Of a DNA stretch of 64,000 nt, positions 1-64,000 are shown piece after piece. Under the pieces are notes generated by a model that saw only the letters and a list, made by a program, of their open reading frames with translations, was not told the DNA's origin and did not search any database. Every line of letters starts with the position of its first letter. The stretch's first letter is position 1. Source of the stretch: Burkholderiales bacterium (GTDB lineage: Bacteria > Pseudomonadota > Gammaproteobacteria > Burkholderiales > Burkholderiaceae_C); contig JACRPO010000009.1 in assembly GCA_016223165.1 (NCBI GenBank), positions 248,001-312,000 of the forward strand, read 5' to 3'. Made by a program: the position numbers and the translations under genes.

Positions 1-74
1 CGTCAGGCCCGTCCCGCCCGCTCCGCGCCACCCCCACCGCAGCGCCGCTCCAACGCGGCGCCCAGCCCGGCTCC

Positions 75-581
75 ATGATCGACTTCGGTTTCGACAAGCT
101 AGCGCTCATCGGCGCGGTGGCGCTCATCGTCATCGGCCCCGAGAAGCTGCCGCGCGTCGCGCGCACGATGGGCCACCTGCTGGGCAAGGCGCAGCGCTAT
201 GTCGCCGACGTCAAGGCGGAGGTCAACCGCAGCATCGAGCTCGACGAACTCAAGAAGATGAAGACCGAGTTCGAGGAGGCGGCACGCGACGTGCAATCGA
301 GCGTGCAGAAGGAGGTCGACTCGGCGCGCTCGGCCTTCGAGACCGACTGGTCCTCGACCACCGCCAGCCTGGGTGACGGCAGCGGCGAGGGCGGCACCGC
401 CGGCAGCGGCGAGTCGATTCCGCCACCACCGCCGCAGTACCGGCATCCGAAGAAGAACTGGCGCCTCAAGCGCGGTGCCACGCCGCAGTGGTACAAGCAG
501 CGCAACGGCGTGCGCACGAAGGCGCAGTCGGGCGCGGCGCGCGTGGCACGCCACCGGCCGCGGCCGCTGGGCACGCCGTGA
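75..581 (+). CDS. tatB: Sec-independent translocase subunit TatB
   Basis: TatB is the inner-membrane subunit that, with TatC, receives twin-arginine signal peptides. The 168-residue protein begins with a short membrane helix (about residues 5-21) ending in the family hinge [10 protein letters not shown], followed by an amphipathic helix (about 23-60) and a charged, then proline-rich, disordered tail with a run of prolines near residue 118. tatC starts 34 bp downstream, so the pair is an operon. tatA is expected upstream but lies outside the window. The first 74 bases show no gene. TatA and TatB look alike, but the longer amphipathic region and the position before tatC favour TatB. Confidence 0.93.
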
Positions 582-615
582 CGCGGCGGCCCGATCGCCT
601 GCCCGCGCCCTCGCG

Positions 616-1467
616 ATGAACGCACCCGACCCGAACGCCAAACGCGACGAGCTCGAAGGCACCGAGGCGCCGTTCGTCTCGCACCTGGTGGAGTTGCGCG
701 ATCGCCTGATCCGCGCCTTCATCGCCATCGGCATCGCCTTCGGTGCGCTGTGCCTGTGGCCGGGGCCGGCCGGGCTGTACGACTTCCTGGCCGCGCCGCT
801 GGTGATGCACCTGCCCAAGGGCGCGACGCTGATCGCCACCAACGTCATCTCGCCGATCCTGGTGCCGCTGAAGATCACGCTGATGGCCGCCTTCATGGTC
901 GCGCTGCCCGTCGTGCTCTACCAGGTGTGGGCCTTCGTCGCGCCGGGGCTGTATTCGCACGAGAAGAAGCTCGTGCTGCCGCTCGTGGTGAGCAGCACCA
1001 TCCTCTTCGTCGCCGGCGTCGCCTTCTGCTACTACCTGGTGATCCCGGGGATGAGCAAGTTCATCCAGGCCTTCGCGCCGAGCGCCATCACCGCGGCACC
1101 GGACATCGAGCAGTACTTCGGCTTCGTGCTCACGCTCTTCCTCGTCTTCGGCATCGCCTTCGAGGTGCCGGTGGCGGTGATCGTGCTGGCGCGCATCGGC
1201 GTCGTCAGCATCGAGCAGCTGAAGAAGTTCCGCGGCTACTTCGTCGTCGCGAGCTTCATCGTCTCGGCCGTCGTCACGCCGCCCGACGTGATCTCGCAGC
1301 TCGCGCTGGCCGTGCCGATGTGCATCCTCTACGAGCTCGGCATCATCGCCGCGCAGATCTTCATCAAGAAGACCCAGGCGCCGCCGGAGGCCGCCCAGGC
1401 GGCCGAGCCCGCCGCCGCGCCCGCCACCGGCAGTGCCGAGGACAAGGGCGCCGCCGGCTCGCCATGA
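616..1467 (+). CDS. tatC: Sec-independent translocase subunit TatC
   Basis: TatC is the polytopic receptor of the Tat pathway. The 283-residue reading from the ATG at 616 carries the N-terminal cytoplasmic signature SHLVELRDRL just before TM1, then about six hydrophobic segments, with the conserved acidic residue in the FGIAFEVPV stretch. The C-terminal tail is Ala/Pro-rich (about 35 residues), as is common in this group. A reading frame extends further upstream, but it overlaps tatB and lacks TatC similarity, so the ATG at 616 is chosen. The stop codon overlaps the dgkA start (ATGA at 1464-1467), implying translational coupling. Confidence 0.95.
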   Translation: MNAPDPNAKRDELEGTEAPFVSHLVELRDRLIRAFIAIGIAFGALCLWPGPAGLYDFLAAPLVMHLPKGATLIATNVISPILVPLKITLMAAFMVALPVVLYQVWAFVAPGLYSHEKKLVLPLVVSSTILFVAGVAFCYYLVIPGMSKFIQAFAPSAITAAPDIEQYFGFVLTLFLVFGIAFEVPVAVIVLARIGVVSIEQLKKFRGYFVVASFIVSAVVTPPDVISQLALAVPMCILYELGIIAAQIFIKKTQAPPEAAQAAEPAAAPATGSAEDKGAAGSP

Positions 1468-1898
1468 CGGCCCGGCCCGAGCCCCAACCCGAACGCGAGC
1501 CGCACGCCGCCCAGCACCTCAAGAGCCGCGGCGGCCTCGTCCGCATCTGGCGCGCCCTCGGCTACTCGCGTGCCGGCTTCACCGCCGCTTTCCGCCACGA
1601 GGCGGCGTTCCGGCAGGAGCTCGCGCTCGGCGTGCCGATGGTCGTGCTCGCCTGGTGGCTGGCGCCGACCTTGCTGCAGGCGCTGGCGCTCGTCGGCGTG
1701 GTGGTGCTGGTGTGGATCGTCGAGCTGCTCAACTCCGCCATCGAGGCGCTGGCCGACCGCGTGAGCGACGACCTGCACCCCCTGCTCGGCCGCGCCAAGG
1801 ACCTCGGCAGCGCCGCGGTCATGCTGAGCCTCGTGCTCGCCGGGCTCACCTGGGCGGTCGTGCTGGCCGGCCGCTGGTGGCCGGGGCTGCACGGCTGA
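1464..1898 (+). CDS. dgkA: Diacylglycerol kinase, prokaryotic DgkA type
   Basis: This small integral-membrane kinase phosphorylates diacylglycerol to phosphatidate and recycles lipid from envelope glycan synthesis. The 144-residue product has three predicted membrane helices and the family core ELLNSAIEALADRV followed by GRAKDLGSAAV. Residues matching the known active site of E. coli DgkA are E87, N90, E94, K112 and D113. The N-terminal 20 residues are polar. Its start overlaps the tatC stop by 4 bases, so it is read from the tat transcript. There is no functional link to Tat beyond membrane biogenesis. Confidence 0.93.
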   Translation: MTARPEPQPEREPHAAQHLKSRGGLVRIWRALGYSRAGFTAAFRHEAAFRQELALGVPMVVLAWWLAPTLLQALALVGVVVLVWIVELLNSAIEALADRVSDDLHPLLGRAKDLGSAAVMLSLVLAGLTWAVVLAGRWWPGLHG

Positions 1899-1913
1899 AG
1901 CCTCGGCTCGCGA

Positions 1914-1939
1914 GACGACCATGGGTGACGACCATGGAT
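1914..1939 (+). repeat. 13-bp tandem duplication at the methyltransferase start
   Basis: Two adjacent 13-bp copies (GACGACCATGGGT and GACGACCATGGAT, one mismatch) each carry an ATG. The first ATG (1921) opens a six-codon frame (MGDDHG, stop at 1939-1941) that overlaps the second ATG (1934), the methyltransferase start. It may be a chance duplication or a minimal upstream reading frame that affects initiation. Confidence 0.7.
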
Positions 1940-3214
1940 GACGTGAGCCGCATGGTGGCGCGGCAGTACGAGGCCTACGCCTACCCGGCGCCGTTCACCG
2001 ACCTCGCGGCCCAGATCGCCGAGGGCTATTTCGAATTCGGCAACCCCGCCGACTACGCCGCGCTGCTCTGGCCCGAGGGGCGGCCGCGGCGCCCGCTCAG
2101 CATCCTCGCCGCCGGCTGCGGCACGGTGCAGGCCGCCTATCTCGCCCACACCAACCGCGACAGCGAGGTCATCGGCGTCGACCTGAGCGAAGCCAGCCTC
2201 GCGCACGAACGCTTCCTGCAGGAGCGGCATGGCCTGGCCAACCTGCGCCTCTTCCGCGGCGACCTGCGCGAGGTGCACGAGCTCGGCCGCCGGTTCGACT
2301 GCATCGTCTGCTCGGGCGTGCTGCATCACCTCGCCGATCCCGACGCCGGCCTGCGCGCGCTCGCCGGCGTGCTGGCGCCGCAGGGCGCGATGACGCTCAT
2401 GCTCTACGGCGCCACCGCGCGCACGGGCGTCTACATGCTGCAAGACGCCTTGCGCCGCCTGCGCGTGCCGCAGAGCGCCGAGGGTGTCGCCTTCGCCCGC
2501 CGTCTCGTCGAGCAGCTGCCCGACGATCACTTCGCGCGCTGGTACCTGCGCGGCGCCGCCGAGCTGCGCGACGATGCCGCCTTCGTCGACACCTTCCTGC
2601 ACCCGCAGGACCGCGCCTACACGGTGCCGCAGGTGCTGGATTTTCTCGAGCGCAACGGCCTCGCCTTCGGCGGCTGGGTCGACAACGCGCACTACTACGC
2701 CGACGCCGCGCTGGCCCGCTTCACGCCCGAGGTGCGCGGCGCCGTCGCGGCGCTGCCGGCGCGCGAGCAATGGGCGGTGGTGGAGATGCTGACGCAGAAC
2801 CTGGGCATGCACATGCTGGCGGCGCGCCATGCCGGCGAAGGAACGCCGGCACCGGAGCCGGATTTCGCTTCGCCCGGCTGGCAAAGCCTCGTGCCCCGGC
2901 GGGTGCCCGGACTGCGACGCGCCGAGGCCGGCGGGAGGGCCGGCAGCGCCGGCGTCGCAAGCATCGCCGACAACCCGCGCGCCTCGTCGGCAGCGCCGGC
3001 CGTGGCGTTCTCGCGTAGCGGGCAGACGATCGAGCTCGGCCCCGGGCAGGCGGCGCTGCTGGAAGCGGCCGACGGTTCACGCCGCATCGCCGACCTGCTC
3101 GCGCTGCCCGCGCTGGCGCAGGTGCCGGCCGCTGCGCGCGAGCCGCTCACGCGCGAGTTCCTGGCGCAGATGTGGCGCCTCGGGCACCTGCTGTTCGCGC
3201 GCGGCGCGGCCTGA
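1934..3214 (+). CDS. Class I SAM-dependent methyltransferase with C-terminal extension
   Basis: This is a cytoplasmic methyltransferase of unknown substrate. In the 426-residue protein, residues 55-165 form a Rossmann methyltransferase core: glycine motif I AAGCGTVQAAYLA (59-71), the acidic ribose-binding GVDLSE (81-86), and a motif near 125 (CSGVLHHL) typical of UbiE/BioC-like enzymes. A central helical domain (about 190-320) precedes a C-terminal domain (about 340-426) resembling the small regulatory domain found on some methyltransferases. The ATG at 1934 gives a good N-terminus; the frame is open further upstream, but that overlaps dgkA. It sits 35 bp after dgkA and may be co-transcribed. 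The substrate cannot be read from the sequence. Confidence 0.75.
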   Translation: MDDVSRMVARQYEAYAYPAPFTDLAAQIAEGYFEFGNPADYAALLWPEGRPRRPLSILAAGCGTVQAAYLAHTNRDSEVIGVDLSEASLAHERFLQERHGLANLRLFRGDLREVHELGRRFDCIVCSGVLHHLADPDAGLRALAGVLAPQGAMTLMLYGATARTGVYMLQDALRRLRVPQSAEGVAFARRLVEQLPDDHFARWYLRGAAELRDDAAFVDTFLHPQDRAYTVPQVLDFLERNGLAFGGWVDNAHYYADAALARFTPEVRGAVAALPAREQWAVVEMLTQNLGMHMLAARHAGEGTPAPEPDFASPGWQSLVPRRVPGLRRAEAGGRAGSAGVASIADNPRASSAAPAVAFSRSGQTIELGPGQAALLEAADGSRRIADLLALPALAQVPAAAREPLTREFLAQMWRLGHLLFARGAA

Positions 3215-3219
3215 GCCTG

Positions 3220-3243
3220 TGCCGGCAGGGCGTCCTGCCGGCA
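3220..3243. terminator. Hairpin between convergent genes
   Basis: A perfect 10-bp stem (TGCCGGCAGG, 4-base loop GCGT, CCTGCCGGCA) lies in the 43-bp gap between the rightward methyltransferase and the leftward hlyD-like gene. There is no T-tract on either strand, so it would be a weak intrinsic terminator, but its position fits a bidirectional one. Confidence 0.6.
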
Positions 3244-3257
3244 GAGGCCCCAGGGGT

Positions 3258-4478
3258 TCACCGCTCCCTGAACGCCTCCTGGGTACGCAGCATCGGCCGC
3301 AGCAGGTACTCGAGCACCGTGCGCTCGCCGGTGCGGATCTCGGCGGTGCCGGTCATGCCCGGCAGCACTTCAAGCGCCCGGGCGCGCTTGCCTTCGCCGG
3401 CCTTGAAGCTGTCGCGGTCGGCATCCACCAGCGCCCGGTACCAGGTGCCGTCGGCAGTGGCGGCGCGCTCGGCGTCGCCGAGCGCGTCGGGGCTGATCGA
3501 GACCACCTTGCCGCGCAGCGAGCCGTAGATCGTGGGGTCGTAGGCCGAGAGCTTGATCGCCACCGGCTGCCCCACCTTGACGAAGCCGATGTCGGCGGGC
3601 TTGACGCGCGCTTCCACGAGCACGCGCGTGCCGATCGGCACGAGCTCCATGATCGGCGCGCCGGCGGCGACGACACCGCCGAGCGTGTTGTTCTTGATCT
3701 GCTTGACGATGCCGTTCACCGGCGAGACGAGCACGGTGCGCTTGAGCGCGTCGTCGCGCACGACCATCTGCTCCTCGAGCAGCGCGAGCTCGGTGCGCAC
3801 GCGCACGAGCTCGGCGCTGGCCTCCTGGCGGAAGCGGTTGATGCGCTCGCTGTTGCCCAGGCGCAGGTCGTTGACCTGCCGGCGCAGCCGCATCACCTCC
3901 ACCTCGCTCATCAGGCCGCGCTGCGCCATGCGCTCGGAGACGTTGAGCTCCTCGACGAGCAGCGCGATGCTGCGCTGGTTGGCCGCCACCGCTTCGTCGA
4001 GCGCCCGCTTGCGTGCCTCGAAGCTCTCGGTCTCGCCCTGCACCACCGCCGGCGACTTCTTCACCTCGGGCGGAAAGGTCAGCGGCTTGCCGGTGGCCTC
4101 GGCCGTCAGGCGTGCGACGGCGCCGCGCAGTGCCACGCGCTTGGCCTGGCCTTCGGCCTGCTGCGCCTCGACGCGCGTGGGGTCCAGCGTCGCGAGCTGC
4201 TGGCCCTGGCGCACCTGCTCGCCTTCGCGCACCGAGAGCTCGCGCAGGATGCCGCCTTCGAGGCTGGCGATGAGCTGGTCGCGCCCTTCGGGAATGATGC
4301 GCACGGGCGCTTTGGCGACGATGTCGACCTGCGCCGCTGCCGCCCAGCCGAGCGCCGCGGCGAGGATCGCGAGCATCAGGTAGACCGACCACATCGCGGC
4401 CGGTGCGGCCTCGACCACCTGCGCGCTGCGCACGGGGCTGAGATAGGCGAGGTCGCCGGGTTCGAGGCGGACACTCAT
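3258..4478 (-). CDS. HlyD-family membrane fusion protein of type I secretion
   Basis: This is the periplasmic adaptor that links an inner-membrane ABC exporter to an outer-membrane TolC-like channel. The 406-residue protein has a short cytoplasmic N-terminus, one membrane helix (about 29-49), a lipoyl/biotinyl half-motif, a long coiled-coil hairpin (about 110-260) rich in Arg/Glu/Leu, the second half-motif near VLVSPVNGIVKQI, and a beta-barrel end. It lies downstream of the ABC exporter gene on the same strand, separated by 217 bp that contain a hairpin. Close relatives are LapC/PrsE-type adaptors for large adhesins or RTX proteins. Neither a substrate nor an outer-membrane channel gene is in view. 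Confidence 0.9.
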   Translation of the reverse strand: MSVRLEPGDLAYLSPVRSAQVVEAAPAAMWSVYLMLAILAAALGWAAAAQVDIVAKAPVRIIPEGRDQLIASLEGGILRELSVREGEQVRQGQQLATLDPTRVEAQQAEGQAKRVALRGAVARLTAEATGKPLTFPPEVKKSPAVVQGETESFEARKRALDEAVAANQRSIALLVEELNVSERMAQRGLMSEVEVMRLRRQVNDLRLGNSERINRFRQEASAELVRVRTELALLEEQMVVRDDALKRTVLVSPVNGIVKQIKNNTLGGVVAAGAPIMELVPIGTRVLVEARVKPADIGFVKVGQPVAIKLSAYDPTIYGSLRGKVVSISPDALGDAERAATADGTWYRALVDADRDSFKAGEGKRARALEVLPGMTGTAEIRTGERTVLEYLLRPMLRTQEAFRER

Positions 4479-4589
4479 TGCGGCCTTGACGGGGCGCGGT
4501 GGCCTCTTGCTGCGAACTGCTTGCTTTTGGTTCCCTGCTTGCAGTCGGTGGCGGCGAAGGGCTGCGCGGGCAGGTCGCGTCGCTTAGCT

Positions 4590-4623
4590 GCGGCGGTCGG
4601 CCCCGGGGGGGCCCGACCGCCGC
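4590..4623 (-). terminator. GC-rich hairpin between ABC exporter and HlyD genes
   Basis: An 11-bp perfect stem (GCGGCGGTCGG / CCGACCGCCGC) with a 12-base C/G-rich loop sits in the 217-bp gap between two co-directional secretion genes. In the leftward direction it follows the ABC stop by about 70 bases. It could partially terminate the transcript or stabilise the upstream mRNA, setting different levels of the exporter and the adaptor. Confidence 0.45.
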
Positions 4624-4695
4624 AACCAAGCCCCGACGGGCTCCCGCCCGCGGCCTTGCCCGCCACGGTCGTCGAACGCCTAACGACACACGAAC

Positions 4696-7014
4696 TCACA
4701 CCGAAGCCTCCCTCTGCACCGGCTGCGCACTCGGATGCAGATGCAAATTGCTCGGCGCTGCCGCGGCCCCCGCCGCGCCCGCGCCCGTGCCCGCATTCGG
4801 CGCCGCCGCCGGCTTGGCCCCCGAGAGCGCCGCCAGCACCTGCGCCTTCGGCCCATCCATCACGATGCGGCCCGCGTCGACCACCACCACGCGCGTCACC
4901 AGCTCCAGCACGGCCGGCCGATGCGTCACCATCACCAGCGTGCAAGAGAAGCCGGTCCCCGCGACCACTTCCTTCAGCTGGCGCAGGAAGGCGACCTCGC
5001 TTTGCGCATCCATCGAGCTCGTCGGCTCGTCCATGAGCAGGATCTGCGGCCGCGTGACGAGGCAGCGCGCCAGCGCCACCAATTGCCGCTGGCCGCCGGA
5101 GAGCAGCGCGCCGGCCTCGCCGACCGGCAGCTCCCACCCCTGCGGGTGCGAAGCGACGAGCCGGTCGAGCCCGGTGAGACGGGCCACGTCGGCCAGCCGC
5201 GCCGGGTCGGCCGTGGGCCGGTCGAGCAGCACGTTGTCGCGCAGCGTGCCGTTGAACAGACGCGGGTCCTGCCCGACGAAGCCGACGCGCGCGCGGTAGT
5301 CGGCGGGGTCGATCTGGCGCAGGTCCATGCCGTCCACTTCGACATGGCCTTCGGTCGGCTGGTACAGCCCCGCGAGCAGCCTGAGCACCGTGCTCTTGCC
5401 CGAGCCGATGCGCCCGAGCACCGCCACACGTTCGCCGGGTTGGAACTGCAGCGTCACGCCCCTCAGCACACGCGGGCCCGGTTCACGGTCGGCGAAGCCG
5501 GGTGTCGGATAGGCAAAGCCGACTTCGCGCAGGCCGACGCGCCCGGTCAGCTCGCGCCGCGGCACGTAGACGCGGCCTTCCTCGCGCTCCACCGGCTGGC
5601 CCATCACGCGGTCGAGCGCGCGCATCGCCGCGCGCGCGCCCTGGTAGCGCGTGGCCAGCTGCACGACGCTCATCAGTGGCGCCACGGCGCGCGTGGCGAA
5701 CATCACGGCGCCGATCAGCGCGCCGGCGGTGATGACCTTCTCGTCGATCAACCACACGCCCCACACCAGCATCAGCACCGTCACCACCTGCTGCGACACC
5801 GACGAGAGGTTCGTCGTCCAGCTCGAGATGCTGCGCGAGCGCAGCATGGCCTCGGCGGCGGCGACGGTGGCCTCTTCGTAGCGGCGCAGGAAGCGGCCCT
5901 GGGCGCCGGCCGCCTTCAGGTCCTCGAGGCCATCCACCGCTTCGACGAGCACGCCGTGCAGGTCAGCCGTCTCACGCATGTGCCGGCTCATCGCCCGGCG
6001 CAGCGCGCCTTGGATCATCAGTGCCACCAACAAGAGCGCCGGCACGGCGAGCGCCGGCACCCAGCCGAGCGGCCCGCCGATGACGAAGGCCATGGCGACG
6101 AAGAGCGCGATGAAAGGCAGGTCCGACAACGCCGCCAGCGTCGCCGAGGCGAAGAACTCGCGCACCAGCTCCACCTGCGCCAGGATGTGCGCGTAGGCGC
6201 CGGCGCTGTCGGGCCGGTGCTCCATGCGCAGCGCAAGGGTCTGCCGGAAGAGTGTCGAGCCGATGATGAGGTCGACCTTGCGCCCGGCCATGTCGATGAG
6301 GTAGGCGCGCAGCTGCCGCGCCACGAGGTCGAAGACGATGGCGATGGCGCAGGCCGTGGCCACCGCCCACAGCGTGACGTAGGCCTGGTGCGGGATGACC
6401 TTGTCGTAGATGACCGAGGTCGCGAGGCCGGTCACGAGCATCAGCAGGTTCGAGAGGAAGGCCGCGAAGAGCGCCGAGCGGTAGTAGGGCACGAAGCGGC
6501 GCAGCGTGCCCCACAGCCAGTGGCGCGCCGGGTCGCGCAGCGCCGCGGCTTCTTCGGCCGATTCGCCGCGCCGCGCGAGCTCGGGCGCCGGCTGCGGCGT
6601 CGCGACGAGCGCGAAGCCGCTGTACTCGGCCTCGAGCTCGCCTTGGCTGGCGGAGCAGGCGTGGTGCTCGGGGCCGGGCATGACGATGTCGTAGCGCGTC
6701 GGGTCGGCCGCGTCGCGCGCCACCACGATGCAGGCGTCGCCCTCGCGCAGCAGCAGCACCGCCGGCAGCAGCAGGTGGTGCAGCTCGCCGAGCGGGCGTT
6801 GCACGAGGCCGGCGGTGTAGCCCGCCTCGCGCAGCACGCGCAGCGCCTGGTCGGGGCCGATGCGGCCCTCGATCGGCTGGCCGGCCAGCAGCGACTGCGG
6901 CGAACGCTCGCGCCCGTGGTGGCGCGTCAGCCACGACAACGAGTGCGCCAGCGCGTCGTTCTCGAGATCCCAGGCCGGGGCTTCCGGCAGCGTGGGGGCA
7001 GCCTGCAGTGCCAT
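4696..7014 (-). CDS. Type I secretion ABC transporter with degenerate C39 domain (LapB-like)
   Basis: This inner-membrane exporter ATPase is 772 residues long. Residues 1-150 form a C39 peptidase-like domain; in its early segment (LSWLTRHHGRERSP) no catalytic Cys is present, the hallmark of a substrate-docking rather than a cleaving domain. Residues about 165-450 are the transmembrane domain. The nucleotide-binding domain has Walker A GRIGSGKST (about 535), signature LSGGQRQLVALAR and Walker B ILLMDEPTSSMD. An Ala/Pro-rich tail of about 40 residues is extra. The gene starts 6 bp after the stop of the glycosyltransferase gene and precedes the HlyD gene. The family exports RTX proteins and giant adhesins, none of which is encoded here. 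Confidence 0.9.
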   Translation of the reverse strand: MALQAAPTLPEAPAWDLENDALAHSLSWLTRHHGRERSPQSLLAGQPIEGRIGPDQALRVLREAGYTAGLVQRPLGELHHLLLPAVLLLREGDACIVVARDAADPTRYDIVMPGPEHHACSASQGELEAEYSGFALVATPQPAPELARRGESAEEAAALRDPARHWLWGTLRRFVPYYRSALFAAFLSNLLMLVTGLATSVIYDKVIPHQAYVTLWAVATACAIAIVFDLVARQLRAYLIDMAGRKVDLIIGSTLFRQTLALRMEHRPDSAGAYAHILAQVELVREFFASATLAALSDLPFIALFVAMAFVIGGPLGWVPALAVPALLLVALMIQGALRRAMSRHMRETADLHGVLVEAVDGLEDLKAAGAQGRFLRRYEEATVAAAEAMLRSRSISSWTTNLSSVSQQVVTVLMLVWGVWLIDEKVITAGALIGAVMFATRAVAPLMSVVQLATRYQGARAAMRALDRVMGQPVEREEGRVYVPRRELTGRVGLREVGFAYPTPGFADREPGPRVLRGVTLQFQPGERVAVLGRIGSGKSTVLRLLAGLYQPTEGHVEVDGMDLRQIDPADYRARVGFVGQDPRLFNGTLRDNVLLDRPTADPARLADVARLTGLDRLVASHPQGWELPVGEAGALLSGGQRQLVALARCLVTRPQILLMDEPTSSMDAQSEVAFLRQLKEVVAGTGFSCTLVMVTHRPAVLELVTRVVVVDAGRIVMDGPKAQVLAALSGAKPAAAPNAGTGAGAAGAAAAPSNLHLHPSAQPVQREASV

Positions 7015-7020
7015 CGGCGG

Positions 7021-8925
7021 TCAGCCCTGCGCGGGCCGCTCCCGGCGCGCGTCGGGCCCCTCGTGCGCTTGCAGTGCTAGCCGCTCGAAGGCACTCTCGA
7101 TGTCGCGCACGATCTGCGGCACGTCGAAGAGCGGCGAGCTGCGGCCATGCTCGGCGAGATGGCGCTTCAGCGTCGCCACGCGCGCCGGCGTGCGGCCGAG
7201 CAGGATGGCCAGGCGCTCGTAGTCGGCCAGGCTCGTCGTCACGAGGTCGGGCAGGCCCACCGCGCTGAGCAGCGAGCCCGCCATGCGCGAGATGTAGGTG
7301 CGCCCGGAGAGCGTGACGATCGGCGTGCCCATCCACAGCGCGTCGCTGGCGGTCGTGCCGGCGTTGAACGGAAAGGTGTCGAGCACGAGATCGGCGAGCG
7401 TGAAGCGCGCCAGATAGTCGGCCGGCGAGACGCGCGGCGCGAACACCAGCCGCTCGGGCGCCACGCCCGCCGCCTGCGCCGCGGCCAGCATGTTGGCGCG
7501 CGCCGTGTCGTTGTCGGCGAGCAGCCACAGCGCGCTGCCCGGCACCGCGGCGAGGATGCGCATCCACGCCGAGAACATCTCGGGCGTGAACTTGTGGTTG
7601 TTGTTGAACGAACAGAAGACGAAGGCGCCCGACCCGGCCGAGGGCAGGCCGTAGCGCTCGCGCGTCTGCGTGACCAGCGGCGCCACCTCGCGCTGGCGGT
7701 CGCTCACCTGGTAGCAATGCGGCAGCAGCAGGGCGCGCTCGCTGCAGTAGCGCTGCAGCTCGGGCGGCATCACGTAAGCGTCGGCGAGCATCCAGTCGAC
7801 GCCCGGCAGGGCCGAAGTGCCGGGCAGGCCGAGGTAGCTCACTTGCACCGGCGCCGGCCGCTGCACGAGGATGCCCGGCCGCGCGCCGTTGGTCAGCCCC
7901 TGCAGGTCGACGAGCACGTCGATGCCGGCCTCGGCGATGCGGCGCGCCGCCGCGGTGTCGTCGACGCCGACGAGCGGCACGTGGTGGTCGATGGCCTTGA
8001 GGATGCGCTGGCGCAGCGGCTGCGCCGAGGGCGGCGTCCAGTCGAAGGCCCAGACCTCGAAGCGCTCGCGGTCGTGCAGCTCGAAGAGCTCCGCCGTCAG
8101 CAGGCCCACCGCATGCATGTGCAGGTCGCCCGAGAGGTAGCCGATGCGCAGGCGGCGCGGCGCGCTGCCGGGTGCGGCGGGCGCCTTCGCGAATTGCCGC
8201 CACAGCGGCGCGGCCGCGGGCTTGGGCACCTTCTCGTGCACGAAGCGCTGCGCCGCGAGCAGCTGCAGCGCCGGGTCGTCCGACAGGCCCATCATCGCCA
8301 GCAGCGAGGTGCCGGTGAGCAGCTGGTAGGCCGTCACCTCGCCCACCGGCTGCTCGGCCGGCCAGGCGCATTGTTTCTGGCGCACATGCACGTAGTGCTG
8401 GATGACGTCGGGCTGCGCCGCCTTCAGCTCGAGGCTGGCACGCATCTCGGCCTCGGCCTCGGGCAGGCGCTTCAGCTGCTCGAGCAGGCGGGCGCGGTTG
8501 TTCAGTGCGTGCAGGCGGTGTTCGAGCGCCGGCGCGGGTGTCGCCGAGGACGCCTCGCGCCAGCGTTCGAGGGCGGCGTCGAGTTCGCCGCGGCGCTCGT
8601 GCAGGTGGCCGAGGTTGAGCAGGGCCGGCGCGAAGCCGGGCACGCGCGCCAGCACGCGCCGGTAGGCGCGCTCGGCGCCGGCCTCGTCACCGGCCGCCGA
8701 GAGCGTCGTGCCCCAGTTGAAGCAGGCCGCCGGCCAGTGCGCGGCGGCCGGATTGCCGTCGACCCAGGCCTCGTACAGGGCGGCCGCCTCGCGCCCCTGG
8801 CCGCGCGCGGCCAGGCCCTGCGCACGCTCGATCAGCTCGGGCAGCGCCAAGCGCGCCGCGGCCGGGGCGGCGGCAACGGCAGGCAACTCGGTAACGACGG
8901 AAACGGCGGATTCGACGGCAGCCAT
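7021..8925 (-). CDS. TPR protein with SPINDLY/OGT-like (GT41) glycosyltransferase domain
   Basis: A predicted cytoplasmic O-linked sugar transferase of about 634 residues. The N-terminal third is TPR helices (visible repeats such as AERAYRRVLARVPGFAPALLN). The C-terminal half has the GT41 donor-site region: CSFNNNHKFTPEMF, VFAPRVSPADYL and DTFPFNAGTTASDALWMGTP. These match the UDP-GlcNAc transferase family and its bacterial SPINDLY-like relatives. It is immediately upstream of the type I exporter on the same strand, suggesting that it glycosylates the exported protein. The start is uncertain: ATG at 8925 is chosen, ATG at 8970 or 9003 is possible, and none has a clear ribosome-binding site. 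Confidence 0.85.
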   Translation of the reverse strand: MAAVESAVSVVTELPAVAAAPAAARLALPELIERAQGLAARGQGREAAALYEAWVDGNPAAAHWPAACFNWGTTLSAAGDEAGAERAYRRVLARVPGFAPALLNLGHLHERRGELDAALERWREASSATPAPALEHRLHALNNRARLLEQLKRLPEAEAEMRASLELKAAQPDVIQHYVHVRQKQCAWPAEQPVGEVTAYQLLTGTSLLAMMGLSDDPALQLLAAQRFVHEKVPKPAAAPLWRQFAKAPAAPGSAPRRLRIGYLSGDLHMHAVGLLTAELFELHDRERFEVWAFDWTPPSAQPLRQRILKAIDHHVPLVGVDDTAAARRIAEAGIDVLVDLQGLTNGARPGILVQRPAPVQVSYLGLPGTSALPGVDWMLADAYVMPPELQRYCSERALLLPHCYQVSDRQREVAPLVTQTRERYGLPSAGSGAFVFCSFNNNHKFTPEMFSAWMRILAAVPGSALWLLADNDTARANMLAAAQAAGVAPERLVFAPRVSPADYLARFTLADLVLDTFPFNAGTTASDALWMGTPIVTLSGRTYISRMAGSLLSAVGLPDLVTTSLADYERLAILLGRTPARVATLKRHLAEHGRSSPLFDVPQIVRDIESAFERLALQAHEGPDARRERPAQG

Positions 8926-9050
8926 GGGAGTCGTGCGGCGGTCCGGCAGACGGACGCCATCACGTTCCATGCTAGGCAGCCGGGGTTGCGTGCAAGGGCG
9001 CAACAGCGGGGCAAAACCGGGCCAGTTACGGCCCGTGGCGCGCGGCAGCG

Positions 9051-9071
9051 GCGCGCCGCCGGGCGGCGCGC
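9051..9071 (-). terminator. Hairpin downstream of cytochrome c peroxidase gene
   Basis: A 9-bp perfect stem (GCGCGCCGC / GCGGCGCGC) with a 3-base loop begins 5 bases beyond the peroxidase stop in the leftward direction. No clear U-tract follows. It lies before the start of the glycosyltransferase gene and probably separates the two transcripts. Confidence 0.55.
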
Positions 9072-9075
9072 TTCT

Positions 9076-10167
9076 TCAGCGCGGCAGGCGCGGGACCTCG
9101 TAGGGGACGTACGGCGTGCTCAGGGCCTGCAGGAATGCAAGCAGGTCAGCCTTCTCGCCCTCGCTCAGCGCCAGCGGCTTCATGTTCGGCGACAGGTTCG
9201 TGCGCACGTCGCCGCCGCGCACGTAGTGCTCGATCACGTCGGCGAGCCGCGCCACCGAGCCGTCGTGGAAGTACGGCGCGCTGTGCGCCACCTCGCGCAG
9301 CGGCGGGGTGCGAAAGGCGCCCTTCATCAGCGGCAGCGCTCGCTCCTTGAAGCGGCCCACGTCGGCGTTGGCCTCGCCCCACTGGCGCAGCCCCACGTTG
9401 TGGAAGCCGTTGTCGGTGAAGGTCGGCGCCGCATGGCACCCCGAGCAGTTGCCCTTGGCCGGGTCGAGGAACACGCGCAGCCCGTTCACCTGGGCCGGCG
9501 TCATCGCCGTCGCGTCGCCGCGCGCCCAGCGGTCGAACGGCGTGTCGCGCGAGACCAGCGAGCGCTCGAAGGTCGCGATGGCCTTGCCGACCGTGTTCTT
9601 GTCGATCGGTTCGCCGGGATAGGCCTTGCCGAAGGCCTCGGCGTAGCCGGCGATGCGGCGGATGCGCTCGATGCCGAGGTTGCCGTCGACGATGCCGAGT
9701 TCGCGCGCGCCGGCATTCAGGCTGCCGGTCATGCTCTGCGAGCCGACAGCCTGCTGCTCCAGCGTGCGGTTGCGCCCGTCCCACATGTGCAGCGAATTGA
9801 AGGCGACGTTGACCACGGTGGGCGAGTTGCGCGCCATGCGCTCGCCCATGAAGCGCATCGAGCCCGGGAAGCCGTCGCCCCAGCCGCGCTCCGGCGCGTG
9901 GCACGAGGCGCAGCTGGTCTGGCCGTGCACCGACAGGCGCGCATCGAAGAAGAGCATCTCGCCCAGCGCCACGCGCTCGGGCGTGATGCGGTTGCCCTCA
10001 GGCGCCGGGATGTCGGCCGGCAGCAGCCAGGGTTTCAGGCTCGGGTGCCCTGGTTGCAGCGTCACGCTGCGGCCCTCGGCATCGACGAACGATTGATCCT
10101 GGGCTGACGCGAGCGCGACGGCGGCGATGAAGAGGACGGGAAGGGTTCGCAGCGCGATTCGACGCAT
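9076..10167 (-). CDS. Di-haem cytochrome c peroxidase / MauG family protein
   Basis: A periplasmic di-haem c protein, probably reducing hydrogen peroxide with electrons from small cytochromes. The 363-residue precursor has a signal peptide (about 1-22, ending ASA-Q) and two haem c sites, CASCH (86-90) and CSGCH (241-245). Between them lies the SPTVVNVAFN / MWDGRN region typical of the family, and after the second site FTDNGFHNVGL and FRTPPLREVAHSAPYFHDGS. The ATG at 10167 is preceded by AGGAG at a usable distance. It is divergent from the small secreted protein at 10420, with a shared 252-bp promoter region. Related MauG-type enzymes oxidise proteins instead, so peroxidase is the likely but not proven activity. 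Confidence 0.9.
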   Translation of the reverse strand: MRRIALRTLPVLFIAAVALASAQDQSFVDAEGRSVTLQPGHPSLKPWLLPADIPAPEGNRITPERVALGEMLFFDARLSVHGQTSCASCHAPERGWGDGFPGSMRFMGERMARNSPTVVNVAFNSLHMWDGRNRTLEQQAVGSQSMTGSLNAGARELGIVDGNLGIERIRRIAGYAEAFGKAYPGEPIDKNTVGKAIATFERSLVSRDTPFDRWARGDATAMTPAQVNGLRVFLDPAKGNCSGCHAAPTFTDNGFHNVGLRQWGEANADVGRFKERALPLMKGAFRTPPLREVAHSAPYFHDGSVARLADVIEHYVRGGDVRTNLSPNMKPLALSEGEKADLLAFLQALSTPYVPYEVPRLPR

Positions 10168-10419
10168 GGCAACGGCTCCTGGACTTGGGGATGGGATGCA
10201 GATCGGTACCGTGGGCGGGAACTTGAGGCGCATCTGCCGCCGAGCTCGAACCCCGGCGCGCGACAGATCTCGCGCGACAATGCCCCCGGCGGGTCGAGCA
10301 GTTCGCACAAGCGCTCCGTGCGGCCCGCGGCCCCTTGGGCCCGCGCGACGCCGGCCACCGCGGCGATCGGGCCGAAAGTGCCGAACGAGCCATGCCAGTC
10401 CCCACCCGCATTGCCGGCC

Positions 10420-10947
10420 ATGCACCCACGCGTGTTGACGTTGCCGCTTCCGACCCCGTCGCTCGCCGCGCTCACCCTGGCTGCCGCGCTCGCGGCGAGT
10501 GCGGCCATCGGCGCTGAGCCGCCGGAGCGCGAAGGCCTCGCCTGCACCGTCGCGAAGCAGTCGCTCGCCGAGGGACTGCGGCTCGAGGTCGTCTTCGCGA
10601 ACCGGACGGCCGAGCCGGTCTCGCTGCCGCCGGGGCCACACCTGGTGCTGTACCGGGACGCCGCGGCTTTGGATCCGATGGAGATCACCGCGCGCATCGA
10701 CCGCCTGCAGCGCACGCCCCTCGTCGTGCCGGCACAGGGCAGCGCGGTCGGCCTTTTCGGCGCCGACGCACGGCAGACCGAAGAGCTCCTGTGCAACGGC
10801 AGCAAGCCCGCCGCCGCCGGCCTCTACTTCTATCAGTTCAGTCGGCTACCCACGTTCCGCTGCCTGCTGCGCGATGCGCCGCTCGCCGCCTTGCCGATGA
10901 AGGCGGATTGCGCCACGGCAAGGAAGGCTGCCCTGCCCGGCCGCTAG
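10420..10947 (+). CDS. Small secreted protein of unknown function
   Basis: I do not recognise this 175-residue protein. It has a clear signal peptide (about 1-35, Leu/Ala-rich core ending IGA-E) and a mature part with four cysteines (LACTV, LLCNG, FRCLL, KADCA), which could form two disulfides in the periplasm. The mature part looks like a beta-sandwich, with alternating hydrophobic strands (LRLEVVFANRTAEPVSLPPG, similar to small Ig-like periplasmic domains). The ATG at 10420 is chosen because it begins the signal peptide. It is divergent from the peroxidase gene and 34 bp before the beta-barrel gene on the same strand. Confidence 0.6.
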   Translation: MHPRVLTLPLPTPSLAALTLAAALAASAAIGAEPPEREGLACTVAKQSLAEGLRLEVVFANRTAEPVSLPPGPHLVLYRDAAALDPMEITARIDRLQRTPLVVPAQGSAVGLFGADARQTEELLCNGSKPAAAGLYFYQFSRLPTFRCLLRDAPLAALPMKADCATARKAALPGR

Positions 10948-10981
10948 CATCGGCCTGAAAGCCGAAGAGGGAGGAGAGACG

Positions 10982-11680
10982 ATGGCGGATTGGCCGAGCG
11001 ACATCTACACCGAGCCGACGAAGGTCGATGTCGACACGCTGGCCTGCCTTGGCCCGCTGGCGCCGCTGGCCGGCCTTTGGGAGGGCCAGCGCGGCCTCGA
11101 TGTGAAACCGAAAGCCGAGGGCCCGAAGAAGCAGGCCTACGTCGAGCGCATCGAACTGCAGCCGATCGACCCGCAGACCAACGGTCCGCAGCTGCTCTAC
11201 GGGCTGCGCTACCACACGCACGTCACCAAGCCGGGGCAGGTCAAGACCTACCACGACCAGGTCGGCTACTGGCTCTGGGAGCCGGCCACCGGCACCGTGA
11301 TGCACACGCTGACGATCCCGCGCGGGCAGACGGCGATGGCGGCCGGCACCGCCGCGCCTGATGCGAAGAGCTTCGACCTCGTCGCCACCCAGGGCCTGGA
11401 AACCTGGGGCATCTGCTCGGCACCCTTCCTGCAGCATGCCTTTCGCACCGTCGAGTTCCGCATCAAGGTGACGGTGAACGCCGACGGCACCTGGGGCTAC
11501 GAGGAAGACACGGTGCTGGTGATCCAGGGCCAGGCCGAGCCCTTCCACCACACCGACCGCAACCTGCTCGTGAAGGTGGGCGAGGCGACGCCGAACCCGC
11601 TGGCAGCGGCGGCGCGGGCCGCAAGAACGGCCGCAGCGGCCGCAGCGCCAGAACCGGCAAGCACGGCGAGCGCGCCCTGA
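10982..11680 (+). CDS. Nitrobindin-like haem-binding beta-barrel domain protein
   Basis: A 232-residue cytoplasmic protein of the FABP-like/nitrobindin fold. The family signature near the start is the G-x-W-x-G stretch LAGLWEGQRGLD (residues 30-41), followed by repeated beta-strands with conserved tryptophans (YHDQVGYWLWEPATG) and the late strand FRIKVTVNADGTWGYEEDTVL. Family members bind haem or fatty-acid-like ligands; some isomerise peroxynitrite or form nitrosyl complexes. The tail is Ala-rich and probably disordered. It starts with ATG after GGAGGAGAG, a strong ribosome-binding site. Its nearness to a peroxidase gene suggests oxidative or nitrosative chemistry, but that is only context. 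Confidence 0.7.
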   Translation: MADWPSDIYTEPTKVDVDTLACLGPLAPLAGLWEGQRGLDVKPKAEGPKKQAYVERIELQPIDPQTNGPQLLYGLRYHTHVTKPGQVKTYHDQVGYWLWEPATGTVMHTLTIPRGQTAMAAGTAAPDAKSFDLVATQGLETWGICSAPFLQHAFRTVEFRIKVTVNADGTWGYEEDTVLVIQGQAEPFHHTDRNLLVKVGEATPNPLAAAARAARTAAAAAAPEPASTASAP

Positions 11681-11713
11681 GGGCGGGCGACTAGGCCACG
11701 ACTAGCCCGCCCT
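11680..11713. terminator. Hairpin between convergent genes
   Basis: An 8-bp stem (AGGGCGGG at 11680-11687, CCCGCCCT at 11706-11713) with a short inner CTAG pairing lies in the 60-bp gap between the rightward barrel gene and the leftward NmrA-type gene. A shared bidirectional terminator is likely. Confidence 0.55.
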
Positions 11714-11740
11714 CCTGCCGGCCGCGACAGCGGGCCGCCT

Positions 11741-12577
11741 TCAGACCAGCCACGCGGCGCGGTAGTCCTTCGCATACTGCGCAAAGCTGCCCGGCGCGCG
11801 GCCGAGGATGGCCTGCACCGCGTCGGTGGTGCGCTCGGCATAACCGGCCTTGAAGAAGCCGAGGATGAGCACCAGGAACTCGGCGTAGGGGCGCGGCACC
11901 TGCGCGTCGAGCAGGCCCTTCAGCATCGCCTCGGGCGTGATGTCCTCGAAGCCGAGCGTGCGGCCGGTCTCGCGCGACAGGATCGCCGCCACCTCGTGAT
12001 GGTCGAACGCCTCGGCGCCGGTGAGGTCGAAGTCGCGGCCGTCGAGGTCGCTGCGCGAGAGCAGTTCGGCGGCCACGGCGGCGATGTCGCGCGCATCGAC
12101 GAAGCTGCCCTTGGCACGGCCCACCGGCAGGAAGATCGCGCCCTGCTCGCGCAGGCCGTGCAGCCAGAAGGTGTTGAAGTTCTGCATGAACCAGTTCGGG
12201 CGGATGACGTTCCACGCCAGCCCCGAGCGCTCGAGCGCGAGCTCGGCCTTGCGCAGCGGCGCCGCCTCGTCGGCATTGGCGCCCATGGCCGACAGCAGCA
12301 CCACTTTCGCCAGGCCGCGCTCGCGCGCCTCTTCGATGAGGGGCACGAGCAGCGCATCCTGCTGCGCATGGCCGGGCGGCGAGAGCAGGAAGGCGCGCGT
12401 CACGCCTTCGAAGGCGGCCGCCAGGCCCTGCCGCGTGGCGAGGTCCACCTGCACCTGGCCGGGCTGCGTGGGCGCGCGGTGCGTGCTGCGCACGACCTCG
12501 TGGCCGCGGGCGGCGAGCAGGCGCGCGAGTTCGGAGCCGACGGTGCCGCTGGCACCGATGACGAGGGTCTTGGACAT
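11741..12577 (-). CDS. NmrA/atypical short-chain dehydrogenase-like NAD(P)-binding protein
   Basis: A 278-residue cytoplasmic protein with an N-terminal Rossmann motif, LVIGASGTVGSELARLLAARG (GxxGxxG at about residues 8-14), and the atypical-SDR pattern of NmrA/azoreductase-like proteins (FLLSPPG, LSAMGAN, NVIRPNWFMQNFNTFW). Family members act as quinone or NADPH-sensing reductases and redox regulators. The ATG at 12577 begins the Rossmann strand directly. It is divergent from an AraC-type regulator, with a palindrome at the regulator start, so it is a plausible target of that regulator. Confidence 0.8.
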   Translation of the reverse strand: MSKTLVIGASGTVGSELARLLAARGHEVVRSTHRAPTQPGQVQVDLATRQGLAAAFEGVTRAFLLSPPGHAQQDALLVPLIEEARERGLAKVVLLSAMGANADEAAPLRKAELALERSGLAWNVIRPNWFMQNFNTFWLHGLREQGAIFLPVGRAKGSFVDARDIAAVAAELLSRSDLDGRDFDLTGAEAFDHHEVAAILSRETGRTLGFEDITPEAMLKGLLDAQVPRPYAEFLVLILGFFKAGYAERTTDAVQAILGRAPGSFAQYAKDYRAAWLV

Positions 12578-12637
12578 GGGGTGTTCCGTGTGGGTGACGA
12601 AGGCCTCCAGTCTGGCCGCCCTCATCCGAACCAGGAA

Positions 12638-12664
12638 TGGACATGAATCCGCAATTCATGTCCA
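12638..12664. promoter_or_regulatory. Perfect palindrome over the AraC-type regulator start
   Basis: Two perfect 11-base arms (TGGACATGAAT, spacer CCGCA, ATTCATGTCCA) lie between the divergent NmrA-type and AraC-type genes and cover the candidate regulator start codons at 12643 and 12658. The position fits an operator for autoregulation and control of the divergent gene. AraC proteins more often use direct repeats, so the binder is uncertain. Confidence 0.6.
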
Positions 12665-13686
12665 ATCGTCCGGTATCGCGGACCCATCACCAACCCGCGG
12701 CACCGGACCCGAACCCGCACCCGCCCCCCTTGGACCTGCTCACCGACATCCTCCAGCAAGCCGGCCTGCGCCGGCGCCTGCTCGACCTGCGCCGACTCTC
12801 CGCCTCGACGGCGCTGCGCTTTCCCTGCGACAAGAGCATCGGCCTGCATGTCGTGGCCCAGGGCACCGTGCACCTGCACGCGCCGAAGCTGCCCGCGCCG
12901 CTGGCCCTGCAGGCCGGCGACATCGCCGTCATGGCGCGCGGCTGCGTGCATGTGCTGAGCCAGCACACCGACCCCGCGGCGGTGCCGGTCGAGCCGATCG
13001 GCACCTTCAGCGACGCGCGTGCGCTCGAGGAGGGCGGCGCGGACGCCGCTGCGCAGGCGTCCGTGGTGAGCGGCGCCTACCAGCTGTGGAATGCGCCGCT
13101 GCACCCGCTCTTCGCCGAGATGCCCGACTGGTTCGTGCTGCGCGCCGACGAGCTGCCCAAGCTCGGCCCGCTCGCGCTCACCGTCGGCCTGCTCGACGAG
13201 GAGGTGCGCCATGGCGGCCTCGGCGCCGAGACCATCGTGCACGGGCTGCTCGACGTCGTCTTCACCTACCTGCTGCGCGAGATGGTGAGCCGCCTCGGCC
13301 AGGGCGGCGCCGGCTGGGGCCAGGCCGTGCGCGACCCGCAGGTGCGCCGCGCCGTGACGCTGATGCACACCGACAGCGCGCACCCGTGGACGCTCGGCGA
13401 GCTGGCCCGCCGCGCCGGGCTCTCGCGCACGACGCTCGCCGAGCGCTTCCGCGCCGCGATGGGCGACACGCCGCTCAACTACCTGCGCACGCTGCGCATG
13501 CAGAAGGCGATGCGCCTGCTCGGCGAGACCGACCGGCCCCTCGAGAGCGTCGCCGTCGAAGTGGGCTACCAGGACGCCTTCAGCTTCTCGAAGGTCTTCA
13601 AGCGCACCGTCGGCATCGCGCCGCGCGAGTTCCGCCGGCAGGACCTGGCGGCGGAAGACGACCCCTGGCGGTTCAAGGTGGGCTGA
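12643..13686 (+). CDS. AraC-family transcriptional regulator with cupin sensing domain
   Basis: A 347-residue regulator. Residues about 30-200 are a cupin-type ligand domain (LHLHAPKLPAPLALQAGDI, then LLDVVFTYLLREM), and the C-terminal 100 residues are the double helix-turn-helix of AraC (TLGELARRAGLSRTTLAERF; VAVEVGYQDAFSFSKVFKR). ATG at 12643 is chosen because AGGA lies 6 bases upstream. ATG at 12637 is too close to it, ATG at 12658 lies inside the palindrome, and a TTG at 12730 would match typical family N-termini. The 35 residues before the cupin are Pro-rich. Divergent NmrA/SDR partners are frequent for this family, and the regulator probably activates that gene. Confidence 0.85.
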   Translation: MNPQFMSNRPVSRTHHQPAAPDPNPHPPPLDLLTDILQQAGLRRRLLDLRRLSASTALRFPCDKSIGLHVVAQGTVHLHAPKLPAPLALQAGDIAVMARGCVHVLSQHTDPAAVPVEPIGTFSDARALEEGGADAAAQASVVSGAYQLWNAPLHPLFAEMPDWFVLRADELPKLGPLALTVGLLDEEVRHGGLGAETIVHGLLDVVFTYLLREMVSRLGQGGAGWGQAVRDPQVRRAVTLMHTDSAHPWTLGELARRAGLSRTTLAERFRAAMGDTPLNYLRTLRMQKAMRLLGETDRPLESVAVEVGYQDAFSFSKVFKRTVGIAPREFRRQDLAAEDDPWRFKVG

Positions 13687-13730
13687 ACGCCATCTTCATC
13701 CATCGCCGCGTGGCGGGATACGCCCTAGTG

Positions 13731-13850
13731 ATGGAACCGGTCTTCGCTTCCTGGCAAGAGATCAGGCTGACCGAGAATCACATCAAGCAGTTCCGATCGA
13801 GACCGGCGGCTACAAGACCTCGACCGAGATCGTGCGGCTGGCGGCGCCGG
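13731..13850 (+). pseudogene. Fragment resembling a ParD-type antitoxin, frameshifted
   Basis: An ATG at 13731 opens a frame reading IRLTENHIKQF, like the start of ParD ribbon-helix-helix antitoxins. The expected continuation (PIETGGYKTSTEIVRLA) is found in the next frame after position 13794. No intact frame joins the two parts and the C-terminal half is missing. It is probably an eroded antitoxin gene. The evidence is pattern matching on short segments. Confidence 0.4.
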
Positions 13851-13949
13851 CGCCCGCGACGGCCGGCAGCACGGGTGATATGTTCGCCAGACCCGAGCCA
13901 CGGCAGGAACCACCATGCACCGCAGCCTCAACCTCGACGACGCCACCCT

Positions 13950-14096
13950 GGTATCCCCTGGTCGGCGATCGTCGGCATGCGCAATCGCCTGGTGCACGCC
14001 TATTTCGACATCGACGCCGACGTCTTCTGGACAGCAGCGACGAAGGAGATTCCCGCGCTGCTGCCGCGACTGCAGGCGCTGGCGGCGAGCGACTGA
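13950..14096 (+). pseudogene. C-terminal fragment of a HepT-like (DUF86) toxin
   Basis: The frame ending at 14096 reads GIPWSAIVGMRNRLVHAYFD, matching the conserved end of HepT/DUF86 proteins, including the RNxxxHxY active-site motif (RNRLVHAY). HepT is the ribonuclease-like toxin partner of MNT nucleotidyltransferases. The first two thirds of the gene, and any MNT partner next to it, are absent, so it is a remnant. The rest of 13687-14318 holds only the ParD-like fragment and short GC-rich repeats. Confidence 0.65.
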
Positions 14097-14204
14097 TCAC
14101 GGGCAACCAGATAGGCATCACCAACCACAGGAACGCAACGGCGCGCCTCGGCCGGCGGCCGGCCCTCCATCGAGCCCGAGCCGTCGATGAGACGCGCCGG
14201 TGTC

Positions 14205-14257
14205 GCGTTGCCCGGATCGCATGCCCGGATCGCATGCCCGGGTCGCGCGTCCCGGTC
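14205..14257. repeat. Short direct repeats
   Basis: Three near-identical 13-base units of the type GCCCGGATCGCAT follow each other upstream of the alpha/beta hydrolase gene (the third is GCCCGGGTCGCGC), with further degenerate copies to about 14257. No function can be assigned. Confidence 0.5.
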
Positions 14258-14318
14258 GCGTGTCGGATCGTGCGGTCGCTCCGGGAGCGCGGTCCGCCGT
14301 TTGGGCCCACACTCGCGC

Positions 14319-15539
14319 ATGACCCAGCCGCTCCTGCAAGCCGCCGACCTGCGCGGCGCCGCGCGCCTGACCACCGATGCGGTGGCCGGCCTCACCAGCC
14401 TCGTGGAAGCGATGCACGCGCGCATTGCCGGCACCGTTCGCCTGTCCGCGCCCGACGCGCCGGCCGACGAGCGCACCCGCGGCCTGACCGGGCTCGTCTA
14501 CACCTCGGTGCGCGGCGTCACGCAGGTGGTGGGCGCCAGCGCCGAAGCGCTGCTCGGCTGGCTGGGCCCGGCCCTGGCACCGGCCGACCCCGCGCGGCCA
14601 CCGCACCCCGAGCGCGAGGCGATCGTCGCCGCGCTCAACGGCGTGCTCGGCGACCACCTGGCCGCCACCGACAACCCGCTGGCCATCGCCATGGCCTTCC
14701 GGCACGCCGGCCGCCCGCTGGTGCTGGACCGCTTCGCGATGCGCGCGCGCCTGCCGGAAGCGACGCCGCGCCTGCTGGTGCTGCTGCACGGGCTGTGCAT
14801 GAACGACCTGCAGTGGCAACGTGCCGGCCACGACCACGGCGCCGAGCTGGCGCGCGAGCTGGGCTTCACGCCGGTGTACCTGCACTACAACAGCGGCCTC
14901 AGCATCTCGACCAACGGCCGCATCCTGGCGCAGCAGATGGAGCGGCTGTTCGATGCCTGGCCGATGCCGGTCGAACGCCTGGCCCTGCTCGGCCACAGCA
15001 TGGGCGGCCTGGTGGCCCGCAGCGCGCTGCACCACGCGCCGCTCATCCAGCGCGGCACGTTGCGCTGGCCGGCGCGCGTCGACACGCTCGTCTGCCTGGG
15101 CACCCCGCACCAGGGCGCCCCGCTCGAGGCCGCCGGGCACGGCGTGGACCTGCTGCTTGGCGCCGCGCCCTATGCCGCACCGCTGGCGCGCCTGGGCAAG
15201 GTGCGCAGCGCGGGCATCAACGACCTGCGTCACGGCAGCATCCTGAGCGGCGCAGCCGGCGGCGACGACGCCGCCCAGGCCCAGGTGACGGTGAGCCTGC
15301 CTGCCTCGGCGCGCTGCTTCGCCGTCGCCGCGAGCCTGGGCCCGGCGGCCGGCAGCCTCAAGGCGAAGCTGCTGGGCGACGGCCTCGTGCCCGTGGCCAG
15401 CGCGCTCGGGCACCACCGCGAGCCCGAGCGGCGCCTGGCCTTTGCGCCGGAACACCAGGCCGTGGTGCACGAGACCGGCCACCTCGACCTGCTGTCCAGT
15501 GCCGAGGTGTTCGGCCTCCTGCGGCAGTGGCTGAACTGA
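14319..15539 (+). CDS. Alpha/beta-hydrolase, PGAP1/lipase-like
   Basis: A 406-residue hydrolase with the lipase-type nucleophile elbow GHSMGGLVAR (Ser227) and an oxyanion-loop stretch before it (LLVLLHGLCMNDLQW). LGTPHQGAPLEAAGHG resembles the lid region of PGAP1-like esterases. A likely catalytic His is in the C-terminal HETGHLDLLSS. The first 120 residues are a helical extension. No signal peptide is seen, so it is cytoplasmic or peripheral. ATG at 14319 is chosen because the upstream frame is repeat-like. The substrate (lipid or polyester) is unknown. It is convergent with the monooxygenase gene. Confidence 0.8.
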   Translation: MTQPLLQAADLRGAARLTTDAVAGLTSLVEAMHARIAGTVRLSAPDAPADERTRGLTGLVYTSVRGVTQVVGASAEALLGWLGPALAPADPARPPHPEREAIVAALNGVLGDHLAATDNPLAIAMAFRHAGRPLVLDRFAMRARLPEATPRLLVLLHGLCMNDLQWQRAGHDHGAELARELGFTPVYLHYNSGLSISTNGRILAQQMERLFDAWPMPVERLALLGHSMGGLVARSALHHAPLIQRGTLRWPARVDTLVCLGTPHQGAPLEAAGHGVDLLLGAAPYAAPLARLGKVRSAGINDLRHGSILSGAAGGDDAAQAQVTVSLPASARCFAVAASLGPAAGSLKAKLLGDGLVPVASALGHHREPERRLAFAPEHQAVVHETGHLDLLSSAEVFGLLRQWLN

Positions 15540-15657
15540 GCTGCTGTACCGAACTGCTGAACCGAGCTGCTGAGCTGGGCGCTGAACCGCGCGCTGAACT
15601 TCGCACGGAAACCAGCGCTCGCACGTCGCTGCGCGCGCCCTCACCGCGAGGGCCGCG

Positions 15658-17301
15658 TCAACGCAGCCGGAAGCCCGCGTAGCCGTTCGCGGCCACCTCG
15701 GCACATTGCTCGGCATAGGCCGGGAAGCCGCCGACCAGCGCCATGAAAACGCGCGGCTTGCCGGGGATGTTGGCGCCCAGGTACCACGATTCGCAGCCGA
15801 GGAAGACCGTGTGCCGCGCCAGCTCGAGCATGTGCGCCATCCAGGCCGCCTCGGCGTCCTCTTCGGCTTCGATGCTCTTGTGGCCTTGCGTGTCGAGCCA
15901 GGTGATGCAGTCGCCGATCCAGTCGACGTGATGCTCGATCGACAGGATGACGCTCGTGAACGCGGCCGTGCTGCCGGCGCCGGCGACGTGGAAGAGGTTG
16001 GGGAAGCCGGCCGTGCCGAGGCCGAGATAGTTGAGCGGGCCGCCGGCCCACTTGTCCTGGATGCGCAGGCCGCCGCGGCCCTGCAACGGCAGGCGCATCA
16101 GCGTGCCGGTGACGGCGTCGAAGCCGGTGGCGAGCACGAGCGCGTCGAGCTCGTGCTCGCGCCCGCCGGCGACCACGCCGCGCTCGGTGATGAACTCGAT
16201 CGGCCGGCCGCCGCCGCTCACGTCCACCAGCTCGACCTGCGGCAGGTTGAAGGTCTCGTAGTAGCCGGCGCTGTCCACGCACAGGCGCTTGCAGCCGATG
16301 GGGTAGGTGGGCGAGAGGCGCGCCGCCACCTCGGGGTCGCGCACCGTGCTGCGGATCTTGCCGCGCACGAATTCGGCCGCCAGCGCGTTGGCGCGCTCGT
16401 CGATCATGAGGTCGTAGAAGGTGCCGAGGAAGGCGAAGCCGCCGATGCGCCAGCGCGCCTCGAAGCGCGCCTCGCGCTCCTCGGCGCTGGCGGCGAGCGC
16501 CGACTTCATGTGCGGCGGGTGTTCGCTGCCGAAGCCGGTGCGCATGGCGCGCGAGCGGGCGCGAAAGCCCGCGTAGTCGGCCTTGACGCGCCGTTCCCAC
16601 TCGGCATCGAGCGGGCCGTTGTGCGCCGGCACCACGTAGGCCGGCGTGCGCTGGAAGACGGTGAGGCGGCGCGCCTGCTTCGCGATTTGCGGGATCACCT
16701 GCACGCCGGATGAACCGGTGCCGATGACGCCCACGCGCTGGCCGCTGAAGTCGACCGCGCCCTGGTCTTCATGCGGCCAGGCGGCCGTGTGCAGCACGCG
16801 GCCCTTGAAGCGCTCGAGGCCCGGGAAGGCCGGCATGTACGGCGTCGAGAGCGGCCCCGAGGCCATGACCATGAAGCGCGCCGCGAGGCACTGCTCGCTG
16901 CCGTCGGCAGCGCGCAGCGTCGCCTGCCAGCGGGCCAGCGCCTCGTCCCAGCGCGCCGCCACGAGGCGGGTCTCGAGCCGGATGCGGTCGCGCAGCGCAA
17001 AGCGGTCGGCGACATGGTTGGCATAGCGCAGCAGCTCGGGCCGCGCGGCGTAGCGCTCGTTCCAGTGCCAGGCCTGCTGCAGTTCCTCGGAGAAGGAGTA
17101 CGAATACTCGAGGCTCTGGACGTCGACGCGTGCGCCGGGGTAGCGGTTGTGGTACCAGGTGCCGCCGACGCCGGGCGCGGCATCGACCGCGAGCGCGCGC
17201 AGGCCGAGCGTGCGCGCCTTGTGCAGCATGTACAGGCCGCCGAAGCCGGCGCCGACGACGAGCACGTCGAGCCCTTCGCCGGCGGTGGCTTGGCTCGACA
17301 T
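15658..17301 (-). CDS. Flavin-containing (Baeyer-Villiger type) monooxygenase
   Basis: A 547-residue FAD/NADPH monooxygenase. It has an N-terminal FAD-binding motif VVGAGFGGLYM (about 16-26), the GGTWYHNRYPGARVD stretch typical of cyclohexanone and phenylacetone monooxygenases, the Baeyer-Villiger fingerprint FKGRVLHTAAWP, and a second nucleotide motif, VGVIGTGSSGVQV, for NADPH. The C-terminal ATGFD motif is present (VLATGFDAVTG). It would convert a ketone to an ester or lactone; the natural substrate is unknown. It starts 30 bp after the TPR gene and is probably co-transcribed with it. Confidence 0.88.
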   Translation of the reverse strand: MSSQATAGEGLDVLVVGAGFGGLYMLHKARTLGLRALAVDAAPGVGGTWYHNRYPGARVDVQSLEYSYSFSEELQQAWHWNERYAARPELLRYANHVADRFALRDRIRLETRLVAARWDEALARWQATLRAADGSEQCLAARFMVMASGPLSTPYMPAFPGLERFKGRVLHTAAWPHEDQGAVDFSGQRVGVIGTGSSGVQVIPQIAKQARRLTVFQRTPAYVVPAHNGPLDAEWERRVKADYAGFRARSRAMRTGFGSEHPPHMKSALAASAEEREARFEARWRIGGFAFLGTFYDLMIDERANALAAEFVRGKIRSTVRDPEVAARLSPTYPIGCKRLCVDSAGYYETFNLPQVELVDVSGGGRPIEFITERGVVAGGREHELDALVLATGFDAVTGTLMRLPLQGRGGLRIQDKWAGGPLNYLGLGTAGFPNLFHVAGAGSTAAFTSVILSIEHHVDWIGDCITWLDTQGHKSIEAEEDAEAAWMAHMLELARHTVFLGCESWYLGANIPGKPRVFMALVGGFPAYAEQCAEVAANGYAGFRLR

Positions 17302-17331
17302 CGGCGGAACTCCGGCGCGACGCGGCGCGCC

Positions 17332-18687
17332 TCAGCGCTCGCCGCCGAGCCCATGGCGGGCGAGGAACGCCGCGAAGCGCGGGTCGTCGCGCGCCGCGTC
17401 CCATGAAGGGTCGGTGAGCGCGTAGATGGTGTTCGAGTCGCGTGTCGACGCGGCCTCCTCGAGCAGCGCCAGGGCCGCGTCGCGCTCGCCGCGGCACAGC
17501 TCGATGAGCGCGAGCTGGTAGGGGGAGACATAGAGCCCGGCAAAGCGCTCGCGCAGCCGCGCCAGCGTGTGCTGCACGCCGGCAAGGTCGCCGAGCTGCC
17601 CCTGCGCCAGCGCGACGCCGACGAGGCCGATCGGATGCTGCGGCGCCTTGGCGTCGAGGTGCCGGTAGCGCTCGAGCGCCGCTTCGCCGCGGCCACCGAA
17701 GAGGTCGAGCGCGCCGAGCATGTGCAGTGCCGGCAGGTGCGCGGGTGCGAGGTCGAGAATCGACTCGATCTCGCTGCCCGCCTCGGCATAGCGCCGCTCG
17801 GCCACGCGCAGCAATGCCATGTGCCAGCGTGCGTTGAGGTAGTGAGGGTCGAGCGCGCGCGCCAGCTGCAGCTCGCTTTCCGCGCGCGCGAAGTCGCCGG
17901 CCAGCAGCAGGTGCGCGCCGTAGCCCATGTGCGCGAAGGCCAGGCCCGGCGCCAGCTCGATGGCGCGCCGCAGGTGCCGGCGTGCGCCCGGCCAGTCGAA
18001 CTGGTAGCGGTGCAGCGTGGCGCCGAGCAGCGTCAGCGCCTCGGCGTTGAGCGGGTCGAGCTCGAGCGCGCGCTGCAGCGCCTCGGTCGCGTGGTCGACC
18101 CAGGGCAGCGGCGCCTCGTAGACCTCGGCCACCAGGTTCATCCAGGCGCGTGCTGCACCGAGGTGGGCACCGGCGTGTTCGCCGTCCTCGCGCAGGGCAG
18201 CCTCGAAGCGCTGCACCGCCTTGCGCAACGCCTCCTCGCCGCCCTCGCGCAGGAAGTGATAGCCGCGCTCCACGAGGTCGCTCGCGACGCGCGAGCGGGC
18301 ACTCGGCTGGTCCTCAGAACGCTTGAGCGTGGGCACGTAGCTGCCCACAGGCAGCTCGATGCGCAGCGGCGAGCTGCGCCCCTCGGTGTCGTAGTAGCGC
18401 TGCAGGCGCTGGCGCAGCCGCCGCACCTCGACACGCACGATCGAGTCGCGGCTCGGGTCGTAGGCATGCACCGCGCGCTCGAAGAGTTCGAGCGCGAGCA
18501 CCGATTCCTTCAGCGCCCGCGTATCGCCCGCCACCGTGCGCTCGACCAGGTGGCGCAGCATGCGCTGGTGCCGCGGTGAGGGCTTGAACGCCGCGCTGCC
18601 GGTGATGCGGCCGAGCTCGCGGTCGATCATCGCCCGCGAGATCGCTGCGGCAGCGCTGTCGCTGTCGATCAACGAGGGGTCGGCCAT
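17332..18687 (-). CDS. TPR-repeat protein with N-terminal winged-helix-like domain
   Basis: A 451-residue protein. Its first 120 residues follow a pattern seen in many soil-bacterial regulators: a segment such as HQRMLRHLVERTVAGD, then KESVLALELFERAV, YDPSRDSIVRVEVRRLRQRL and LPVGSYVP, which I read as a transcription-regulator-like winged helix. The remaining residues (about 130-440) are TPR helices (ALQRALELDPLNAEALTLLG and others). There is no membrane segment or signal peptide. ATG at 18687 is used. It precedes the monooxygenase gene by 30 bp. A regulatory or scaffolding role is likely; its target is not known. Confidence 0.7.
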   Translation of the reverse strand: MADPSLIDSDSAAAAISRAMIDRELGRITGSAAFKPSPRHQRMLRHLVERTVAGDTRALKESVLALELFERAVHAYDPSRDSIVRVEVRRLRQRLQRYYDTEGRSSPLRIELPVGSYVPTLKRSEDQPSARSRVASDLVERGYHFLREGGEEALRKAVQRFEAALREDGEHAGAHLGAARAWMNLVAEVYEAPLPWVDHATEALQRALELDPLNAEALTLLGATLHRYQFDWPGARRHLRRAIELAPGLAFAHMGYGAHLLLAGDFARAESELQLARALDPHYLNARWHMALLRVAERRYAEAGSEIESILDLAPAHLPALHMLGALDLFGGRGEAALERYRHLDAKAPQHPIGLVGVALAQGQLGDLAGVQHTLARLRERFAGLYVSPYQLALIELCRGERDAALALLEEAASTRDSNTIYALTDPSWDAARDDPRFAAFLARHGLGGER

Positions 18688-18868
18688 GCCCGCAGCACCA
18701 CCATGCCGGGCCAGCATAGCGGCGCCGCCGCGGGCGCGCCAGCCCGAGGGTGGGGATGGCGCGCGCGGCCTGGCTCGGGCGGCGAAGCGCCGGCCACGAA
18801 GGATCGGGCGGCGGGCGGGTCGGCATCGTCATCGGCACTCGATCCAGGGCTTCGCGTCGCCGCGGCCG

Positions 18869-21800
18869 CTACTTCACCGTCAGCGTGAAGTTCACGGTGT
18901 GCGACACCGTGCCGTCGCTCGCCGTGACCTGCACGGCGTAGGTGCCGGCCGGCGTGCCCGCGGGCGCAGGCGGCGGTGGCCCGCCGCCGCCACCCGGATC
19001 CCCGGCACCGCTTGCGCCGCCACCTCCGCCCCCGCCACAGGCGTGCAGGCCCAGCGCGGCCGCCGCGACCAGGCCCGCCCATACCCAACGGCGCAGCGCC
19101 GGCGCGCCTTCGCGGCGGCGACGCCACCGCGGCAGCGCGAGCCCGGCCATCAGCAGTACCGGTGGCATCCCCGCGAAGACCAGCGCGCCGGCCAGCGCCG
19201 CGGTGCGCGCCGTCGTGCTGACAGTGAGCGTCGTGCCGGCCGCCCCCGCGCCCACCGTGACGCTTTGCGGCGCGAACGCGCACGCCGCCGCGGCAGGCAG
19301 GCCGCTGCAGCTGAACGACACCGTGCCGGTGAAGCCACCGCTCGGGTTGAGCGTGAGCGTGGTGGTGGCCGACTGGCCGGCCGTCACGCTGGCCCCCACA
19401 TCGGCCGCGGCGACGCTGAAGTCGCGCGGCGGCGCGGCAGCCGCCGGCACGCTCAGCAAGAGCGTGCTGCCTGCGATCACGTCGGGCTTGCCGTCGCCGT
19501 TGAGGTCCATCGCCTTGGCCGCGCCGCCCACCGGCAGCAGGATCGAGCGGCTCGGTCCCGGCGAGCTCGCCGAGCCCGTGGACTGCAGGCTGCCGTCGCC
19601 GTTGCCGAGCAGGATGCCGCTCTTGCCGCTGAACGGATCGAGGAGGACCACGTCGAGCTTGCCGTCGCCGTCGAAGTCGGCCACCGCGAGCTGCTGCTGG
19701 CTGCCGAGGTACTGGCCGCCGTAGGCCATGAGGATCGGCGCCTTGAAGCTGCCGTCGCCCCGGCCCGGCACCACTGCCACCTGCAGGCTGGCGCTGCCCG
19801 TGCCGCCGAGCGCGACGAGGTCGCCGATGCCGTCGCCGTCCATGTCGGCCACGACGATGGGGGCGGGCAGGCTGTCGCCGGCCGAACGCACGATCTGCTC
19901 GGGGCCGGCCACATCGACCGGCGTTGCGAAGCTGCCGTCGCCGGCGCCCAGCGCGACCTGCATCTTCGAGACGAAACCGCCGAAGGTGGCGACGGTGGCA
20001 GTCTGGGTGGCGAAGATCAGGTCGGCGCGGCCGTCGCGGTTCAGGTCGGCCACCTGCTGCACCTGCGAGGCGAGGAAGAAGGCGGTGTTCGCGGGCCCGC
20101 TGTGGAAGACGATGGTCCTCGGCGCCTGGAAGCTGCCGTCGCCATTGCCCAGCTGCACCGCGGTGCCGACGCTGAGCGTGTCGGCGAAGAACGCGGTGGT
20201 GCGGTAGGCGTACACGAGGTCGCCTTTGCCGTCGCCGTTGACATCGGCCACGAGCAGGTTGCTCGCGATCAACCCATAGTCGAAGTCCCCGGGAGGCGCG
20301 AAGTTCGGCGCAGGCACGAAGGTCGGCGCGGCAAAGCCGCCGCCGCCGTCGCCGAGCGCGACGAGCAGGCCGGGCGAGTAGAACTCGCCCGGGCTGTTGC
20401 GCGCCACGAAGTCCTTGCCGAAGAAGAGCAGGTCGGCCTTGCCGTCGCCGTTGACGTCGGCGAGCGCGAACGACTCGATTTCGCGCACCGTGAACGACTC
20501 GCCGCTGCCGAGCGTGATCGTCGCCACCGGCAAGGTGGCGCGGGCCGTGAAGCCGCCCCGGCCATCGCCGAGGTAGGCGGTGAACGAGACATCGGCATTG
20601 ACGCCGACCGCGTCGGGCACGGCGTCGCCGTTCAGGTCGACGAGATTGCGGCCGGTGTGCACGAACGGCAGCGAAGGCGCGCCGCGGAAGCTGCCGTCGC
20701 CGTTGCCCATCAGCGCGTAGGCCTGCGCGACATCGAACTGGTCGCCGCCGAAGGTGCCTCCATTGGCCAGGCCGACGTAGAGATCGACGTTGCCGTCGCC
20801 GTCCAGGTCGGTGGCGCTCAGGTAGCCGACGCTGTCGTTGGACGCGTAGGCCCGGCCGGCGGTGAACGTGCCGTCGCCGCGGCCGGCGATGATGCGGATG
20901 GTCGCGCCGTCGCTCACGGCGACGTCGAGCTTGCCGTCGCGGTCGAAGTCGGCCGCGGCGAGGTTGGGGCCGGCGCTGGAGGTGGCCGGGCGCGGCGCGA
21001 AGGCCGTCGCGCCCTCGGTGAAGCGGCCGCTGCCGTCGTTGAGCAGCACGATGCCGTTGGAGCCGACGATGTCCTGGCGGCCCAGGCCGCGGAAGTCGCC
21101 GGCGACGAGGTTGGCGATGCGCTGCGTGCCCACGGTGCCGCGCGGCGTGCCGACGTTGAACGACTGCGCGGCGTCGAAGCTGCCGTCGCCGCGGCCGGTG
21201 AGCACCGAGACGATCTCCTGGTTCGCCGCGTCGACGGTGGCGACGACCACGTCGACCTTGCCGTCGCCGTTGAAGTCGGCCATCACCGCCGCCTCGGCCT
21301 GCCGGCCGGGCAGCGCAATGCTGCGCGCCGCGCCGACGCTGCCGTCGTGCCGGGCGAGCCAGACGGTGATCGATGCGGCCGCCAGGTCGAGGCCGACGAC
21401 GTCGGCCAGCCCGTCGCCGTCGAGGTCGCCGGCGGCGATGGCGTGCACGTCGGGCTGCGCGAGGTCGATGGCGAACGAGTGCAGCGTCTGCGTGGCCGGG
21501 TCGAGGGTGGCGAGGTAGAGCGCATCGGTCCCGGCCAGCCGGTCGTAGCCGGCCGCCGCGAACATGTCCCAGCCCTGGTTGGTGCGACCGAGGAAGAAGC
21601 CGCGCCGCGAGCCGACGCCCAGCGTCGGCGAAGCGCAGCCGCCCGTGAAGCGGCCGGCCGCGGTGGCCAGCCCCGCCCGCGCGTGCAGCTGATCCTGGTA
21701 GTTGGCCGTGGCGCCGAGCAGCTGGATGGTCAGGCTCGGCAGGTTGACCGCGTACGAGCCGTATTGGTAGCGCAAGGAGCAGTCGGGCTGGCGCTGCAGC

Positions 21801-22192
21801 ACCACGCCCAGGCCGGCCTCGCTGCTGATGAGCGTGCGGTTGCCGTCGAAGTCGGCCACTGCGGGCGTGCTCGCGGCCGGCGCCTGCAGCAGCTTCGCCG
21901 TCATCGCCTTGGCCGTGCGCCGCGCGAACATCGCCAGCCGGTCGAGGCGGGCGGCGAACGACAGCTGGCGCCACTTCGGGTGCGCGCGCGCCTGCCGCGC
22001 CCGCTCGATGGCGAGGCGCTGCTCGATCGTGTACGCCGGGCTCGCACGCGCCGCCGCATCGATCGCGCCGGGTGCCGAGGCATCGGTGCCGGCCAGCGCC
22101 AGCGGCGCGCCGATCACGAGCGCCGCCAGGGCCCGTCGAGTCCGCTTCGCCCACCTGCGGGTCACGAAGGCTGTGCATCGATCCATTGACAT
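18869..22192 (-). CDS. Large exported FG-GAP/VCBS-repeat protein
   Basis: A predicted secreted or surface beta-propeller protein of 1107 residues. After a signal peptide (about 1-35) and a charged helical region, about a dozen calcium-binding-type motifs recur every 50-65 residues (ADFDGDGKLDV, TDLDGDGNVDL, ADVNGDGKADL, MDLNGDGKPDV), the signature of FG-GAP/VCBS integrin-like propellers. Then come an Ig-like segment (about 950-1005), a hydrophobic helix with an Arg cluster, a second hydrophobic helix ending in LHAC (Cys1052), poly-Gly, poly-Pro and a short beta-rich tail. Two nearby ATGs exist (22192, 22186); the second has better spacing from GGGGGAG. Adhesion or matrix binding is likely but unproven. 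Confidence 0.85.
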   Translation of the reverse strand: MSMDRCTAFVTRRWAKRTRRALAALVIGAPLALAGTDASAPGAIDAAARASPAYTIEQRLAIERARQARAHPKWRQLSFAARLDRLAMFARRTAKAMTAKLLQAPAASTPAVADFDGNRTLISSEAGLGVVLQRQPDCSLRYQYGSYAVNLPSLTIQLLGATANYQDQLHARAGLATAAGRFTGGCASPTLGVGSRRGFFLGRTNQGWDMFAAAGYDRLAGTDALYLATLDPATQTLHSFAIDLAQPDVHAIAAGDLDGDGLADVVGLDLAAASITVWLARHDGSVGAARSIALPGRQAEAAVMADFNGDGKVDVVVATVDAANQEIVSVLTGRGDGSFDAAQSFNVGTPRGTVGTQRIANLVAGDFRGLGRQDIVGSNGIVLLNDGSGRFTEGATAFAPRPATSSAGPNLAAADFDRDGKLDVAVSDGATIRIIAGRGDGTFTAGRAYASNDSVGYLSATDLDGDGNVDLYVGLANGGTFGGDQFDVAQAYALMGNGDGSFRGAPSLPFVHTGRNLVDLNGDAVPDAVGVNADVSFTAYLGDGRGGFTARATLPVATITLGSGESFTVREIESFALADVNGDGKADLLFFGKDFVARNSPGEFYSPGLLVALGDGGGGFAAPTFVPAPNFAPPGDFDYGLIASNLLVADVNGDGKGDLVYAYRTTAFFADTLSVGTAVQLGNGDGSFQAPRTIVFHSGPANTAFFLASQVQQVADLNRDGRADLIFATQTATVATFGGFVSKMQVALGAGDGSFATPVDVAGPEQIVRSAGDSLPAPIVVADMDGDGIGDLVALGGTGSASLQVAVVPGRGDGSFKAPILMAYGGQYLGSQQQLAVADFDGDGKLDVVLLDPFSGKSGILLGNGDGSLQSTGSASSPGPSRSILLPVGGAAKAMDLNGDGKPDVIAGSTLLLSVPAAAAPPRDFSVAAADVGASVTAGQSATTTLTLNPSGGFTGTVSFSCSGLPAAAACAFAPQSVTVGAGAAGTTLTVSTTARTAALAGALVFAGMPPVLLMAGLALPRWRRRREGAPALRRWVWAGLVAAAALGLHACGGGGGGGASGAGDPGGGGGPPPPAPAGTPAGTYAVQVTASDGTVSHTVNFTLTVK

Positions 22193-22260
22193 CGCTCCCC
22201 CTGTTCATCCGCTTGCAGATGAGCCTAGGCAGCGCCTCGCGCGCCGGCAAGCGCGGCCAC

Positions 22261-22344
22261 GTGACATGGGCGTGACATGGGCATGTCGTGGGCACGACGA
22301 GGGCATGTCGTGGGCACGACGAGGGCATGTCGTGGGCACGACGT
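22261..22344. repeat. 22-bp tandem repeat, three copies
   Basis: Three consecutive 22-base units (22279-22300, 22301-22322, 22323-22344) of GGGCATGTCGTGGGCACGAC plus GA are identical except for the last base. They are preceded by two shorter related units (GTGACATGGGC, 22261-22280). Each unit contains an inverted pair (GTCGTG / CACGAC). The block lies in the 317-bp gap between the divergent FG-GAP and acyl-CoA synthetase genes, so it could hold regulator sites. The rest of the gap (22345-22509) shows nothing else recognisable. Confidence 0.85.
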
Positions 22345-22509
22345 GGGGATGACACGTGCGTGGGGCGTGCCCATCCCCCATCCCGAAAGCGCTTGCGCCC
22401 GGTCATGGCAGGCCCATCCCGAACGCATAGACTGGCCCGGATCCTGCATCGTGTGTGCTGCACCCTGCGCCCTGCGGCGCGAGCCCTGCGCCGCCATCAA
22501 GGACCTTCC

Positions 22510-25263
22510 GTGAGCATTCGCAATCTCGACGACCTGTTCGACCCGTCCTCGGTGGCGGTGATCGGCGCCTCCACGCGCGAAGGCAGTGTGGGCTACACGG
22601 TGTGGCGCAACATCCGCAGCGGCACCTTCGCCGGCCCGATCTGGGCCGTCAACGCGGGCCATGGCAGCGTGCAAGGCGACAAGGCCTACGCGAGCGTCGC
22701 CGACCTGCCCGGCGTGCCGGCGCTGGCCGTCATCTGCACGCCGCCGGCCACGGTGCCGGGTCTCATCGCCGAGCTCGGCGCGCGCGGCACGCGCGCCGCC
22801 GTGGTGCTCACCGCCGGCCTCACGGCCGAGCAGCGCCAGGCGATGCTCGAGTCGGCACGCACGCACGTGCTGCGCATCCTCGGCCCCAACTGCCTCGGCC
22901 TGCTCTCGCCGCCGGCCGGGCTGAATGCGAGCTTCGCGCCCGACCCTCTGTCGTCGGCGCATGTGGCTGCCGGCTCGCTCGCCTTCGTGTCGCAAAGCGG
23001 CGCGCTCGCCACCGCCATGCTCGACTGGGCGCGCGCGCGCGGCATCGGCTTCTCGCGCGTGGTGTCGCTCGGCGAAGGCGCCGATGTCGACTTCGGCGAC
23101 ATGCTCGACTGGCTGGCCAGCGACGCCAAGACGCGCGCCGTGCTGATATACGCCGAGTCGCTCTCACCGGCCCAGGGAGCGGCGCGCAAGTTCATGAGCG
23201 CGGCGCGCGCGGCGGCGCGCAACAAGCCGGTGCTGATGGTGAAGGCCGGCCGCAGCAGCGAGGGCCAGCGTGCCGCCGCCTCGCACACCGGGGCGCTCGC
23301 CGGCAGCGACCTCGTCATCGAGGCCGCCATCCGCCGCGCCGGCATGCTGCGCGTCGACACGCTGCAGGACCTGTTCGTCGCCGCCGAGACGCTGACGCGC
23401 TTCCGGCCGGCGGTGCGCGGCGCCGACGCCGAGGCGCTGGCGCGGCTCACGCTCGTCACCAACGGCGGCGGCGCCGGCGTGCTCGCCGCCGATGCCGCCG
23501 CCAGGCTCGGGCTCGAGCTGGCGACGCTGTCGCCCGAGCTCGTCGCCGCGCTCGACGCCGGGCTGCCCGCCAACTGGTCGCGCGGCAACCCGGTGGACAT
23601 CATCGGCGACGCGCCGGTCGAGCGTTATGTGCACACGCTGCGCACGCTGCTCGCCGCGCCCGCGGCGGGCAAGGTGCTCTTCATGCACGCGCCGACCGCC
23701 ATCGTGCCGGCGCGCGACATCGCCGCGGCGCTGGTGCCGGTGCTGAAGGAGTTCCCGGGCCGGCTGGCCAGCTGCTGGCTCGGCGCCGGCGCGGTGGCCG
23801 AGGCGCGCGCCCTCTTCATCGAGGCCGGCGTGCCGGTGTACGACACGCCCGAGCAGGCCGTGCAGGCGCTGACGATGCTCGTCAACTACCGGCGCAACCA
23901 GGAGCAGCTGCTCGAGGCACCTGCGGATGCGCCACCGCCCGCGCTGCCGGACGACCACGAACGCGCCGCACCGGGCGTGCGCGAACTCGTCGACGCCGCG
24001 CTCGCCGCCGGCCGCGAGTGGCTCACCGAGCCCGAGGCCAAGCAGCTGCTCGCCGCCTGCGGCGTGCCGGTGGTGCCCACGCGCACGGTGATCGCCTCGC
24101 CGATCGCCGCCGTCGCCGCCGCCACCGCGCTCGGCTTCCCGGTGGTGCTGAAGCTCCTGGCGCCCGAGATCACGCACAAGAGCGACGTCGGCGGCGTCAT
24201 GCTCGACCTCGGTTCGCCGGCCGAAGTGGCCGACGCGGCGACGCGCATGCTCGAGCGTGTCGCGGCGCGCCGGCCCGATGCGCACATCGAAGGCTTCACG
24301 CTGCAGCCGATGGTGCGCCGGCGGCGTGCGCTGGAGCTCATCGCCGGCACGCACATCGACCCGCTCTTCGGCCCCGTCATCCTCTTCGGCGCCGGCGGCA
24401 CGCGCGTCGAGGTGGTGGCCGACCGCGCCGTCGGCCTGCCGCCGCTGAACGAGCCGCTGGCGCGCGCGCTCGTCGCGCGCACGCAGGTCGCCAAGCTGCT
24501 CGCCGGCTGGCGCGACGTGCCGCCGGCCGACATGGCCGCGCTGCACGGCGTGCTCATCGCGCTGTCGCGCCTGATGGCCGAGGAGCCGCGCATCAGCGAG
24601 CTCGACATCAACCCGCTGCTCGCCGACGCCGACGGCGTGATCGCCCTCGATGCGCGCGTGCGCGTCAGCGCCGCGGCCCCCGGCGGCGAGGCGCGCTTCG
24701 CGATCCGCCCCTACCCGGCCGAGCTCACCGAGTCGTACGTGTGGGAGACGCCGGCCGGCCCGCGCACCGTGACGCTGCGCCCCATCCGCCCCGAGGACGA
24801 GGTGCGCCACCGCGACCTGCTCGAGCGCACCAGCGCCGAGGACATCCGCATGCGCATCTTCTACTCGCGCCGCACGATCGAGCGCAGCGAGCTCGCGCGG
24901 CTGACGCAGATCGACTACGAGCGCGAGATGGCCTTCGTGGCCACGGCGCCCATGCCCGCCGGCGAGGGCCCGGGCGGCGGCGACGAGGAGACGCTGGCCG
25001 TCGTGCGCACCGTCACCGACCCCAACAACCACGAGGCCGAGTTCGGCATCCTCGTGAGGAGCGACCTGCAGGGCGCGCGCCTCGGGCAGCGCCTGCTCAC
25101 GAAGATGATTCACTACCAGCGCAGCCGCGGCACCAAGCGCCTCGTCGCCACCGTGCTGCGCGAGAACACGCGCATGCTGGCGCTGGCCAAGGAGCTCGGC
25201 ATGGTGTCCGACTCGCAGCAGGTGGAGCCCGGGACCGTGCGGGTCGTGCTCGAGTTGAACTGA
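22510..25263 (+). CDS. Acyl-CoA synthetase (NDP-forming)-like / GNAT acetyltransferase fusion (Pat-like)
   Basis: A 917-residue cytoplasmic protein in the layout of bacterial protein lysine acetyltransferases such as E. coli PatZ. Residues 1-460 are CoA-binding and succinyl-CoA-ligase-like domains (start FDPSSVAVIGAS), 480-700 an ATP-grasp-like domain (FPVVLKLLAPEITHKSDVGG), and about 755-917 a GNAT domain with the acetyl-CoA loop FGILVRSDLQGARLGQRLL. Such proteins acetylate enzymes such as acetyl-CoA synthetase in response to energy state. The start is the GTG at 22510, with AAGGA upstream; the frame extends further upstream but runs into the tandem repeats. It is not next to acs here, so its target is inferred. 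Confidence 0.85.
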   Translation: MSIRNLDDLFDPSSVAVIGASTREGSVGYTVWRNIRSGTFAGPIWAVNAGHGSVQGDKAYASVADLPGVPALAVICTPPATVPGLIAELGARGTRAAVVLTAGLTAEQRQAMLESARTHVLRILGPNCLGLLSPPAGLNASFAPDPLSSAHVAAGSLAFVSQSGALATAMLDWARARGIGFSRVVSLGEGADVDFGDMLDWLASDAKTRAVLIYAESLSPAQGAARKFMSAARAAARNKPVLMVKAGRSSEGQRAAASHTGALAGSDLVIEAAIRRAGMLRVDTLQDLFVAAETLTRFRPAVRGADAEALARLTLVTNGGGAGVLAADAAARLGLELATLSPELVAALDAGLPANWSRGNPVDIIGDAPVERYVHTLRTLLAAPAAGKVLFMHAPTAIVPARDIAAALVPVLKEFPGRLASCWLGAGAVAEARALFIEAGVPVYDTPEQAVQALTMLVNYRRNQEQLLEAPADAPPPALPDDHERAAPGVRELVDAALAAGREWLTEPEAKQLLAACGVPVVPTRTVIASPIAAVAAATALGFPVVLKLLAPEITHKSDVGGVMLDLGSPAEVADAATRMLERVAARRPDAHIEGFTLQPMVRRRRALELIAGTHIDPLFGPVILFGAGGTRVEVVADRAVGLPPLNEPLARALVARTQVAKLLAGWRDVPPADMAALHGVLIALSRLMAEEPRISELDINPLLADADGVIALDARVRVSAAAPGGEARFAIRPYPAELTESYVWETPAGPRTVTLRPIRPEDEVRHRDLLERTSAEDIRMRIFYSRRTIERSELARLTQIDYEREMAFVATAPMPAGEGPGGGDEETLAVVRTVTDPNNHEAEFGILVRSDLQGARLGQRLLTKMIHYQRSRGTKRLVATVLRENTRMLALAKELGMVSDSQQVEPGTVRVVLELN

Positions 25264-25423
25264 GAGGTTGAGAGTCTTTCGATCATGCCCGCTCATCACG
25301 CCAGAAGGCGCCCGCTCGTCGTTGCAAATGTTCGCCATAGCCCTCGCTATGGCTCGCATTTGCGCCTAGATCGGACACCTTCTGGCGCGCTGCTCGGGCA
25401 CGCTCGAAAAACTCTCAACCTCT
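25263..25423. repeat. 161-bp interrupted palindrome after the acetyltransferase gene
   Basis: The outer arms (25263-25291 and 25395-25423) match at 26 of 29 bases (core AGAGGTTGAGAGT / ACTCTCAACCTCT). Inner segments also pair: CGCCAGAAGG with CCTTCTGGCG, GCAAATG with CATTTGC, and GCCATAGC with GCTATGGC around a 4-base CCTC loop (25342-25345). The arms begin at the last base of the stop codon. The structure could be a strong bidirectional terminator, since the next gene is convergent, or a dispersed REP/MITE-like element. Confidence 0.85.
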
Positions 25424-25478
25424 GAGCCTTCGTCGGGCGCCGCGCCGCTGTCCTGGCAGGCGCGCGGCCCGGAGGCGG

Positions 25479-25928
25479 TCAGTCCTGCTGCGGCGGCTCG
25501 AGCGCCTCGAGATCCGCCAGATCCTTCAGCCGGCCGCTGGCGCGCTTGTTGGCCTTGAAGTCTTCGAGTCCGATCAGTTGCAGCTCGGTGCCTTCCAGCA
25601 CCACCTGAAGACGACGAGGCCAGCACTCGGCGAAGTTGACGCCGTCGATCTGCGTCAGCAGGTCGATGCGGTTGGGGGGGCGGCCGAGTTGAATCACCGA
25701 GTCGCCGCCGAAATCCTCTCGCCGCAGGCCCAGGGAGCCAAAGCCGAAGGCGGCCAGCGCCGCGAGCAGACGCTCGATGTTGGCCGCCTCCGGCGCGATC
25801 CAGAAGTCGATATCGCCGGTGTAGCGCGGGTGCCCATGCGCCGCCAGCGCATAGCCGCCGACGAGAAGGTACTCAACGCCGTGCGCGTGGAGCAACTCGG
25901 CAAACTCTTTGAAGTCGCGATTGAGCAT
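25479..25928 (-). CDS. Nucleotidyltransferase-fold protein (MNT/AbiEii-like)
   Basis: A 149-residue protein of the minimal nucleotidyltransferase superfamily. The motif EYLLVGGYALAAHGHPRYTGDIDFWI contains GG and the paired acidic residues DxD (Asp-Ile-Asp) that bind metal. The rest (NRIDLLTQIDGVNFAE; EDFKANKRASGRLKDLADLEAL) is the usual helical end. Relatives occur as single genes and as partners in toxin-antitoxin or abortive-infection pairs. ATG at 25928 is used; it overlaps by 56 bases the end of a small gene on the same strand, with which it is probably coexpressed. Confidence 0.75.
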   Translation of the reverse strand: MLNRDFKEFAELLHAHGVEYLLVGGYALAAHGHPRYTGDIDFWIAPEAANIERLLAALAAFGFGSLGLRREDFGGDSVIQLGRPPNRIDLLTQIDGVNFAECWPRRLQVVLEGTELQLIGLEDFKANKRASGRLKDLADLEALEPPQQD

Positions 25929-26070
25929 CCGAGGGCGCAGCGGCGTCGATGGCCTGCGCACGCAAGGTCTCCAGCGCGGCAAGGCGTGCCTCGACGGGCT
26001 GGGACAACCAGAACTCGAGATCGGCTCGCAGCTGAGTGCTCCTGCGGGTCACGACCAGGGTGCGTTCCAT
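25873..26070 (-). CDS. Small protein paired with the nucleotidyltransferase
   Basis: A 65-residue basic protein (starts MERTLVVTRRS, ends RLQRVCRVAPRARR). I recognise it as a common small companion of MNT-like nucleotidyltransferases: an N-terminal strand, a helix (FWLSQPVEARLAALETLR), and a conserved RLQRV end. It overlaps the nucleotidyltransferase start by 56 bases, so the two are translationally linked. An antitoxin-like or stabilising role is possible, but no family with known activity can be named. Confidence 0.6.
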   Translation of the reverse strand: MERTLVVTRRSTQLRADLEFWLSQPVEARLAALETLRAQAIDAAAPSDAQSRLQRVCRVAPRARR

Positions 26071-26121
26071 GCCGCGGATTGTCTCGCGGATTGGCGCGCA
26101 ATCGCGTGCGTCGGTACGAGC

Positions 26122-26138
26122 GCCCGGCCCGCCCGGGC
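26122..26138 (-). terminator. Possible weak terminator after the SulP gene
   Basis: A 6-bp stem (GCCCGG / CCGGGC) with a 5-base loop follows the SulP transporter stop by about 20 bases in the leftward direction. It is short and has no U-tract. A 10-base repeat (ATGCTCAGCC at 26140-26149 and 26153-26162) lies between it and the stop. Confidence 0.3.
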
Positions 26139-26156
26139 CATGCTCAGCCTCGATGC

Positions 26157-28529
26157 TCAGCCCGCGGCGAGCCGCCAGGCCGCGGCGGCGCTGCGCAGGC
26201 GCTCCGAGAGGTGCAGCGCGAGGTTGCGGTAGATCTGCGCCGCCACCGCCGGCTGATCGTGCTGCAGCTCCTGCAGCAGCGCGGCCGGCAGCTGCCACAC
26301 CGTGCTCGCCTCGTCGGCGCGGGCGTCGGCGGTGCGGCCGCCGCCGTCGAGCACGGCGGTCTCGCCGAAGCACATGCCGGGCGAGAAGCTCACGAAACGC
26401 TGGCCGCGTGCGCGGTCGAGCACGCTCACGGACCCCTCGGTCAGCAGGTAGATCGCGTCGCCGGGGTCGCCTTCGCCGAACAGGCGCTCGCCCGCTTGCA
26501 GGCGGCGCTCGGCCAGGCGCGGCAGCAGCGCCGCCAGGGCCGGTGCGGGCAGCCCTTCCAGCAGCGCGTTGCGCGCCAGCGGCACCGCAAGGCCGGCCGG
26601 GTCCGCGCCCTCGCGCTGCAGCAGCGTGCGCTCGGCCGCCTCGATCGCGTGGTCGGCGTCGGGGTTCAGTTGCCAGGGCATCGGTCCGCCGTCCGCCGGC
26701 CGCAGCATCCCTTGCGCCTGCAGCGCACGCCCGTGGCGGTTGTCGACGGTGACGCCGGCCAGCAGCAGCGTGACGCCGCCACCCTCGAGCCGCTCGCGCA
26801 GCATCGCCAGCCCGACCGCGCCCGAGGCGTCGATTGTGCTCACGCGCCGCAGGTCGAGCACCAGGAAGCCGCGGCCCTGCCCGGCCGGCCCGGCCCGACC
26901 GGCCAGCGCCGCCTGCCCCGCCTGCACGGCCTCCTGCGCCAGCCGGTCGGCATTGCCGAAGAAGAGCGCCCCTTCCAGCTCGATGACCTCGATGCGCGGG
27001 CGCAGCCGCTGCAGGCGCGCCTCGAACACCGGCGGATAGACGCGGCGGCTCGCCACCTCGGCGGCGCTGTAGCGCAGGCGCACCAGCGAGCGGTGGAGCG
27101 CGCGCATGAAGATGAGCATCGACAGCAGCACGCCGACACCCACGGCCGCGACGAACCCCGCGGCGAGCGTGACGACGCAGACGATGGCCGCGATGACGAG
27201 GCTCCACTGCAGCTCGGCGGTGCGTTCGCCGCGCCACCACTCCAGCACGAGCCGCCGCGTCCAGCGGTCCACCAGCCCCCAAGCCAGCATGACCACGATG
27301 CCGGCCACCACCGCCAGCGGCACGCCGGCGAGCCAGGGCAGCGCGAGCGCGAAGACGAGTGCCAGCATGACGCAGCTCAGGGCCACCGCGCGGGCGCCGC
27401 GTCCGCCGGCCGAGAGCGTGGTCATGGCGCGCAGGCGCAGGTAGGTGACAGGCAGGCCGCCGACGAGGCCGATGGCGACGTTGGCCAGCCCGAGCGCGAC
27501 CAGTTCGCGGTTGGTGTCGGTGCGTCGTCTCAGCCGCTGGTCGATCGCCGCCAGGTTGAGCGCCGACTCCAGCCCGCCGATCAGCGCCACCAGCAACGCG
27601 GTGGTCGCCAGCGTCGACGCGTGCCGCGACAGCGCGGCGAGCGCCGGCGCATCGGCGAGGGCCAACGCCGCCTCGGGCCGCGGCAGGCCGGCGCTGAGGG
27701 CGCCGAAGGTCTGCAGCGCACAGGTGCCGGCCGGGGCCCCGCCGGTGCAGGCCGTCTGCAGGGCCAGCACGAGCGCCGTGCCCAGCACGAGCGCGGCGAG
27801 ACCGGCCGGCACGCGTGGCCAGCGCCATGCCACGGCCGCCATCACGGTCGCCGAGAGGAGGGTCGCGACCAACGCCGGCCAATGCCATTGCGCGAGCGCG
27901 CCGAAGCCCCGGCGCGCCAGCTCGTCGGCCGCGACGCCGGCGATGACGGGCAGCTGCGACAACACCATCAGCACGGCCACGCCGTTCATGAACCCGGCCA
28001 GCACCGGCTGCGGCACGAAGCGCACCAGCGCACCGGCGCGCATCAGCCCGAACAGCACGAGCACCGCGCCGCTGCCCATGACGGCGAGGCCGGTGGCGGC
28101 GAGCAGCAGGGCTGCGCCGCCCGGGGTGGCCGGATGCAGCGCGCTGTCCTGCACCAGCCGCGCCACGCAGGCACCGAGCAGCAGCGCCGTCGACGAGCTC
28201 GGCGCGGCGGCGGGCATGGGCGCGCGGCTCGCCAACAGGTAGACCAGCGCACCGAGCACGAGGGCGACGATCGCCCCCGAGACACCCATCTGCACCGCGG
28301 CCAGGCCGGCAGCCCCGAAGGCGACGACACCCCAGCTGGCCGCCATCGGCAGCATGGCCACCGTGGCGTTGAGCGCGCCGAGCGCATCGCCCGACCAGGC
28401 GCCGGTGCCTGCCGGCGTGGGTGCCGGCATGGGCGCCGGCATGGGCGCCGGTGTGGGTGGCGGCGAGGGTGGCGGCATGGGCGCCGGTACGGGCCCAGGC
28501 ACGGGCGCCGGAACCGCGGCCGGCTTCAT
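26157..28529 (-). CDS. SulP anion transporter with STAS and cyclic-nucleotide-binding domains
   Basis: A 790-residue inner-membrane transporter. Residues 1-42 are Pro/Ala/Met repeats, about 45-430 the SulP/SLC26 membrane domain (MLPMAASWGVVAFGAAG at its start, LVALGLANVAIGLVGGLPVTYLRLRAM near its end), about 485-625 a STAS domain (LVLDLRRVSTIDASGAVGLA), and about 665-775 a cyclic-nucleotide-binding domain with a phosphate-binding cassette like FGETAVLDGGGRTA, retaining the Glu and Arg that contact cAMP or cGMP. SulP proteins move sulfate, bicarbonate or dicarboxylates; the substrate is unknown here. Its start overlaps the stop of the nucleotidyl cyclase gene by four bases, which strongly suggests that the cyclic nucleotide made upstream gates this transporter. 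Confidence 0.88.
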   Translation of the reverse strand: MKPAAVPAPVPGPVPAPMPPPSPPPTPAPMPAPMPAPTPAGTGAWSGDALGALNATVAMLPMAASWGVVAFGAAGLAAVQMGVSGAIVALVLGALVYLLASRAPMPAAAPSSSTALLLGACVARLVQDSALHPATPGGAALLLAATGLAVMGSGAVLVLFGLMRAGALVRFVPQPVLAGFMNGVAVLMVLSQLPVIAGVAADELARRGFGALAQWHWPALVATLLSATVMAAVAWRWPRVPAGLAALVLGTALVLALQTACTGGAPAGTCALQTFGALSAGLPRPEAALALADAPALAALSRHASTLATTALLVALIGGLESALNLAAIDQRLRRRTDTNRELVALGLANVAIGLVGGLPVTYLRLRAMTTLSAGGRGARAVALSCVMLALVFALALPWLAGVPLAVVAGIVVMLAWGLVDRWTRRLVLEWWRGERTAELQWSLVIAAIVCVVTLAAGFVAAVGVGVLLSMLIFMRALHRSLVRLRYSAAEVASRRVYPPVFEARLQRLRPRIEVIELEGALFFGNADRLAQEAVQAGQAALAGRAGPAGQGRGFLVLDLRRVSTIDASGAVGLAMLRERLEGGGVTLLLAGVTVDNRHGRALQAQGMLRPADGGPMPWQLNPDADHAIEAAERTLLQREGADPAGLAVPLARNALLEGLPAPALAALLPRLAERRLQAGERLFGEGDPGDAIYLLTEGSVSVLDRARGQRFVSFSPGMCFGETAVLDGGGRTADARADEASTVWQLPAALLQELQHDQPAVAAQIYRNLALHLSERLRSAAAAWRLAAG
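28410..28525 (-). repeat. In-frame repeats encoding a Pro-Ala-Met N-terminus
   Basis: Units of about 12 bases of the type GGCGCCGGCATG recur in the first 40 codons of the SulP gene and encode PAPM/PVPG-type repeats. They keep the frame and may vary in number between strains. Confidence 0.6.
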
Positions 28530-31500
28530 GCTCCGCCCCCGCCTGGCGACGCGGCGGTGGCGCGCGGCGGGCCTTCGGCCACGCGGCGCCGCAAGGCGGC
28601 CCAGTGCGGCAAGGCCTGCACGCGGCTGCGCGCCAGGTCATCGGGCAACTGGGCCAGCTGCTCCTGCAAGCGCAGCTGCAGATGGCCCAGCAGGCCCGCG
28701 GCACGGTCGTCGGCCACGTCGGCCGCGTCGGCCGCGTCGGCCACGCCGGCCACCCCTGCACGAGCATCGAGCACGCGCACGCAGGTCAGCAGCGCATCGG
28801 GGTCCAGCTGACGGTAGCCGGCGTCGCCCGCGTTGGAGGCCGTGGCCAACACCTCGTCGACGGCGCGCAGCGCATCGGCCGCGCGGCCACCGGCGAGGTC
28901 GAGGGCGGCGATCTCGCAGCGCATCTGCGCGACCTCCGGCTCGCGTCCCTGGGCCGCGTACAGATCGAGGGCCCGCTGCAACGCCGCTCGGGCGCCATCG
29001 GCGTCACCGCGCGCCGCGGCCACGTGTCCCAGGCACTGGTGCACCAGCGGCCGCACGAAGTCGTTGCCGGCGGCCTGCACCAGGCGCATGGCCTGGTCGG
29101 CCGCGTCCTGGGCGCCGGCGATTTCACCCAGGGCCAGAGCGGACTGCGCCACATCGAGCAGCGCCGTCGTCTGCAGGCGCGGCATCGCGAGCTCCAGCGC
29201 GCACTCGAGTGCCTGCTGCGCCGTGGCGCGTGCCTCCTGCCACGCGCCCAGTTCGTGCTGCGCCCTGTACAGCAGCTGCAGCAGGATGTAGCGGTCGTGC
29301 GGCAGCGGCCGCGGCCGGCGGGCCAGGCTCGCGAGGCCGCGCTCGGCCGCGCGCGCCGCCTCGGCATGGCGCTCCTGCAGCGCCAGCGCATGGATCTCGA
29401 TGCTGCGCAGCTGCAGCTCGTAGCCGTCGTAGCCGCCCTGCGACCCCGGCAGCAGCGCCGTGCGGCGCGCCTGCTCCAGGGCCTCGGCCAGGTGCGGCTC
29501 GGCGCGCACGAAGTCACGCCGCCCGACGGCCAGCCAGGCCAGCTCGCCGTGCGCCAGGGTGAGCGGCGGAGCAGCGGCGGGATCGGTGCTGTGCGCCAGC
29601 AGCGCGACCGCCTGCTCGGCCAGCCGCTGCGCGTCTTCGGCGCGGCCTTCGTGGTCGGCCCGCAGCATCTTCGCCGTGGCGAGGTCGGCGCGCATGACGT
29701 CGTCGTCGCAGGCCTCGGCCCATTCGTGCATCGCCTGCGCCGCCCGCCCGGCCTCCTCGCGGCGCTCCTGGCGGTCGAAGACGATATGGCGCCCGTGCAG
29801 CAGGCGGAAGCGGTGGCGCGGCGCGGTGAGCGCCGGTTGCGCCAGCGCCCGGTCGATGAGCCTCAGCGCGGCGTCGTGGGCGAAGCGGGCCTCGGCGTCG
29901 CGGCGCGCGCGATCGTAGAACTCGAGCGCCCTCGCGCTGTCGCCGGCGCGCTCGTAGTGCTCGGCGGTGATGACGACGAACTCGCGCTCGCGCCCGACGG
30001 CGCGTGCCGCCAGCCAGCGCGCCGCGCGCGCGTGGCCCTCGCGCCTGGCGGCCTTGAGCACGGTGCCGTACGTCACGTCGTGCAGCAGCTGGTGCTGGAA
30101 GGCGTATTCGTCGCTCTGCCCGAAGGCGCTCGCCTGCCGGCGCACGAGCAGGCCGCGATGCATCAGCACCGGCAGCGCCGCGGGCGCCGCCGCATCCAGC
30201 TCGGCCAGCGCCGACGACCAGAAGACCGGCCCGACGATGCTCGCCTGCTGCAGCGCCGCGAGCTCGGCGGCGGGGAGCGCATCGAGGCGCGCCTGCAGCA
30301 CGCCCAGCAGCGTCTCGGGCACGCGCAACTCGCTCAGCCGCTCGGCCACCAGGCGCCAGGGGCGCGTGCGCGTGTCGATGACGCCGTCGTCGATGAGCAT
30401 GCGCACCAGCTCTTCCATGAAGAACGGGTTGCCGCCGGCGCGCTGCAGCAGCAGCTGGCGCAGCGGCTCGGGCGCGCCCTGCATGGCGCCCAGCAGGGCA
30501 TCGGCCAGCGCGGTGCAGGAGGCATCGCCGAGCGGGGGCAGATGCACGTGCTGCCGCTCCATCTCGGGCGTCTCGGCCGGCAGCGCCCGCGCCTCCGCCC
30601 AGCCGGGGCGCGCCAGGATCAGCAGCAGCAGCGGCACCGGCGCCGGCTGCGCCAGCGACTTCACGAAGTCCAGCGAGGCCTCGTCGGCCCAGTGCAGGTC
30701 CTCGAAGACGAGCAGCAGCGGCGTGCTCGCGGCCACCGCGCGCAGCGCCTCGCCCAGCGCGCCGAAGGCCTGCTCGCGCAGCTCGCGCGCGCCCAGCGCC
30801 TGCACCGCAGCGACGGCGCCGAAGTCCAGGCCCACGAGCTGGCCGACGCGCTGGGCACGCGCCTGCGCATCGGCGCCCAGCCAGGGGCCGAGGCCGCCGA
30901 CCAGCCGCGCCCGCGCCTCGTCGGCGGTGAGGTCGTCGAAGATGCCCAGCCAGCGCGCCAGCAACTGGCGCAGCAGGCCATAGGCCTGCAGCTCGCTGCT
31001 CGGCTGCGCGCGCACGCGCAGGCAGTGCACGGCGTGCGCCGTGGCTGCCGTGACGGACCGCGGGCGCGGCGGCGCCCCTTCGATCGCGCCCACGCGCTTG
31101 AGCAGTTCGCGGCGCAGGCGTGTCTTGCCCATGCCCGCCTCGCCGGTGACCACCGCCAGCGCCGCCCGCCGCGTGCGCACGCTGCGCTCGCACAGGCCGA
31201 GCAGGCCCTGCAAGGCCGGCTCGCGGCCGACCATCGGCGTCGCCAGGCCCTCGATGCCGCGGCGCACCGTGCGCTCGCCCTCGTCCTCGTCGCGCTTCAC
31301 GAGAAAGGTGACGAGCGGCTCCTCGAGACCCTTGACCACGAGCGGCGGCTGGGCCTCCAGGCGGAAGAGCCCGCGCACCTGCTCGCGCGTCTCTCGGCTG
31401 ATGCGCAGGCGCCCGACCGGCGCGCTCTGCTCCATGCGCGCGGCCAGGTGCACGGCGTGCCCGATGGCGCCGCGCTCTTCGTCGACACCGTCGCCGAGCA

Positions 31501-32041
31501 GCACCATGCCGGTGTGGATGCCCGCGCGCACGCCGAAGCGCGCAATGCCGAGCGGCCGCGCCACGCGTTCGGCGTGCTCGGCCGCCGCCTCGAGGATGCG
31601 CAGGCCGGCGCGCACGGCCTGCGCGGCATCGTCCTCGCGCAGGCGCAGCGAGCCGAAGGCCGCCTTCAGGCCGTCGCCGGTGAAGCGCAGCACCTGCCCG
31701 CCGTGCGCGCGCACGATGCGCGCGAAGGCCTCGAGCGCGTCGCTCACCAGCGCCAGCGCGTCCTCGGCGCCGACGCGCTCGAGCATCGCCGTCGAATCGG
31801 CCACGTCGACGAAGAGCACGCTCACCAGCCGCAGCCGCGGCGCCTGCGCCTGCGGCTGCGCCTGCTGCGCCAGCGGTGCCTCGGGCGACTGCTGCGCCTG
31901 TGTCGCCTGCATCGCCTGTGTAGCTTGCTTCGCGTTCGCGCGCAGCGCCCCCACGGCGGCGTCGACGGCGGCGTCGCCCAGCGCACTGCGCTGCGCCTGC
32001 AACTGTGCGATGGCGGTTTCGAGTGGGCTCGGCTCAGTCAT
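28526..32041 (-). CDS. Class III nucleotidyl cyclase - AAA ATPase - TPR regulator
   Basis: A 1171-residue cytoplasmic signalling protein. It has a helical N-terminus (about 1-65), then a class III cyclase domain (about 70-235) with metal Asp residues at 79 (LFVDVADST) and 123 (RFTGDGLKAAFG) and the late motif IGHAVHLAARMEQSAP. The STAND-like ATPase has Walker A GEAGMGKT and DDxxW-like LVFEDLHWAD, and about 550 residues of TPR-like helices complete the protein. It probably makes cAMP (or cGMP) under control of an ATP-driven sensor. ATG at 32041 is used. It overlaps the SulP-CNB transporter start by four bases (ATGA), a direct effector partner, and is divergent from the EamA gene. Confidence 0.88.
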   Translation of the reverse strand: MTEPSPLETAIAQLQAQRSALGDAAVDAAVGALRANAKQATQAMQATQAQQSPEAPLAQQAQPQAQAPRLRLVSVLFVDVADSTAMLERVGAEDALALVSDALEAFARIVRAHGGQVLRFTGDGLKAAFGSLRLREDDAAQAVRAGLRILEAAAEHAERVARPLGIARFGVRAGIHTGMVLLGDGVDEERGAIGHAVHLAARMEQSAPVGRLRISRETREQVRGLFRLEAQPPLVVKGLEEPLVTFLVKRDEDEGERTVRRGIEGLATPMVGREPALQGLLGLCERSVRTRRAALAVVTGEAGMGKTRLRRELLKRVGAIEGAPPRPRSVTAATAHAVHCLRVRAQPSSELQAYGLLRQLLARWLGIFDDLTADEARARLVGGLGPWLGADAQARAQRVGQLVGLDFGAVAAVQALGARELREQAFGALGEALRAVAASTPLLLVFEDLHWADEASLDFVKSLAQPAPVPLLLLILARPGWAEARALPAETPEMERQHVHLPPLGDASCTALADALLGAMQGAPEPLRQLLLQRAGGNPFFMEELVRMLIDDGVIDTRTRPWRLVAERLSELRVPETLLGVLQARLDALPAAELAALQQASIVGPVFWSSALAELDAAAPAALPVLMHRGLLVRRQASAFGQSDEYAFQHQLLHDVTYGTVLKAARREGHARAARWLAARAVGREREFVVITAEHYERAGDSARALEFYDRARRDAEARFAHDAALRLIDRALAQPALTAPRHRFRLLHGRHIVFDRQERREEAGRAAQAMHEWAEACDDDVMRADLATAKMLRADHEGRAEDAQRLAEQAVALLAHSTDPAAAPPLTLAHGELAWLAVGRRDFVRAEPHLAEALEQARRTALLPGSQGGYDGYELQLRSIEIHALALQERHAEAARAAERGLASLARRPRPLPHDRYILLQLLYRAQHELGAWQEARATAQQALECALELAMPRLQTTALLDVAQSALALGEIAGAQDAADQAMRLVQAAGNDFVRPLVHQCLGHVAAARGDADGARAALQRALDLYAAQGREPEVAQMRCEIAALDLAGGRAADALRAVDEVLATASNAGDAGYRQLDPDALLTCVRVLDARAGVAGVADAADAADVADDRAAGLLGHLQLRLQEQLAQLPDDLARSRVQALPHWAALRRRVAEGPPRATAASPGGGGA

Positions 32042-32227
32042 GCGCGGGCGGGTCACATCGATGGGGTGGTCGATGGCGTGGTTGCGGCCGTTCGCGCCCG
32101 GCGAAGGACCCCGTGGGTGACTCCTTTTGCCGTCGCGCCGCCGGCCACGCAAGCCGGGCTTTCCCGAGCGGGCCGGGCCTCGACCCGCCACGCGACAGGG
32201 GCCGCACCGGCGGCCGAGAATCATCGC

Positions 32228-33175
32228 ATGACCAGCTCATCGATCCCCGCCGCCACGGCCCTCGGCGGCACCGCCTTCGCCACGCTGCTGCTCATCGCCC
32301 TGATGATGGGCGGCAACCACGTCGCCGCGCGCATCGCCTTCGACCACGGCGTCGACGTGGTCACCGCGGTGTGCTTTCGCAGCGGCATCACCGCGCTCGT
32401 CGTCGCCTTCATCGTCTGGCGCCAGCGCGTGCCGCTGGCGCTGCAGGCCGGGCACCGCTGGTCGCTGCCGGCCATCGGCGTGCTGATCGCGCTGCAGAGC
32501 TATTGCCTGTATTCCGCGGTGGCGCGGCTGCCGGTGGCGCTGGCGCTGCTGGCCTTCAACCTCTATCCGCTGTGCACGGCCTTGTGGGCGCGCGTGCTCT
32601 ACGGCCACCGCGCCGAGCGGCGCGTGCTGCTGGCGATGCCCGTCATCCTCGCCGGCCTGGCGCTGGCGCTTGATGTGTTCGGCGCCGCCTCGGGCCTGGG
32701 CGCCGGCGCGCACTGGGGGCGCATCGGCGCTGGCGTCGCCTTCGCGGTGGCCGCGGCGGTGATCTTCGGCCTCGCGCTCGTGCTCACGCAGCACGAGGCG
32801 GGCACGCTCGACGGCCGCGTGCGCACCGCGAGCACGATGGCGCTGGTCGGCCTCATCGCCGGCGCCGCAGCGCTCGTGCAGGGCGGCTTTCACCTGCCGT
32901 CGGCACCCCCCGGCTGGTGGGGGCTGGCGACGCTGACCTTCCTCTACGGCACCGCGTTCACGATCATGTTCACGGTGCTGCCGAAACTCGGCGTCGTCGG
33001 CAACTCGGCGATCATGAACGTCGAGCCGATCTTCGCGCTCGTGCTCGCCTGGGCCATCCTCGGGCAGCGCATCGCGGCGATGCAGGTGGGTGGGGGGCTC
33101 GTGGTCGTTGGGTGCGTGGTGTGGCTGGGGCTGCGGAGGACGAGCACGGTCAGGGCGACGCCGGCACCACGGTGA
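32228..33175 (+). CDS. EamA/DMT-superfamily transporter
   Basis: A 315-residue inner-membrane protein with ten predicted helices in two EamA repeats (first: LLLIALMMGGNHVAARIAF; second: LATLTFLYGTAFTIMF and NVEPIFALVLAWAILGQRI). DMT exporters move amino acids, metabolites or drugs outward; the substrate cannot be told. ATG at 32228 follows the divergent cyclase start by 186 bp. Its last 26 bases overlap an OmpA remnant on the other strand. Confidence 0.85.
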   Translation: MTSSSIPAATALGGTAFATLLLIALMMGGNHVAARIAFDHGVDVVTAVCFRSGITALVVAFIVWRQRVPLALQAGHRWSLPAIGVLIALQSYCLYSAVARLPVALALLAFNLYPLCTALWARVLYGHRAERRVLLAMPVILAGLALALDVFGAASGLGAGAHWGRIGAGVAFAVAAAVIFGLALVLTQHEAGTLDGRVRTASTMALVGLIAGAAALVQGGFHLPSAPPGWWGLATLTFLYGTAFTIMFTVLPKLGVVGNSAIMNVEPIFALVLAWAILGQRIAAMQVGGGLVVVGCVVWLGLRRTSTVRATPAPR

Positions 33176-33298
33176 ACTCGATGCGACGGTTCTTGGGCAT
33201 CAAGACCTTGATCGTGCCCCCGACGTTGTGCACCCCCGCACCCTGCACCTGCGCCATCGTGGCGTTGACGCGGGCCCGGCGCGCACTGAGATGGGATC
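33150..33298 (-). pseudogene. C-terminal fragment of an OmpA-family protein
   Basis: The leftward frame ending in a TGA at 33150-33152 reads LSARRARVNATMAQVQGAGV and then NRRIEFTVVPASP at the end, matching the end of OmpA-like peptidoglycan-binding domains (LSxRRAxxV ... NRRIE). The upstream part (around 33300-33330) shows an out-of-frame segment like the preceding region, and there is no start codon or beta-barrel. It is a remnant, partly overlapped by the EamA gene end. Confidence 0.55.
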
Positions 33299-33338
33299 GG
33301 CGCGGCGGCGTCGGCCGATGAGGTGATCCGCCTGACCC

Positions 33339-34841
33339 TCACGGGAACCGCGTCAACGGCGTGCCATTGACGCTCACCGCAGTAAGGACCTGGGTGGTGT
33401 TGGCCGTTTGCGTCTTGACGTTGACGCCATAGCCGACCATCAGCCAGTTCGTCTGGGCCGAGCCGCCGGCAACTTGCTCGGTGACCTTGCACGTCAAGAA
33501 AGTGCCGCCGGGCACCGTGATCGTCTCCGTGCCATGAAAGGTGTAGGTCGTGGTCGTCGTCTCGGTTGAGGTCGCCGGCGCGCCAGCCACACCGTTGACT
33601 ACGGTCACCATGGTGGTGTCCGCTGTTGCTGTCACCGTTTCGCTCTGGCCGGCCGCGAGCGCATAGACGGGGTAGCGTGCCGGCTGCCGCCCCACGATCG
33701 TCACCTCGGTGTAGTTGTTGGGGTCGATGCCCAGGCGCACGATGGAGCCATACGGCGTGAGTAGGCGGCTCGTCGTGTCGTAGCTGGAGAAGACGCGTGT
33801 GATCGCGGGGAAGAAGGTTCCGCTCGTGTCCAACTTCGCCTCGAACGCCGCGCGCCCCTGGAACGTCGATGCGCCCACGATGGTCAACGTGGCAGACTGC
33901 GGCGTGCCGACCACCCCATTGACCGCGAGCGCCCAATCGGACCGCAGCACCATACCTGCGGGCAGCACGTTTGCGGGCACGCAAGTCGTGGGGATGGTGC
34001 CCGTGCCGCCGCCTCCGCCGCCCGTCCCAGCGTTCACCGTCAACGTGACAGCGTCGCTCATCACCGAGCCTGACGTGTTGCTCACCACCACGCGGTACTT
34101 GCGGCCGGAATCGCCCGTGCTGGTCGCCGGCATCGTGTAGCTCGCGGCTGTTGCGCCGGCGATGTCGTTGAAGGTCGTGCCGCCATCGGTGCTGAGCTGC
34201 CATTGGTAGTCCGGCGCGGGTACGCCGCTGGCGGCCACGGTGAAGGTGGCGGCTGCCGGCACGGTCACGCTCTGGTCGGTCGGCTGCTGCGTGATCGCGG
34301 GCGCACTGCCGCTCATGCCGTTGACGGTCAAGGTCGCGGCGCCGCTGGTCACGAGGCCCGCACCGTTCTGAATTGCCACGCGAAACTGATGCCCGTTCAT
34401 CGCCGCATCGACCACGGCGACGGTGAAGCTCGAGCCGGAAGCCCCACTGATGGCCTGCCACGTGACGCCGCCGGAGGTACTGCGGGACCAGGCGTAGTTC
34501 AGGCCGCCCCCGGTGGCCGTGACGGTAAAGGTCGCCGTCGCGCCGACTGGCGCCGAGACTGAAGTTGGTTGAGCCGTTATGACCGGCGCCGTAACCACCG
34601 GCGGCGTCGCTGCAGAAGGCTCCTCACCACCACCTCCGCCGCCGCAACCCGGAAGCAGCAGGACGAGCGCGAGCCACGCGCAAAGCAAACGCCAGCCTCG
34701 CCGCAAGGCGCCGCGCGCGCCGTGTTCACGCGCCGTTGCGGTGCGCCGCGCGGAATCTGCGCCCGCCAACGCCCGGCCTCCCCCGTCGACTGCGCCTCCC
34801 AGCGCGCGCGGCTCTCCCTGCTCGACAGCGATCGATGTCAT
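33339..34841 (-). CDS. Ig-like repeat lipoprotein
   Basis: A 500-residue predicted lipoprotein. It has an unusually long N-terminal segment (about 50 residues), then a basic/hydrophobic signal (RRGWRLLCAWLALVLLLPGC) with lipobox Cys66, a Gly linker, two Ig-like domains of about 90 residues each (VITAQPTSVSAPVGATATFT; AITQQPTDQSVTVPAAATFT, both with a conserved YxW core), a poly-Gly hinge, and a C-terminal beta-rich domain (about 285-500) of unknown fold. It would sit on an outer-membrane leaflet facing the periplasm or surface. It is last in the leftward gene series that begins with the sigma factor. The early start is supported by GGAGAG upstream and by similarity to the 37705 start. Confidence 0.7.
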   Translation of the reverse strand: MTSIAVEQGEPRALGGAVDGGGRALAGADSARRTATAREHGARGALRRGWRLLCAWLALVLLLPGCGGGGGGEEPSAATPPVVTAPVITAQPTSVSAPVGATATFTVTATGGGLNYAWSRSTSGGVTWQAISGASGSSFTVAVVDAAMNGHQFRVAIQNGAGLVTSGAATLTVNGMSGSAPAITQQPTDQSVTVPAAATFTVAASGVPAPDYQWQLSTDGGTTFNDIAGATAASYTMPATSTGDSGRKYRVVVSNTSGSVMSDAVTLTVNAGTGGGGGGTGTIPTTCVPANVLPAGMVLRSDWALAVNGVVGTPQSATLTIVGASTFQGRAAFEAKLDTSGTFFPAITRVFSSYDTTSRLLTPYGSIVRLGIDPNNYTEVTIVGRQPARYPVYALAAGQSETVTATADTTMVTVVNGVAGAPATSTETTTTTYTFHGTETITVPGGTFLTCKVTEQVAGGSAQTNWLMVGYGVNVKTQTANTTQVLTAVSVNGTPLTRFP

Positions 34842-35001
34842 GTCCGGCTCTCCCCGTTCGTCCTTGGCGTGCAGGCAGCCCGGGCCAGCGTGCCGGAACC
34901 GGCCCGCGCCGTCCTCGCGGAAACCTCACGGCCGCACGTTTCGCGTTCCAACGTACGCCGGTCGCCGCGGTCGGTGCCTGCGTGGGCGCAGTGCACTCAG
35001 C

Positions 35002-35769
35002 TCAGAAGAACCCGGACAGCGCGTAGGCGGTCTTGTTGAACAGCTGGTCCTGAGCTTCCTCGAGCTTGAGGTTGGCCTTGTTCGCCGTGGTCACGACCCT
35101 CGTCCTGTATTCCTTGCGGTCGGTCACCTCGGACACGCGCTGCTGGCTCGAGCCCGCGTCGGAGACTCTGGTGTCGATCTGCGAGTCGCGGCGCACGAGA
35201 ACGCCCTTTGCGGCGCGTTCCTTCACCGAGACATCGCACACCAGCATGTAGGTCACGTCCTTGACGAGGCTGTTGGCGATCAACGAGCCACCGGCCATCA
35301 GGGCTGTGCCAGCCAGGCCGCCGACGGCAGCGCTGCGGCCACTGCCGTTCCGTCCTCCGACCAGGACGCCCGCCGCCCCAGCCAAGGCGGTCTCGCCCTG
35401 GTAGCCCGTATTCAGCGCTGCCTGGGCGGCGGTGGGGTCGGCGATTTCGAGATTGAGGACGTAGATCGACAGCATGTACTGCGCCGCATCGGGATCGTCG
35501 ACGATGCGGTACCCGTTCTCGTTGCGCGCAAACTCGTCCCGGACGAACTTGCCGAACGCGCGGCGGTCGAACTCCTGCACGCCGCTGCGTACGTCGACGT
35601 ACACCAATCGCTTCTCGCGCGGTACAGGCTCGACGAAGATGGCCGTGCTGGTCTTCGACTGCACCACCAGATCCTTCTTGCTTAGGGCGACCTGCGTCGC
35701 TGCGCAGCCCGCGAGCGTTACCACGGCGGTCAGTACCGCCACCAGTTTCATTGTGCGCGTTGCGTTCAT
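35002..35769 (-). CDS. traT: TraT-family complement-resistance-like lipoprotein
   Basis: A 255-residue outer-membrane lipoprotein. Signal and lipobox are visible (AVVTLAGC, Cys22). The mature part follows TraT: LSKKDLVVQSKTSTAIFVEP, EFDRRAFGKFVRDEF, two Gly/Ala-rich hydrophobic stretches (ALAGAAGVLVGGR; GGLAGTALMAGGSLIANSLV), and VTYMLVCDVSVKER. F-plasmid TraT causes surface exclusion and serum resistance. Chromosomal copies such as this one have unclear roles, and no conjugation genes are present. ATG at 35769 with GGAGGA upstream is used. It lies between the small secreted protein and the Ig-like lipoprotein, all leftward. Confidence 0.85.
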   Translation of the reverse strand: MNATRTMKLVAVLTAVVTLAGCAATQVALSKKDLVVQSKTSTAIFVEPVPREKRLVYVDVRSGVQEFDRRAFGKFVRDEFARNENGYRIVDDPDAAQYMLSIYVLNLEIADPTAAQAALNTGYQGETALAGAAGVLVGGRNGSGRSAAVGGLAGTALMAGGSLIANSLVKDVTYMLVCDVSVKERAAKGVLVRRDSQIDTRVSDAGSSQQRVSEVTDRKEYRTRVVTTANKANLKLEEAQDQLFNKTAYALSGFF

Positions 35770-35863
35770 TCTGCCTTTCCTCCGAAACTCGAGATTTGGA
35801 TATGCCTGTCGAACAAGGTCCGGCGTCTCGCGATCGTTCGACGGAACCGGGGGCGGCTCGTGG

Positions 35864-36187
35864 CTAACGCCAGTAGCGCCCGTACACATGGAAGTAGTAG
35901 ACGCAGTTCCTGTAGTCGGCGTACGCGTAGGCCGGATGGACGGTCAGGTTCGAGCAACTCCATCCAGGCTGCCAGTGCGTCGGTGCGACAGCAACGGGCT
36001 TGACGCCTTCCTTCTTCGCCTGCTCGGCGTAGGCTTGCGCTTTCCGGACGTCGCCGGGGTTGAAGGGCTGCGCGATTACATGCTCGTTGAGCGCGCGCTG
36101 CGCCTCCTCGCGAGCCCGGTCGGCATCGTCGGTGGCATGGGCAGCCAGCGACAGCAGCATGGTCAGGATGGGCAATCGGCGGTGCAT
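35864..36187 (-). CDS. Small secreted protein, unknown
   Basis: I do not recognise this 107-residue protein. It has a signal peptide (about 1-19, ending AHA-T), a charged helix (about 22-70, rich in Ala/Glu/Lys) and an aromatic C-terminal end with many Tyr residues and two Cys (WSCSNL; YRNCVYYFHVYGRYW). It starts at the ATG at 36187 after a weak AGG site. The upstream hydrolase gene is 74 bp away on the same strand. A periplasmic or envelope role is likely, given its lipoprotein neighbours. Confidence 0.6.
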   Translation of the reverse strand: MHRRLPILTMLLSLAAHATDDADRAREEAQRALNEHVIAQPFNPGDVRKAQAYAEQAKKEGVKPVAVAPTHWQPGWSCSNLTVHPAYAYADYRNCVYYFHVYGRYWR

Positions 36188-36261
36188 TCGCAACTCCTTC
36201 GCGTGGTGCGGGGGGAGTCCCGCGTGGTTGGGTGGTGGGTCTGCCAGCGACGCACCCGATG

Positions 36262-37566
36262 TCATCGCGCGCCCCGTGAGGTCGGCCTCGGCATTCCGGG
36301 CGCAAGCGCTGGCGCGGGCACAAGGCCAGCGAGCAATCGGTCGAACTCCTGCATTACGCGAGGTGATGACAGGATGCTTTCGTGGTCTTCGTCGAATCCC
36401 CTCACCGTCACCGCTTCTGCCTGGGCACGCCAGCTCAGCTGACTTGCCAACGTCACCGTGCCGTCGCTGTTGGACCCGCGCCGCCCAGGTGGCCCCCGGT
36501 AACCGAAGAACAGATGGTGTTCGATGCCGGCGGGAAGCGCGCTCGAGAACAGGGCGCGGATGAAGTCACCGTTCGGCGTCATGTCGATCCACGAGGGAAT
36601 GACAGTCGGCGAAAGTTCCACACCGATGACCGCGAACGGATCGCCACCCCACGGCGTGGACAGCGAGACGAACTGCCTGATCGCCGGCAATTGCGCACCG
36701 TGCTTGACCAGCAACTCGCGCACGACCATTCCGCCCATGCTGTGGGCGACGATGACTGCAGTCGTCGGCTGGAGCTTCGCCTGCAGGTTTTCGAGTTGCC
36801 AGAACAACAGTTCGGCGCATTTGGCGAGCGCCGCGCCCGATGGGTACCGGAAGATCCACGGTTGGTACCGACGGCGGTCGATATGCTCGATGAAGTAGCG
36901 CCAATCCTGCGGCGAACCCGCTGCGCCATGGACGAAGATGATCGGGACCCTGGCCTCGTCGTAGGGCTCGATGAGGAAGACGTTGCTGCCGACGGCGCGT
37001 AGCGCCTTCATCGGATTCCAGTAGCCGTCGCGTCCTCTCGCGCTGGAATTGGGGGCATCGTCGAGATGCCCGATCACGCCCGCCTGCGCTCTGCGCGGTG
37101 GCCCACCTTCTGGCCCCGTGAACTTCGTTCCCCAGGGCAACGCGCAGACAGTCGCCGGGCCGGCCAGTTCGATGTCAAGCACCTTCCGCCCGACCGATGC
37201 AGCCTGGCTACCCACAGCAAGCCCGCAGGGCTCGCCAGGATCGAGGGTGGCGTTTGCGTTTCGGTCCAGGAATGCGGCAACTCGGTAGAGGCCCCTGGGA
37301 ACGAACAACTCGAAGTCGCCCGAGCTGTCCAACTGCGCGGCGTCGGCGACATCCGGTTGACCTGACTCGGTGCTGTAAGCGGCGACGATCACCCGGCCGA
37401 TGTCGCCAGGGGCCGAATGCACATGCCCCCGCAATACGGTGGACTCATGGTACGAGCGGATGTCGGCTTGCGACGGCAGAAGGCTGCATCCTGCCGTCCA
37501 CAGGCACGCGAGGAGCACGGCCGCAAGACGGCAGAACTGCGCCAGTTGGTCGCTTCGGGGGAACAT
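36262..37566 (-). CDS. Alpha/beta-hydrolase (lipase-like) lipoprotein
   Basis: A 434-residue predicted lipoprotein: signal with lipobox TAGC (Cys27), a beta-rich domain (about 45-140) with a calcium-like DRNANATLDPGE loop, then an alpha/beta-hydrolase domain with oxyanion stretch IIFVHGAAGSPQDWRYF, nucleophile elbow VAHSMGGMVVREL (Ser276) and a likely catalytic His near FDEDHESILSS. SLSTPWGGDP resembles PGAP1/lipase-type enzymes. It would act on lipids or esters in the envelope. ATG at 37566 is used, with an earlier ATG at 37584 possible. It lies downstream of the sigma/anti-sigma pair; 10-base direct repeats at 37770 may control it. Confidence 0.82.
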   Translation of the reverse strand: MFPRSDQLAQFCRLAAVLLACLWTAGCSLLPSQADIRSYHESTVLRGHVHSAPGDIGRVIVAAYSTESGQPDVADAAQLDSSGDFELFVPRGLYRVAAFLDRNANATLDPGEPCGLAVGSQAASVGRKVLDIELAGPATVCALPWGTKFTGPEGGPPRRAQAGVIGHLDDAPNSSARGRDGYWNPMKALRAVGSNVFLIEPYDEARVPIIFVHGAAGSPQDWRYFIEHIDRRRYQPWIFRYPSGAALAKCAELLFWQLENLQAKLQPTTAVIVAHSMGGMVVRELLVKHGAQLPAIRQFVSLSTPWGGDPFAVIGVELSPTVIPSWIDMTPNGDFIRALFSSALPAGIEHHLFFGYRGPPGRRGSNSDGTVTLASQLSWRAQAEAVTVRGFDEDHESILSSPRVMQEFDRLLAGLVPAPALAPGMPRPTSRGAR

Positions 37567-37600
37567 CGGATGTTCCAGGTGCACGAGTGATCGCGAGGGA

Positions 37601-37705
37601 TCAACCCGTGGACGTCCCTCGGTTTAGCAGGGGCGCCGCACCGCGAATGCCAGCGATCGACCGCCGCGTCCCACCGATCCCCCGCTCGAAAACAACCGAT
37701 GTCAT
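37601..37705 (-). CDS. Short reading frame (34 aa), doubtful
   Basis: A 34-residue frame starts MTSVVFERG after AAGGAG at a good distance. Its first nine residues and their DNA resemble the start of the Ig-like lipoprotein (MTSIAVEQG at 34841). It has no signal peptide or domain. It may be a leader peptide before the hydrolase lipoprotein gene, or the stump of a deleted lipoprotein gene. Confidence 0.3.
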   Translation of the reverse strand: MTSVVFERGIGGTRRSIAGIRGAAPLLNRGTSTG

Positions 37706-37769
37706 GTTCGCTCCTTCAGCGCGCGGCAGCGAAGGCCGCCGGCGTCGTGGGCGAATTTGTACTAGTCGT

Positions 37770-37790
37770 CGAGTGACCGGCGAGTGACCG
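37770..37790. promoter_or_regulatory. Direct-repeat candidate operator
   Basis: Two identical 10-base sequences (CGAGTGACCG) are spaced 11 bp apart, one helical turn, in the gap between the anti-sigma stop and the start of the envelope genes. The adjacent A/T-richer ACTAGTACAAATTC (reading leftward) could be promoter sequence. The binder is unknown. Confidence 0.35.
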
Positions 37791-37848
37791 ACAGGGGAGA
37801 CGTACTTGCGGCCTGCGTCGGGGCTCGCGTTCACCGGCCGCGCGCCGG

Positions 37849-38517
37849 TTAGGCGGGAGCGATCTCCACGCGGTTGAACCCCGCTGACGCCTTGATGCCG
37901 AGCGCCTCGAACGCCGGCCCCGCGACCGCGATCTCGGCGGCCATCAGCTGGATGTCGACGACGTAGGTATTGCCGCGCTGGTAGAGGCCGGGCCGAAAGC
38001 CTGCCGCGCGCAGTTGCTCCGCCATCCGTTCGGCAGCTACCCGTGGCTGCGTTGCCTTCAGCTTCTGCACGTTGGCGTGGCCGAGCATCTCGGGCGGAGC
38101 ACCGTAGTCGGGCCGATCGACGATTTGCGTAACAAGCACGGCGCCGATGACCGCCGACGCCGCTAACGCGACCAGCACGCGGCGACGGCGCCACCACGGG
38201 AACTCGATTACGTTGGACTGCGGCGGCGCAGGTGCAGGCAGCACGGCGCTATCCGGTTGCTCACGCTCGAACGCGCCCTCGGCCCGCGCGCGCTGCAGCA
38301 GCTTGTCCAACTGCGCCTGCCGCGCTTCATCGCTCTTCTCCGCGCGTGGCTCGGTGCGTGCCTCCATCTCCAGACGCCGACGCTCCAACGCGGCGCGCAG
38401 GGCAAAGCCTTCGCGCGCAGCCGGCGATGCCGGGTCGACGCCTTCGCCCCTCAGCGCTTCGAGCCACTGCCGATCGGAGTCGCTGAACTCTGGCTTGTCG
38501 TAATCAGGGTTGTTCAT
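37849..38517 (-). CDS. Putative one-TM anti-sigma factor
   Basis: A 222-residue inner-membrane protein. The cytoplasmic part (1-108) is highly charged and helical, one TM helix spans about 113-133 (after the WWRRRRV stop-transfer-like cluster), and the periplasmic part (about 134-222) ends in a compact alpha/beta segment (AERMAEQLRAAGFRPGLYQ; NTYVVDIQLM) reminiscent of SPOR-like folds. No zinc anti-sigma motif (HxxxCxxC) is present, so the role is inferred from its position: its start overlaps the sigma gene stop by four bases (38514-38517), the usual arrangement of ECF pairs. Release of the sigma factor could follow cleavage of the periplasmic part. Confidence 0.65.
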   Translation of the reverse strand: MNNPDYDKPEFSDSDRQWLEALRGEGVDPASPAAREGFALRAALERRRLEMEARTEPRAEKSDEARQAQLDKLLQRARAEGAFEREQPDSAVLPAPAPPQSNVIEFPWWRRRRVLVALAASAVIGAVLVTQIVDRPDYGAPPEMLGHANVQKLKATQPRVAAERMAEQLRAAGFRPGLYQRGNTYVVDIQLMAAEIAVAGPAFEALGIKASAGFNRVEIAPA

Positions 38518-39173
38518 CGCTTCCCTTCCCCTCGGTTTGGCCATAGCTCCAGGCAGGGCTTGACCAGAGGCCCGAACTTCCTGCGTGCGGAGAACACCTC
38601 GGCCTTCGCCTTGAGCGCGTCGCCGCCGAGAAGGCTCGCCGTCTCTTCGAGCGTCAGCTCCTCGACATGCATGAAGACCAGGAGGCGGGCCAAGCGTGGA
38701 TGCTGCTGCTCGAAGGCTTCCAGCTTGTCGTGCACACATCGGCGGAAGTCCGGCCAGCCGTCATCGGTGCGCCATGAAGGCACGAGCAGCTGAAGTGCCT
38801 CCTCCGCCAGTGCCTCCGTCGCTTCGTCGGCCAGGCTGTCATGCCTGCGCTCGACCTTGCGTTCGCGGTCGAAGTAGTGCGTCGCCTTGTGCCAAAGCAC
38901 CTGTCGCAGGAACGACCGGACTGGCCCCTTTCGCTCGTAGCGGACCGCGCCACGTGCGATGTCCAGCCACAACTCCTGCGTCTCTTCCTCGGCACGGGCC
39001 GGCGGCAGGCTCCAAAACTCGAGGCGGCGCACGAACAGGTCGCCGTAGGCCTCGAACAGGGCCAGCCAAGCGGGCTCTGCCAGCGCGCCGCCGGCCGCGA
39101 TCGCGTCCATCCACTGCTCCTCGGCCGCGTCCCAGGCGGGATTGGCCAGCTTGAAGTGCTGTCGCTTGTGCAT
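38514..39173 (-). CDS. Divergent ECF-type RNA polymerase sigma factor
   Basis: A 219-residue sigma-70-family protein. Region 2 lies at about 36-110 (LFEAYGDLFVRRLEFW, AEEETQELWLDIARGA, RSFLRQVLWHKATHYFDRER), followed by an acidic linker (about 112-130) and region 4 at about 150-205 (HPRLARLLVFMHVEELTLEETASLLG). It is longer and less canonical than typical ECFs. ATG at 39173 is used. The downstream gene overlaps it and encodes a putative anti-sigma factor. Divergent from it, 167 bp away, is a small secreted peptide, a candidate target or signal. Its regulon probably includes the leftward envelope genes. Confidence 0.75.
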   Translation of the reverse strand: MHKRQHFKLANPAWDAAEEQWMDAIAAGGALAEPAWLALFEAYGDLFVRRLEFWSLPPARAEEETQELWLDIARGAVRYERKGPVRSFLRQVLWHKATHYFDRERKVERRHDSLADEATEALAEEALQLLVPSWRTDDGWPDFRRCVHDKLEAFEQQHPRLARLLVFMHVEELTLEETASLLGGDALKAKAEVFSARRKFGPLVKPCLELWPNRGEGKR

Positions 39174-39340
39174 GTCCCTGATCGTTCAGCGCGTTGACGA
39201 CATCTTGTTACATCTTCGCTCGTCGCGCCTCTAACCGACCACGCCGCCGCCGGCCCTCCACGAACGCTGGGAGGACTGCGGCTCGCGCTCGACGGCCGCT
39301 CCTTCCCGGCGATTCATCAACCGTGGAAGGAAGCGTTGAC

Positions 39341-39484
39341 ATGTACAGCAAGTTCATCAAGGCAGCGGCCCTGGCCGCTCTGGCCGCCGGTGTGGCCCAC
39401 GCCGCGTCGCCCGATCCGGTCGCGCCGAACTACATTTTCCCCGTCGGTACCTTGTTCGAGGCCCTGCTGTCGCTGTTCCGATAG
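39341..39484 (+). CDS. Small exported peptide (47 aa)
   Basis: A 47-residue precursor with a clear signal peptide (KFIKAAALAALAAGVAHA, cleavage about residue 21), leaving about 26 residues (ASPDPVAPNYIFPVGTLFEA and a hydrophobic LLSLFR end). It is preceded by GGAAGGAAG and followed by two strong hairpins, as expected for a short separate transcript. It lies divergent from the ECF sigma gene. A periplasmic signal, sensor ligand or small membrane-active peptide are possibilities; no family is known to me. Confidence 0.6.
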   Translation: MYSKFIKAAALAALAAGVAHAASPDPVAPNYIFPVGTLFEALLSLFR

Positions 39485-39503
39485 CTCCTCGACCCGCGAC
39501 GGT

Positions 39504-39526
39504 GGCGCCGCCCTGCGGGCGGCGCC
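39504..39526 (+). terminator. Terminator hairpin after the small peptide gene
   Basis: A perfect 10-bp GC stem (GGCGCCGCCC / GGGCGGCGCC) with loop TGC lies 20 bases after the peptide stop. It forms the first of two adjacent hairpins in the gap before the convergent regulator gene. Confidence 0.75.
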
Positions 39527-39533
39527 CGGTCCG

Positions 39534-39556
39534 AGCGCCGCGCAAGGCGCGGCGCT
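39534..39556. terminator. Second hairpin, convergent gap
   Basis: A perfect 10-bp stem (AGCGCCGCGC / GCGCGGCGCT) with loop AAG is followed rightward by TGTCCCTTT. It ends 8 bases before the stop of the leftward SARP-like gene. With the first hairpin it probably serves both strands. Confidence 0.7.
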
Positions 39557-39564
39557 TGTCCCTT

Positions 39565-42500
39565 TCAGCACTGCCATGCGAGCACCGCACGATTCACGGC
39601 GTTGGCCTGGGCAAATGCGTGTCGTAACGTCGGCGCCATTCGCACGCTTGCCGCATCGACCCATTGGCGAGCGACTCGCACGCAGGCGATCCGGCGCTCG
39701 TCTTCGCCGCCACGCTCGAAAGCCCGCGCCAGATCGAGCAGGACCTCGGGGAGATAGCCCCTAGCACTGAGCCCGCCGGCGACGTGCTCGTCGAGTGATC
39801 GTGCGAGTGCAAGCGCAGCCTCGGTCGCTGCCCGTCCGCGTACCTCGAGCCAACGCGCCAGCTCGCGCCAGGCCAACGTGCGAGCAGTGCCATGCATGCC
39901 GAGGGCCAGGAGTTCGGCCCGGGCGCGCTGCAGCCGCTCGATGGCCGCGGGTGCCTCTTCGCGGTAGGAGACCTCGAAGTCGACGCCCAGGACCACGGGT
40001 AGATCCGCGTGCGCGGTCACCAAAGTGTCGAAACGCTGCCAGTAGGGCCGCGGCGACGTCCGATCCAGTTCAGCGGCGCGCGCCAGCAGCCACAGCGCCT
40101 GCAGCTGCATACCCGGCGGAACACCCATGGCAGGTACCTGCAATGCCAGTGCGCGAGCGCGGTCGGCTCGACCGAGCTGCAACCAGACTCCGGCCAGCGC
40201 GATGAGTGCCTTCGCTCGCACGGCAGCGGCCGCCTCGGGCCCGGCGCGGTCGACGGCCTCCTGCAGCGCCGCCAGCGCCTCGTCGAAGTTGCCGAGTGCG
40301 GCCGCCGCGGCGCCGAGCACGGTGCTGTTGAGGACGAAGGGAGTGCTGTTGTTCGCAAGACCGAGGTCGGCTTGCTGCTTCCGTGCGCTGCTAGCCTGGT
40401 CGTAGGTCGCGCGCACGTCGCCCACGCCGGCCAGCAAGGCCGCGAGGCTGATCCGCGAGGCAACCATCAAGGTGCGGTCACCAAGCGCCTCGGCGCAGGC
40501 GAGTTCCTCGCGCTGCACGGCCACCGCATCGGCCAGGCGCCCGACTGACCAGTGCACGTACATCTGCGCATTGAAGGCTTTCAGCGCCAGTTGCGGATCG
40601 CCGCGCGCCCGTGCCGTCTGCACAGCCTGCGTGGCCTGCACAAGCGCGGCCTCCGTGCGCCGGCTCTGCGCTAGCGCAATGGCCAGCTGGCAGTGAACGC
40701 GCAGCGCAAGGTCGGCGTGCGCGGCGGCCTCGTCCAGCGCGCGTTGCGCATCGACCGCGGCGTCGAGCGCCCGACCCTGCTCCAGCAGCGCCTCAATGCG
40801 TTCGATGCGGCAGCTCACTCGTTGGGCGGAGGTATCCGCCAGCAGCTCCACCTCAGGCAACGCGGCCAGCACCGCAGCCCCGCCCTGGCGCAGGTGCAAG
40901 CACTCGAGCCGCGCGAGCAGCGCAGTGAAACAGGCCGTACGGTCCCCTGCTTCTCGATGACAGCGGGCAGCGGACTCGAGCAGCGCGGACTGCTCCGCCA
41001 GCTGGCCGGCCAGTCGCGCCGCCTGTGCGGCCCGATGCCACGCCCTCCCCGCCTCCGACCAACGCAACCCGCGTTCCCAATGCTCGGCGATGCGAGCCGG
41101 AAGGGCACCATCTTCATCCTCCAGCAGAGCGGCCCAGCGCCGGTGCAGCGCTTGGCGAAACCCCTGCGGCACCGATCGCAGTGCCGCCTCGTGCACGAGG
41201 TCGTGGCTGAACGCCTCGCCGCGCAGGACGTTGCTGGCCTCGAGCTGTGCCCAGGTGTCGGTCAGGTCGAGCGGGGCGCGGGCGAGCAGGCGTGCCGCGC
41301 GCTCGACGTTCAGGTCGGCGCCGCCGACGGCGGCGACCTGAAGCAGCTCGCGCGTATGGCCCGGCAGGTCACGCACGCGTGCATCGAGCAGCGCATTCAC
41401 CGCGGGTAGCTGCTGCAGCGCGCCGGCATGCTGCAGCCCAACGCCCCGCACCACCGCGTCCTGCAGCGTCGCCAGCGTATACAGCGGGTGGCCGCCCGCG
41501 TGGCGATAGAGGTGCACCGCCACCCGGTCATCGAGCAGGGTCGGCAACGCCAGGCTGGCCAGCAACTCGCGAAGCTCGGACGGCGTCAGAGGCTTCAGAT
41601 CGATGCGCGTCGGGCGTTGCGAGTCGGAGAGCCACTCTTGCAGCACCACACCGACACCCTGCTCGGACCATGGCCGCGACGCGAAGCCCAAACGCAATGC
41701 CGACAGCGCGGGGCTCGCCGTCAGCCAGCGCAGGGTCTCCAGCGAACCCCGGTCGGCGTTGTGTAGATCGTCGACCACGATGGCACGCAGGCCGCGGGTG
41801 AGTGCATCCGAAAGCCAGTCTTCGATGGCGTGCCGCACTACAGCCAAGTTCGCCGGCGTCGCCGGTCGCTCGCCGAGCGCGGGCTGCACCCGTGCCAATT
41901 CGGCGCGCTGCGGGGCGCTGCACCTCGGGGCGAAGCGCTGCTCGACCATGAGCAGCAGCCGCCCAAGCAGTGCGTCCGACGATTGATCGTCGCCTGGACG
42001 CGCGCGGTCCGCCAGAAGCCCGTCGCGGTCGTGCGCGAACACTTCGAGCAACCGGCTCTTGCCGAGCCCGGCCTCGCCGACCAGCACGAAGGGTTGCTGC
42101 CGCTCCCACGCTCCCACCATCTCGGTCCAGGGGCCATGCCGCCCGATCAGCAACGGCGGCCGCAGGAGGCTGGCAGGCACCGGGCGGTTCGGCAAAGGCA
42201 CGGGCGATGCGCCGGCCGCCTCCAGCGTCTGGGCCAGCTGTTGCGTTTCGCCGCTGGGGCGCACGCCCAGCTCGTCGCGCAGCAGCGCGTGAACGCGCCA
42301 GTACGCCTCCTGAGCGGCGGCGCGGTCACCGCTCAGATAGTGCAGGCGCATGAGCCGCCGCCAGCCCTGCTCGGCAAGGGGCATCCACTCGACAGCACGA
42401 CGGGCCATCGCCACGGCTTCGGCCAGGTGACCGCGTTGCTCTAGGGCATCGGCGTGTTCGGCCAGCCGGCTCGCGCAACGTTCGGCCACGCGCCGGCGCG

Positions 42501-42963
42501 CGTCAGCCAGCCAGCGATCGAGGTCGTCCTGGTCGCCGAAATCCAGCCCCGCGAGCAGCTCGGGGCTCGTGAGGAGTTTGTCCTCGCCGAGACGTTCGAT
42601 CTGGCACACGTCCACGATCACTCCGGGGTGCAGCGATGTCGTGGCGCCAAGCTCTACGAAGGGCACCCCCGCCGCCGCGCGCAACCGGCTCGCTCGCTGG
42701 CGCAGGCTGGCGGCTGCCTTCTCGGGCGTGCTGTCCGGCCAAAGAAGCTCGCACAAAGTATGGCGCGGCTGCGGGCCGTCGAGGGCGAGCTTGGCCAGCA
42801 AGGCCGCATCCTTGCCCGAGAGTGCCAGGGGTTCACCTCCGCCCACGCGCCAAGCCGGCGCACCCATCAGGTGCACCGTCAGCTGGTCCTCTTGCGAATC
42901 TCCCTGAGGGACAGCGGCAGCCACTTTCTTCTTCGATGACGCGGCGACAGCGAGGCCGCGCAT
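39565..42963 (-). CDS. SARP/BTAD - AAA ATPase - TPR transcriptional regulator
   Basis: A regulator of 1132 residues in the AfsR/MalT-like layout. It has an OmpR-type winged helix (about 25-115; core LCELLWPDSTPEKAAASLRQ), a bacterial transcriptional activation domain (about 125-260; AEHADALEQRGHLAEAVAMA, DRAAAQEAYWRVHALLRDEL), a STAND ATPase (Walker A LVGEAGLGKSRLLE, Walker B AIVVDDLHNAD), then about 570 residues of TPR helices that probably sense a protein or small ligand. The ATG at 42963 is chosen over earlier frames, which are Arg/Ser-rich and overlap the divergent gene. It is divergent from the CHAT peptidase gene (119 bp apart), so regulation of the CHAT-caspase operon is likely. Confidence 0.85.
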   Translation of the reverse strand: MRGLAVAASSKKKVAAAVPQGDSQEDQLTVHLMGAPAWRVGGGEPLALSGKDAALLAKLALDGPQPRHTLCELLWPDSTPEKAAASLRQRASRLRAAAGVPFVELGATTSLHPGVIVDVCQIERLGEDKLLTSPELLAGLDFGDQDDLDRWLADARRRVAERCASRLAEHADALEQRGHLAEAVAMARRAVEWMPLAEQGWRRLMRLHYLSGDRAAAQEAYWRVHALLRDELGVRPSGETQQLAQTLEAAGASPVPLPNRPVPASLLRPPLLIGRHGPWTEMVGAWERQQPFVLVGEAGLGKSRLLEVFAHDRDGLLADRARPGDDQSSDALLGRLLLMVEQRFAPRCSAPQRAELARVQPALGERPATPANLAVVRHAIEDWLSDALTRGLRAIVVDDLHNADRGSLETLRWLTASPALSALRLGFASRPWSEQGVGVVLQEWLSDSQRPTRIDLKPLTPSELRELLASLALPTLLDDRVAVHLYRHAGGHPLYTLATLQDAVVRGVGLQHAGALQQLPAVNALLDARVRDLPGHTRELLQVAAVGGADLNVERAARLLARAPLDLTDTWAQLEASNVLRGEAFSHDLVHEAALRSVPQGFRQALHRRWAALLEDEDGALPARIAEHWERGLRWSEAGRAWHRAAQAARLAGQLAEQSALLESAARCHREAGDRTACFTALLARLECLHLRQGGAAVLAALPEVELLADTSAQRVSCRIERIEALLEQGRALDAAVDAQRALDEAAAHADLALRVHCQLAIALAQSRRTEAALVQATQAVQTARARGDPQLALKAFNAQMYVHWSVGRLADAVAVQREELACAEALGDRTLMVASRISLAALLAGVGDVRATYDQASSARKQQADLGLANNSTPFVLNSTVLGAAAAALGNFDEALAALQEAVDRAGPEAAAAVRAKALIALAGVWLQLGRADRARALALQVPAMGVPPGMQLQALWLLARAAELDRTSPRPYWQRFDTLVTAHADLPVVLGVDFEVSYREEAPAAIERLQRARAELLALGMHGTARTLAWRELARWLEVRGRAATEAALALARSLDEHVAGGLSARGYLPEVLLDLARAFERGGEDERRIACVRVARQWVDAASVRMAPTLRHAFAQANAVNRAVLAWQC

Positions 42964-43082
42964 TGTCTCCGCACGGATGAAGAGCGGGAAGAGCGCGAGC
43001 CCCCGCTGCGGCTTCACGCCCAGCGCGGTGCATGAGACGATCGCGTCCGACGAACAAGAGCCACGCGTCTGGGGAGGCGAGC

Positions 43083-46000
43083 ATGGACAACAGCACGCGG
43101 TGTGAGCCCGGGTACGAACTTCGCCGTGCCCTTGCTGGCTTACTGTTGCTCGGTGCCGGTGCGCTGCCCGCGCACGCACAGACCGGGATCGCGTCGCAGC
43201 TGGCTGAGCCCGAAGGCGAGAAGTTGCTGTGCCTTCCGGTGCACGGCACGATGAACGACGACACCGTTGCACTGCGTTTGGCCGCGCCGCCCCTGTCGCC
43301 CCAGATGGGCGCTGGCACACTCCAGATGATCATGCAGCGGCTCATGGGCGGGGGGCTCGGTGTGACGCCTCCTGCGAGCGCAACCCAAGGCAATGCGCTC
43401 GCCGGCCTCGCGTTCGGCTCCCCGCCCGCGACGCGCAGCTTGGTCGACGGCAGCGTCGATGCCAACGCTGGGCGCCACGCCGAAGCGCAGCGCCGGCTGA
43501 ACGAGTGTGCGCAGCAGGCGGCCGGACAGAAGGACAGCCTGCTCGAGGCGGCCTGCCGGAACAACCTCGGCGTTTCGCTCGCCGCTCAGGGACAGTGGGC
43601 CCGGGCACGGAGCGAGCTCGAGGCAGCTTTGAAGCTGTATCGCGCGCCGCGCGATCCTCCCGCCGACCTGCCGATGCCCCAGGGCATGGGGGGGATGTTG
43701 CCAGGATCGCACCCGGCGATGTCCGCAGTCACGCAGCAAATGCTGGAGCGCATGTCACCCGAGCAGCGTGCAGCCTACGAGGCGCAACGGCCGGCCTTGG
43801 AGGAGCAAGTGCGTGCGAGCCAGTCCGCGATGTCCACGGCGCTGGCATCGGCCTTGAGAGAGGGTGCGCCCAGGCAATGGCGCGAGTACGAGCGCCTGGA
43901 CACATTGCGCGGCATGGAGCGCACGCTGCTCAACCTCGGCAACCTGTCGGTGGCCGCCGGCCGCCTCGGCGAGGCCGAGCCGCTGCTCGAGGACGCGATG
44001 CGCGGCCGCGTCGAGGGCGAGTCTGCCGCGTGCGCCACCGCTGTAGCCATGGACCTCGCCCGCCTGTTCCAGCGGCTGCGGCGCACCGCCGACATCCGCG
44101 CGCTGATGGCACGGTACCGACTCGAACGCGGAGTCGAGGCGCGCGGCGAGCCAGAGGGCGTCTGGAGCAGTGTCGAGATGGGCGTGGTGCGCTTGGCGGG
44201 TAACCGGCCCGAAGGGTCGCCGGCGGTGGTGTCCGCGCCCGCGCACGCTCCGCAAGCCACCAACCCAGGCGACCGAACTGAGTTGTCGATCGACTTCAGT
44301 TTTGCGGAGGCCGGCAGCCGATTCGACGACAGTGCGCTTGCAAGGCTGCACCAGCAGGCCGCCGCCGCCGACGCGGCACGAGGACCCGGTGCCTTCCGCG
44401 CCTGGCGGCTGCTCTCCTTGCGGGCCCAGGCTGCACGGCGGCCCGACCTGCAGTACTCCGCGCACGCCGCACTCATGAACCTGCACGTGCGTCAGGCGGA
44501 GACCGACGCCGCGATCTTCCACGGCAAGCGTGCGGCTAACCTGGCGCAGGCCGTACGCGCAGCCCTGGGCGATGCCTCGCCCTCGCGCGACACGCGCCGG
44601 GCGTTCCTGCGCCAACGGCGGCGGGTGTATGTGACGCTGGCGCAGCTGCTGCTGGACGCGCAGCGCCTGCAGGAGGCCGAGTCGGTGCTGCACGTGTTGA
44701 AGGAGGACGAAGGGCAGCAGTTCATCGGCAGCGCTGCCGGTGCAGCCCTCGGCACCTTGGCCCTGACAGGCCCCGAGTCCGATGCGACGCGGCAGGACGA
44801 TGAAGCGGCTGCGCGGTTACGCCGCGGCGAGCAGGGGCGCGTAGCCGCCGTCGCGCAGGTGCCCATGGGCGCGAATGTGCTCTTGATGCTGAAGCCCGCT
44901 CAGTTGGAAGTGGGACGGATCAGGGCCGGCCTCGCACTGCCCGGGCTCGCAGCACAGTTGAGGCAGCGGCCGTGGCGCACTCTGGCAGGCGACGAGAAGC
45001 TCCGCGCCGCCGCCGCCGATCTGCAGGACTTCTTCGTCGGCCCGAGTGGACGCCTCGAACGATTCCTCGTCCACCTGCTGGAGGACGCATCGGCGTTCGA
45101 CCCGCCGGTCGCCGCGGCAGACCGGACCCGGCTCGCCGAGACGTTGAAGCGCGTGCCACAGATTCAGGCCGAACTGAGGCCATTGCTGAGCGTCATCCCG
45201 GTCGATGCAGCGAGCGCTATCACCACGACGACTCGGCCCGGCGGCAGCGCCGACGCTGCAGCGCCAGAACTGGGCCCATGGGATTTCGCGATGGCTGAAC
45301 CCGCCGAGCGCTTGTGGCGCGAGCCGCGGGAGGTGGACCGCCTCGAGGCCCGTCACCTGCAGGGAGGTTTCGGCACCGCCCCGCGCTCGCGCACTGCAGA
45401 ACCAACGCAACCTCTGGCGGGCGTGCAGGAGGAGACGACTGCGCTGATGGCCAGGCAACCCGTGCCCACCGCGTTGCTGTACTACTTGACGGGCGAGCAA
45501 CGGCTCGACGCGCTGCTCGTCACTGCAAAGGGCCGCCGGCACTTCCGCTTGGCGGTTTTGCAGTCCGAACTGGACGCGCAGATCGATGACTTCGCAAAGC
45601 GGCTGCGCCAGCCCGAACGCGACCTGCGGCCGGCGGCCGCCGCCTTGTACCAGCGGCTGTTCGCGCCGGTCGCGCAGGCGATGGCCGACAGCGGTGCGCA
45701 GGTGCTCGCGTTGTCCCTGTCCGGAAAGCTGCGCTTCGTTCCTTTCGCCGCGCTCTACAGCGGGCACGGTTGGTTGGTCGAGCGGTATGCGCTGGCGGTC
45801 CACCCCGGCGGAACGCTGCAGGGCAGGCTCAGACCGGCGTCACCGAATTGGCGCGTGGCGGCCTTCGGTGCCAGCATCGGCGATGCGGAGTTCCCGCCGC
45901 TGTTGAACGTGGCCGGCGAAATCGCCGGCATCGTGCGCCAGCGCGGGAGCCCCGGCGGCGCACTGCCGGGCGAAGCCTGGCTCGACCGGGCCTTCACCGC

Positions 46001-46595
46001 CGAGCAGCTGCGCCTCGCGCTCGGCGGCGGCGCGCAGGTGGTGCATGTGGCGAGCCACTTCAAGTTTGCCGGCGGCGACGCGGAGGGCTCGTACCTGCTG
46101 CTGGGCGACGGGGGCCGCCTCAGCCTCGGCGAGCTGGCCGGCCCGCAATACCGCTTCGATCGCACCGAACTCGTCACGCTGTCGGCGTGCACCACGGGCT
46201 TGAGCGCCGACGACACCTACGGGCAGGAAGTGGACGGGCTGGCCGCGCTGCTGATGGGACAGGGCGCGCCGTCGGTGATCGCCTCGCTATGGGACGTGAA
46301 CGACCGCAGCACTTCGGTGCTCATGGCTTCGATGTATCGCCTGCGCGAGAGCCACAAACTCTCTCGCGTGGTCGCGTTGCAGCAAGCGCAGTTGACGATG
46401 ATCCGCGCCGGCACGGCGGTCGCGAGCCCGCCGCGTGCAGCGAGTCAGGCCCCTGGCCGGGGCGCATCGCGCGTGCGCCTGCCGGGTGACCCAGAGCCTG
46501 GCCCAGGCGAGCGCACCGCGCCCGAAGGGGCAGCGCTCGGCGCGGCGCACCCCTTCTATTGGGCACCGTTCGTCCTGATGGGCAATTGGCTTTGA
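43083..46595 (+). CDS. Exported TPR-CHAT peptidase
   Basis: A 1170-residue protein. It has a signal peptide (about 1-33; LAGLLLLGAGALPAHA), a Met/Pro-rich segment, TPR-like helices (about 120-330 and 420-560), and a C-terminal CHAT (caspase-HetF-associated) domain from about 810 (SLSGKLRFVPFAALY, VVHVASHFKF with His992, LVTLSACTTGLSADD with Cys1036, GLAALLMGQGAPSVIASLWDV). The His/Cys dyad is intact, so it should be an active cysteine peptidase, here predicted to be periplasmic. ATG at 43083 has GGAGG 6 bases upstream. A caspase gene follows, its start 44 bp after the CHAT stop (or overlapping it, if a TTG start is used). TPR-CHAT enzymes are usually switched on by partner or ligand binding. 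Confidence 0.87.
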   Translation: MDNSTRCEPGYELRRALAGLLLLGAGALPAHAQTGIASQLAEPEGEKLLCLPVHGTMNDDTVALRLAAPPLSPQMGAGTLQMIMQRLMGGGLGVTPPASATQGNALAGLAFGSPPATRSLVDGSVDANAGRHAEAQRRLNECAQQAAGQKDSLLEAACRNNLGVSLAAQGQWARARSELEAALKLYRAPRDPPADLPMPQGMGGMLPGSHPAMSAVTQQMLERMSPEQRAAYEAQRPALEEQVRASQSAMSTALASALREGAPRQWREYERLDTLRGMERTLLNLGNLSVAAGRLGEAEPLLEDAMRGRVEGESAACATAVAMDLARLFQRLRRTADIRALMARYRLERGVEARGEPEGVWSSVEMGVVRLAGNRPEGSPAVVSAPAHAPQATNPGDRTELSIDFSFAEAGSRFDDSALARLHQQAAAADAARGPGAFRAWRLLSLRAQAARRPDLQYSAHAALMNLHVRQAETDAAIFHGKRAANLAQAVRAALGDASPSRDTRRAFLRQRRRVYVTLAQLLLDAQRLQEAESVLHVLKEDEGQQFIGSAAGAALGTLALTGPESDATRQDDEAAARLRRGEQGRVAAVAQVPMGANVLLMLKPAQLEVGRIRAGLALPGLAAQLRQRPWRTLAGDEKLRAAAADLQDFFVGPSGRLERFLVHLLEDASAFDPPVAAADRTRLAETLKRVPQIQAELRPLLSVIPVDAASAITTTTRPGGSADAAAPELGPWDFAMAEPAERLWREPREVDRLEARHLQGGFGTAPRSRTAEPTQPLAGVQEETTALMARQPVPTALLYYLTGEQRLDALLVTAKGRRHFRLAVLQSELDAQIDDFAKRLRQPERDLRPAAAALYQRLFAPVAQAMADSGAQVLALSLSGKLRFVPFAALYSGHGWLVERYALAVHPGGTLQGRLRPASPNWRVAAFGASIGDAEFPPLLNVAGEIAGIVRQRGSPGGALPGEAWLDRAFTAEQLRLALGGGAQVVHVASHFKFAGGDAEGSYLLLGDGGRLSLGELAGPQYRFDRTELVTLSACTTGLSADDTYGQEVDGLAALLMGQGAPSVIASLWDVNDRSTSVLMASMYRLRESHKLSRVVALQQAQLTMIRAGTAVASPPRAASQAPGRGASRVRLPGDPEPGPGERTAPEGAALGAAHPFYWAPFVLMGNWL

Positions 46596-46639
46596 CGGCG
46601 GCAGCCACGCTGACGGCGAACCGAACCTTGCCGCGCGCG

Positions 46640-48793
46640 ATGCGCCGCCTCGCTGTCGCGCTCGCGTGCGCGGCCACCGCGACGGCATGTGACGCCACCA
46701 ACCTCGCCCTGCTCGTGGGCGTGAGCCGGTACCCGGACCTCGCGCCAGAACTGCAACTGCGGGCGCCCGCCAACGACGTACGACTGATGCGCGACGTGCT
46801 CGTGCAGCTCGGGTTCGATGCCGCGAACATCGAGATGTTGACCGACGGCAGCGAGGGCGCCCTGCTGCCGACCCATGCCGCCATCCTTGCGGCCCTGCAG
46901 CGTCTGGCTGCGCGGGCGCGTGGCGGCGACTCCGTCTACCTCCACTTCTCGGGCCATGGCAGCCATCAGCCCGTCCGCGAGACCGGTGCGGGCTCGGATG
47001 AGGGCGCGACCCGCTGGCAACCGGTGTTCCTGCCCCGCGATGTGCGTGGGTGGGACGGCAAGGCCGCGACGCCCGTGCCGAACGCCATCCCCGACACCAC
47101 GCTGCGCGACCTGATCGACCGAATCAACGATCGTGGCGCCTTCGTCTTCGCGGTGTTCGATGCCTGCCACTCCGCCCGCCTGGTGCGCGGTTCGTTGCCT
47201 GGCACCGACGGCTCGCGCGTACGCGTGCGCCACGTTCCGCCAGCCGCGCTCGGGGTGGCCTCCGCGCCCGCACAGGAGATGTGGCCGGCGTGGGCGGAGC
47301 CCGGCCGCACCGGGGCGGCGTCCTCTCGCGGTGCGACTTCGGTTGGCGCAACGCCCTCCGACACGAGGCGCGGGCAGGCCGCGTACTTCTACGCGGCGCA
47401 GAGCCTCGAGCTGGCCACTTCGCTGCCGCTGCGCGTTGGCGGCAAGGCCGTGTGGCACGGCCTCCTCAGCTGGCACGTGGCCCAGGCGCTTGCGCTGGGG
47501 GACCCGCTGACGCACCGGCAACTTGGGCAGCACATCTTGTCGCGTTACGACCAGCTGCCGGCTACTTCCGCGACGCCGCTGTTCAGCGGGGACGGACTCG
47601 ACCAGCCGGTGTTCGGGCGGCAGGTGGCAAGCGTTCGCCAGTGGCCGCTCGATCACCTGCAGGGCGAGCTCGTGCTGCCGGCCGGGGCGCTGTCAGGACT
47701 GGCCGAGGGGGCACTGCTGGCCCTACTCGCCGACCCGCTGGCCCCGGCCGCAACTGGCGATGGAACAGGAGCGGCGCGAGGGTCGACCCGGATACCGCGC
47801 GGCACGCTCGGCTTCGTGCGCCTGAAGACGCTCGAGGCGGAGCGTGCGCTGCTGGAGCCCGTGGCTTTGCAGGGCTGGGCGGCACCGATGCCGAACGCGC
47901 TTGCGCCGGGCACCTGGGCCCGGCTGGTGAGCAACCCACTATCGTTCGCGCTGCGAGTTGCTGTCGACCCAGCAGGCTGCCAGGGCAACTGCCTCACCGC
48001 TCGCGCGCTCGCGCGACTGCAACGTGAAGGAGTTCCCGGGGTCGACGTTCGATGGGTCGCGGAAGCGGACGCGGACATCACGTTGCGCAGCACCGATCGC
48101 GGCGTGCATCTGCGTGTCCATGCGATGGGGGGCGCGGATGGCCCCTGGGGCGCACCGGCCCAGGCGCAGAGCGATGCTGCTGCGTTGGATGCGCTCGTAC
48201 AGGAGACCGCCGGTGCGCTGCATCGAGTTGCCCGAATGCGCAATCTGCTGCAGCTGACGGCACGACTGGCGACCCTGCCCCGGCGAGCCGACCTGCAGCT
48301 CACCTTGAAAGCCAGACGGCAAGGCAGCGACGCCGATTTGCCCATCACCAGCGAGCAACTGGTGCCGCTGCGGCCTGGCGACCTGGTCGTGCTGGAGGCG
48401 CGCAATGGGGCCGGCGACCCCGTCGACCTGGCCGCCTTCTGGCTGAGCGCAGACCAGAGCATCCGCCGCCTCTTTCCCCTCGACGCACGTGACACCCCCC
48501 GCCTCGGCTCAGGCGAAAGACTGCGACCGTTCGGAGTACGCATCGACCCGGGCAGCGCAGGCACAGAGCGCCTGCTCGTGCTGAGCATGCCGATGCGCCG
48601 CGGGCACGAGGCGAGCGATTTCCGCTTCCTTGAACAGTCACCGCTCGCACGCCTGCGCGGCGATGTGGATACTGAGTTGCAGGCGCTTTTCGACGCCTGT
48701 TTCGCCGACTATCGGTCGCGCGGCGAAGCGACAGCTGCACTGCCCGTGGAACAACTCGGCATGCAGATGTTCTCGTTCCGCATCGGCCCATAG
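46640..48793 (+). CDS. Exported caspase-like (C14) peptidase
   Basis: A 717-residue protein. It has a short signal peptide (RRLAVALACAATATACDATN), then a caspase/metacaspase domain (about 22-300) with His106 (YLHFSGHGSH) and Cys176 (FAVFDACHSARLV), both catalytic residues present. The C-terminal half (about 310-717) has beta-rich domains that include LKPxD/DUF4384-like segments (VPLRPGDLVVLEARNG, IRRLFPLD). ATG at 46640 begins the signal peptide. A TTG at 46592 overlapping the CHAT stop (TTGA) is an alternative start that would couple translation. Function is probably proteolysis after Arg/Lys or Asp in the periplasm, acting together with CHAT. It is convergent with the GntR gene. Confidence 0.87.
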   Translation: MRRLAVALACAATATACDATNLALLVGVSRYPDLAPELQLRAPANDVRLMRDVLVQLGFDAANIEMLTDGSEGALLPTHAAILAALQRLAARARGGDSVYLHFSGHGSHQPVRETGAGSDEGATRWQPVFLPRDVRGWDGKAATPVPNAIPDTTLRDLIDRINDRGAFVFAVFDACHSARLVRGSLPGTDGSRVRVRHVPPAALGVASAPAQEMWPAWAEPGRTGAASSRGATSVGATPSDTRRGQAAYFYAAQSLELATSLPLRVGGKAVWHGLLSWHVAQALALGDPLTHRQLGQHILSRYDQLPATSATPLFSGDGLDQPVFGRQVASVRQWPLDHLQGELVLPAGALSGLAEGALLALLADPLAPAATGDGTGAARGSTRIPRGTLGFVRLKTLEAERALLEPVALQGWAAPMPNALAPGTWARLVSNPLSFALRVAVDPAGCQGNCLTARALARLQREGVPGVDVRWVAEADADITLRSTDRGVHLRVHAMGGADGPWGAPAQAQSDAAALDALVQETAGALHRVARMRNLLQLTARLATLPRRADLQLTLKARRQGSDADLPITSEQLVPLRPGDLVVLEARNGAGDPVDLAAFWLSADQSIRRLFPLDARDTPRLGSGERLRPFGVRIDPGSAGTERLLVLSMPMRRGHEASDFRFLEQSPLARLRGDVDTELQALFDACFADYRSRGEATAALPVEQLGMQMFSFRIGP

Positions 48794-48855
48794 CAGACCA
48801 GGAACCCCGCTCAGCGTGGGCAATTGCGAGGGGCGTGCGTCAAGCAGAGGCATCC

Positions 48856-49686
48856 TCAGCCCGCCCGCAGCCCCCGATCTCTCGCTTCGTGCAGCGCATG
48901 CAGCGTGATCTTCCTCACCTCCACCTGGCTCTGGCCGATGTGCCCGCGCAGCACCATCAGCGCCTGCTCGGCCTTGCGCTGAATGATGGCGCGCAGGATC
49001 TTGGCGTGCTCCTGGTAGGTGGCCTCGATGCGGTCGTCGCGCGTGAAGTCCAGGCGGCGCACGATGCGGATGCGCTCGGTCACGTCCCAGTGCACGCGCG
49101 CCATCTCGGCGTTGCCGGTGGCGCGCACGAGCGTGGCGTGGAACTGCTCGTCGAGCGCGCCGACCTCGGCGCCGCTGGTCAGGCGCTCGGCGGCGGGCAC
49201 GAGCCAGACGCGCTTGAGCGCCTCCAGCTCGGCGGGCGTGGAGCTGGCCGCACACAGGCGCGCCACGCAGGCCGTCTCGAGCACGACGCGCAGGTCGTAC
49301 AGCTGCTCGAGGCGGTCGAAGTCGATCGGCTGCACGAACCAGCCGCTCTTGCTCTCGACATCGATGAGCCCCTCGTTGCGCAGGCGGAACAACGCCTCGC
49401 GCACCGGCGTGCGGCTGACGCCCAGGTGCTGCGCCATCTCGGCCTCGGAGAAGCGGTCGCCGGGCACGAGCATGAAGTCGTGCATCTGCTGCTTGAGGGC
49501 GGCGTAGACCTGCTCGGCCAGCGGTTGTCGTGTCGGTTGCCGTGTCGGTTGGCGCGCCGGCTGGCGTGCGGGCCGCGGCTGCGCCGGCGGCCCGGCCGTC
49601 GCGACGGTCGCGGCGGTCGCGGCGGTCGCGGCGGTCGCGGCCGATGACGCCACGGCAACGGGCGGGTTGGCGACGACGGAGCGCAT
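48856..49686 (-). CDS. GntR-family (FCD) transcriptional regulator
   Basis: A 276-residue regulator, last gene of the long leftward operon. Residues 1-53 are low-complexity (Ala/Thr run, then RQPARQPTRQPTRQP), about 55-120 the GntR winged helix (LAEQVYAALKQQMHDFMLVP, MAQHLGVSRTPVREALFRLR), and about 128-265 the FCD ligand domain (LYDLRVVLETACVARL, FHATLVRATGNAEM) with metal-site His residues. FCD regulators are usually repressors released by a carboxylic acid intermediate, so it probably senses a product of the amide-hydrolysing pathway encoded upstream. The low-complexity start is unusual for GntR proteins. Confidence 0.88.
   Translation of the reverse strand: MRSVVANPPVAVASSAATAATAATAATVATAGPPAQPRPARQPARQPTRQPTRQPLAEQVYAALKQQMHDFMLVPGDRFSEAEMAQHLGVSRTPVREALFRLRNEGLIDVESKSGWFVQPIDFDRLEQLYDLRVVLETACVARLCAASSTPAELEALKRVWLVPAAERLTSGAEVGALDEQFHATLVRATGNAEMARVHWDVTERIRIVRRLDFTRDDRIEATYQEHAKILRAIIQRKAEQALMVLRGHIGQSQVEVRKITLHALHEARDRGLRAG
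49616..49651. repeat. 9-bp in-frame repeats in the GntR gene
   Basis: Four copies of a 9-base unit (GGTCGCGGC) encode the ATAATAATVATA part of the regulator N-terminus. Codon phase is kept whatever the copy number. Confidence 0.7.
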
Positions 49687-49689
49687 GAC

Positions 49690-50865
49690 CTAGTCTGCCA
49701 TCAGCACCGGCAGCGGCCATTGCACGCCGAACCGCGCGACATGGCAGGCCGCAAGATGCTCCCGGTCGTGGCGCAAGTCGTGGCCCGGAGAGCGGCTCGC
49801 AGCGCGGCCCGTCTGGCTTCCCGGGTGGCTTCCCGGGTGGCTTCCCGGGTGGCTTCCCGGTGGGTGCCCCGGCTGCGCCGCCCCCGCCTGCAGCGGCGGC
49901 GCCTCGCGCGAGCAGCGTTCGTGCGCCAGCGGGCAGCGGCTGGCGAAGCGGCACACCTGCGGCGGCGGGTCGATCGGGCTCGACACCTCGCCGGCCAGGC
50001 GCACGCGCGGCCCGTGCCCGGGAATGGCCGACAGCAGCGCCTGCGTGTACGGATGCGCCGGCTGCGCGAAGACCTCGGCCGAGTCGCCGACCTCGACGAT
50101 GCGCCCGAGGTACATCACGGCGACGCGGTCGGTGAGCAGGCGCACGACGTTGAGGTCGTGCGAGACGAAGAGCGTCGTCAGCCCGAGCTCGCGGCGCAGC
50201 CGGTCGAGCAGCTGCAGCACGACGGCCTGCACGCTGACGTCGAGCGCCGCCGTCGGCTCGTCGAGGATCAGGAGGCGCGGCCGCGGCGCAAGCGCGCGTG
50301 CGATGCCCACGCGCGCCTTCTGCCCGCCCGAGAGCTGGTGCGGAAAGCGCGACAGCAGCTCCAGCGGCAGCCCCACCTGCGCCGCCACCTCGTCGACGCG
50401 CGCATCGGCGCTGGCGCGGTCCATGCCGGCGAGCAGCAGGCATGGTTCGCGGATCGTGTCGCGCGCCGTGAAGCGCGGGTTCAGGCTGTCGCTCGGGTCC
50501 TGGAAGACCATCTGGATCAACGCCCGCTCGGGCCGGCGCGCGAAGCCGGCGCTGCCGAGCTCGGCGAGGTCGACGCCGTCGAAGACGATGCGGCCGCTGC
50601 TCGGGTCGAGCAGGCGGGCCAGCAGGCGCACCAGCGTGCTCTTGCCGCAGCCCGATTCACCGACGAGGCCGAAGCTCTCGCCGGCGCGGATGTGGAACGA
50701 GAGGTCGTCCACCGCGTGCAGGAACGAGCCGCGCCGGCCGGCGACCGCAAAGCGCTTGCTCAGGCGCTCGACCTGCAGCAGCGGTGCGGCGGCAGTGGCG
50801 TCGACAGCCCGGGCGCCGGCTTCGATGGCGCCCGCCGTCACGGGTGGGGCCACGGCCCTATCCAC
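49690..50865 (-). CDS. dppF: Peptide/nickel-type ABC importer ATPase (DppF-like)
   Basis: A 391-residue cytoplasmic ATPase of the DppF/OppF group: Walker A GLVGESGCGKST, signature LSGGQKARVGIARAL, Walker [17 protein letters not shown], and the oligopeptide-ABC C-terminal motif with CRFASRCPLAHERC (Cys motif of this family). A GSHP tandem repeat and a His-rich tail follow. The start is the GTG at 50865, overlapping the DppD stop by 8 bases; no ATG is available in a sensible place. It pairs with DppD on the DppBC pore. Substrates of the class include peptides, nickel, opines and small amides. Confidence 0.88.
   Translation of the reverse strand: MDRAVAPPVTAGAIEAGARAVDATAAAPLLQVERLSKRFAVAGRRGSFLHAVDDLSFHIRAGESFGLVGESGCGKSTLVRLLARLLDPSSGRIVFDGVDLAELGSAGFARRPERALIQMVFQDPSDSLNPRFTARDTIREPCLLLAGMDRASADARVDEVAAQVGLPLELLSRFPHQLSGGQKARVGIARALAPRPRLLILDEPTAALDVSVQAVVLQLLDRLRRELGLTTLFVSHDLNVVRLLTDRVAVMYLGRIVEVGDSAEVFAQPAHPYTQALLSAIPGHGPRVRLAGEVSSPIDPPPQVCRFASRCPLAHERCSREAPPLQAGAAQPGHPPGSHPGSHPGSHPGSQTGRAASRSPGHDLRHDREHLAACHVARFGVQWPLPVLMAD
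49815..49861. repeat. 12-bp in-frame repeats in the dppF-like gene
   Basis: Four tandem copies of GGCTTCCCGGGT (the last truncated) encode repeated GSHP units in the C-terminal tail, after the Cys motif and away from catalytic parts. Confidence 0.85.
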
Positions 50866-51913
50866 GGACGGCCTCCGGGAACACGCCCTCCGCTTCGTCG
50901 AGCGGGTGCCAGCAGGCCACCGCGTGCGCCTCGTCGCCGCGCATCGCCGGCAGCGGCCCGCGGCAGACCTCGCTCGCACGCGTGCAGCGCTCGCTGAAGC
51001 GGCAAGAGGGCAGATCAGACCGGCGCAGGTCGGGCAGGTTACCGGGCACCGGCGCCAGCGAGTCGAGGGTGCCCTGCACGTCGGGCGTGGACGACATCAG
51101 GCGCGCCGTGTACGGGTGGCGCGGCGCGGCGAAGAGGGCGCGCGTCGGTGCCGCCTCCACCGCATGGCCGGCATGCATGACGACGATGCGGTCGCAGTAT
51201 TCGGCGGCCAGGCCGAGGTCGTGCGTGATGAAGAGCGTCGCCATCTGCCGCTCGCGCGCGAGGCCCGTGATGAGGTCCATCACCGCCGCCTGCGTGGTGA
51301 CGTCCAGGCCCGTGGTCGGCTCGTCGGCGATGAGCAGGCTCGGCCGGCACGCCAGCGCGATGGCGATCATCACGCGCTGGCACATGCCGCCCGAGAGCTC
51401 GAACGGGTAGGCGTGATACCGCCGCTCGGGGTCGGCAATGGCCACCTCGCGCAACGCCTGCACGGCGCGCGCGCGCAGCCCCTTGCCGAGCTCGAGGCCG
51501 GTGCCGCTGCCCAGGCGCGTGGGTGCGGCATGGCGGCGCAGCACGTCCTCGATCTGCAGGCCGACGGTGCGGATCGGGTTGAGCGCCGTGCGCGGGCTCT
51601 GGAAGATCATCGAGATCTCGCGCCCGCGCAGGTCGGCGAGCGTGCGCGCATCGGCGCGCAGCAGGTCGAGGCCGCCGAAGACGGCGCGGCCGCTCGTGAT
51701 GCGCGCCGCCGCGTCGGAGATGCCGAGCATCGCGTAGCTCAGCACCGACTTGCCCGAGCCGCTCTCGCCGACGAGGCCGACGATCTCGCCCTTGTGCAGG
51801 CGCAGGTTGACATGCTCCAGTGCGTGCACGGTGCCGCTGCGGGTGCGGAACTCGAGGCCGAGGTCCTCGACCTCGAGCAGCGGCACGGGTGCGGCTGTGG
51901 CGCCGGCGGTCAT
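50858..51913 (-). CDS. dppD: Peptide/nickel-type ABC importer ATPase (DppD-like)
   Basis: A 351-residue ATPase: Walker A GLVGESGSGKSVLSY, ATPase signature LSGGMCQRVMIAIAL, Walker B LLIADEPTTGLDVTTQ, and a C-terminal Cys motif, CRFSERCTRASEVC. ATG at 51913 overlaps the DppC stop by four bases (51910-51913). Together with DppF it energises the DppBC channel. Relatives are often dipeptide or opine importers, but in this operon the ligand is more likely a small amide or ureide. Confidence 0.9.
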   Translation of the reverse strand: MTAGATAAPVPLLEVEDLGLEFRTRSGTVHALEHVNLRLHKGEIVGLVGESGSGKSVLSYAMLGISDAAARITSGRAVFGGLDLLRADARTLADLRGREISMIFQSPRTALNPIRTVGLQIEDVLRRHAAPTRLGSGTGLELGKGLRARAVQALREVAIADPERRYHAYPFELSGGMCQRVMIAIALACRPSLLIADEPTTGLDVTTQAAVMDLITGLARERQMATLFITHDLGLAAEYCDRIVVMHAGHAVEAAPTRALFAAPRHPYTARLMSSTPDVQGTLDSLAPVPGNLPDLRRSDLPSCRFSERCTRASEVCRGPLPAMRGDEAHAVACWHPLDEAEGVFPEAVRG

Positions 51914-52758
51914 GTCCTGCGCCTCGGGTCGAAGATGTCGCGCAGCGCATCGCCGAGCAGGTTGAAGGTGAACACGGCCAGCATCAGCATCGCGCCGGGA
52001 AAGAAGCTCACCCACCATTCGCCGCTGACGATGAAGGCCGCACCCTCGGCGACGAGGATGCCCCACTCGGGCTCGGGCGGGCGCACGCCCAGGCCGATGA
52101 AGCTCAGGCCCGCGGCATTGAGGATGGCCCAGCCCATGTTCAGGCTCACCTGCACCATGGCCGGCGGCAGCGCATTGGGAAACAGGTGCACGGCGAGGAT
52201 GCGCGCATTGCCGTTGCCGGCCAGCCGCGCCGCCTCCACCCAGCCGGCGCCGCGGCGCACGTTGGCCTCGGCGCGCGCGACGCGGATGTAGAAGGGCAGG
52301 TTGATGATGGCCGTGGCGAGCACGATGTTGCCCACGGTGTTGCCGAGCGCCGCGACGATGCCCATGGCGAGCACGAAGAGCGGGAAGGCCATCACCGTGT
52401 CGGCCGTGCGCGTGACGATGCGCTCCCACCAGCCGCCGAAGAAGCCCGCCGCCAGGCCGAGCGGCATGCCGATGAGAAAGCTCAGCAGCACCGCCGCGAA
52501 GGCGATGCCCAGGTCCAGCCGCGTCGCGACGATGACGCGCGAGAAGATGTCGCGCCCGAGCGCATCGGTGCCGAACCAGTGCGACCGTGACGGCGCCTGC
52601 AGGGCCGCGGTGGCGTCGCTCGCCAGCGGGTCGTAGGGCACGAGCACGGGGCCGAGCAGCGCCAGCACGACGAAGACGAGGAAGAGCCCCGCGGCCACGA
52701 GCGTGACCGGGTTTTCCGAGAGCACGTGGCGGATATGCGCCGCGGTGGTATTGCTCAT
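51910..52758 (-). CDS. dppC: Peptide/nickel-type ABC importer permease (DppC-like)
   Basis: A 282-residue inner-membrane permease with an N-terminal TM (VTLVAAGLFLVFVVLALLGP), the DppC signature HWFGTDALGRDIFSRVI, five further helices, and the EAA loop EAARLAGNGNARILAVHLFPN that contacts the ATPases. The ATG at 52758 follows the DppB stop by 10 bp, and the gene overlaps DppD by four bases. It forms a heterodimeric channel with DppB. Confidence 0.92.
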   Translation of the reverse strand: MSNTTAAHIRHVLSENPVTLVAAGLFLVFVVLALLGPVLVPYDPLASDATAALQAPSRSHWFGTDALGRDIFSRVIVATRLDLGIAFAAVLLSFLIGMPLGLAAGFFGGWWERIVTRTADTVMAFPLFVLAMGIVAALGNTVGNIVLATAIINLPFYIRVARAEANVRRGAGWVEAARLAGNGNARILAVHLFPNALPPAMVQVSLNMGWAILNAAGLSFIGLGVRPPEPEWGILVAEGAAFIVSGEWWVSFFPGAMLMLAVFTFNLLGDALRDIFDPRRRT

Positions 52759-52768
52759 GGCCGGCCGC

Positions 52769-53782
52769 TCATGATTCGATCTTCACGCGGGGGTCGATGG
52801 CCACGTACAGCAGGTCGATGGCCAGGTTCAGCAGCACGAAGAGCAGGCCCATCGTCAGCACGAAGCCCTGCACCGGCGCGTAGTCGCTGGCGGTGAGTGC
52901 GTCGATGGCGTAGCTGCCCACGCCCGGCCAGCCGAACACCTTCTCGATGACGACCGAGCTGCCGATCATGAAGCCGAAGACCATGCCGAGCGTCGTCACT
53001 ACCGGCAGCAGCGCGTTGCGCAGCGCGTATCGCACCAGCACCGTCGTCGCCGAGAGGCCGCTCGCACGCGCCGTGCGCACGAAGTCGCTCGACAGCACCG
53101 ACAGCATCGAGGCGCGCGTCATGCGCGCGATCGGTGCCAGCACGAAGATGCCCATCGTCAGCACCGGCAAGATGAGTTGGCGCAGGCTCGCCCACCAGAC
53201 CGCGCCGTCGCCGGCGATGGCCGCATCGACGAGGTAGAAGCCGCTCACCAGCGGCGGCGGCGAGAACACCGGGTCGAGCCGGCCGAGCGGCGAAGGCGCC
53301 CAACCGAGCAGGAAGTAGAAGACGTAGGCGAGCAGCAGGCCCGTGAAGAAGGTCGGCAGCGAGACACCGGCCGTCGTGATGAGGCGCGCCACCTGGTCGA
53401 TCCACGAGCCCGGCCGCGTGGCCGCGGCGACGCCCAGCGGGATGGCGATGGCGCAGGCGAACACCAGCGCCAGCAGCACCATCTCGAGCGATGCCGGCAG
53501 CCGCTGCAGCAGCTCCTGCAGCACCGGCTGCCCGGTCGTGAGCGAAAGCCCGAAGTCGCCGCGCGCGAGGTCGGCGACATAACGGAAGAACTGCTCGGGC
53601 AGAGAACGGTCGAGGCCGAGCTGGTGGCGCACCTGCTCCACCGCCTCCTTCGTCGCCGAGGCACCGGCGAAGTAGGCGGCCGGGTCGCCGGGGATGGCAC
53701 GCGTGAGCACGAAGGTGATGACGATGACGCCGGCGATGTTGGGCAGCGCGGCGAGCAGGCGGCGGAGCACGGTGCGCAGCAT
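52769..53782 (-). CDS. dppB: Peptide/nickel-type ABC importer permease (DppB-like)
   Basis: A 337-residue inner-membrane permease: N-terminal TM (RRLLAALPNIAGVIVITFVL), the family motif IPGDPAAYFAGASATKE, six helices and an EAA loop (RTARASGLSATTVLVRYALRN). It begins 28 bp after the stop of the second cysteine hydrolase gene and pairs with DppC. The matching binding protein is probably the SBP gene at the right edge of the window, about 9 kb upstream in the same operon. Confidence 0.92.
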   Translation of the reverse strand: MLRTVLRRLLAALPNIAGVIVITFVLTRAIPGDPAAYFAGASATKEAVEQVRHQLGLDRSLPEQFFRYVADLARGDFGLSLTTGQPVLQELLQRLPASLEMVLLALVFACAIAIPLGVAAATRPGSWIDQVARLITTAGVSLPTFFTGLLLAYVFYFLLGWAPSPLGRLDPVFSPPPLVSGFYLVDAAIAGDGAVWWASLRQLILPVLTMGIFVLAPIARMTRASMLSVLSSDFVRTARASGLSATTVLVRYALRNALLPVVTTLGMVFGFMIGSSVVIEKVFGWPGVGSYAIDALTASDYAPVQGFVLTMGLLFVLLNLAIDLLYVAIDPRVKIES

Positions 53783-53810
53783 GGGCGGGCTCGAATCTGG
53801 TCTGGCCGTG

Positions 53811-54578
53811 TCAGCGGCCGGGCGGGCTCGGGGCCACGTTCGTGGGCGGGGGCGGCGGCGCTGTCGCGGGCGCCGGCTCGGGCAACGCGCGCAGCACCGC
53901 CGCCAGCGGCGCCGCCCAGCCGACGATGCCGCCCTGCGCCACGATCATCTCGATGGCGCTGTCCTTGAAGTGCGGGAAGTAGCTGGCCGTCGCCTCCTCG
54001 ACGAGCAGGCTGTCGTAGCCGCGGTCGTTGGCCTCGCGCATGGTCGTCTGCACGCAGACCTCGGTGGTGACGCCGGCGAAGACGAGGTGGCTCACGTCGA
54101 AAGCGGTGAGGCGCCCTTGCAGCGGCGTGGCGTGGAAGGCGCCCTTGCCCGGCTTGTCGATCACCACCTCGCCCGGCAGCGGCGCCAGCGCCGGCACGAT
54201 GTCGCAGCCGGGCTCGCCGCGCACGAGCAGGCGGCCCATCGGGCCATGGTCGCCGATGCGCAGCCGGGGGTTGCCGCGCGTGCGCTTGGCCGGTGGGCAA
54301 TCGGAGAGATCCGGCGCGTGCGATTCGCGCGTGTGCACCACCGGCCAGCCGCGCGCGCGCCAGGCGTCGAGCAGCGCGCGCGTCGGTGCGACGGCCGCTT
54401 CGAGGCGCGAGACATCGTTGCCGAGCGAGGCGCCGAAGCCGCCGGGCTCGATGAAGTCGCGCTGCATGTCGATGATGACGAGCGCGGCCCGGCCGGGCGG
54501 AAAGGTGAAGGCGAAGGGGCGCGCGGCGATCGTCACGAGCGCCGTCGGTGGCGCGGTGGCCGTGTGGTCGTCGCTCAT
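53811..54578 (-). CDS. Isochorismatase-family cysteine hydrolase (second copy)
   Basis: A 255-residue cytoplasmic hydrolase. The catalytic triad of the family is visible: Asp37 (VIIDMQRDF), Lys142 ([10 protein letters not shown]) and Cys175 (TTEVCVQTT). It is similar in layout to the biuret-hydrolase-like gene nearby, but with a different substrate-side loop ([10 protein letters not shown] instead of [11 protein letters not shown]) and a Pro-rich tail. Such enzymes cleave C-N bonds in ureides, carbamoyl compounds or biuret. It overlaps the start of its neighbour (54575-54578) by four bases and is transcribed before dppBCDF. It is probably a partner step with a related but distinct amide substrate. 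Confidence 0.85.
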
Positions 54579-56362
54579 GCCACCTCCGCCTCGCGCGCCG
54601 ACGCCGCCTTCGCCGGCGCGGCATCGCCGTGCCCACCCTCGCCCGCGTGGTGGCCGCCCATGAAGCGGCCGAGCTCGTGCCGTTCGGCACCGGCAGCAGC
54701 GCACTCGTGCACGAGGCGGCCGCCGCTCATCACGACGATGCGGTCGGCGAGCTGCAGCAGCTCGTCGAGGTCCTCGCTCACCATCAGCACGGCGGTGCCG
54801 GCGTCGCGCGCCGCGCGCAGGCGCGCTTGCACCTCGGCCACGGCGGTGAAGTCGAGGCCGAAGACGGGGTTGCTGACGAGCAGCACGTCGGCCGGCTGCG
54901 AAAGCTCGCGCGCGAGCACGGCGCGCTGCACGTTGCCGCCCGAGAGCGAGGCGATCGGCGCGCCCGGGCCCTGCGTCTTGACGCGGTAGGCGGCGATGAG
55001 CGCGAGGGCGCGTTCGGTCAACGCGCCGGGCACGCGCAAGCCGGCGCGCGCCTGCGGCGGCTCGTCGAAGCTGCGCAAACCCATGTTCTCGGCCACGCTC
55101 ATCACCGCGACACAGCCGTTCTTCAGCGGCTCCTCGGGCAGGCCGCGCACCTTGAGGCGGCGGTTCTGCGCGCGCGTGGCGCGGTAGGGCTCGCCGGCGA
55201 CCGTGACTTCACCGGCCTCGCGCTCGCGCTGGCCGGCCAGCGCCTCCATCAGCTCGCGCTGGCCGTTGCCGGAGACGCCGGCGATGCCGACGATCTCGCC
55301 GGCGCGCACGTCGAGCGCGAGCCCGGACACGGCCGCCTCGCCGCGGTCGCCGAGCACGGTGAGCCCGCGCACCGCGAGGCGCACCGGGCCGGCGGGCCGC
55401 GCTGCCGCGGCCGGTGTGGCGGCGGCTGCCGTGGGCGCACCGCCGACGGCCGCGTTGCGCGCAGCCGTGGCGGCCGCCGCGCCTTCGGCCACCTCGGTGG
55501 CGACCTCGGTGGCGACCTCGGTGGCAACCTCCGCCGCCACCTCGGCCGCCTCCTCGGCCTTGGCTCCCGAACCTTCACCGGCCGCGCCGCCGCCGACCAT
55601 GCTGGCGGCCAGCCCGGGCGCATCGGCCCCCATCACCGCGCGGCTCGCCACCAGCCGCCCGCGGCGCAGCACGCTCACGTCGTCGGCGAACTCGAGCACC
55701 TCGCGGAACTTGTGCGTGATCATCACCACCGTGCAGTCGCCGGCGTGCGCGCGCTCGCGCAGGGTCGAGAGCACTTCATCGGCTTCCTGCGGCGTCAGCA
55801 CCGAGGTCGGCTCGTCGAGGATCAAGAGGCGCGGCTTCAGGTACAGCTGCTTCAGGATCTCGAGCTTCTGCTTCTCACCGGCCGAGAGGTCCTGCGGCGT
55901 CGCGTCGAGCGGCAGGCGGAAAGGCGCCGCAGCCATGAAGGCACCGAGCTCGGCGCGCACTGCACGCCAGTTGATGAACGCCGGCAGCGCGCCCTTGGCG
56001 AGCAGCAGGTTCTCGGCCACCGTCATGCCCGGCACGACGGTGAAGTGCTGATAGACCATGCCGATGCCGAGCGCGCGCGCCGCGGTGGGGCTGCCGATCT
56101 CCTGCTCGCGGCCGTCGAGCAGCACCGAGCCCTGGTCGGGCCGATGCCAACCGACGATGCACTTCACGAGCGTGCTCTTGCCGGCACCGTTTTCGCCGAG
56201 CAGCGCATGCACGGTGCCCGGGCGCACGTCGATCGACACATCGTCGAGTGCCTTGAAGGCGCCGAAGCGCTTGCCGAGCGTGTAGGTCTGCAGGGCCAGC
56301 GCGCCGGTCGCCAGAGGTGAAGCGGGGTCCTTCACCGGCGTGCCTGCAACGAATGCGCTCAT
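54575..56362 (-). CDS. BMP/nucleoside-type ABC importer ATPase, double NBD
   Basis: A 595-residue ATPase with two fused nucleotide-binding domains, as in nucleoside/ribose importers. The first has Walker [12 protein letters not shown] and signature [11 protein letters not shown] (Walker [12 protein letters not shown]); the second (about 335-560) has the degenerate [12 protein letters not shown] in place of Walker A, the usual asymmetry, and signature [16 protein letters not shown]. The linker (about 255-325) has a low-complexity Ala/Glu/Val/Thr stretch. It works with the two permeases at 57080 and 58110 and the BMP binding protein at 59225. It starts 9 bp after the biuret-hydrolase-like stop. 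Confidence 0.9.
55491..55526. repeat. 12-bp in-frame repeats in the importer ATPase linker
   Basis: Three tandem copies of ACCTCGGTGGCG (the last ends CA) encode repeated Thr-Glu-Val-Ala units in the flexible linker between the two ATPase domains. Confidence 0.8.
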
Positions 56363-56371
56363 GCAGGTTCC

Positions 56372-57055
56372 TCAGAACGCCCGCAGCGCTTCGAGCACGG
56401 CGGCGGAGTTCGAGACGGCGCCGAACACGCCGCCCTGCATCTGCACCATCTTCAGCGCCGCGGCGTGGTTGCCGGCGTCGGTGGCGCCGGTGCAGTCTTC
56501 GAGCAGCAGGCACTCGAAGCCGCGATCGTTGGCCTCGCGCATCGTCGTGTGCACGCACACGTCGGTGGTGATGCCGGTGAGGATGAGGTTGGTGATGCCG
56601 CGCGTGCGCAGGACGAGCTCGAGGTCGGTGGCGCAGAAGCTGCCCTTGCCGGGCTTGTCGATCACCACCTCGCCGGGCAGCGGCGCGAGCTCGGGGATGA
56701 TCTGCCAGCCCGGCTCGCCGCGCACGAGGATGCGGCCGCAGGGGCCCGCATCACCGATGCCGGCGCCGATGCGCTGCGAGCGCCAGCGCTTGTTGGCCGG
56801 CAGGTCCGAGAGGTCGGGCCGGTGCCCCTCGCGCGTGTGCATCACCGCGAAGCCTTTGGCGCGCATCGCCGCCATCAGGCGCTTCAGGGGCTCGATGGGT
56901 GCGCGCGTCATCGAGAGGTCGTAGCCCATCTTGTCGACATAACCGCCGACACCGCAGAAGTCGGTCTGCATGTCGATGACGATGAGCGCCGTGTTGGCCG
57001 GGCGCAGGTCGCCGTCGTAGGGCCAGGGATAGGGGGCGGAGGCGAGGGTCGGCAT
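56372..57055 (-). CDS. biuH: Biuret-hydrolase-like isochorismatase-family amidohydrolase
   Basis: A 227-residue cysteine hydrolase. It strongly resembles biuret amidohydrolase: [20 protein letters not shown] with Asp28, [37 protein letters not shown] with Lys134, and [19 protein letters not shown] with Cys167. The triad spacing is that of the family. BiuH converts biuret to allophanate and ammonia in the cyanuric acid pathway. RutB-type peroxyureidoacrylate hydrolases and other ureidohydrolases are related alternatives. It sits between the importer permease and ATPase genes, so import and hydrolysis are linked. The assignment is by recognised sequence features; the substrate is unproven. Confidence 0.8.
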
Positions 57056-57079
57056 GGTCGGTCCTTCGCAGAGACGCGT

Positions 57080-57994
57080 TCAGCGCGTGACGCCGAGCTC
57101 GGCCGGCGCGCCGCGCAGGCTCTGCCGCGGCGAGCAGGTCCACACCAGGATGGCCAGCGTCAGCACATAGGGCACGGCGTTGAAGAGGTGGTAGTACCCG
57201 CTCACGCCCACCGACTGCAGCGCCGGCCCGAGCGCGCCGGCGCCGCCGAAGAGCAGCGCCGCCCACAGGCAACGCACCGGACGCCAGCGCGCGAAGATGA
57301 CGAGCGCCACGGCGATGAGGCCCTGGCCGCTCGAGAGGCCCTCGTTCCAGCTGCCCGGGTAATACAGCGACAGCGAGGCGCCGCCGAGCCCGGCGATGAA
57401 GCCGCCGGCCGTGGTGGCGGCGATGCGCACGCCGGCCACCGAGGTGCCGAGGGCGCGCGCCGCATCGGCCGAGTCGCCGACCATGCGCACCTTCAGGCCC
57501 CAGCCGGTGTTCCTGAGCGCCCAGGCGAGTGCCAGCGCGAGCGCGACGCCGATCGGGAACAGCACGTTCACGTCGAGCGCCGCCGCCACCTTCTGCGAGC
57601 TCGACCAGCCGCCGAACGGCAGCGCCGGTATCTGCTCGGCCTGCGGCTGGATGAGAGGCTTGCCGAGATAGAACGCGAGCCCGGCGCCGAACAGCATGAT
57701 GGCGATGCCGGCGGCGATGTCGTTGACGCGCGGCAGGCTCGCGACGAGGCCGTGCAGGGCCGCGATGAGCGCGCCGCTGAACCCCGCCAGCAGCACGCCG
57801 GCCCACCAGTGGCCGGTGAGGTACGAGCCGCCGAAGCCGGCCATGGCCGAGAAGACGAGCACGCCTTCGAGGCCGAGGTTGATGCGCCCGGCCTTCTCGG
57901 TGAGGCATTCGCCCAGGCTCACGAAGAGGAAGGGCGTGCCGACTCGGATGGCGCCGCCGAGGACGGCGAGCAGCACGTCGAGGAACTCGCTCAC
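57080..57994 (-). CDS. BMP/nucleoside-type ABC importer permease 2
   Basis: A 304-residue permease of about eight to nine TM helices, in the family of nucleoside/BMP importer second permeases. Characteristic stretches are FLFVSLGECLTEKAGRINLG, EGVLVFSAMAGFGGSYLTGH and AGFIAGLGGASLSLYY. The start is a GTG at 57994 with GGAGG eight bases upstream. A short upstream frame (MHRVEVAE) ends at the same place and may couple translation. It pairs with the permease encoded 115 bp upstream. Confidence 0.88.
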   Translation of the reverse strand: MSEFLDVLLAVLGGAIRVGTPFLFVSLGECLTEKAGRINLGLEGVLVFSAMAGFGGSYLTGHWWAGVLLAGFSGALIAALHGLVASLPRVNDIAAGIAIMLFGAGLAFYLGKPLIQPQAEQIPALPFGGWSSSQKVAAALDVNVLFPIGVALALALAWALRNTGWGLKVRMVGDSADAARALGTSVAGVRIAATTAGGFIAGLGGASLSLYYPGSWNEGLSSGQGLIAVALVIFARWRPVRCLWAALLFGGAGALGPALQSVGVSGYYHLFNAVPYVLTLAILVWTCSPRQSLRGAPAELGVTR

Positions 57995-58020
57995 TCGGCA
58001 ACCTCCACGCGGTGCATGTC

Positions 58021-58112
58021 GGCACTCGCCTCGGGAGCGGCCCGACGGCTCATTCGGGCAACCACCGCGCTGCGCGCTTCGGTGTTCGCCTCGGGAACGG
58101 CCCGTCGGCTCA
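58021..58112. repeat. Imperfect 32-bp direct repeat between permease genes
   Basis: 58021-58052 and 58081-58112 are similar 32-base copies (shared core TCGCCTCGGGA-CGGCCCG-CGGCTCA), 60 bp apart. The second copy contains the stop of the first permease gene. This suggests a local duplication of the gene end that created the 115-bp spacer. Confidence 0.6.
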
Positions 58113-59195
58113 CGCCGCGGCTCCCGCCGGCGCCGCAGCGCCGCCCACCGGCGGCCGCCGCAGCACGAAGAGCTCGCCCAGGCGCCCGCGCAGCGCCTCG
58201 CTGGCCAGGATGAGCACGAAGCAGAAGCCCATCAGCACCTGCACCGACGCATCGGGCAGGCCCATGCGCCGCTGCAGCAGGCTGCCGGCGGCGAGAAAAC
58301 CGCCGAAGAGAATCGCCACCGGCGCAATGGCCAGCGGGTGGTGGCGCGCGACGAAGCTGACGAGGATGCCCGTGTAGCCCAGGCCCGCGATCAGCGACGC
58401 GTTGGCCGAGGTGTGCACCGCCGCCACCTCGATGCCGCCGGCCACCCCCGCCGCCGCGCCGCCGAGCGCGCAGGCCGTGACGATGAGCGCCGTGGCCGGC
58501 AGCCCGACGAGACGCGCGGCGCGCGGGTTGCCGCCGACCACGCGCGTGGCGAAGCCGTGCGTCGTGAGGGCGAGCCAGAACGCGGCCAGGGCGCAGGCGA
58601 CGAGGCCGAAGGCGAGCCCCCAGTGCACGTCGCTGCCGGCAATGGTGCCGATGCGCAGCGACTCTTCGAGCGGCAGCGTCGAGGGCTTGTTCAGGCTCGC
58701 CGGGTCGCGCAGCGGCCCCTCGACGATGTGCTTGAAGAGCGCGATCGCGACGTAGCCGAGCAGCAGGCTCGAGATGGTCTCGTTGACGCCGCGCCACTGG
58801 CGCAGCCAGCCGGCCAGCGCCACCCAGGCCGCGCCGGCCGCGGCCGCGGCGACGAGCAGGATGGCGGTGCCGAGGCTGCCCTGCGGCAGCGGGATGGCGT
58901 AGGGCAGCGCCGCCGTCGCGAGCCCGCCGAGCACGAGCGCACCCTCGCCGCCGATGACGGTGAGGCCGGCGCGCGCCGGCAGGGCCACCGCCAGCGCGGT
59001 GAGCATCAGCGGCGCGGCGCGCTGCAGCGTGTTCTGGATCGAGAAGCTGTCGCCGAAGGCGCCCTTGAAGAGCAGCGCCCAGGCTTCGAGCGGGCTGTGC
59101 CCGCCGAACCAGACGAAGACGCCGAAGAGCGCCAGCCCGCCCGCCAGCGCGAGCACGGGCAGGGCGATCGACTCGGCGGTGGCGCGTGCGTTCAT
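58110..59195 (-). CDS. BMP/nucleoside-type ABC importer permease 1
   Basis: A 361-residue permease with about ten TM helices: LALFGVFVWFGGHSPLEAW near the start, the family motif NKPSTLPLEESLRIGTI in the periplasmic loop, TRVVGGNPRAARLVGLPATA (EAA-like region) and GLGYTGILVSFVARHHPLA. It begins with ATG at 59195, 29 bp after the stop of the BMP binding protein gene, and forms the channel with the permease at 57080. Confidence 0.88.
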   Translation of the reverse strand: MNARATAESIALPVLALAGGLALFGVFVWFGGHSPLEAWALLFKGAFGDSFSIQNTLQRAAPLMLTALAVALPARAGLTVIGGEGALVLGGLATAALPYAIPLPQGSLGTAILLVAAAAAGAAWVALAGWLRQWRGVNETISSLLLGYVAIALFKHIVEGPLRDPASLNKPSTLPLEESLRIGTIAGSDVHWGLAFGLVACALAAFWLALTTHGFATRVVGGNPRAARLVGLPATALIVTACALGGAAAGVAGGIEVAAVHTSANASLIAGLGYTGILVSFVARHHPLAIAPVAILFGGFLAAGSLLQRRMGLPDASVQVLMGFCFVLILASEALRGRLGELFVLRRPPVGGAAAPAGAAA

Positions 59196-59224
59196 CGGCG
59201 GAGCTCAGCACAGCATGGCGCGCC

Positions 59225-60364
59225 TCAGGCCTTGCCGATGACGCCTTCGACGAGGTAGTTCATGCCCTCGAGCTCGGCATCGGTCTGCTTGAAGATCTTG
59301 CCCTTCGGGATGACGACCTTGCCGGTGTTGTCCTTCAGCTCGCCGGCGAAGATGTCGAAGCCGCCGGCCATCATCTTGGCGCGCACGGCCTCGGCGTTCT
59401 TGCGCGCGCCCTCGCTCACCATCGCACCATACGGGCTGCTCTTGACGAAGCCGTCCTTGAGGCCGCCGCGCACGAAGTTCGGGTGCGGCTTGCCGGTGCG
59501 CGCGGCGTCGACGATGCGCGTGTAGGCGGTGAGCCAGTTCCACTCGGCGCCGGTGAGGTAGGCCTGCGGCGCGAGCTTGGCCTGGCTGGCGTGGTAGCCG
59601 CAGACCAGCTTGCCGCGCTTGGCGGCGGTCTCCATCACGACCTTCGGGCCGTCGACGTGGCAGGTGAAGACATCGACGCCCTGGTCGGCGAGCGAGTTCG
59701 TCGCTTCCGCCTCCTTCACCGGCATGCTCCAGTCGCCGGTGAAGATGGCGTTGGTGGTGATCTTCGGGTCGACCGAGCGCGCGCCCATCGTGAAGGCGTT
59801 GATGTTGCGCAGCACCTGCGGGATCGGCTTGGCGGCGACGAAGCCGAGCTTCTTGCTCTTGCTCATGTGGCCGGCGATCACGCCGTTGAGGTACTGCGCC
59901 TCGTCGATGTAGCCGAAGAAGCTGCCCGTGTTCAGCGGGTGCTTGCCGGCCGTCCACATGCCGCCGCAATGGGCGAAGCGCACCTTCTCGTTCTTCGCCG
60001 CCATGGCCAGCATGTGCGGGTCGAAGTAGCCGAAGCTGGTGGGGAAGAGCAGCGTCGCGCCGTCCTGCGAGATCATGCCCTGCATCGTCTTCTGCACGGC
60101 CTGCGTCTCGGGGACGTTCTCCTCCTCGATCACCTTGACGCCGGCGATCTTCTTCAGCTGCGCGGCAGCCTCGGCGTGCGCCTGGTTGTAGCCGAAGTCG
60201 TCGCGCGGACCGACGTAGATGATGCCCACCGTGATGGGCGCCTGCGCGAGCGCCGAGCGCAGCGCGCCGGGCAACGCCAGCGAGGCGCCGGCCAGCGCGC
60301 CGCCGGCGAGCAGGTGGCGGCGCAGGGCGGCGGCGGCGGGGAGGCGGGGATCGTCGTGGTTCAT
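59225..60364 (-). CDS. BMP-family solute-binding protein
   Basis: A 379-residue periplasmic binding protein of the BMP/PnrA (purine-nucleoside-type) family. A signal peptide with a twin-arginine (RRHLLAGGALAGASLALPG) suggests Tat export. Mature motifs: VGIIYVGPRDDFGYNQAH, FPTSFGYFDPHMLAMA, GFVAAKPIPQVLRNINAF, FTGDWSMPVKEAEAT, CHVDGPKVVMETAAKRG. ATG at 60364 has AGGAG upstream. It delivers its ligand to the permeases and ATPase downstream. The family binds purine nucleosides and related ureides or bases, consistent with the neighbouring amidohydrolases. Confidence 0.9.
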   Translation of the reverse strand: MNHDDPRLPAAAALRRHLLAGGALAGASLALPGALRSALAQAPITVGIIYVGPRDDFGYNQAHAEAAAQLKKIAGVKVIEEENVPETQAVQKTMQGMISQDGATLLFPTSFGYFDPHMLAMAAKNEKVRFAHCGGMWTAGKHPLNTGSFFGYIDEAQYLNGVIAGHMSKSKKLGFVAAKPIPQVLRNINAFTMGARSVDPKITTNAIFTGDWSMPVKEAEATNSLADQGVDVFTCHVDGPKVVMETAAKRGKLVCGYHASQAKLAPQAYLTGAEWNWLTAYTRIVDAARTGKPHPNFVRGGLKDGFVKSSPYGAMVSEGARKNAEAVRAKMMAGGFDIFAGELKDNTGKVVIPKGKIFKQTDAELEGMNYLVEGVIGKA

Positions 60365-60414
60365 GGTGGCTCCTGTTTTTTCGGGTGAGGGAAACGTCGG
60401 TTCGGGTTTCGGAT

Positions 60415-60864
60415 TCATGCCGGGTCGTCCGGCGGGAGGTCGATCAAACTCACATGCGCCGCCACCACACGCCACCCTTCGGCCATGCGCACCCAGGTCT
60501 GGCTCTGGCGCCCGAGCTTGGTGCCGCCAACGCGGCGGAACTCGGTCATCGTGGTGGCGAGGTCGCGCCCGAAGGTGGTGATCACGGTGTGATGCAGATG
60601 CCGTGCCAGGCCCTGCGGCGGCCGCGCCTGGCGGAAGGCGCGGATGGCCTCGATGCCACGCAGGTTCTCGCCGACGCCGTAGCGCACGGTGTGCTCGCTG
60701 GCCCAGAAGAGCTCGTCGAGCACGTCGAGCCTGTTGTTGACAAGCGCGTCTTCGTAGCGCGCGAAAACGGCGCTGACTTCGGCGCGCACTTCGGGATCGT
60801 TGACCGGCAGGTTGACGGGCACGGACGCAGGGGAGCTTGCGGGCATGTTCGCGGGTTGGTTCAT
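60415..60864 (-). CDS. AtzH/HpxZ-like DUF3225 protein
   Basis: A 149-residue protein of the NTF2/SnoaL-like fold (DUF3225): EVRAEVSAVFARYEDALVNN, LDELFWASEHTVRYGVGENL, FRQARPPQGLARHL, TEFRRVGGTKLGRQSQTWVR. In the cyanuric acid pathway the homologue AtzH is reported to act on the product of AtzE; in Klebsiella the homologue HpxZ belongs to an oxalurate gene set. The N-terminus has a Met/Pro/Ala/Ser-rich extension of about 20 residues, so the start may be shorter. It lies 18 bp after the AtzE-like gene. Confidence 0.82.
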   Translation of the reverse strand: MNQPANMPASSPASVPVNLPVNDPEVRAEVSAVFARYEDALVNNRLDVLDELFWASEHTVRYGVGENLRGIEAIRAFRQARPPQGLARHLHHTVITTFGRDLATTMTEFRRVGGTKLGRQSQTWVRMAEGWRVVAAHVSLIDLPPDDPA

Positions 60865-60882
60865 GGGCAGGCCCGCCCGCGC

Positions 60883-62241
60883 CTACAGCTGCGCCACCGG
60901 CGCATGCGTCACCGCTTGGCACTCGAGCGCATGCGCGACGCGCAGCGCGAGGTCCTCGCGCCACGGCGCGGCGATCACCTGCACGCCGATGGGCAGGTGC
61001 GGCAGTGCCGCGTTCGTGCGCCAGCGCGGCACCGTCACCACCGGCAGGCCGATGCACGACACCGGCTGCGTGAGCAGGCCCATGCTGGCGCGCGCGGGCA
61101 GGCGCTGGCCTGCGATCTCGAGCCACTCGGTGCCGATCTCCGGCGCCACGCACGGTGTGGCCGGCGCCAGCAGCACGTCGACGGTCTCGAAGCTCTTGGC
61201 CACCTGCCGCGCAAACCAGTGCCGCAGCCGCTGCGCCTGCACCACCCACGCCGCGGGCAGCAGCGCGCCGGCGAGGAAGCGGTCGCGCGAGAGCGGCTCG
61301 AAATCGGCGGCGCGCTTCTTCAGGTCCGGCAAGTGCAGTGCCGCCCCTTCGACGTTGGTGATGAGAAAGGCGGCTGTGCGCGCCCGGTCGACCTCGGGCC
61401 ACTCGACGATGCGATCGGTGCCGAGCGCGGCGGCCATGCGGTCGACGGCGGCCAGCGCCTCGGGCAACGCCATGCGGCGGAACCAGCCTCCGAGCACGCC
61501 GATGCGCAGGCCCTCGGCACCGCGCTCGAGCAGCGGCAGCGTCGGCTCGATCGGCCGCGGCGCCTGCGCCGCATCGTCGGCATCGGCGCCCTGCATCGCG
61601 TCGTAGGCGAGCGCGAGGTCGCGCACGCTGCGCGCGAAGGGGCCGAGGTGGTCGAGGCTGGCGACGAACGGGTACGAGCCGGTGCGCGGCAGGCGGCCGA
61701 AGGTCGGCTTCAAGCCGAAGACGCCGCACAGCGACGCCGGCACGCGGATGGAGCCGTTCGTATCCGAGCCGAGCGCGAGCGGCACCTGCCCAGCCGCCAC
61801 CGCCGCCGCCGAGCCGCCCGAGCTGCCGCCGGCAATGCGCGCGAGATCGTGCGGGTTGCGTGTCGGTCCGTAGTGGCTGTTCTCGGTCGTGAAGCCGTAG
61901 GCGTACTCGTCCATGTTGAGCGCGCCGACGCAGACCGCACCGGCCGCCTCGAGCCGGCGCACGAGCACGGCGTCACGCGGCGCGGGCTTCGCCTCGCGCT
62001 CGATCTTCGAGCCGGCGAGCGTGGGCAGGCCCTGCAGGTCGAAGAGGTTCTTCACCGCGAAGGGCATGCCGGCGAGAGGACCGGTCGCCGCCTTGCCGGC
62101 TTCCGGGCCGCCGGCATCGAGCGCCGCTGCACGCGCGAGCGCGCGCTCGGCGAGCACGGCGGTGAAGGCGTTGACGCGCCCGTCGGTCGCCTCGATGCGC
62201 GCGAGCGCGGCCTGCACGTTGGCGAGTGCGCTTGCGCTCAC
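60883..62241 (-). CDS. AtzE-family amidohydrolase (amidase signature)
   Basis: A 452-residue amidase-signature enzyme. The Ser-cisSer-Lys triad is visible: Lys64 (MPFAVKNLFD), cis-Ser140 (ARIAGGSSGGSAAAV) and nucleophile Ser164 (LGSDTNGSIRVPASLCG). DTNGSIR replaces the usual DTGGSIR, a feature of AtzE. AtzE hydrolyses 1-carboxybiuret in cyanuric acid breakdown and needs a small partner, AtzG. HpxY of oxalurate catabolism is a close relative. Its start overlaps the AtzG-like stop by four bases (62238-62241), matching the known need for coexpression. Confidence 0.88.
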   Translation of the reverse strand: MSASALANVQAALARIEATDGRVNAFTAVLAERALARAAALDAGGPEAGKAATGPLAGMPFAVKNLFDLQGLPTLAGSKIEREAKPAPRDAVLVRRLEAAGAVCVGALNMDEYAYGFTTENSHYGPTRNPHDLARIAGGSSGGSAAAVAAGQVPLALGSDTNGSIRVPASLCGVFGLKPTFGRLPRTGSYPFVASLDHLGPFARSVRDLALAYDAMQGADADDAAQAPRPIEPTLPLLERGAEGLRIGVLGGWFRRMALPEALAAVDRMAAALGTDRIVEWPEVDRARTAAFLITNVEGAALHLPDLKKRAADFEPLSRDRFLAGALLPAAWVVQAQRLRHWFARQVAKSFETVDVLLAPATPCVAPEIGTEWLEIAGQRLPARASMGLLTQPVSCIGLPVVTVPRWRTNAALPHLPIGVQVIAAPWREDLALRVAHALECQAVTHAPVAQL

Positions 62242-62516
62242 GCCTTTCCTCCATGCTCGCCGCGCTCGCCACGCTCGGCGTAAACGCCGCGCGCGCCCGA
62301 CTGTTCGCCCCGCTCGCCACCCGGCGGCACCGGCACGAAGACATGGCCCGATTCGTCCGCCGGCCCGAGCTCGAAGTCCATGACGCGCGGCGCCATGCCG
62401 GCCGCGAGCTGAAGGTAGCGCAGCACGCCGGGGCGATGCTCGGGCGCGATGGGCAGCCCGAGCAGCGCGCTCTGCGCGTCGAGGTACGCCTCGAAGTCCA
62501 TCTGCGGCGCTGTCAT
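62238..62516 (-). CDS. AtzG/HpxX-like DUF4089 small partner of the amidase
   Basis: A 92-residue protein. The first 65 residues are an AtzG-type helical domain (FEAYLDAQSALLGLPIAPEH, GVLRYLQLAAGMAPRVMDFEL) followed by a low-complexity Gly/Glu/Arg tail. AtzG is structurally GatC-like and stabilises AtzE in a heterotetramer. Overlap with the AtzE-like gene supports this role. It follows the SBP gene stop by 16 bp. Confidence 0.85.
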   Translation of the reverse strand: MTAPQMDFEAYLDAQSALLGLPIAPEHRPGVLRYLQLAAGMAPRVMDFELGPADESGHVFVPVPPGGERGEQSGARGVYAERGERGEHGGKA

Positions 62517-62532
62517 CCCGGGCCCCGGCGCT

Positions 62533-64000
62533 TCAGCTCTTCCACAGCTGCCGGTAGTCCGGCTGCAGGTGGAACCAGTACATGTAGCCCATGACGTTGG
62601 CCTGCATGGCCACGTCCTGGCTCGGCTGCACGAGCGGGATGCGCGGCACCTCGTCGTAGGCGATCTGGATCATCTCCTTCACGGCGCTCTCGTACAGGGG
62701 CTTGCTCTCGGCGAAGCGGGCGTTGGTGATGGTCCGGTCCAGCTTCGGGTTCTGGTAGCTCATCGTGTTGAACACGGCGTTCTGGCCGTGGTAGCACCAG
62801 AAGAAGAAGTACTCCGGGAAGTCGAGCCAGCCGCCGAAGCGGTTGACGATGAGCGGCATGTCCTTCTTCAAGAGTGCCGAGCGCCAGGTGGCGCCGGGGA
62901 TCTTGTTGATCTGCGCCTTGATGCCGATCTGCGCCAGCGACTCCTGGATGAGGATGGCGGCGGGCTCACCCACCGTGGCGCCGCCGAGGTCGAGGCTCAA
63001 CGTCGTCTCGAAACCCGCCGCGGCGCCGGCCTCGGCCATCAGCGCCTTGGCCTTGGCGATGTCGGTGTTGTAGCCGGTGGGTTGCGGCCAGGCGGTGCTC
63101 TTTACCTGCGCGCTCGGCGCGCCCCAGAGCTTGGCGCCGCGGCCGTAGAACGCGTTGTCCTGGATCTTGTCGTAGGGCAGCGCGTAGGCCACCGCCTGGC
63201 GGATCTTGACCTTGTCGAACGGCGGCTTGGTGACGTTCATGCCGACGTAGAACATGGCGTTCTCCACCGGCATCGTCACCACCTTGACGCTGCCGCCATC
63301 CTTGGCGAGCTCGCTGAAGTCCTTGGGCGGCATCTCGTAGGTCATGTCGATGTCGCCCTTCACCAGCAGCGCGCGCCGGTTGCCGGCGTTGGGCACCTCG
63401 CGCTGCACGATGCGACGCAGCTTCGGCAGCGGGCCGCTCTTCCAGTCGTCATAGCGGACGTAGACGATTTCCTGCCCGGGGCGGAAGGCCTCCACCTTGT
63501 AGGCGCCGCCGCCGGCGGTGTTGTTGCGCGTCCAGGCCAGGCCCCAGGCGTCCTGCGACGTCGCGTTCTTCTTCACGAGCTCGCTGTTGTAGATGCAGGG
63601 CACCGGCACCGCGAGGTCGTTCATCGTCAGCTTGTCGGGGCGCAGGAACTTGACGCGGAAGGTGTGCGTGTCCACCACCTCGAACTGCTCGGGCTTCTCG
63701 AGCGAGCCGGCGGCCATCTGGAAGGTCGCGAAACCGCCGACGCTGACGGCGCGGTCGAAGCTCCACTTCACGTCCTTGGCCGTCACGGGCGTGCCGTCGT
63801 GGAACTTGGCGTTCTTGCGCAGGCGGAAGGTGACGCTCATGCCGTCGGGCGCCATCTGCCAGCTCTCGGCGAGCTCGGGCTCGAGCTTGTTGCGGTCGTA
63901 GATGACGCGGCCGTCGGGCAGCGTCTTCCTGCCGTAGGTCATCAGGCGGTCGTAGCAGAGCCAGCTCACGCCGTAGCTCGGGCGGTTGGCGCCGATGGTC
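62533..64000 (-). CDS. Peptide/nickel-type solute-binding protein (partial at window edge)
   Basis: A partial extracytoplasmic binding protein of the SBP family 5 (DppA/OppA/NikA). At least 489 residues are in frame up to the window edge, with no plausible start inside, since the reading continues to 64000 as TIGANRPSYGVSWLCYDRL. Family hallmarks: ELAESWQMAPDGMSVTFRLR, KFHDGTPVTAKDVKWSFDR, PPFDKVKIRQAVAYALPYDK. The signal peptide lies outside. It is the likely binding partner of the DppBCDF set encoded about 9 kb downstream in the same operon. Confidence 0.88.
   Translation of the reverse strand, partial: TIGANRPSYGVSWLCYDRLMTYGRKTLPDGRVIYDRNKLEPELAESWQMAPDGMSVTFRLRKNAKFHDGTPVTAKDVKWSFDRAVSVGGFATFQMAAGSLEKPEQFEVVDTHTFRVKFLRPDKLTMNDLAVPVPCIYNSELVKKNATSQDAWGLAWTRNNTAGGGAYKVEAFRPGQEIVYVRYDDWKSGPLPKLRRIVQREVPNAGNRRALLVKGDIDMTYEMPPKDFSELAKDGGSVKVVTMPVENAMFYVGMNVTKPPFDKVKIRQAVAYALPYDKIQDNAFYGRGAKLWGAPSAQVKSTAWPQPTGYNTDIAKAKALMAEAGAAAGFETTLSLDLGGATVGEPAAILIQESLAQIGIKAQINKIPGATWRSALLKKDMPLIVNRFGGWLDFPEYFFFWCYHGQNAVFNTMSYQNPKLDRTITNARFAESKPLYESAVKEMIQIAYDEVPRIPLVQPSQDVAMQANVMGYMYWFHLQPDYRQLWKS

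Follow-up and report, generated by a model that had tools for sequence, protein, structure and literature searches.

The window analysed in this work, the whole stretch of 64,000 nucleotides, contained a gene for an AraC-family regulator and a gene for an NmrA-like reductase in divergent orientation. The intergenic region between them harbours a perfect inverted repeat, which lies within an element shared with related loci. The features considered are the following:

11741 to 12577, minus strand: NmrA-like NAD(P)H-binding reductase, the predicted target (Pfam NmrA/NAD_binding_10; relatives in the PDB)
12609 to 12614, minus strand: predicted -10 hexamer of the reductase promoter, CAGACT
12632 to 12637, minus strand: putative -35 position, weak, TTCCTG (from sequence and a 17-bp spacer)
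12636 to 12671, unstranded: conserved element, a predicted operator, consensus AATGgnnnnnAnTnCannnTTCATGTCCAnnCGTnC (35-locus alignment, motif model and column information)
12637 to 12650, unstranded: putative half-site 1, ATGGACATGAATCC, adjoining the reductase promoter
12638 to 12664, unstranded: inverted repeat with perfect 11-bp arms, whose dyad is not kept among relatives
12658 to 12671, unstranded: putative half-site 2, ATGTCCAATCGTCC, adjoining the regulator gene and in direct repeat with half-site 1
12730 to 13686, plus strand: AraC-family regulator with N-terminal Cupin_6 and C-terminal HTH_18 domains (Pfam; start inferred from relatives)

The regulator (318 residues) belongs to the Cupin_6 subfamily of the AraC/XylS family. 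Its N-terminal sensing domain exceeded the gathering score of Cupin_6 (PF12852, E 1.6e-30), and its C-terminal tandem-HTH domain matched HTH_18 (E 2.9e-24) and HTH_AraC (E 6.6e-17) in Pfam. Two cysteines within Cupin_6, Cys33 (present in 36/36 orthologs) and Cys72 (31/36), are possible sensing or ligand residues and might take part in redox or metal sensing. The top NCBIfam match among named regulators was RclR, a reactive-chlorine regulator; the assignment was rejected, with a score of 86.7 bits as compared to an equivalog cut-off of 400 and with different neighbour genes. Relatives of the reductase with a solved structure in the PDB include SimC7, triphenylmethane reductase, and YtfG.

The divergent arrangement was found in all 39 loci checked, window included (in six of them the pair is read on the opposite strand), with the reductase start lying about 97-185 bp away from that of the regulator. 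The related loci were drawn from 24 genome contigs, 13 species of the same genus, and one other genome of the order. Among 61 relative genomes, the 14 that carried an ortholog of the regulator were also those that carried one of the reductase; searches at the order, class, and phylum levels added a single ortholog (L084), thus reflecting a patchy distribution of the pair. One genome (G019, contigs C4 and C127) carried the pair in two copies. The pair also appeared in L004, L012, L015, and L021, loci that are labelled as Acidobacteria, Asaia, Lysobacterales, and Cyanobacteria MAGs, where either horizontal transfer or mis-binned contigs would account for its presence.

The inverted repeat at 12638-12664 reads TGGACATGAAT-CCGCA-ATTCATGTCCA, with no mismatches between the arms and a spacer of five bases, exactly as given in the preliminary description. 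In the window, perfect arms of at least 11 bp with a spacer of at most 10 occurred in three places, whereas first-order Markov copies of the window contained from 0 to 6 such repeats (mean around 1.5), so that a bare inverted repeat of this kind is statistically unremarkable. A perfect 12-bp inverted repeat at 16130-16160, within an ORF (15658-17301, minus strand) whose product looks by eye like a flavoprotein monooxygenase, is probably a chance occurrence in GC-rich coding DNA. Other copies of the palindrome, which had been suggested as something to look for at further promoters, were not found in the 7.3-Mb genome when up to three mismatches were allowed.

Comparison with the related loci gave a different picture of the same bases. 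After removal of duplicates 36 loci were left, and the 36-bp element aligned without gaps in all of them except L004, where a one-base insertion separates its two halves. Identity to the window was 71% in the element (35 loci) in contrast with 35% in the adjacent spacer, and columns A2, T3, T13, and C15 were conserved at 92-97%. When the columns of the sequence-weighted profile were compared pairwise, with significance obtained from column shuffles, a direct repeat at an offset of 21 came out well ahead of every other offset (it scored +4.1, the runner-up -6.1; P = 0.0002, 35 loci), and this result was unchanged after removing the most numerous sequence group. The half-sites follow the pattern ATG-N8-TNC with a period of exactly 21 bp, and the window keeps these boxes completely (6/6 core matches). 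Half-site 2 was better conserved than half-site 1, its final 7 bp falling beyond the reported palindrome. Two direct half-sites spaced by about 21 bp are the layout of a class II operator, to which the alignment would assign the element.

The dyad, for its part, behaved as independent columns would. No inverted axis exceeded the shuffles (P = 0.80, 35 loci), the axis of the reported palindrome itself giving P = 0.07. The mean number of matches over the 11 dyad pairs was 4.94 vs. 5.03 expected from independent columns, with every pair at about its expected value, which indicated that there is no covariation. The palindrome was therefore ruled out as a conserved unit. Its retention in relatives, on which the preliminary description had staked its interpretation, was limited to 3 of 35 sites with at least 9 of the 11 pairs (11 in the window, 10 in L027, and 9 in L003), and the nearest relative, L002 (83% identical), keeps only 7. 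In other loci the left arm takes the form TGCATGAAAT, which breaks the dyad and leaves the direct repeat intact. The conserved dyad to be expected if a symmetric dimer bound a palindromic operator was not apparent in the alignment, and the mirror symmetry of the window copy seems to be largely accidental, a coincidence of sequence within a direct-repeat operator. Column frequencies predict around 0.4 sites with nine or more pairs, as compared to the three observed; this slight surplus of dyad-rich sites persists, along with the insertion in L004, as a point against our preferred interpretation.

On the reductase side of the element, two plus-strand bases, A 12609 and T 12613, were conserved at 97% each (34 loci); read on the opposite strand, they would be the T6 and A2 positions in a -10 hexamer. 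A scan of 12560-12760 with the sigma-70 consensus gave nothing at threshold, so that it is conservation that points to this hexamer. The distance from the predicted -10 to the element is 21 bp, and a 17-bp spacer would place the weak -35 against half-site 1. With a transcription start predicted near 12602, about 7 bp beyond the -10, the element would span approximately -34 to -69 of the putative reductase promoter, where class II activators of the XylS type are known to bind. The bases GaAC at 12628-12631, in the spacer of this predicted promoter, were also highly conserved (A 12630 at 97%); they lie outside both half-sites and both hexamers, are left unaccounted for by the interpretation that we favour, and count against it. 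On the regulator side, a TATAAT follows within two bases of the element in L017 and L018, and the ATG of the regulator likewise stands just after it in L003, L025, and L027, which suggests that binding there should hinder expression of the regulator.

We consider it highly probable that the element is the direct-repeat operator of the adjacent AraC/Cupin_6 regulator itself, through which the reductase would be activated and the regulator probably autorepressed, the palindrome being incidental. What the comparison of loci establishes is that the element is conserved and built as a direct repeat of 21 bp, that the gene pair is constant, and that the -10 is conserved; binding by the adjacent regulator, the direction of regulation, and the involvement of an effector we infer. 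A dimer of the regulator, in one orientation or the other, would fill the two 14-bp half-sites, which at a period of 21 bp (two helical turns) would lie on one face of the DNA. Half-site 1 would abut on the -35, a weak one, in the promoter of the divergent reductase gene, and this class II position suggests that the regulator, once its cupin domain has sensed an effector, probably activates the reductase. Half-site 2 would cover the promoter or start region of the regulator gene and probably mediate autorepression. The preliminary description was right in that a protein-binding operator probably lies beside the AraC-type gene. The element has no further copy in its own 7.3-Mb genome, where half-site 2 with three mismatches allowed gave no more matches than a reversed-pattern control; the site being unique, the regulator looks local.

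Several known systems resemble this arrangement. The period of araI1-I2 is 21 bp, and E. coli AraC makes use of DNA looping. The predicted operator shares with that system the divergent regulator and target and the direct half-sites, and it would likewise be bound by one dimer at the -35; the sensing domain here is Cupin_6. The half-sites of araI1-I2 are TAGC-N7-TCCATA (PMC4514859). The site of XylS at the Pm promoter of the TOL plasmid, TGCA-N6-GGNTA-N6-TGCA-N6-GGNTA (PMC4514859, PMC5481539), likewise has its half-sites in direct repeat, with a period of 21 bp, beside the -35 of the activated promoter, as predicted here; box sequences and target genes differ, and activation is established for XylS whereas for the present regulator it is a prediction. 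Direct-repeat operators were also described for MekR (CACC-N5-CTTCAA-N6, 21 bp) and MtlR (22 bp; PMC4514859), again with different sequences and targets. The predicted operator is of an ordinary AraC/XylS type, and it is the gene pair that is so far undescribed: a literature search of incomplete coverage returned no paper in which an NmrA gene stands next to one for an AraC-family regulator. What the alignment adds is a predicted DNA code for the Cupin_6 AraC/NmrA-reductase pair, which is distributed patchily in Burkholderiales and a few other bacteria.

Among the alternatives, the one that survives best, although still improbable, is that the AraC regulator binds the copies of the window and its close relatives as inverted sites, by rotation of flexibly linked DNA-binding domains, the dyad being functional in this clade. 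The three sites with 9-11 dyad pairs are in its favour, and there are parallels in two papers, one treating an inverted-repeat site of the AraC-family protein SAV742 (PMC5107987) and the other a swap between direct and inverted repeat binding through domain rotation in ArdK (PMC9723621). Against it, the direct-repeat boxes are complete in the window too, and the family as a whole lacks a dyad signal (P = 0.80). We give a still smaller chance to a variant in which, within the clade of the window, a functional palindrome was superimposed on an ancestral direct repeat of 21 bp, offering two binding geometries to one dimer; if true, domain rotation would act as a switch, the direct geometry activating the reductase and the inverted one repressing the regulator.

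The different dimeric repressor put forward in the preliminary description, taken here as a symmetric protein of the TetR, MarR, or GntR type that acts on the palindrome to control the regulator gene, we find very unlikely. The perfect arms of the window and the 10/11 and 9/11 pairs of L027 and L003 speak for such a protein, but dyad matches equal the independent-column expectation at every pair, L002 keeps 7/11, the palindrome has no other copies in the genome, and conservation runs 7 bp past it on one side only, with a direct-repeat structure. As relatives share a 21-bp direct repeat of the kind bound by AraC-type dimers, no separate repressor is needed. A single striking palindrome can thus conceal a direct repeat, and the comparison of relatives alone tells them apart.

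Translational control had also been proposed, with a bound protein blocking the start codons or an RNA fold hiding them. ATG codons occur at 12637, 12643, and 12658, all sharing the frame of the AraC ORF; those at 12643 and 12658 do lie inside the repeat, as previously stated, but their role as starts was not borne out. Relatives begin at ATGGACCTGCTC..., matching TTG 12730 of the window, and L002 starts with ATGGACCTG... at the position of this codon. From these alignments TTG 12730 is likely the start of the regulator; ATG 12658 is a minor possibility, since the window holds no ATG between 12658 and 12730. We read ATG 12637 and ATG 12658 as operator bases, the conserved first boxes of the two half-sites; a period of 21 bp, or seven codons, brings both into one frame. 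Of the 35 loci, only 6 have the second of these ATGs, the downstream one, open and in frame with the regulator, whereas frame by itself would give one in three. Start codons in the element were ruled out as a conserved feature, and a block of translation there by a bound protein is not supported. Likewise, a start codon kept in frame inside a stem, as a translational operator would present, was not seen among these sequences. The least credible reading of all is an RNA hairpin that spans the start codons and so masks the start in the mRNA of the regulator: the RNA of the window does fold (-16.3 kcal/mol, z = -4.1), as does that of L003, but L002 and L011, two of the three relatives folded, did no better than shuffles, which excludes the hairpin as a conserved feature, the ATGs are out of frame in most relatives, and the TATAAT of L017 and L018 would start transcription downstream of the element.

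Downstream of the regulator, positions 13962-14093 of the plus strand encode a 44-residue piece from the C-terminus of a HepT-like ribonuclease, matching positions 82-119 of the 120 in the PF01934 profile (E 6.4e-11). No intact gene was seen around it, and the fragment looks like the remnant of a decayed HepT/MNT toxin-antitoxin system.
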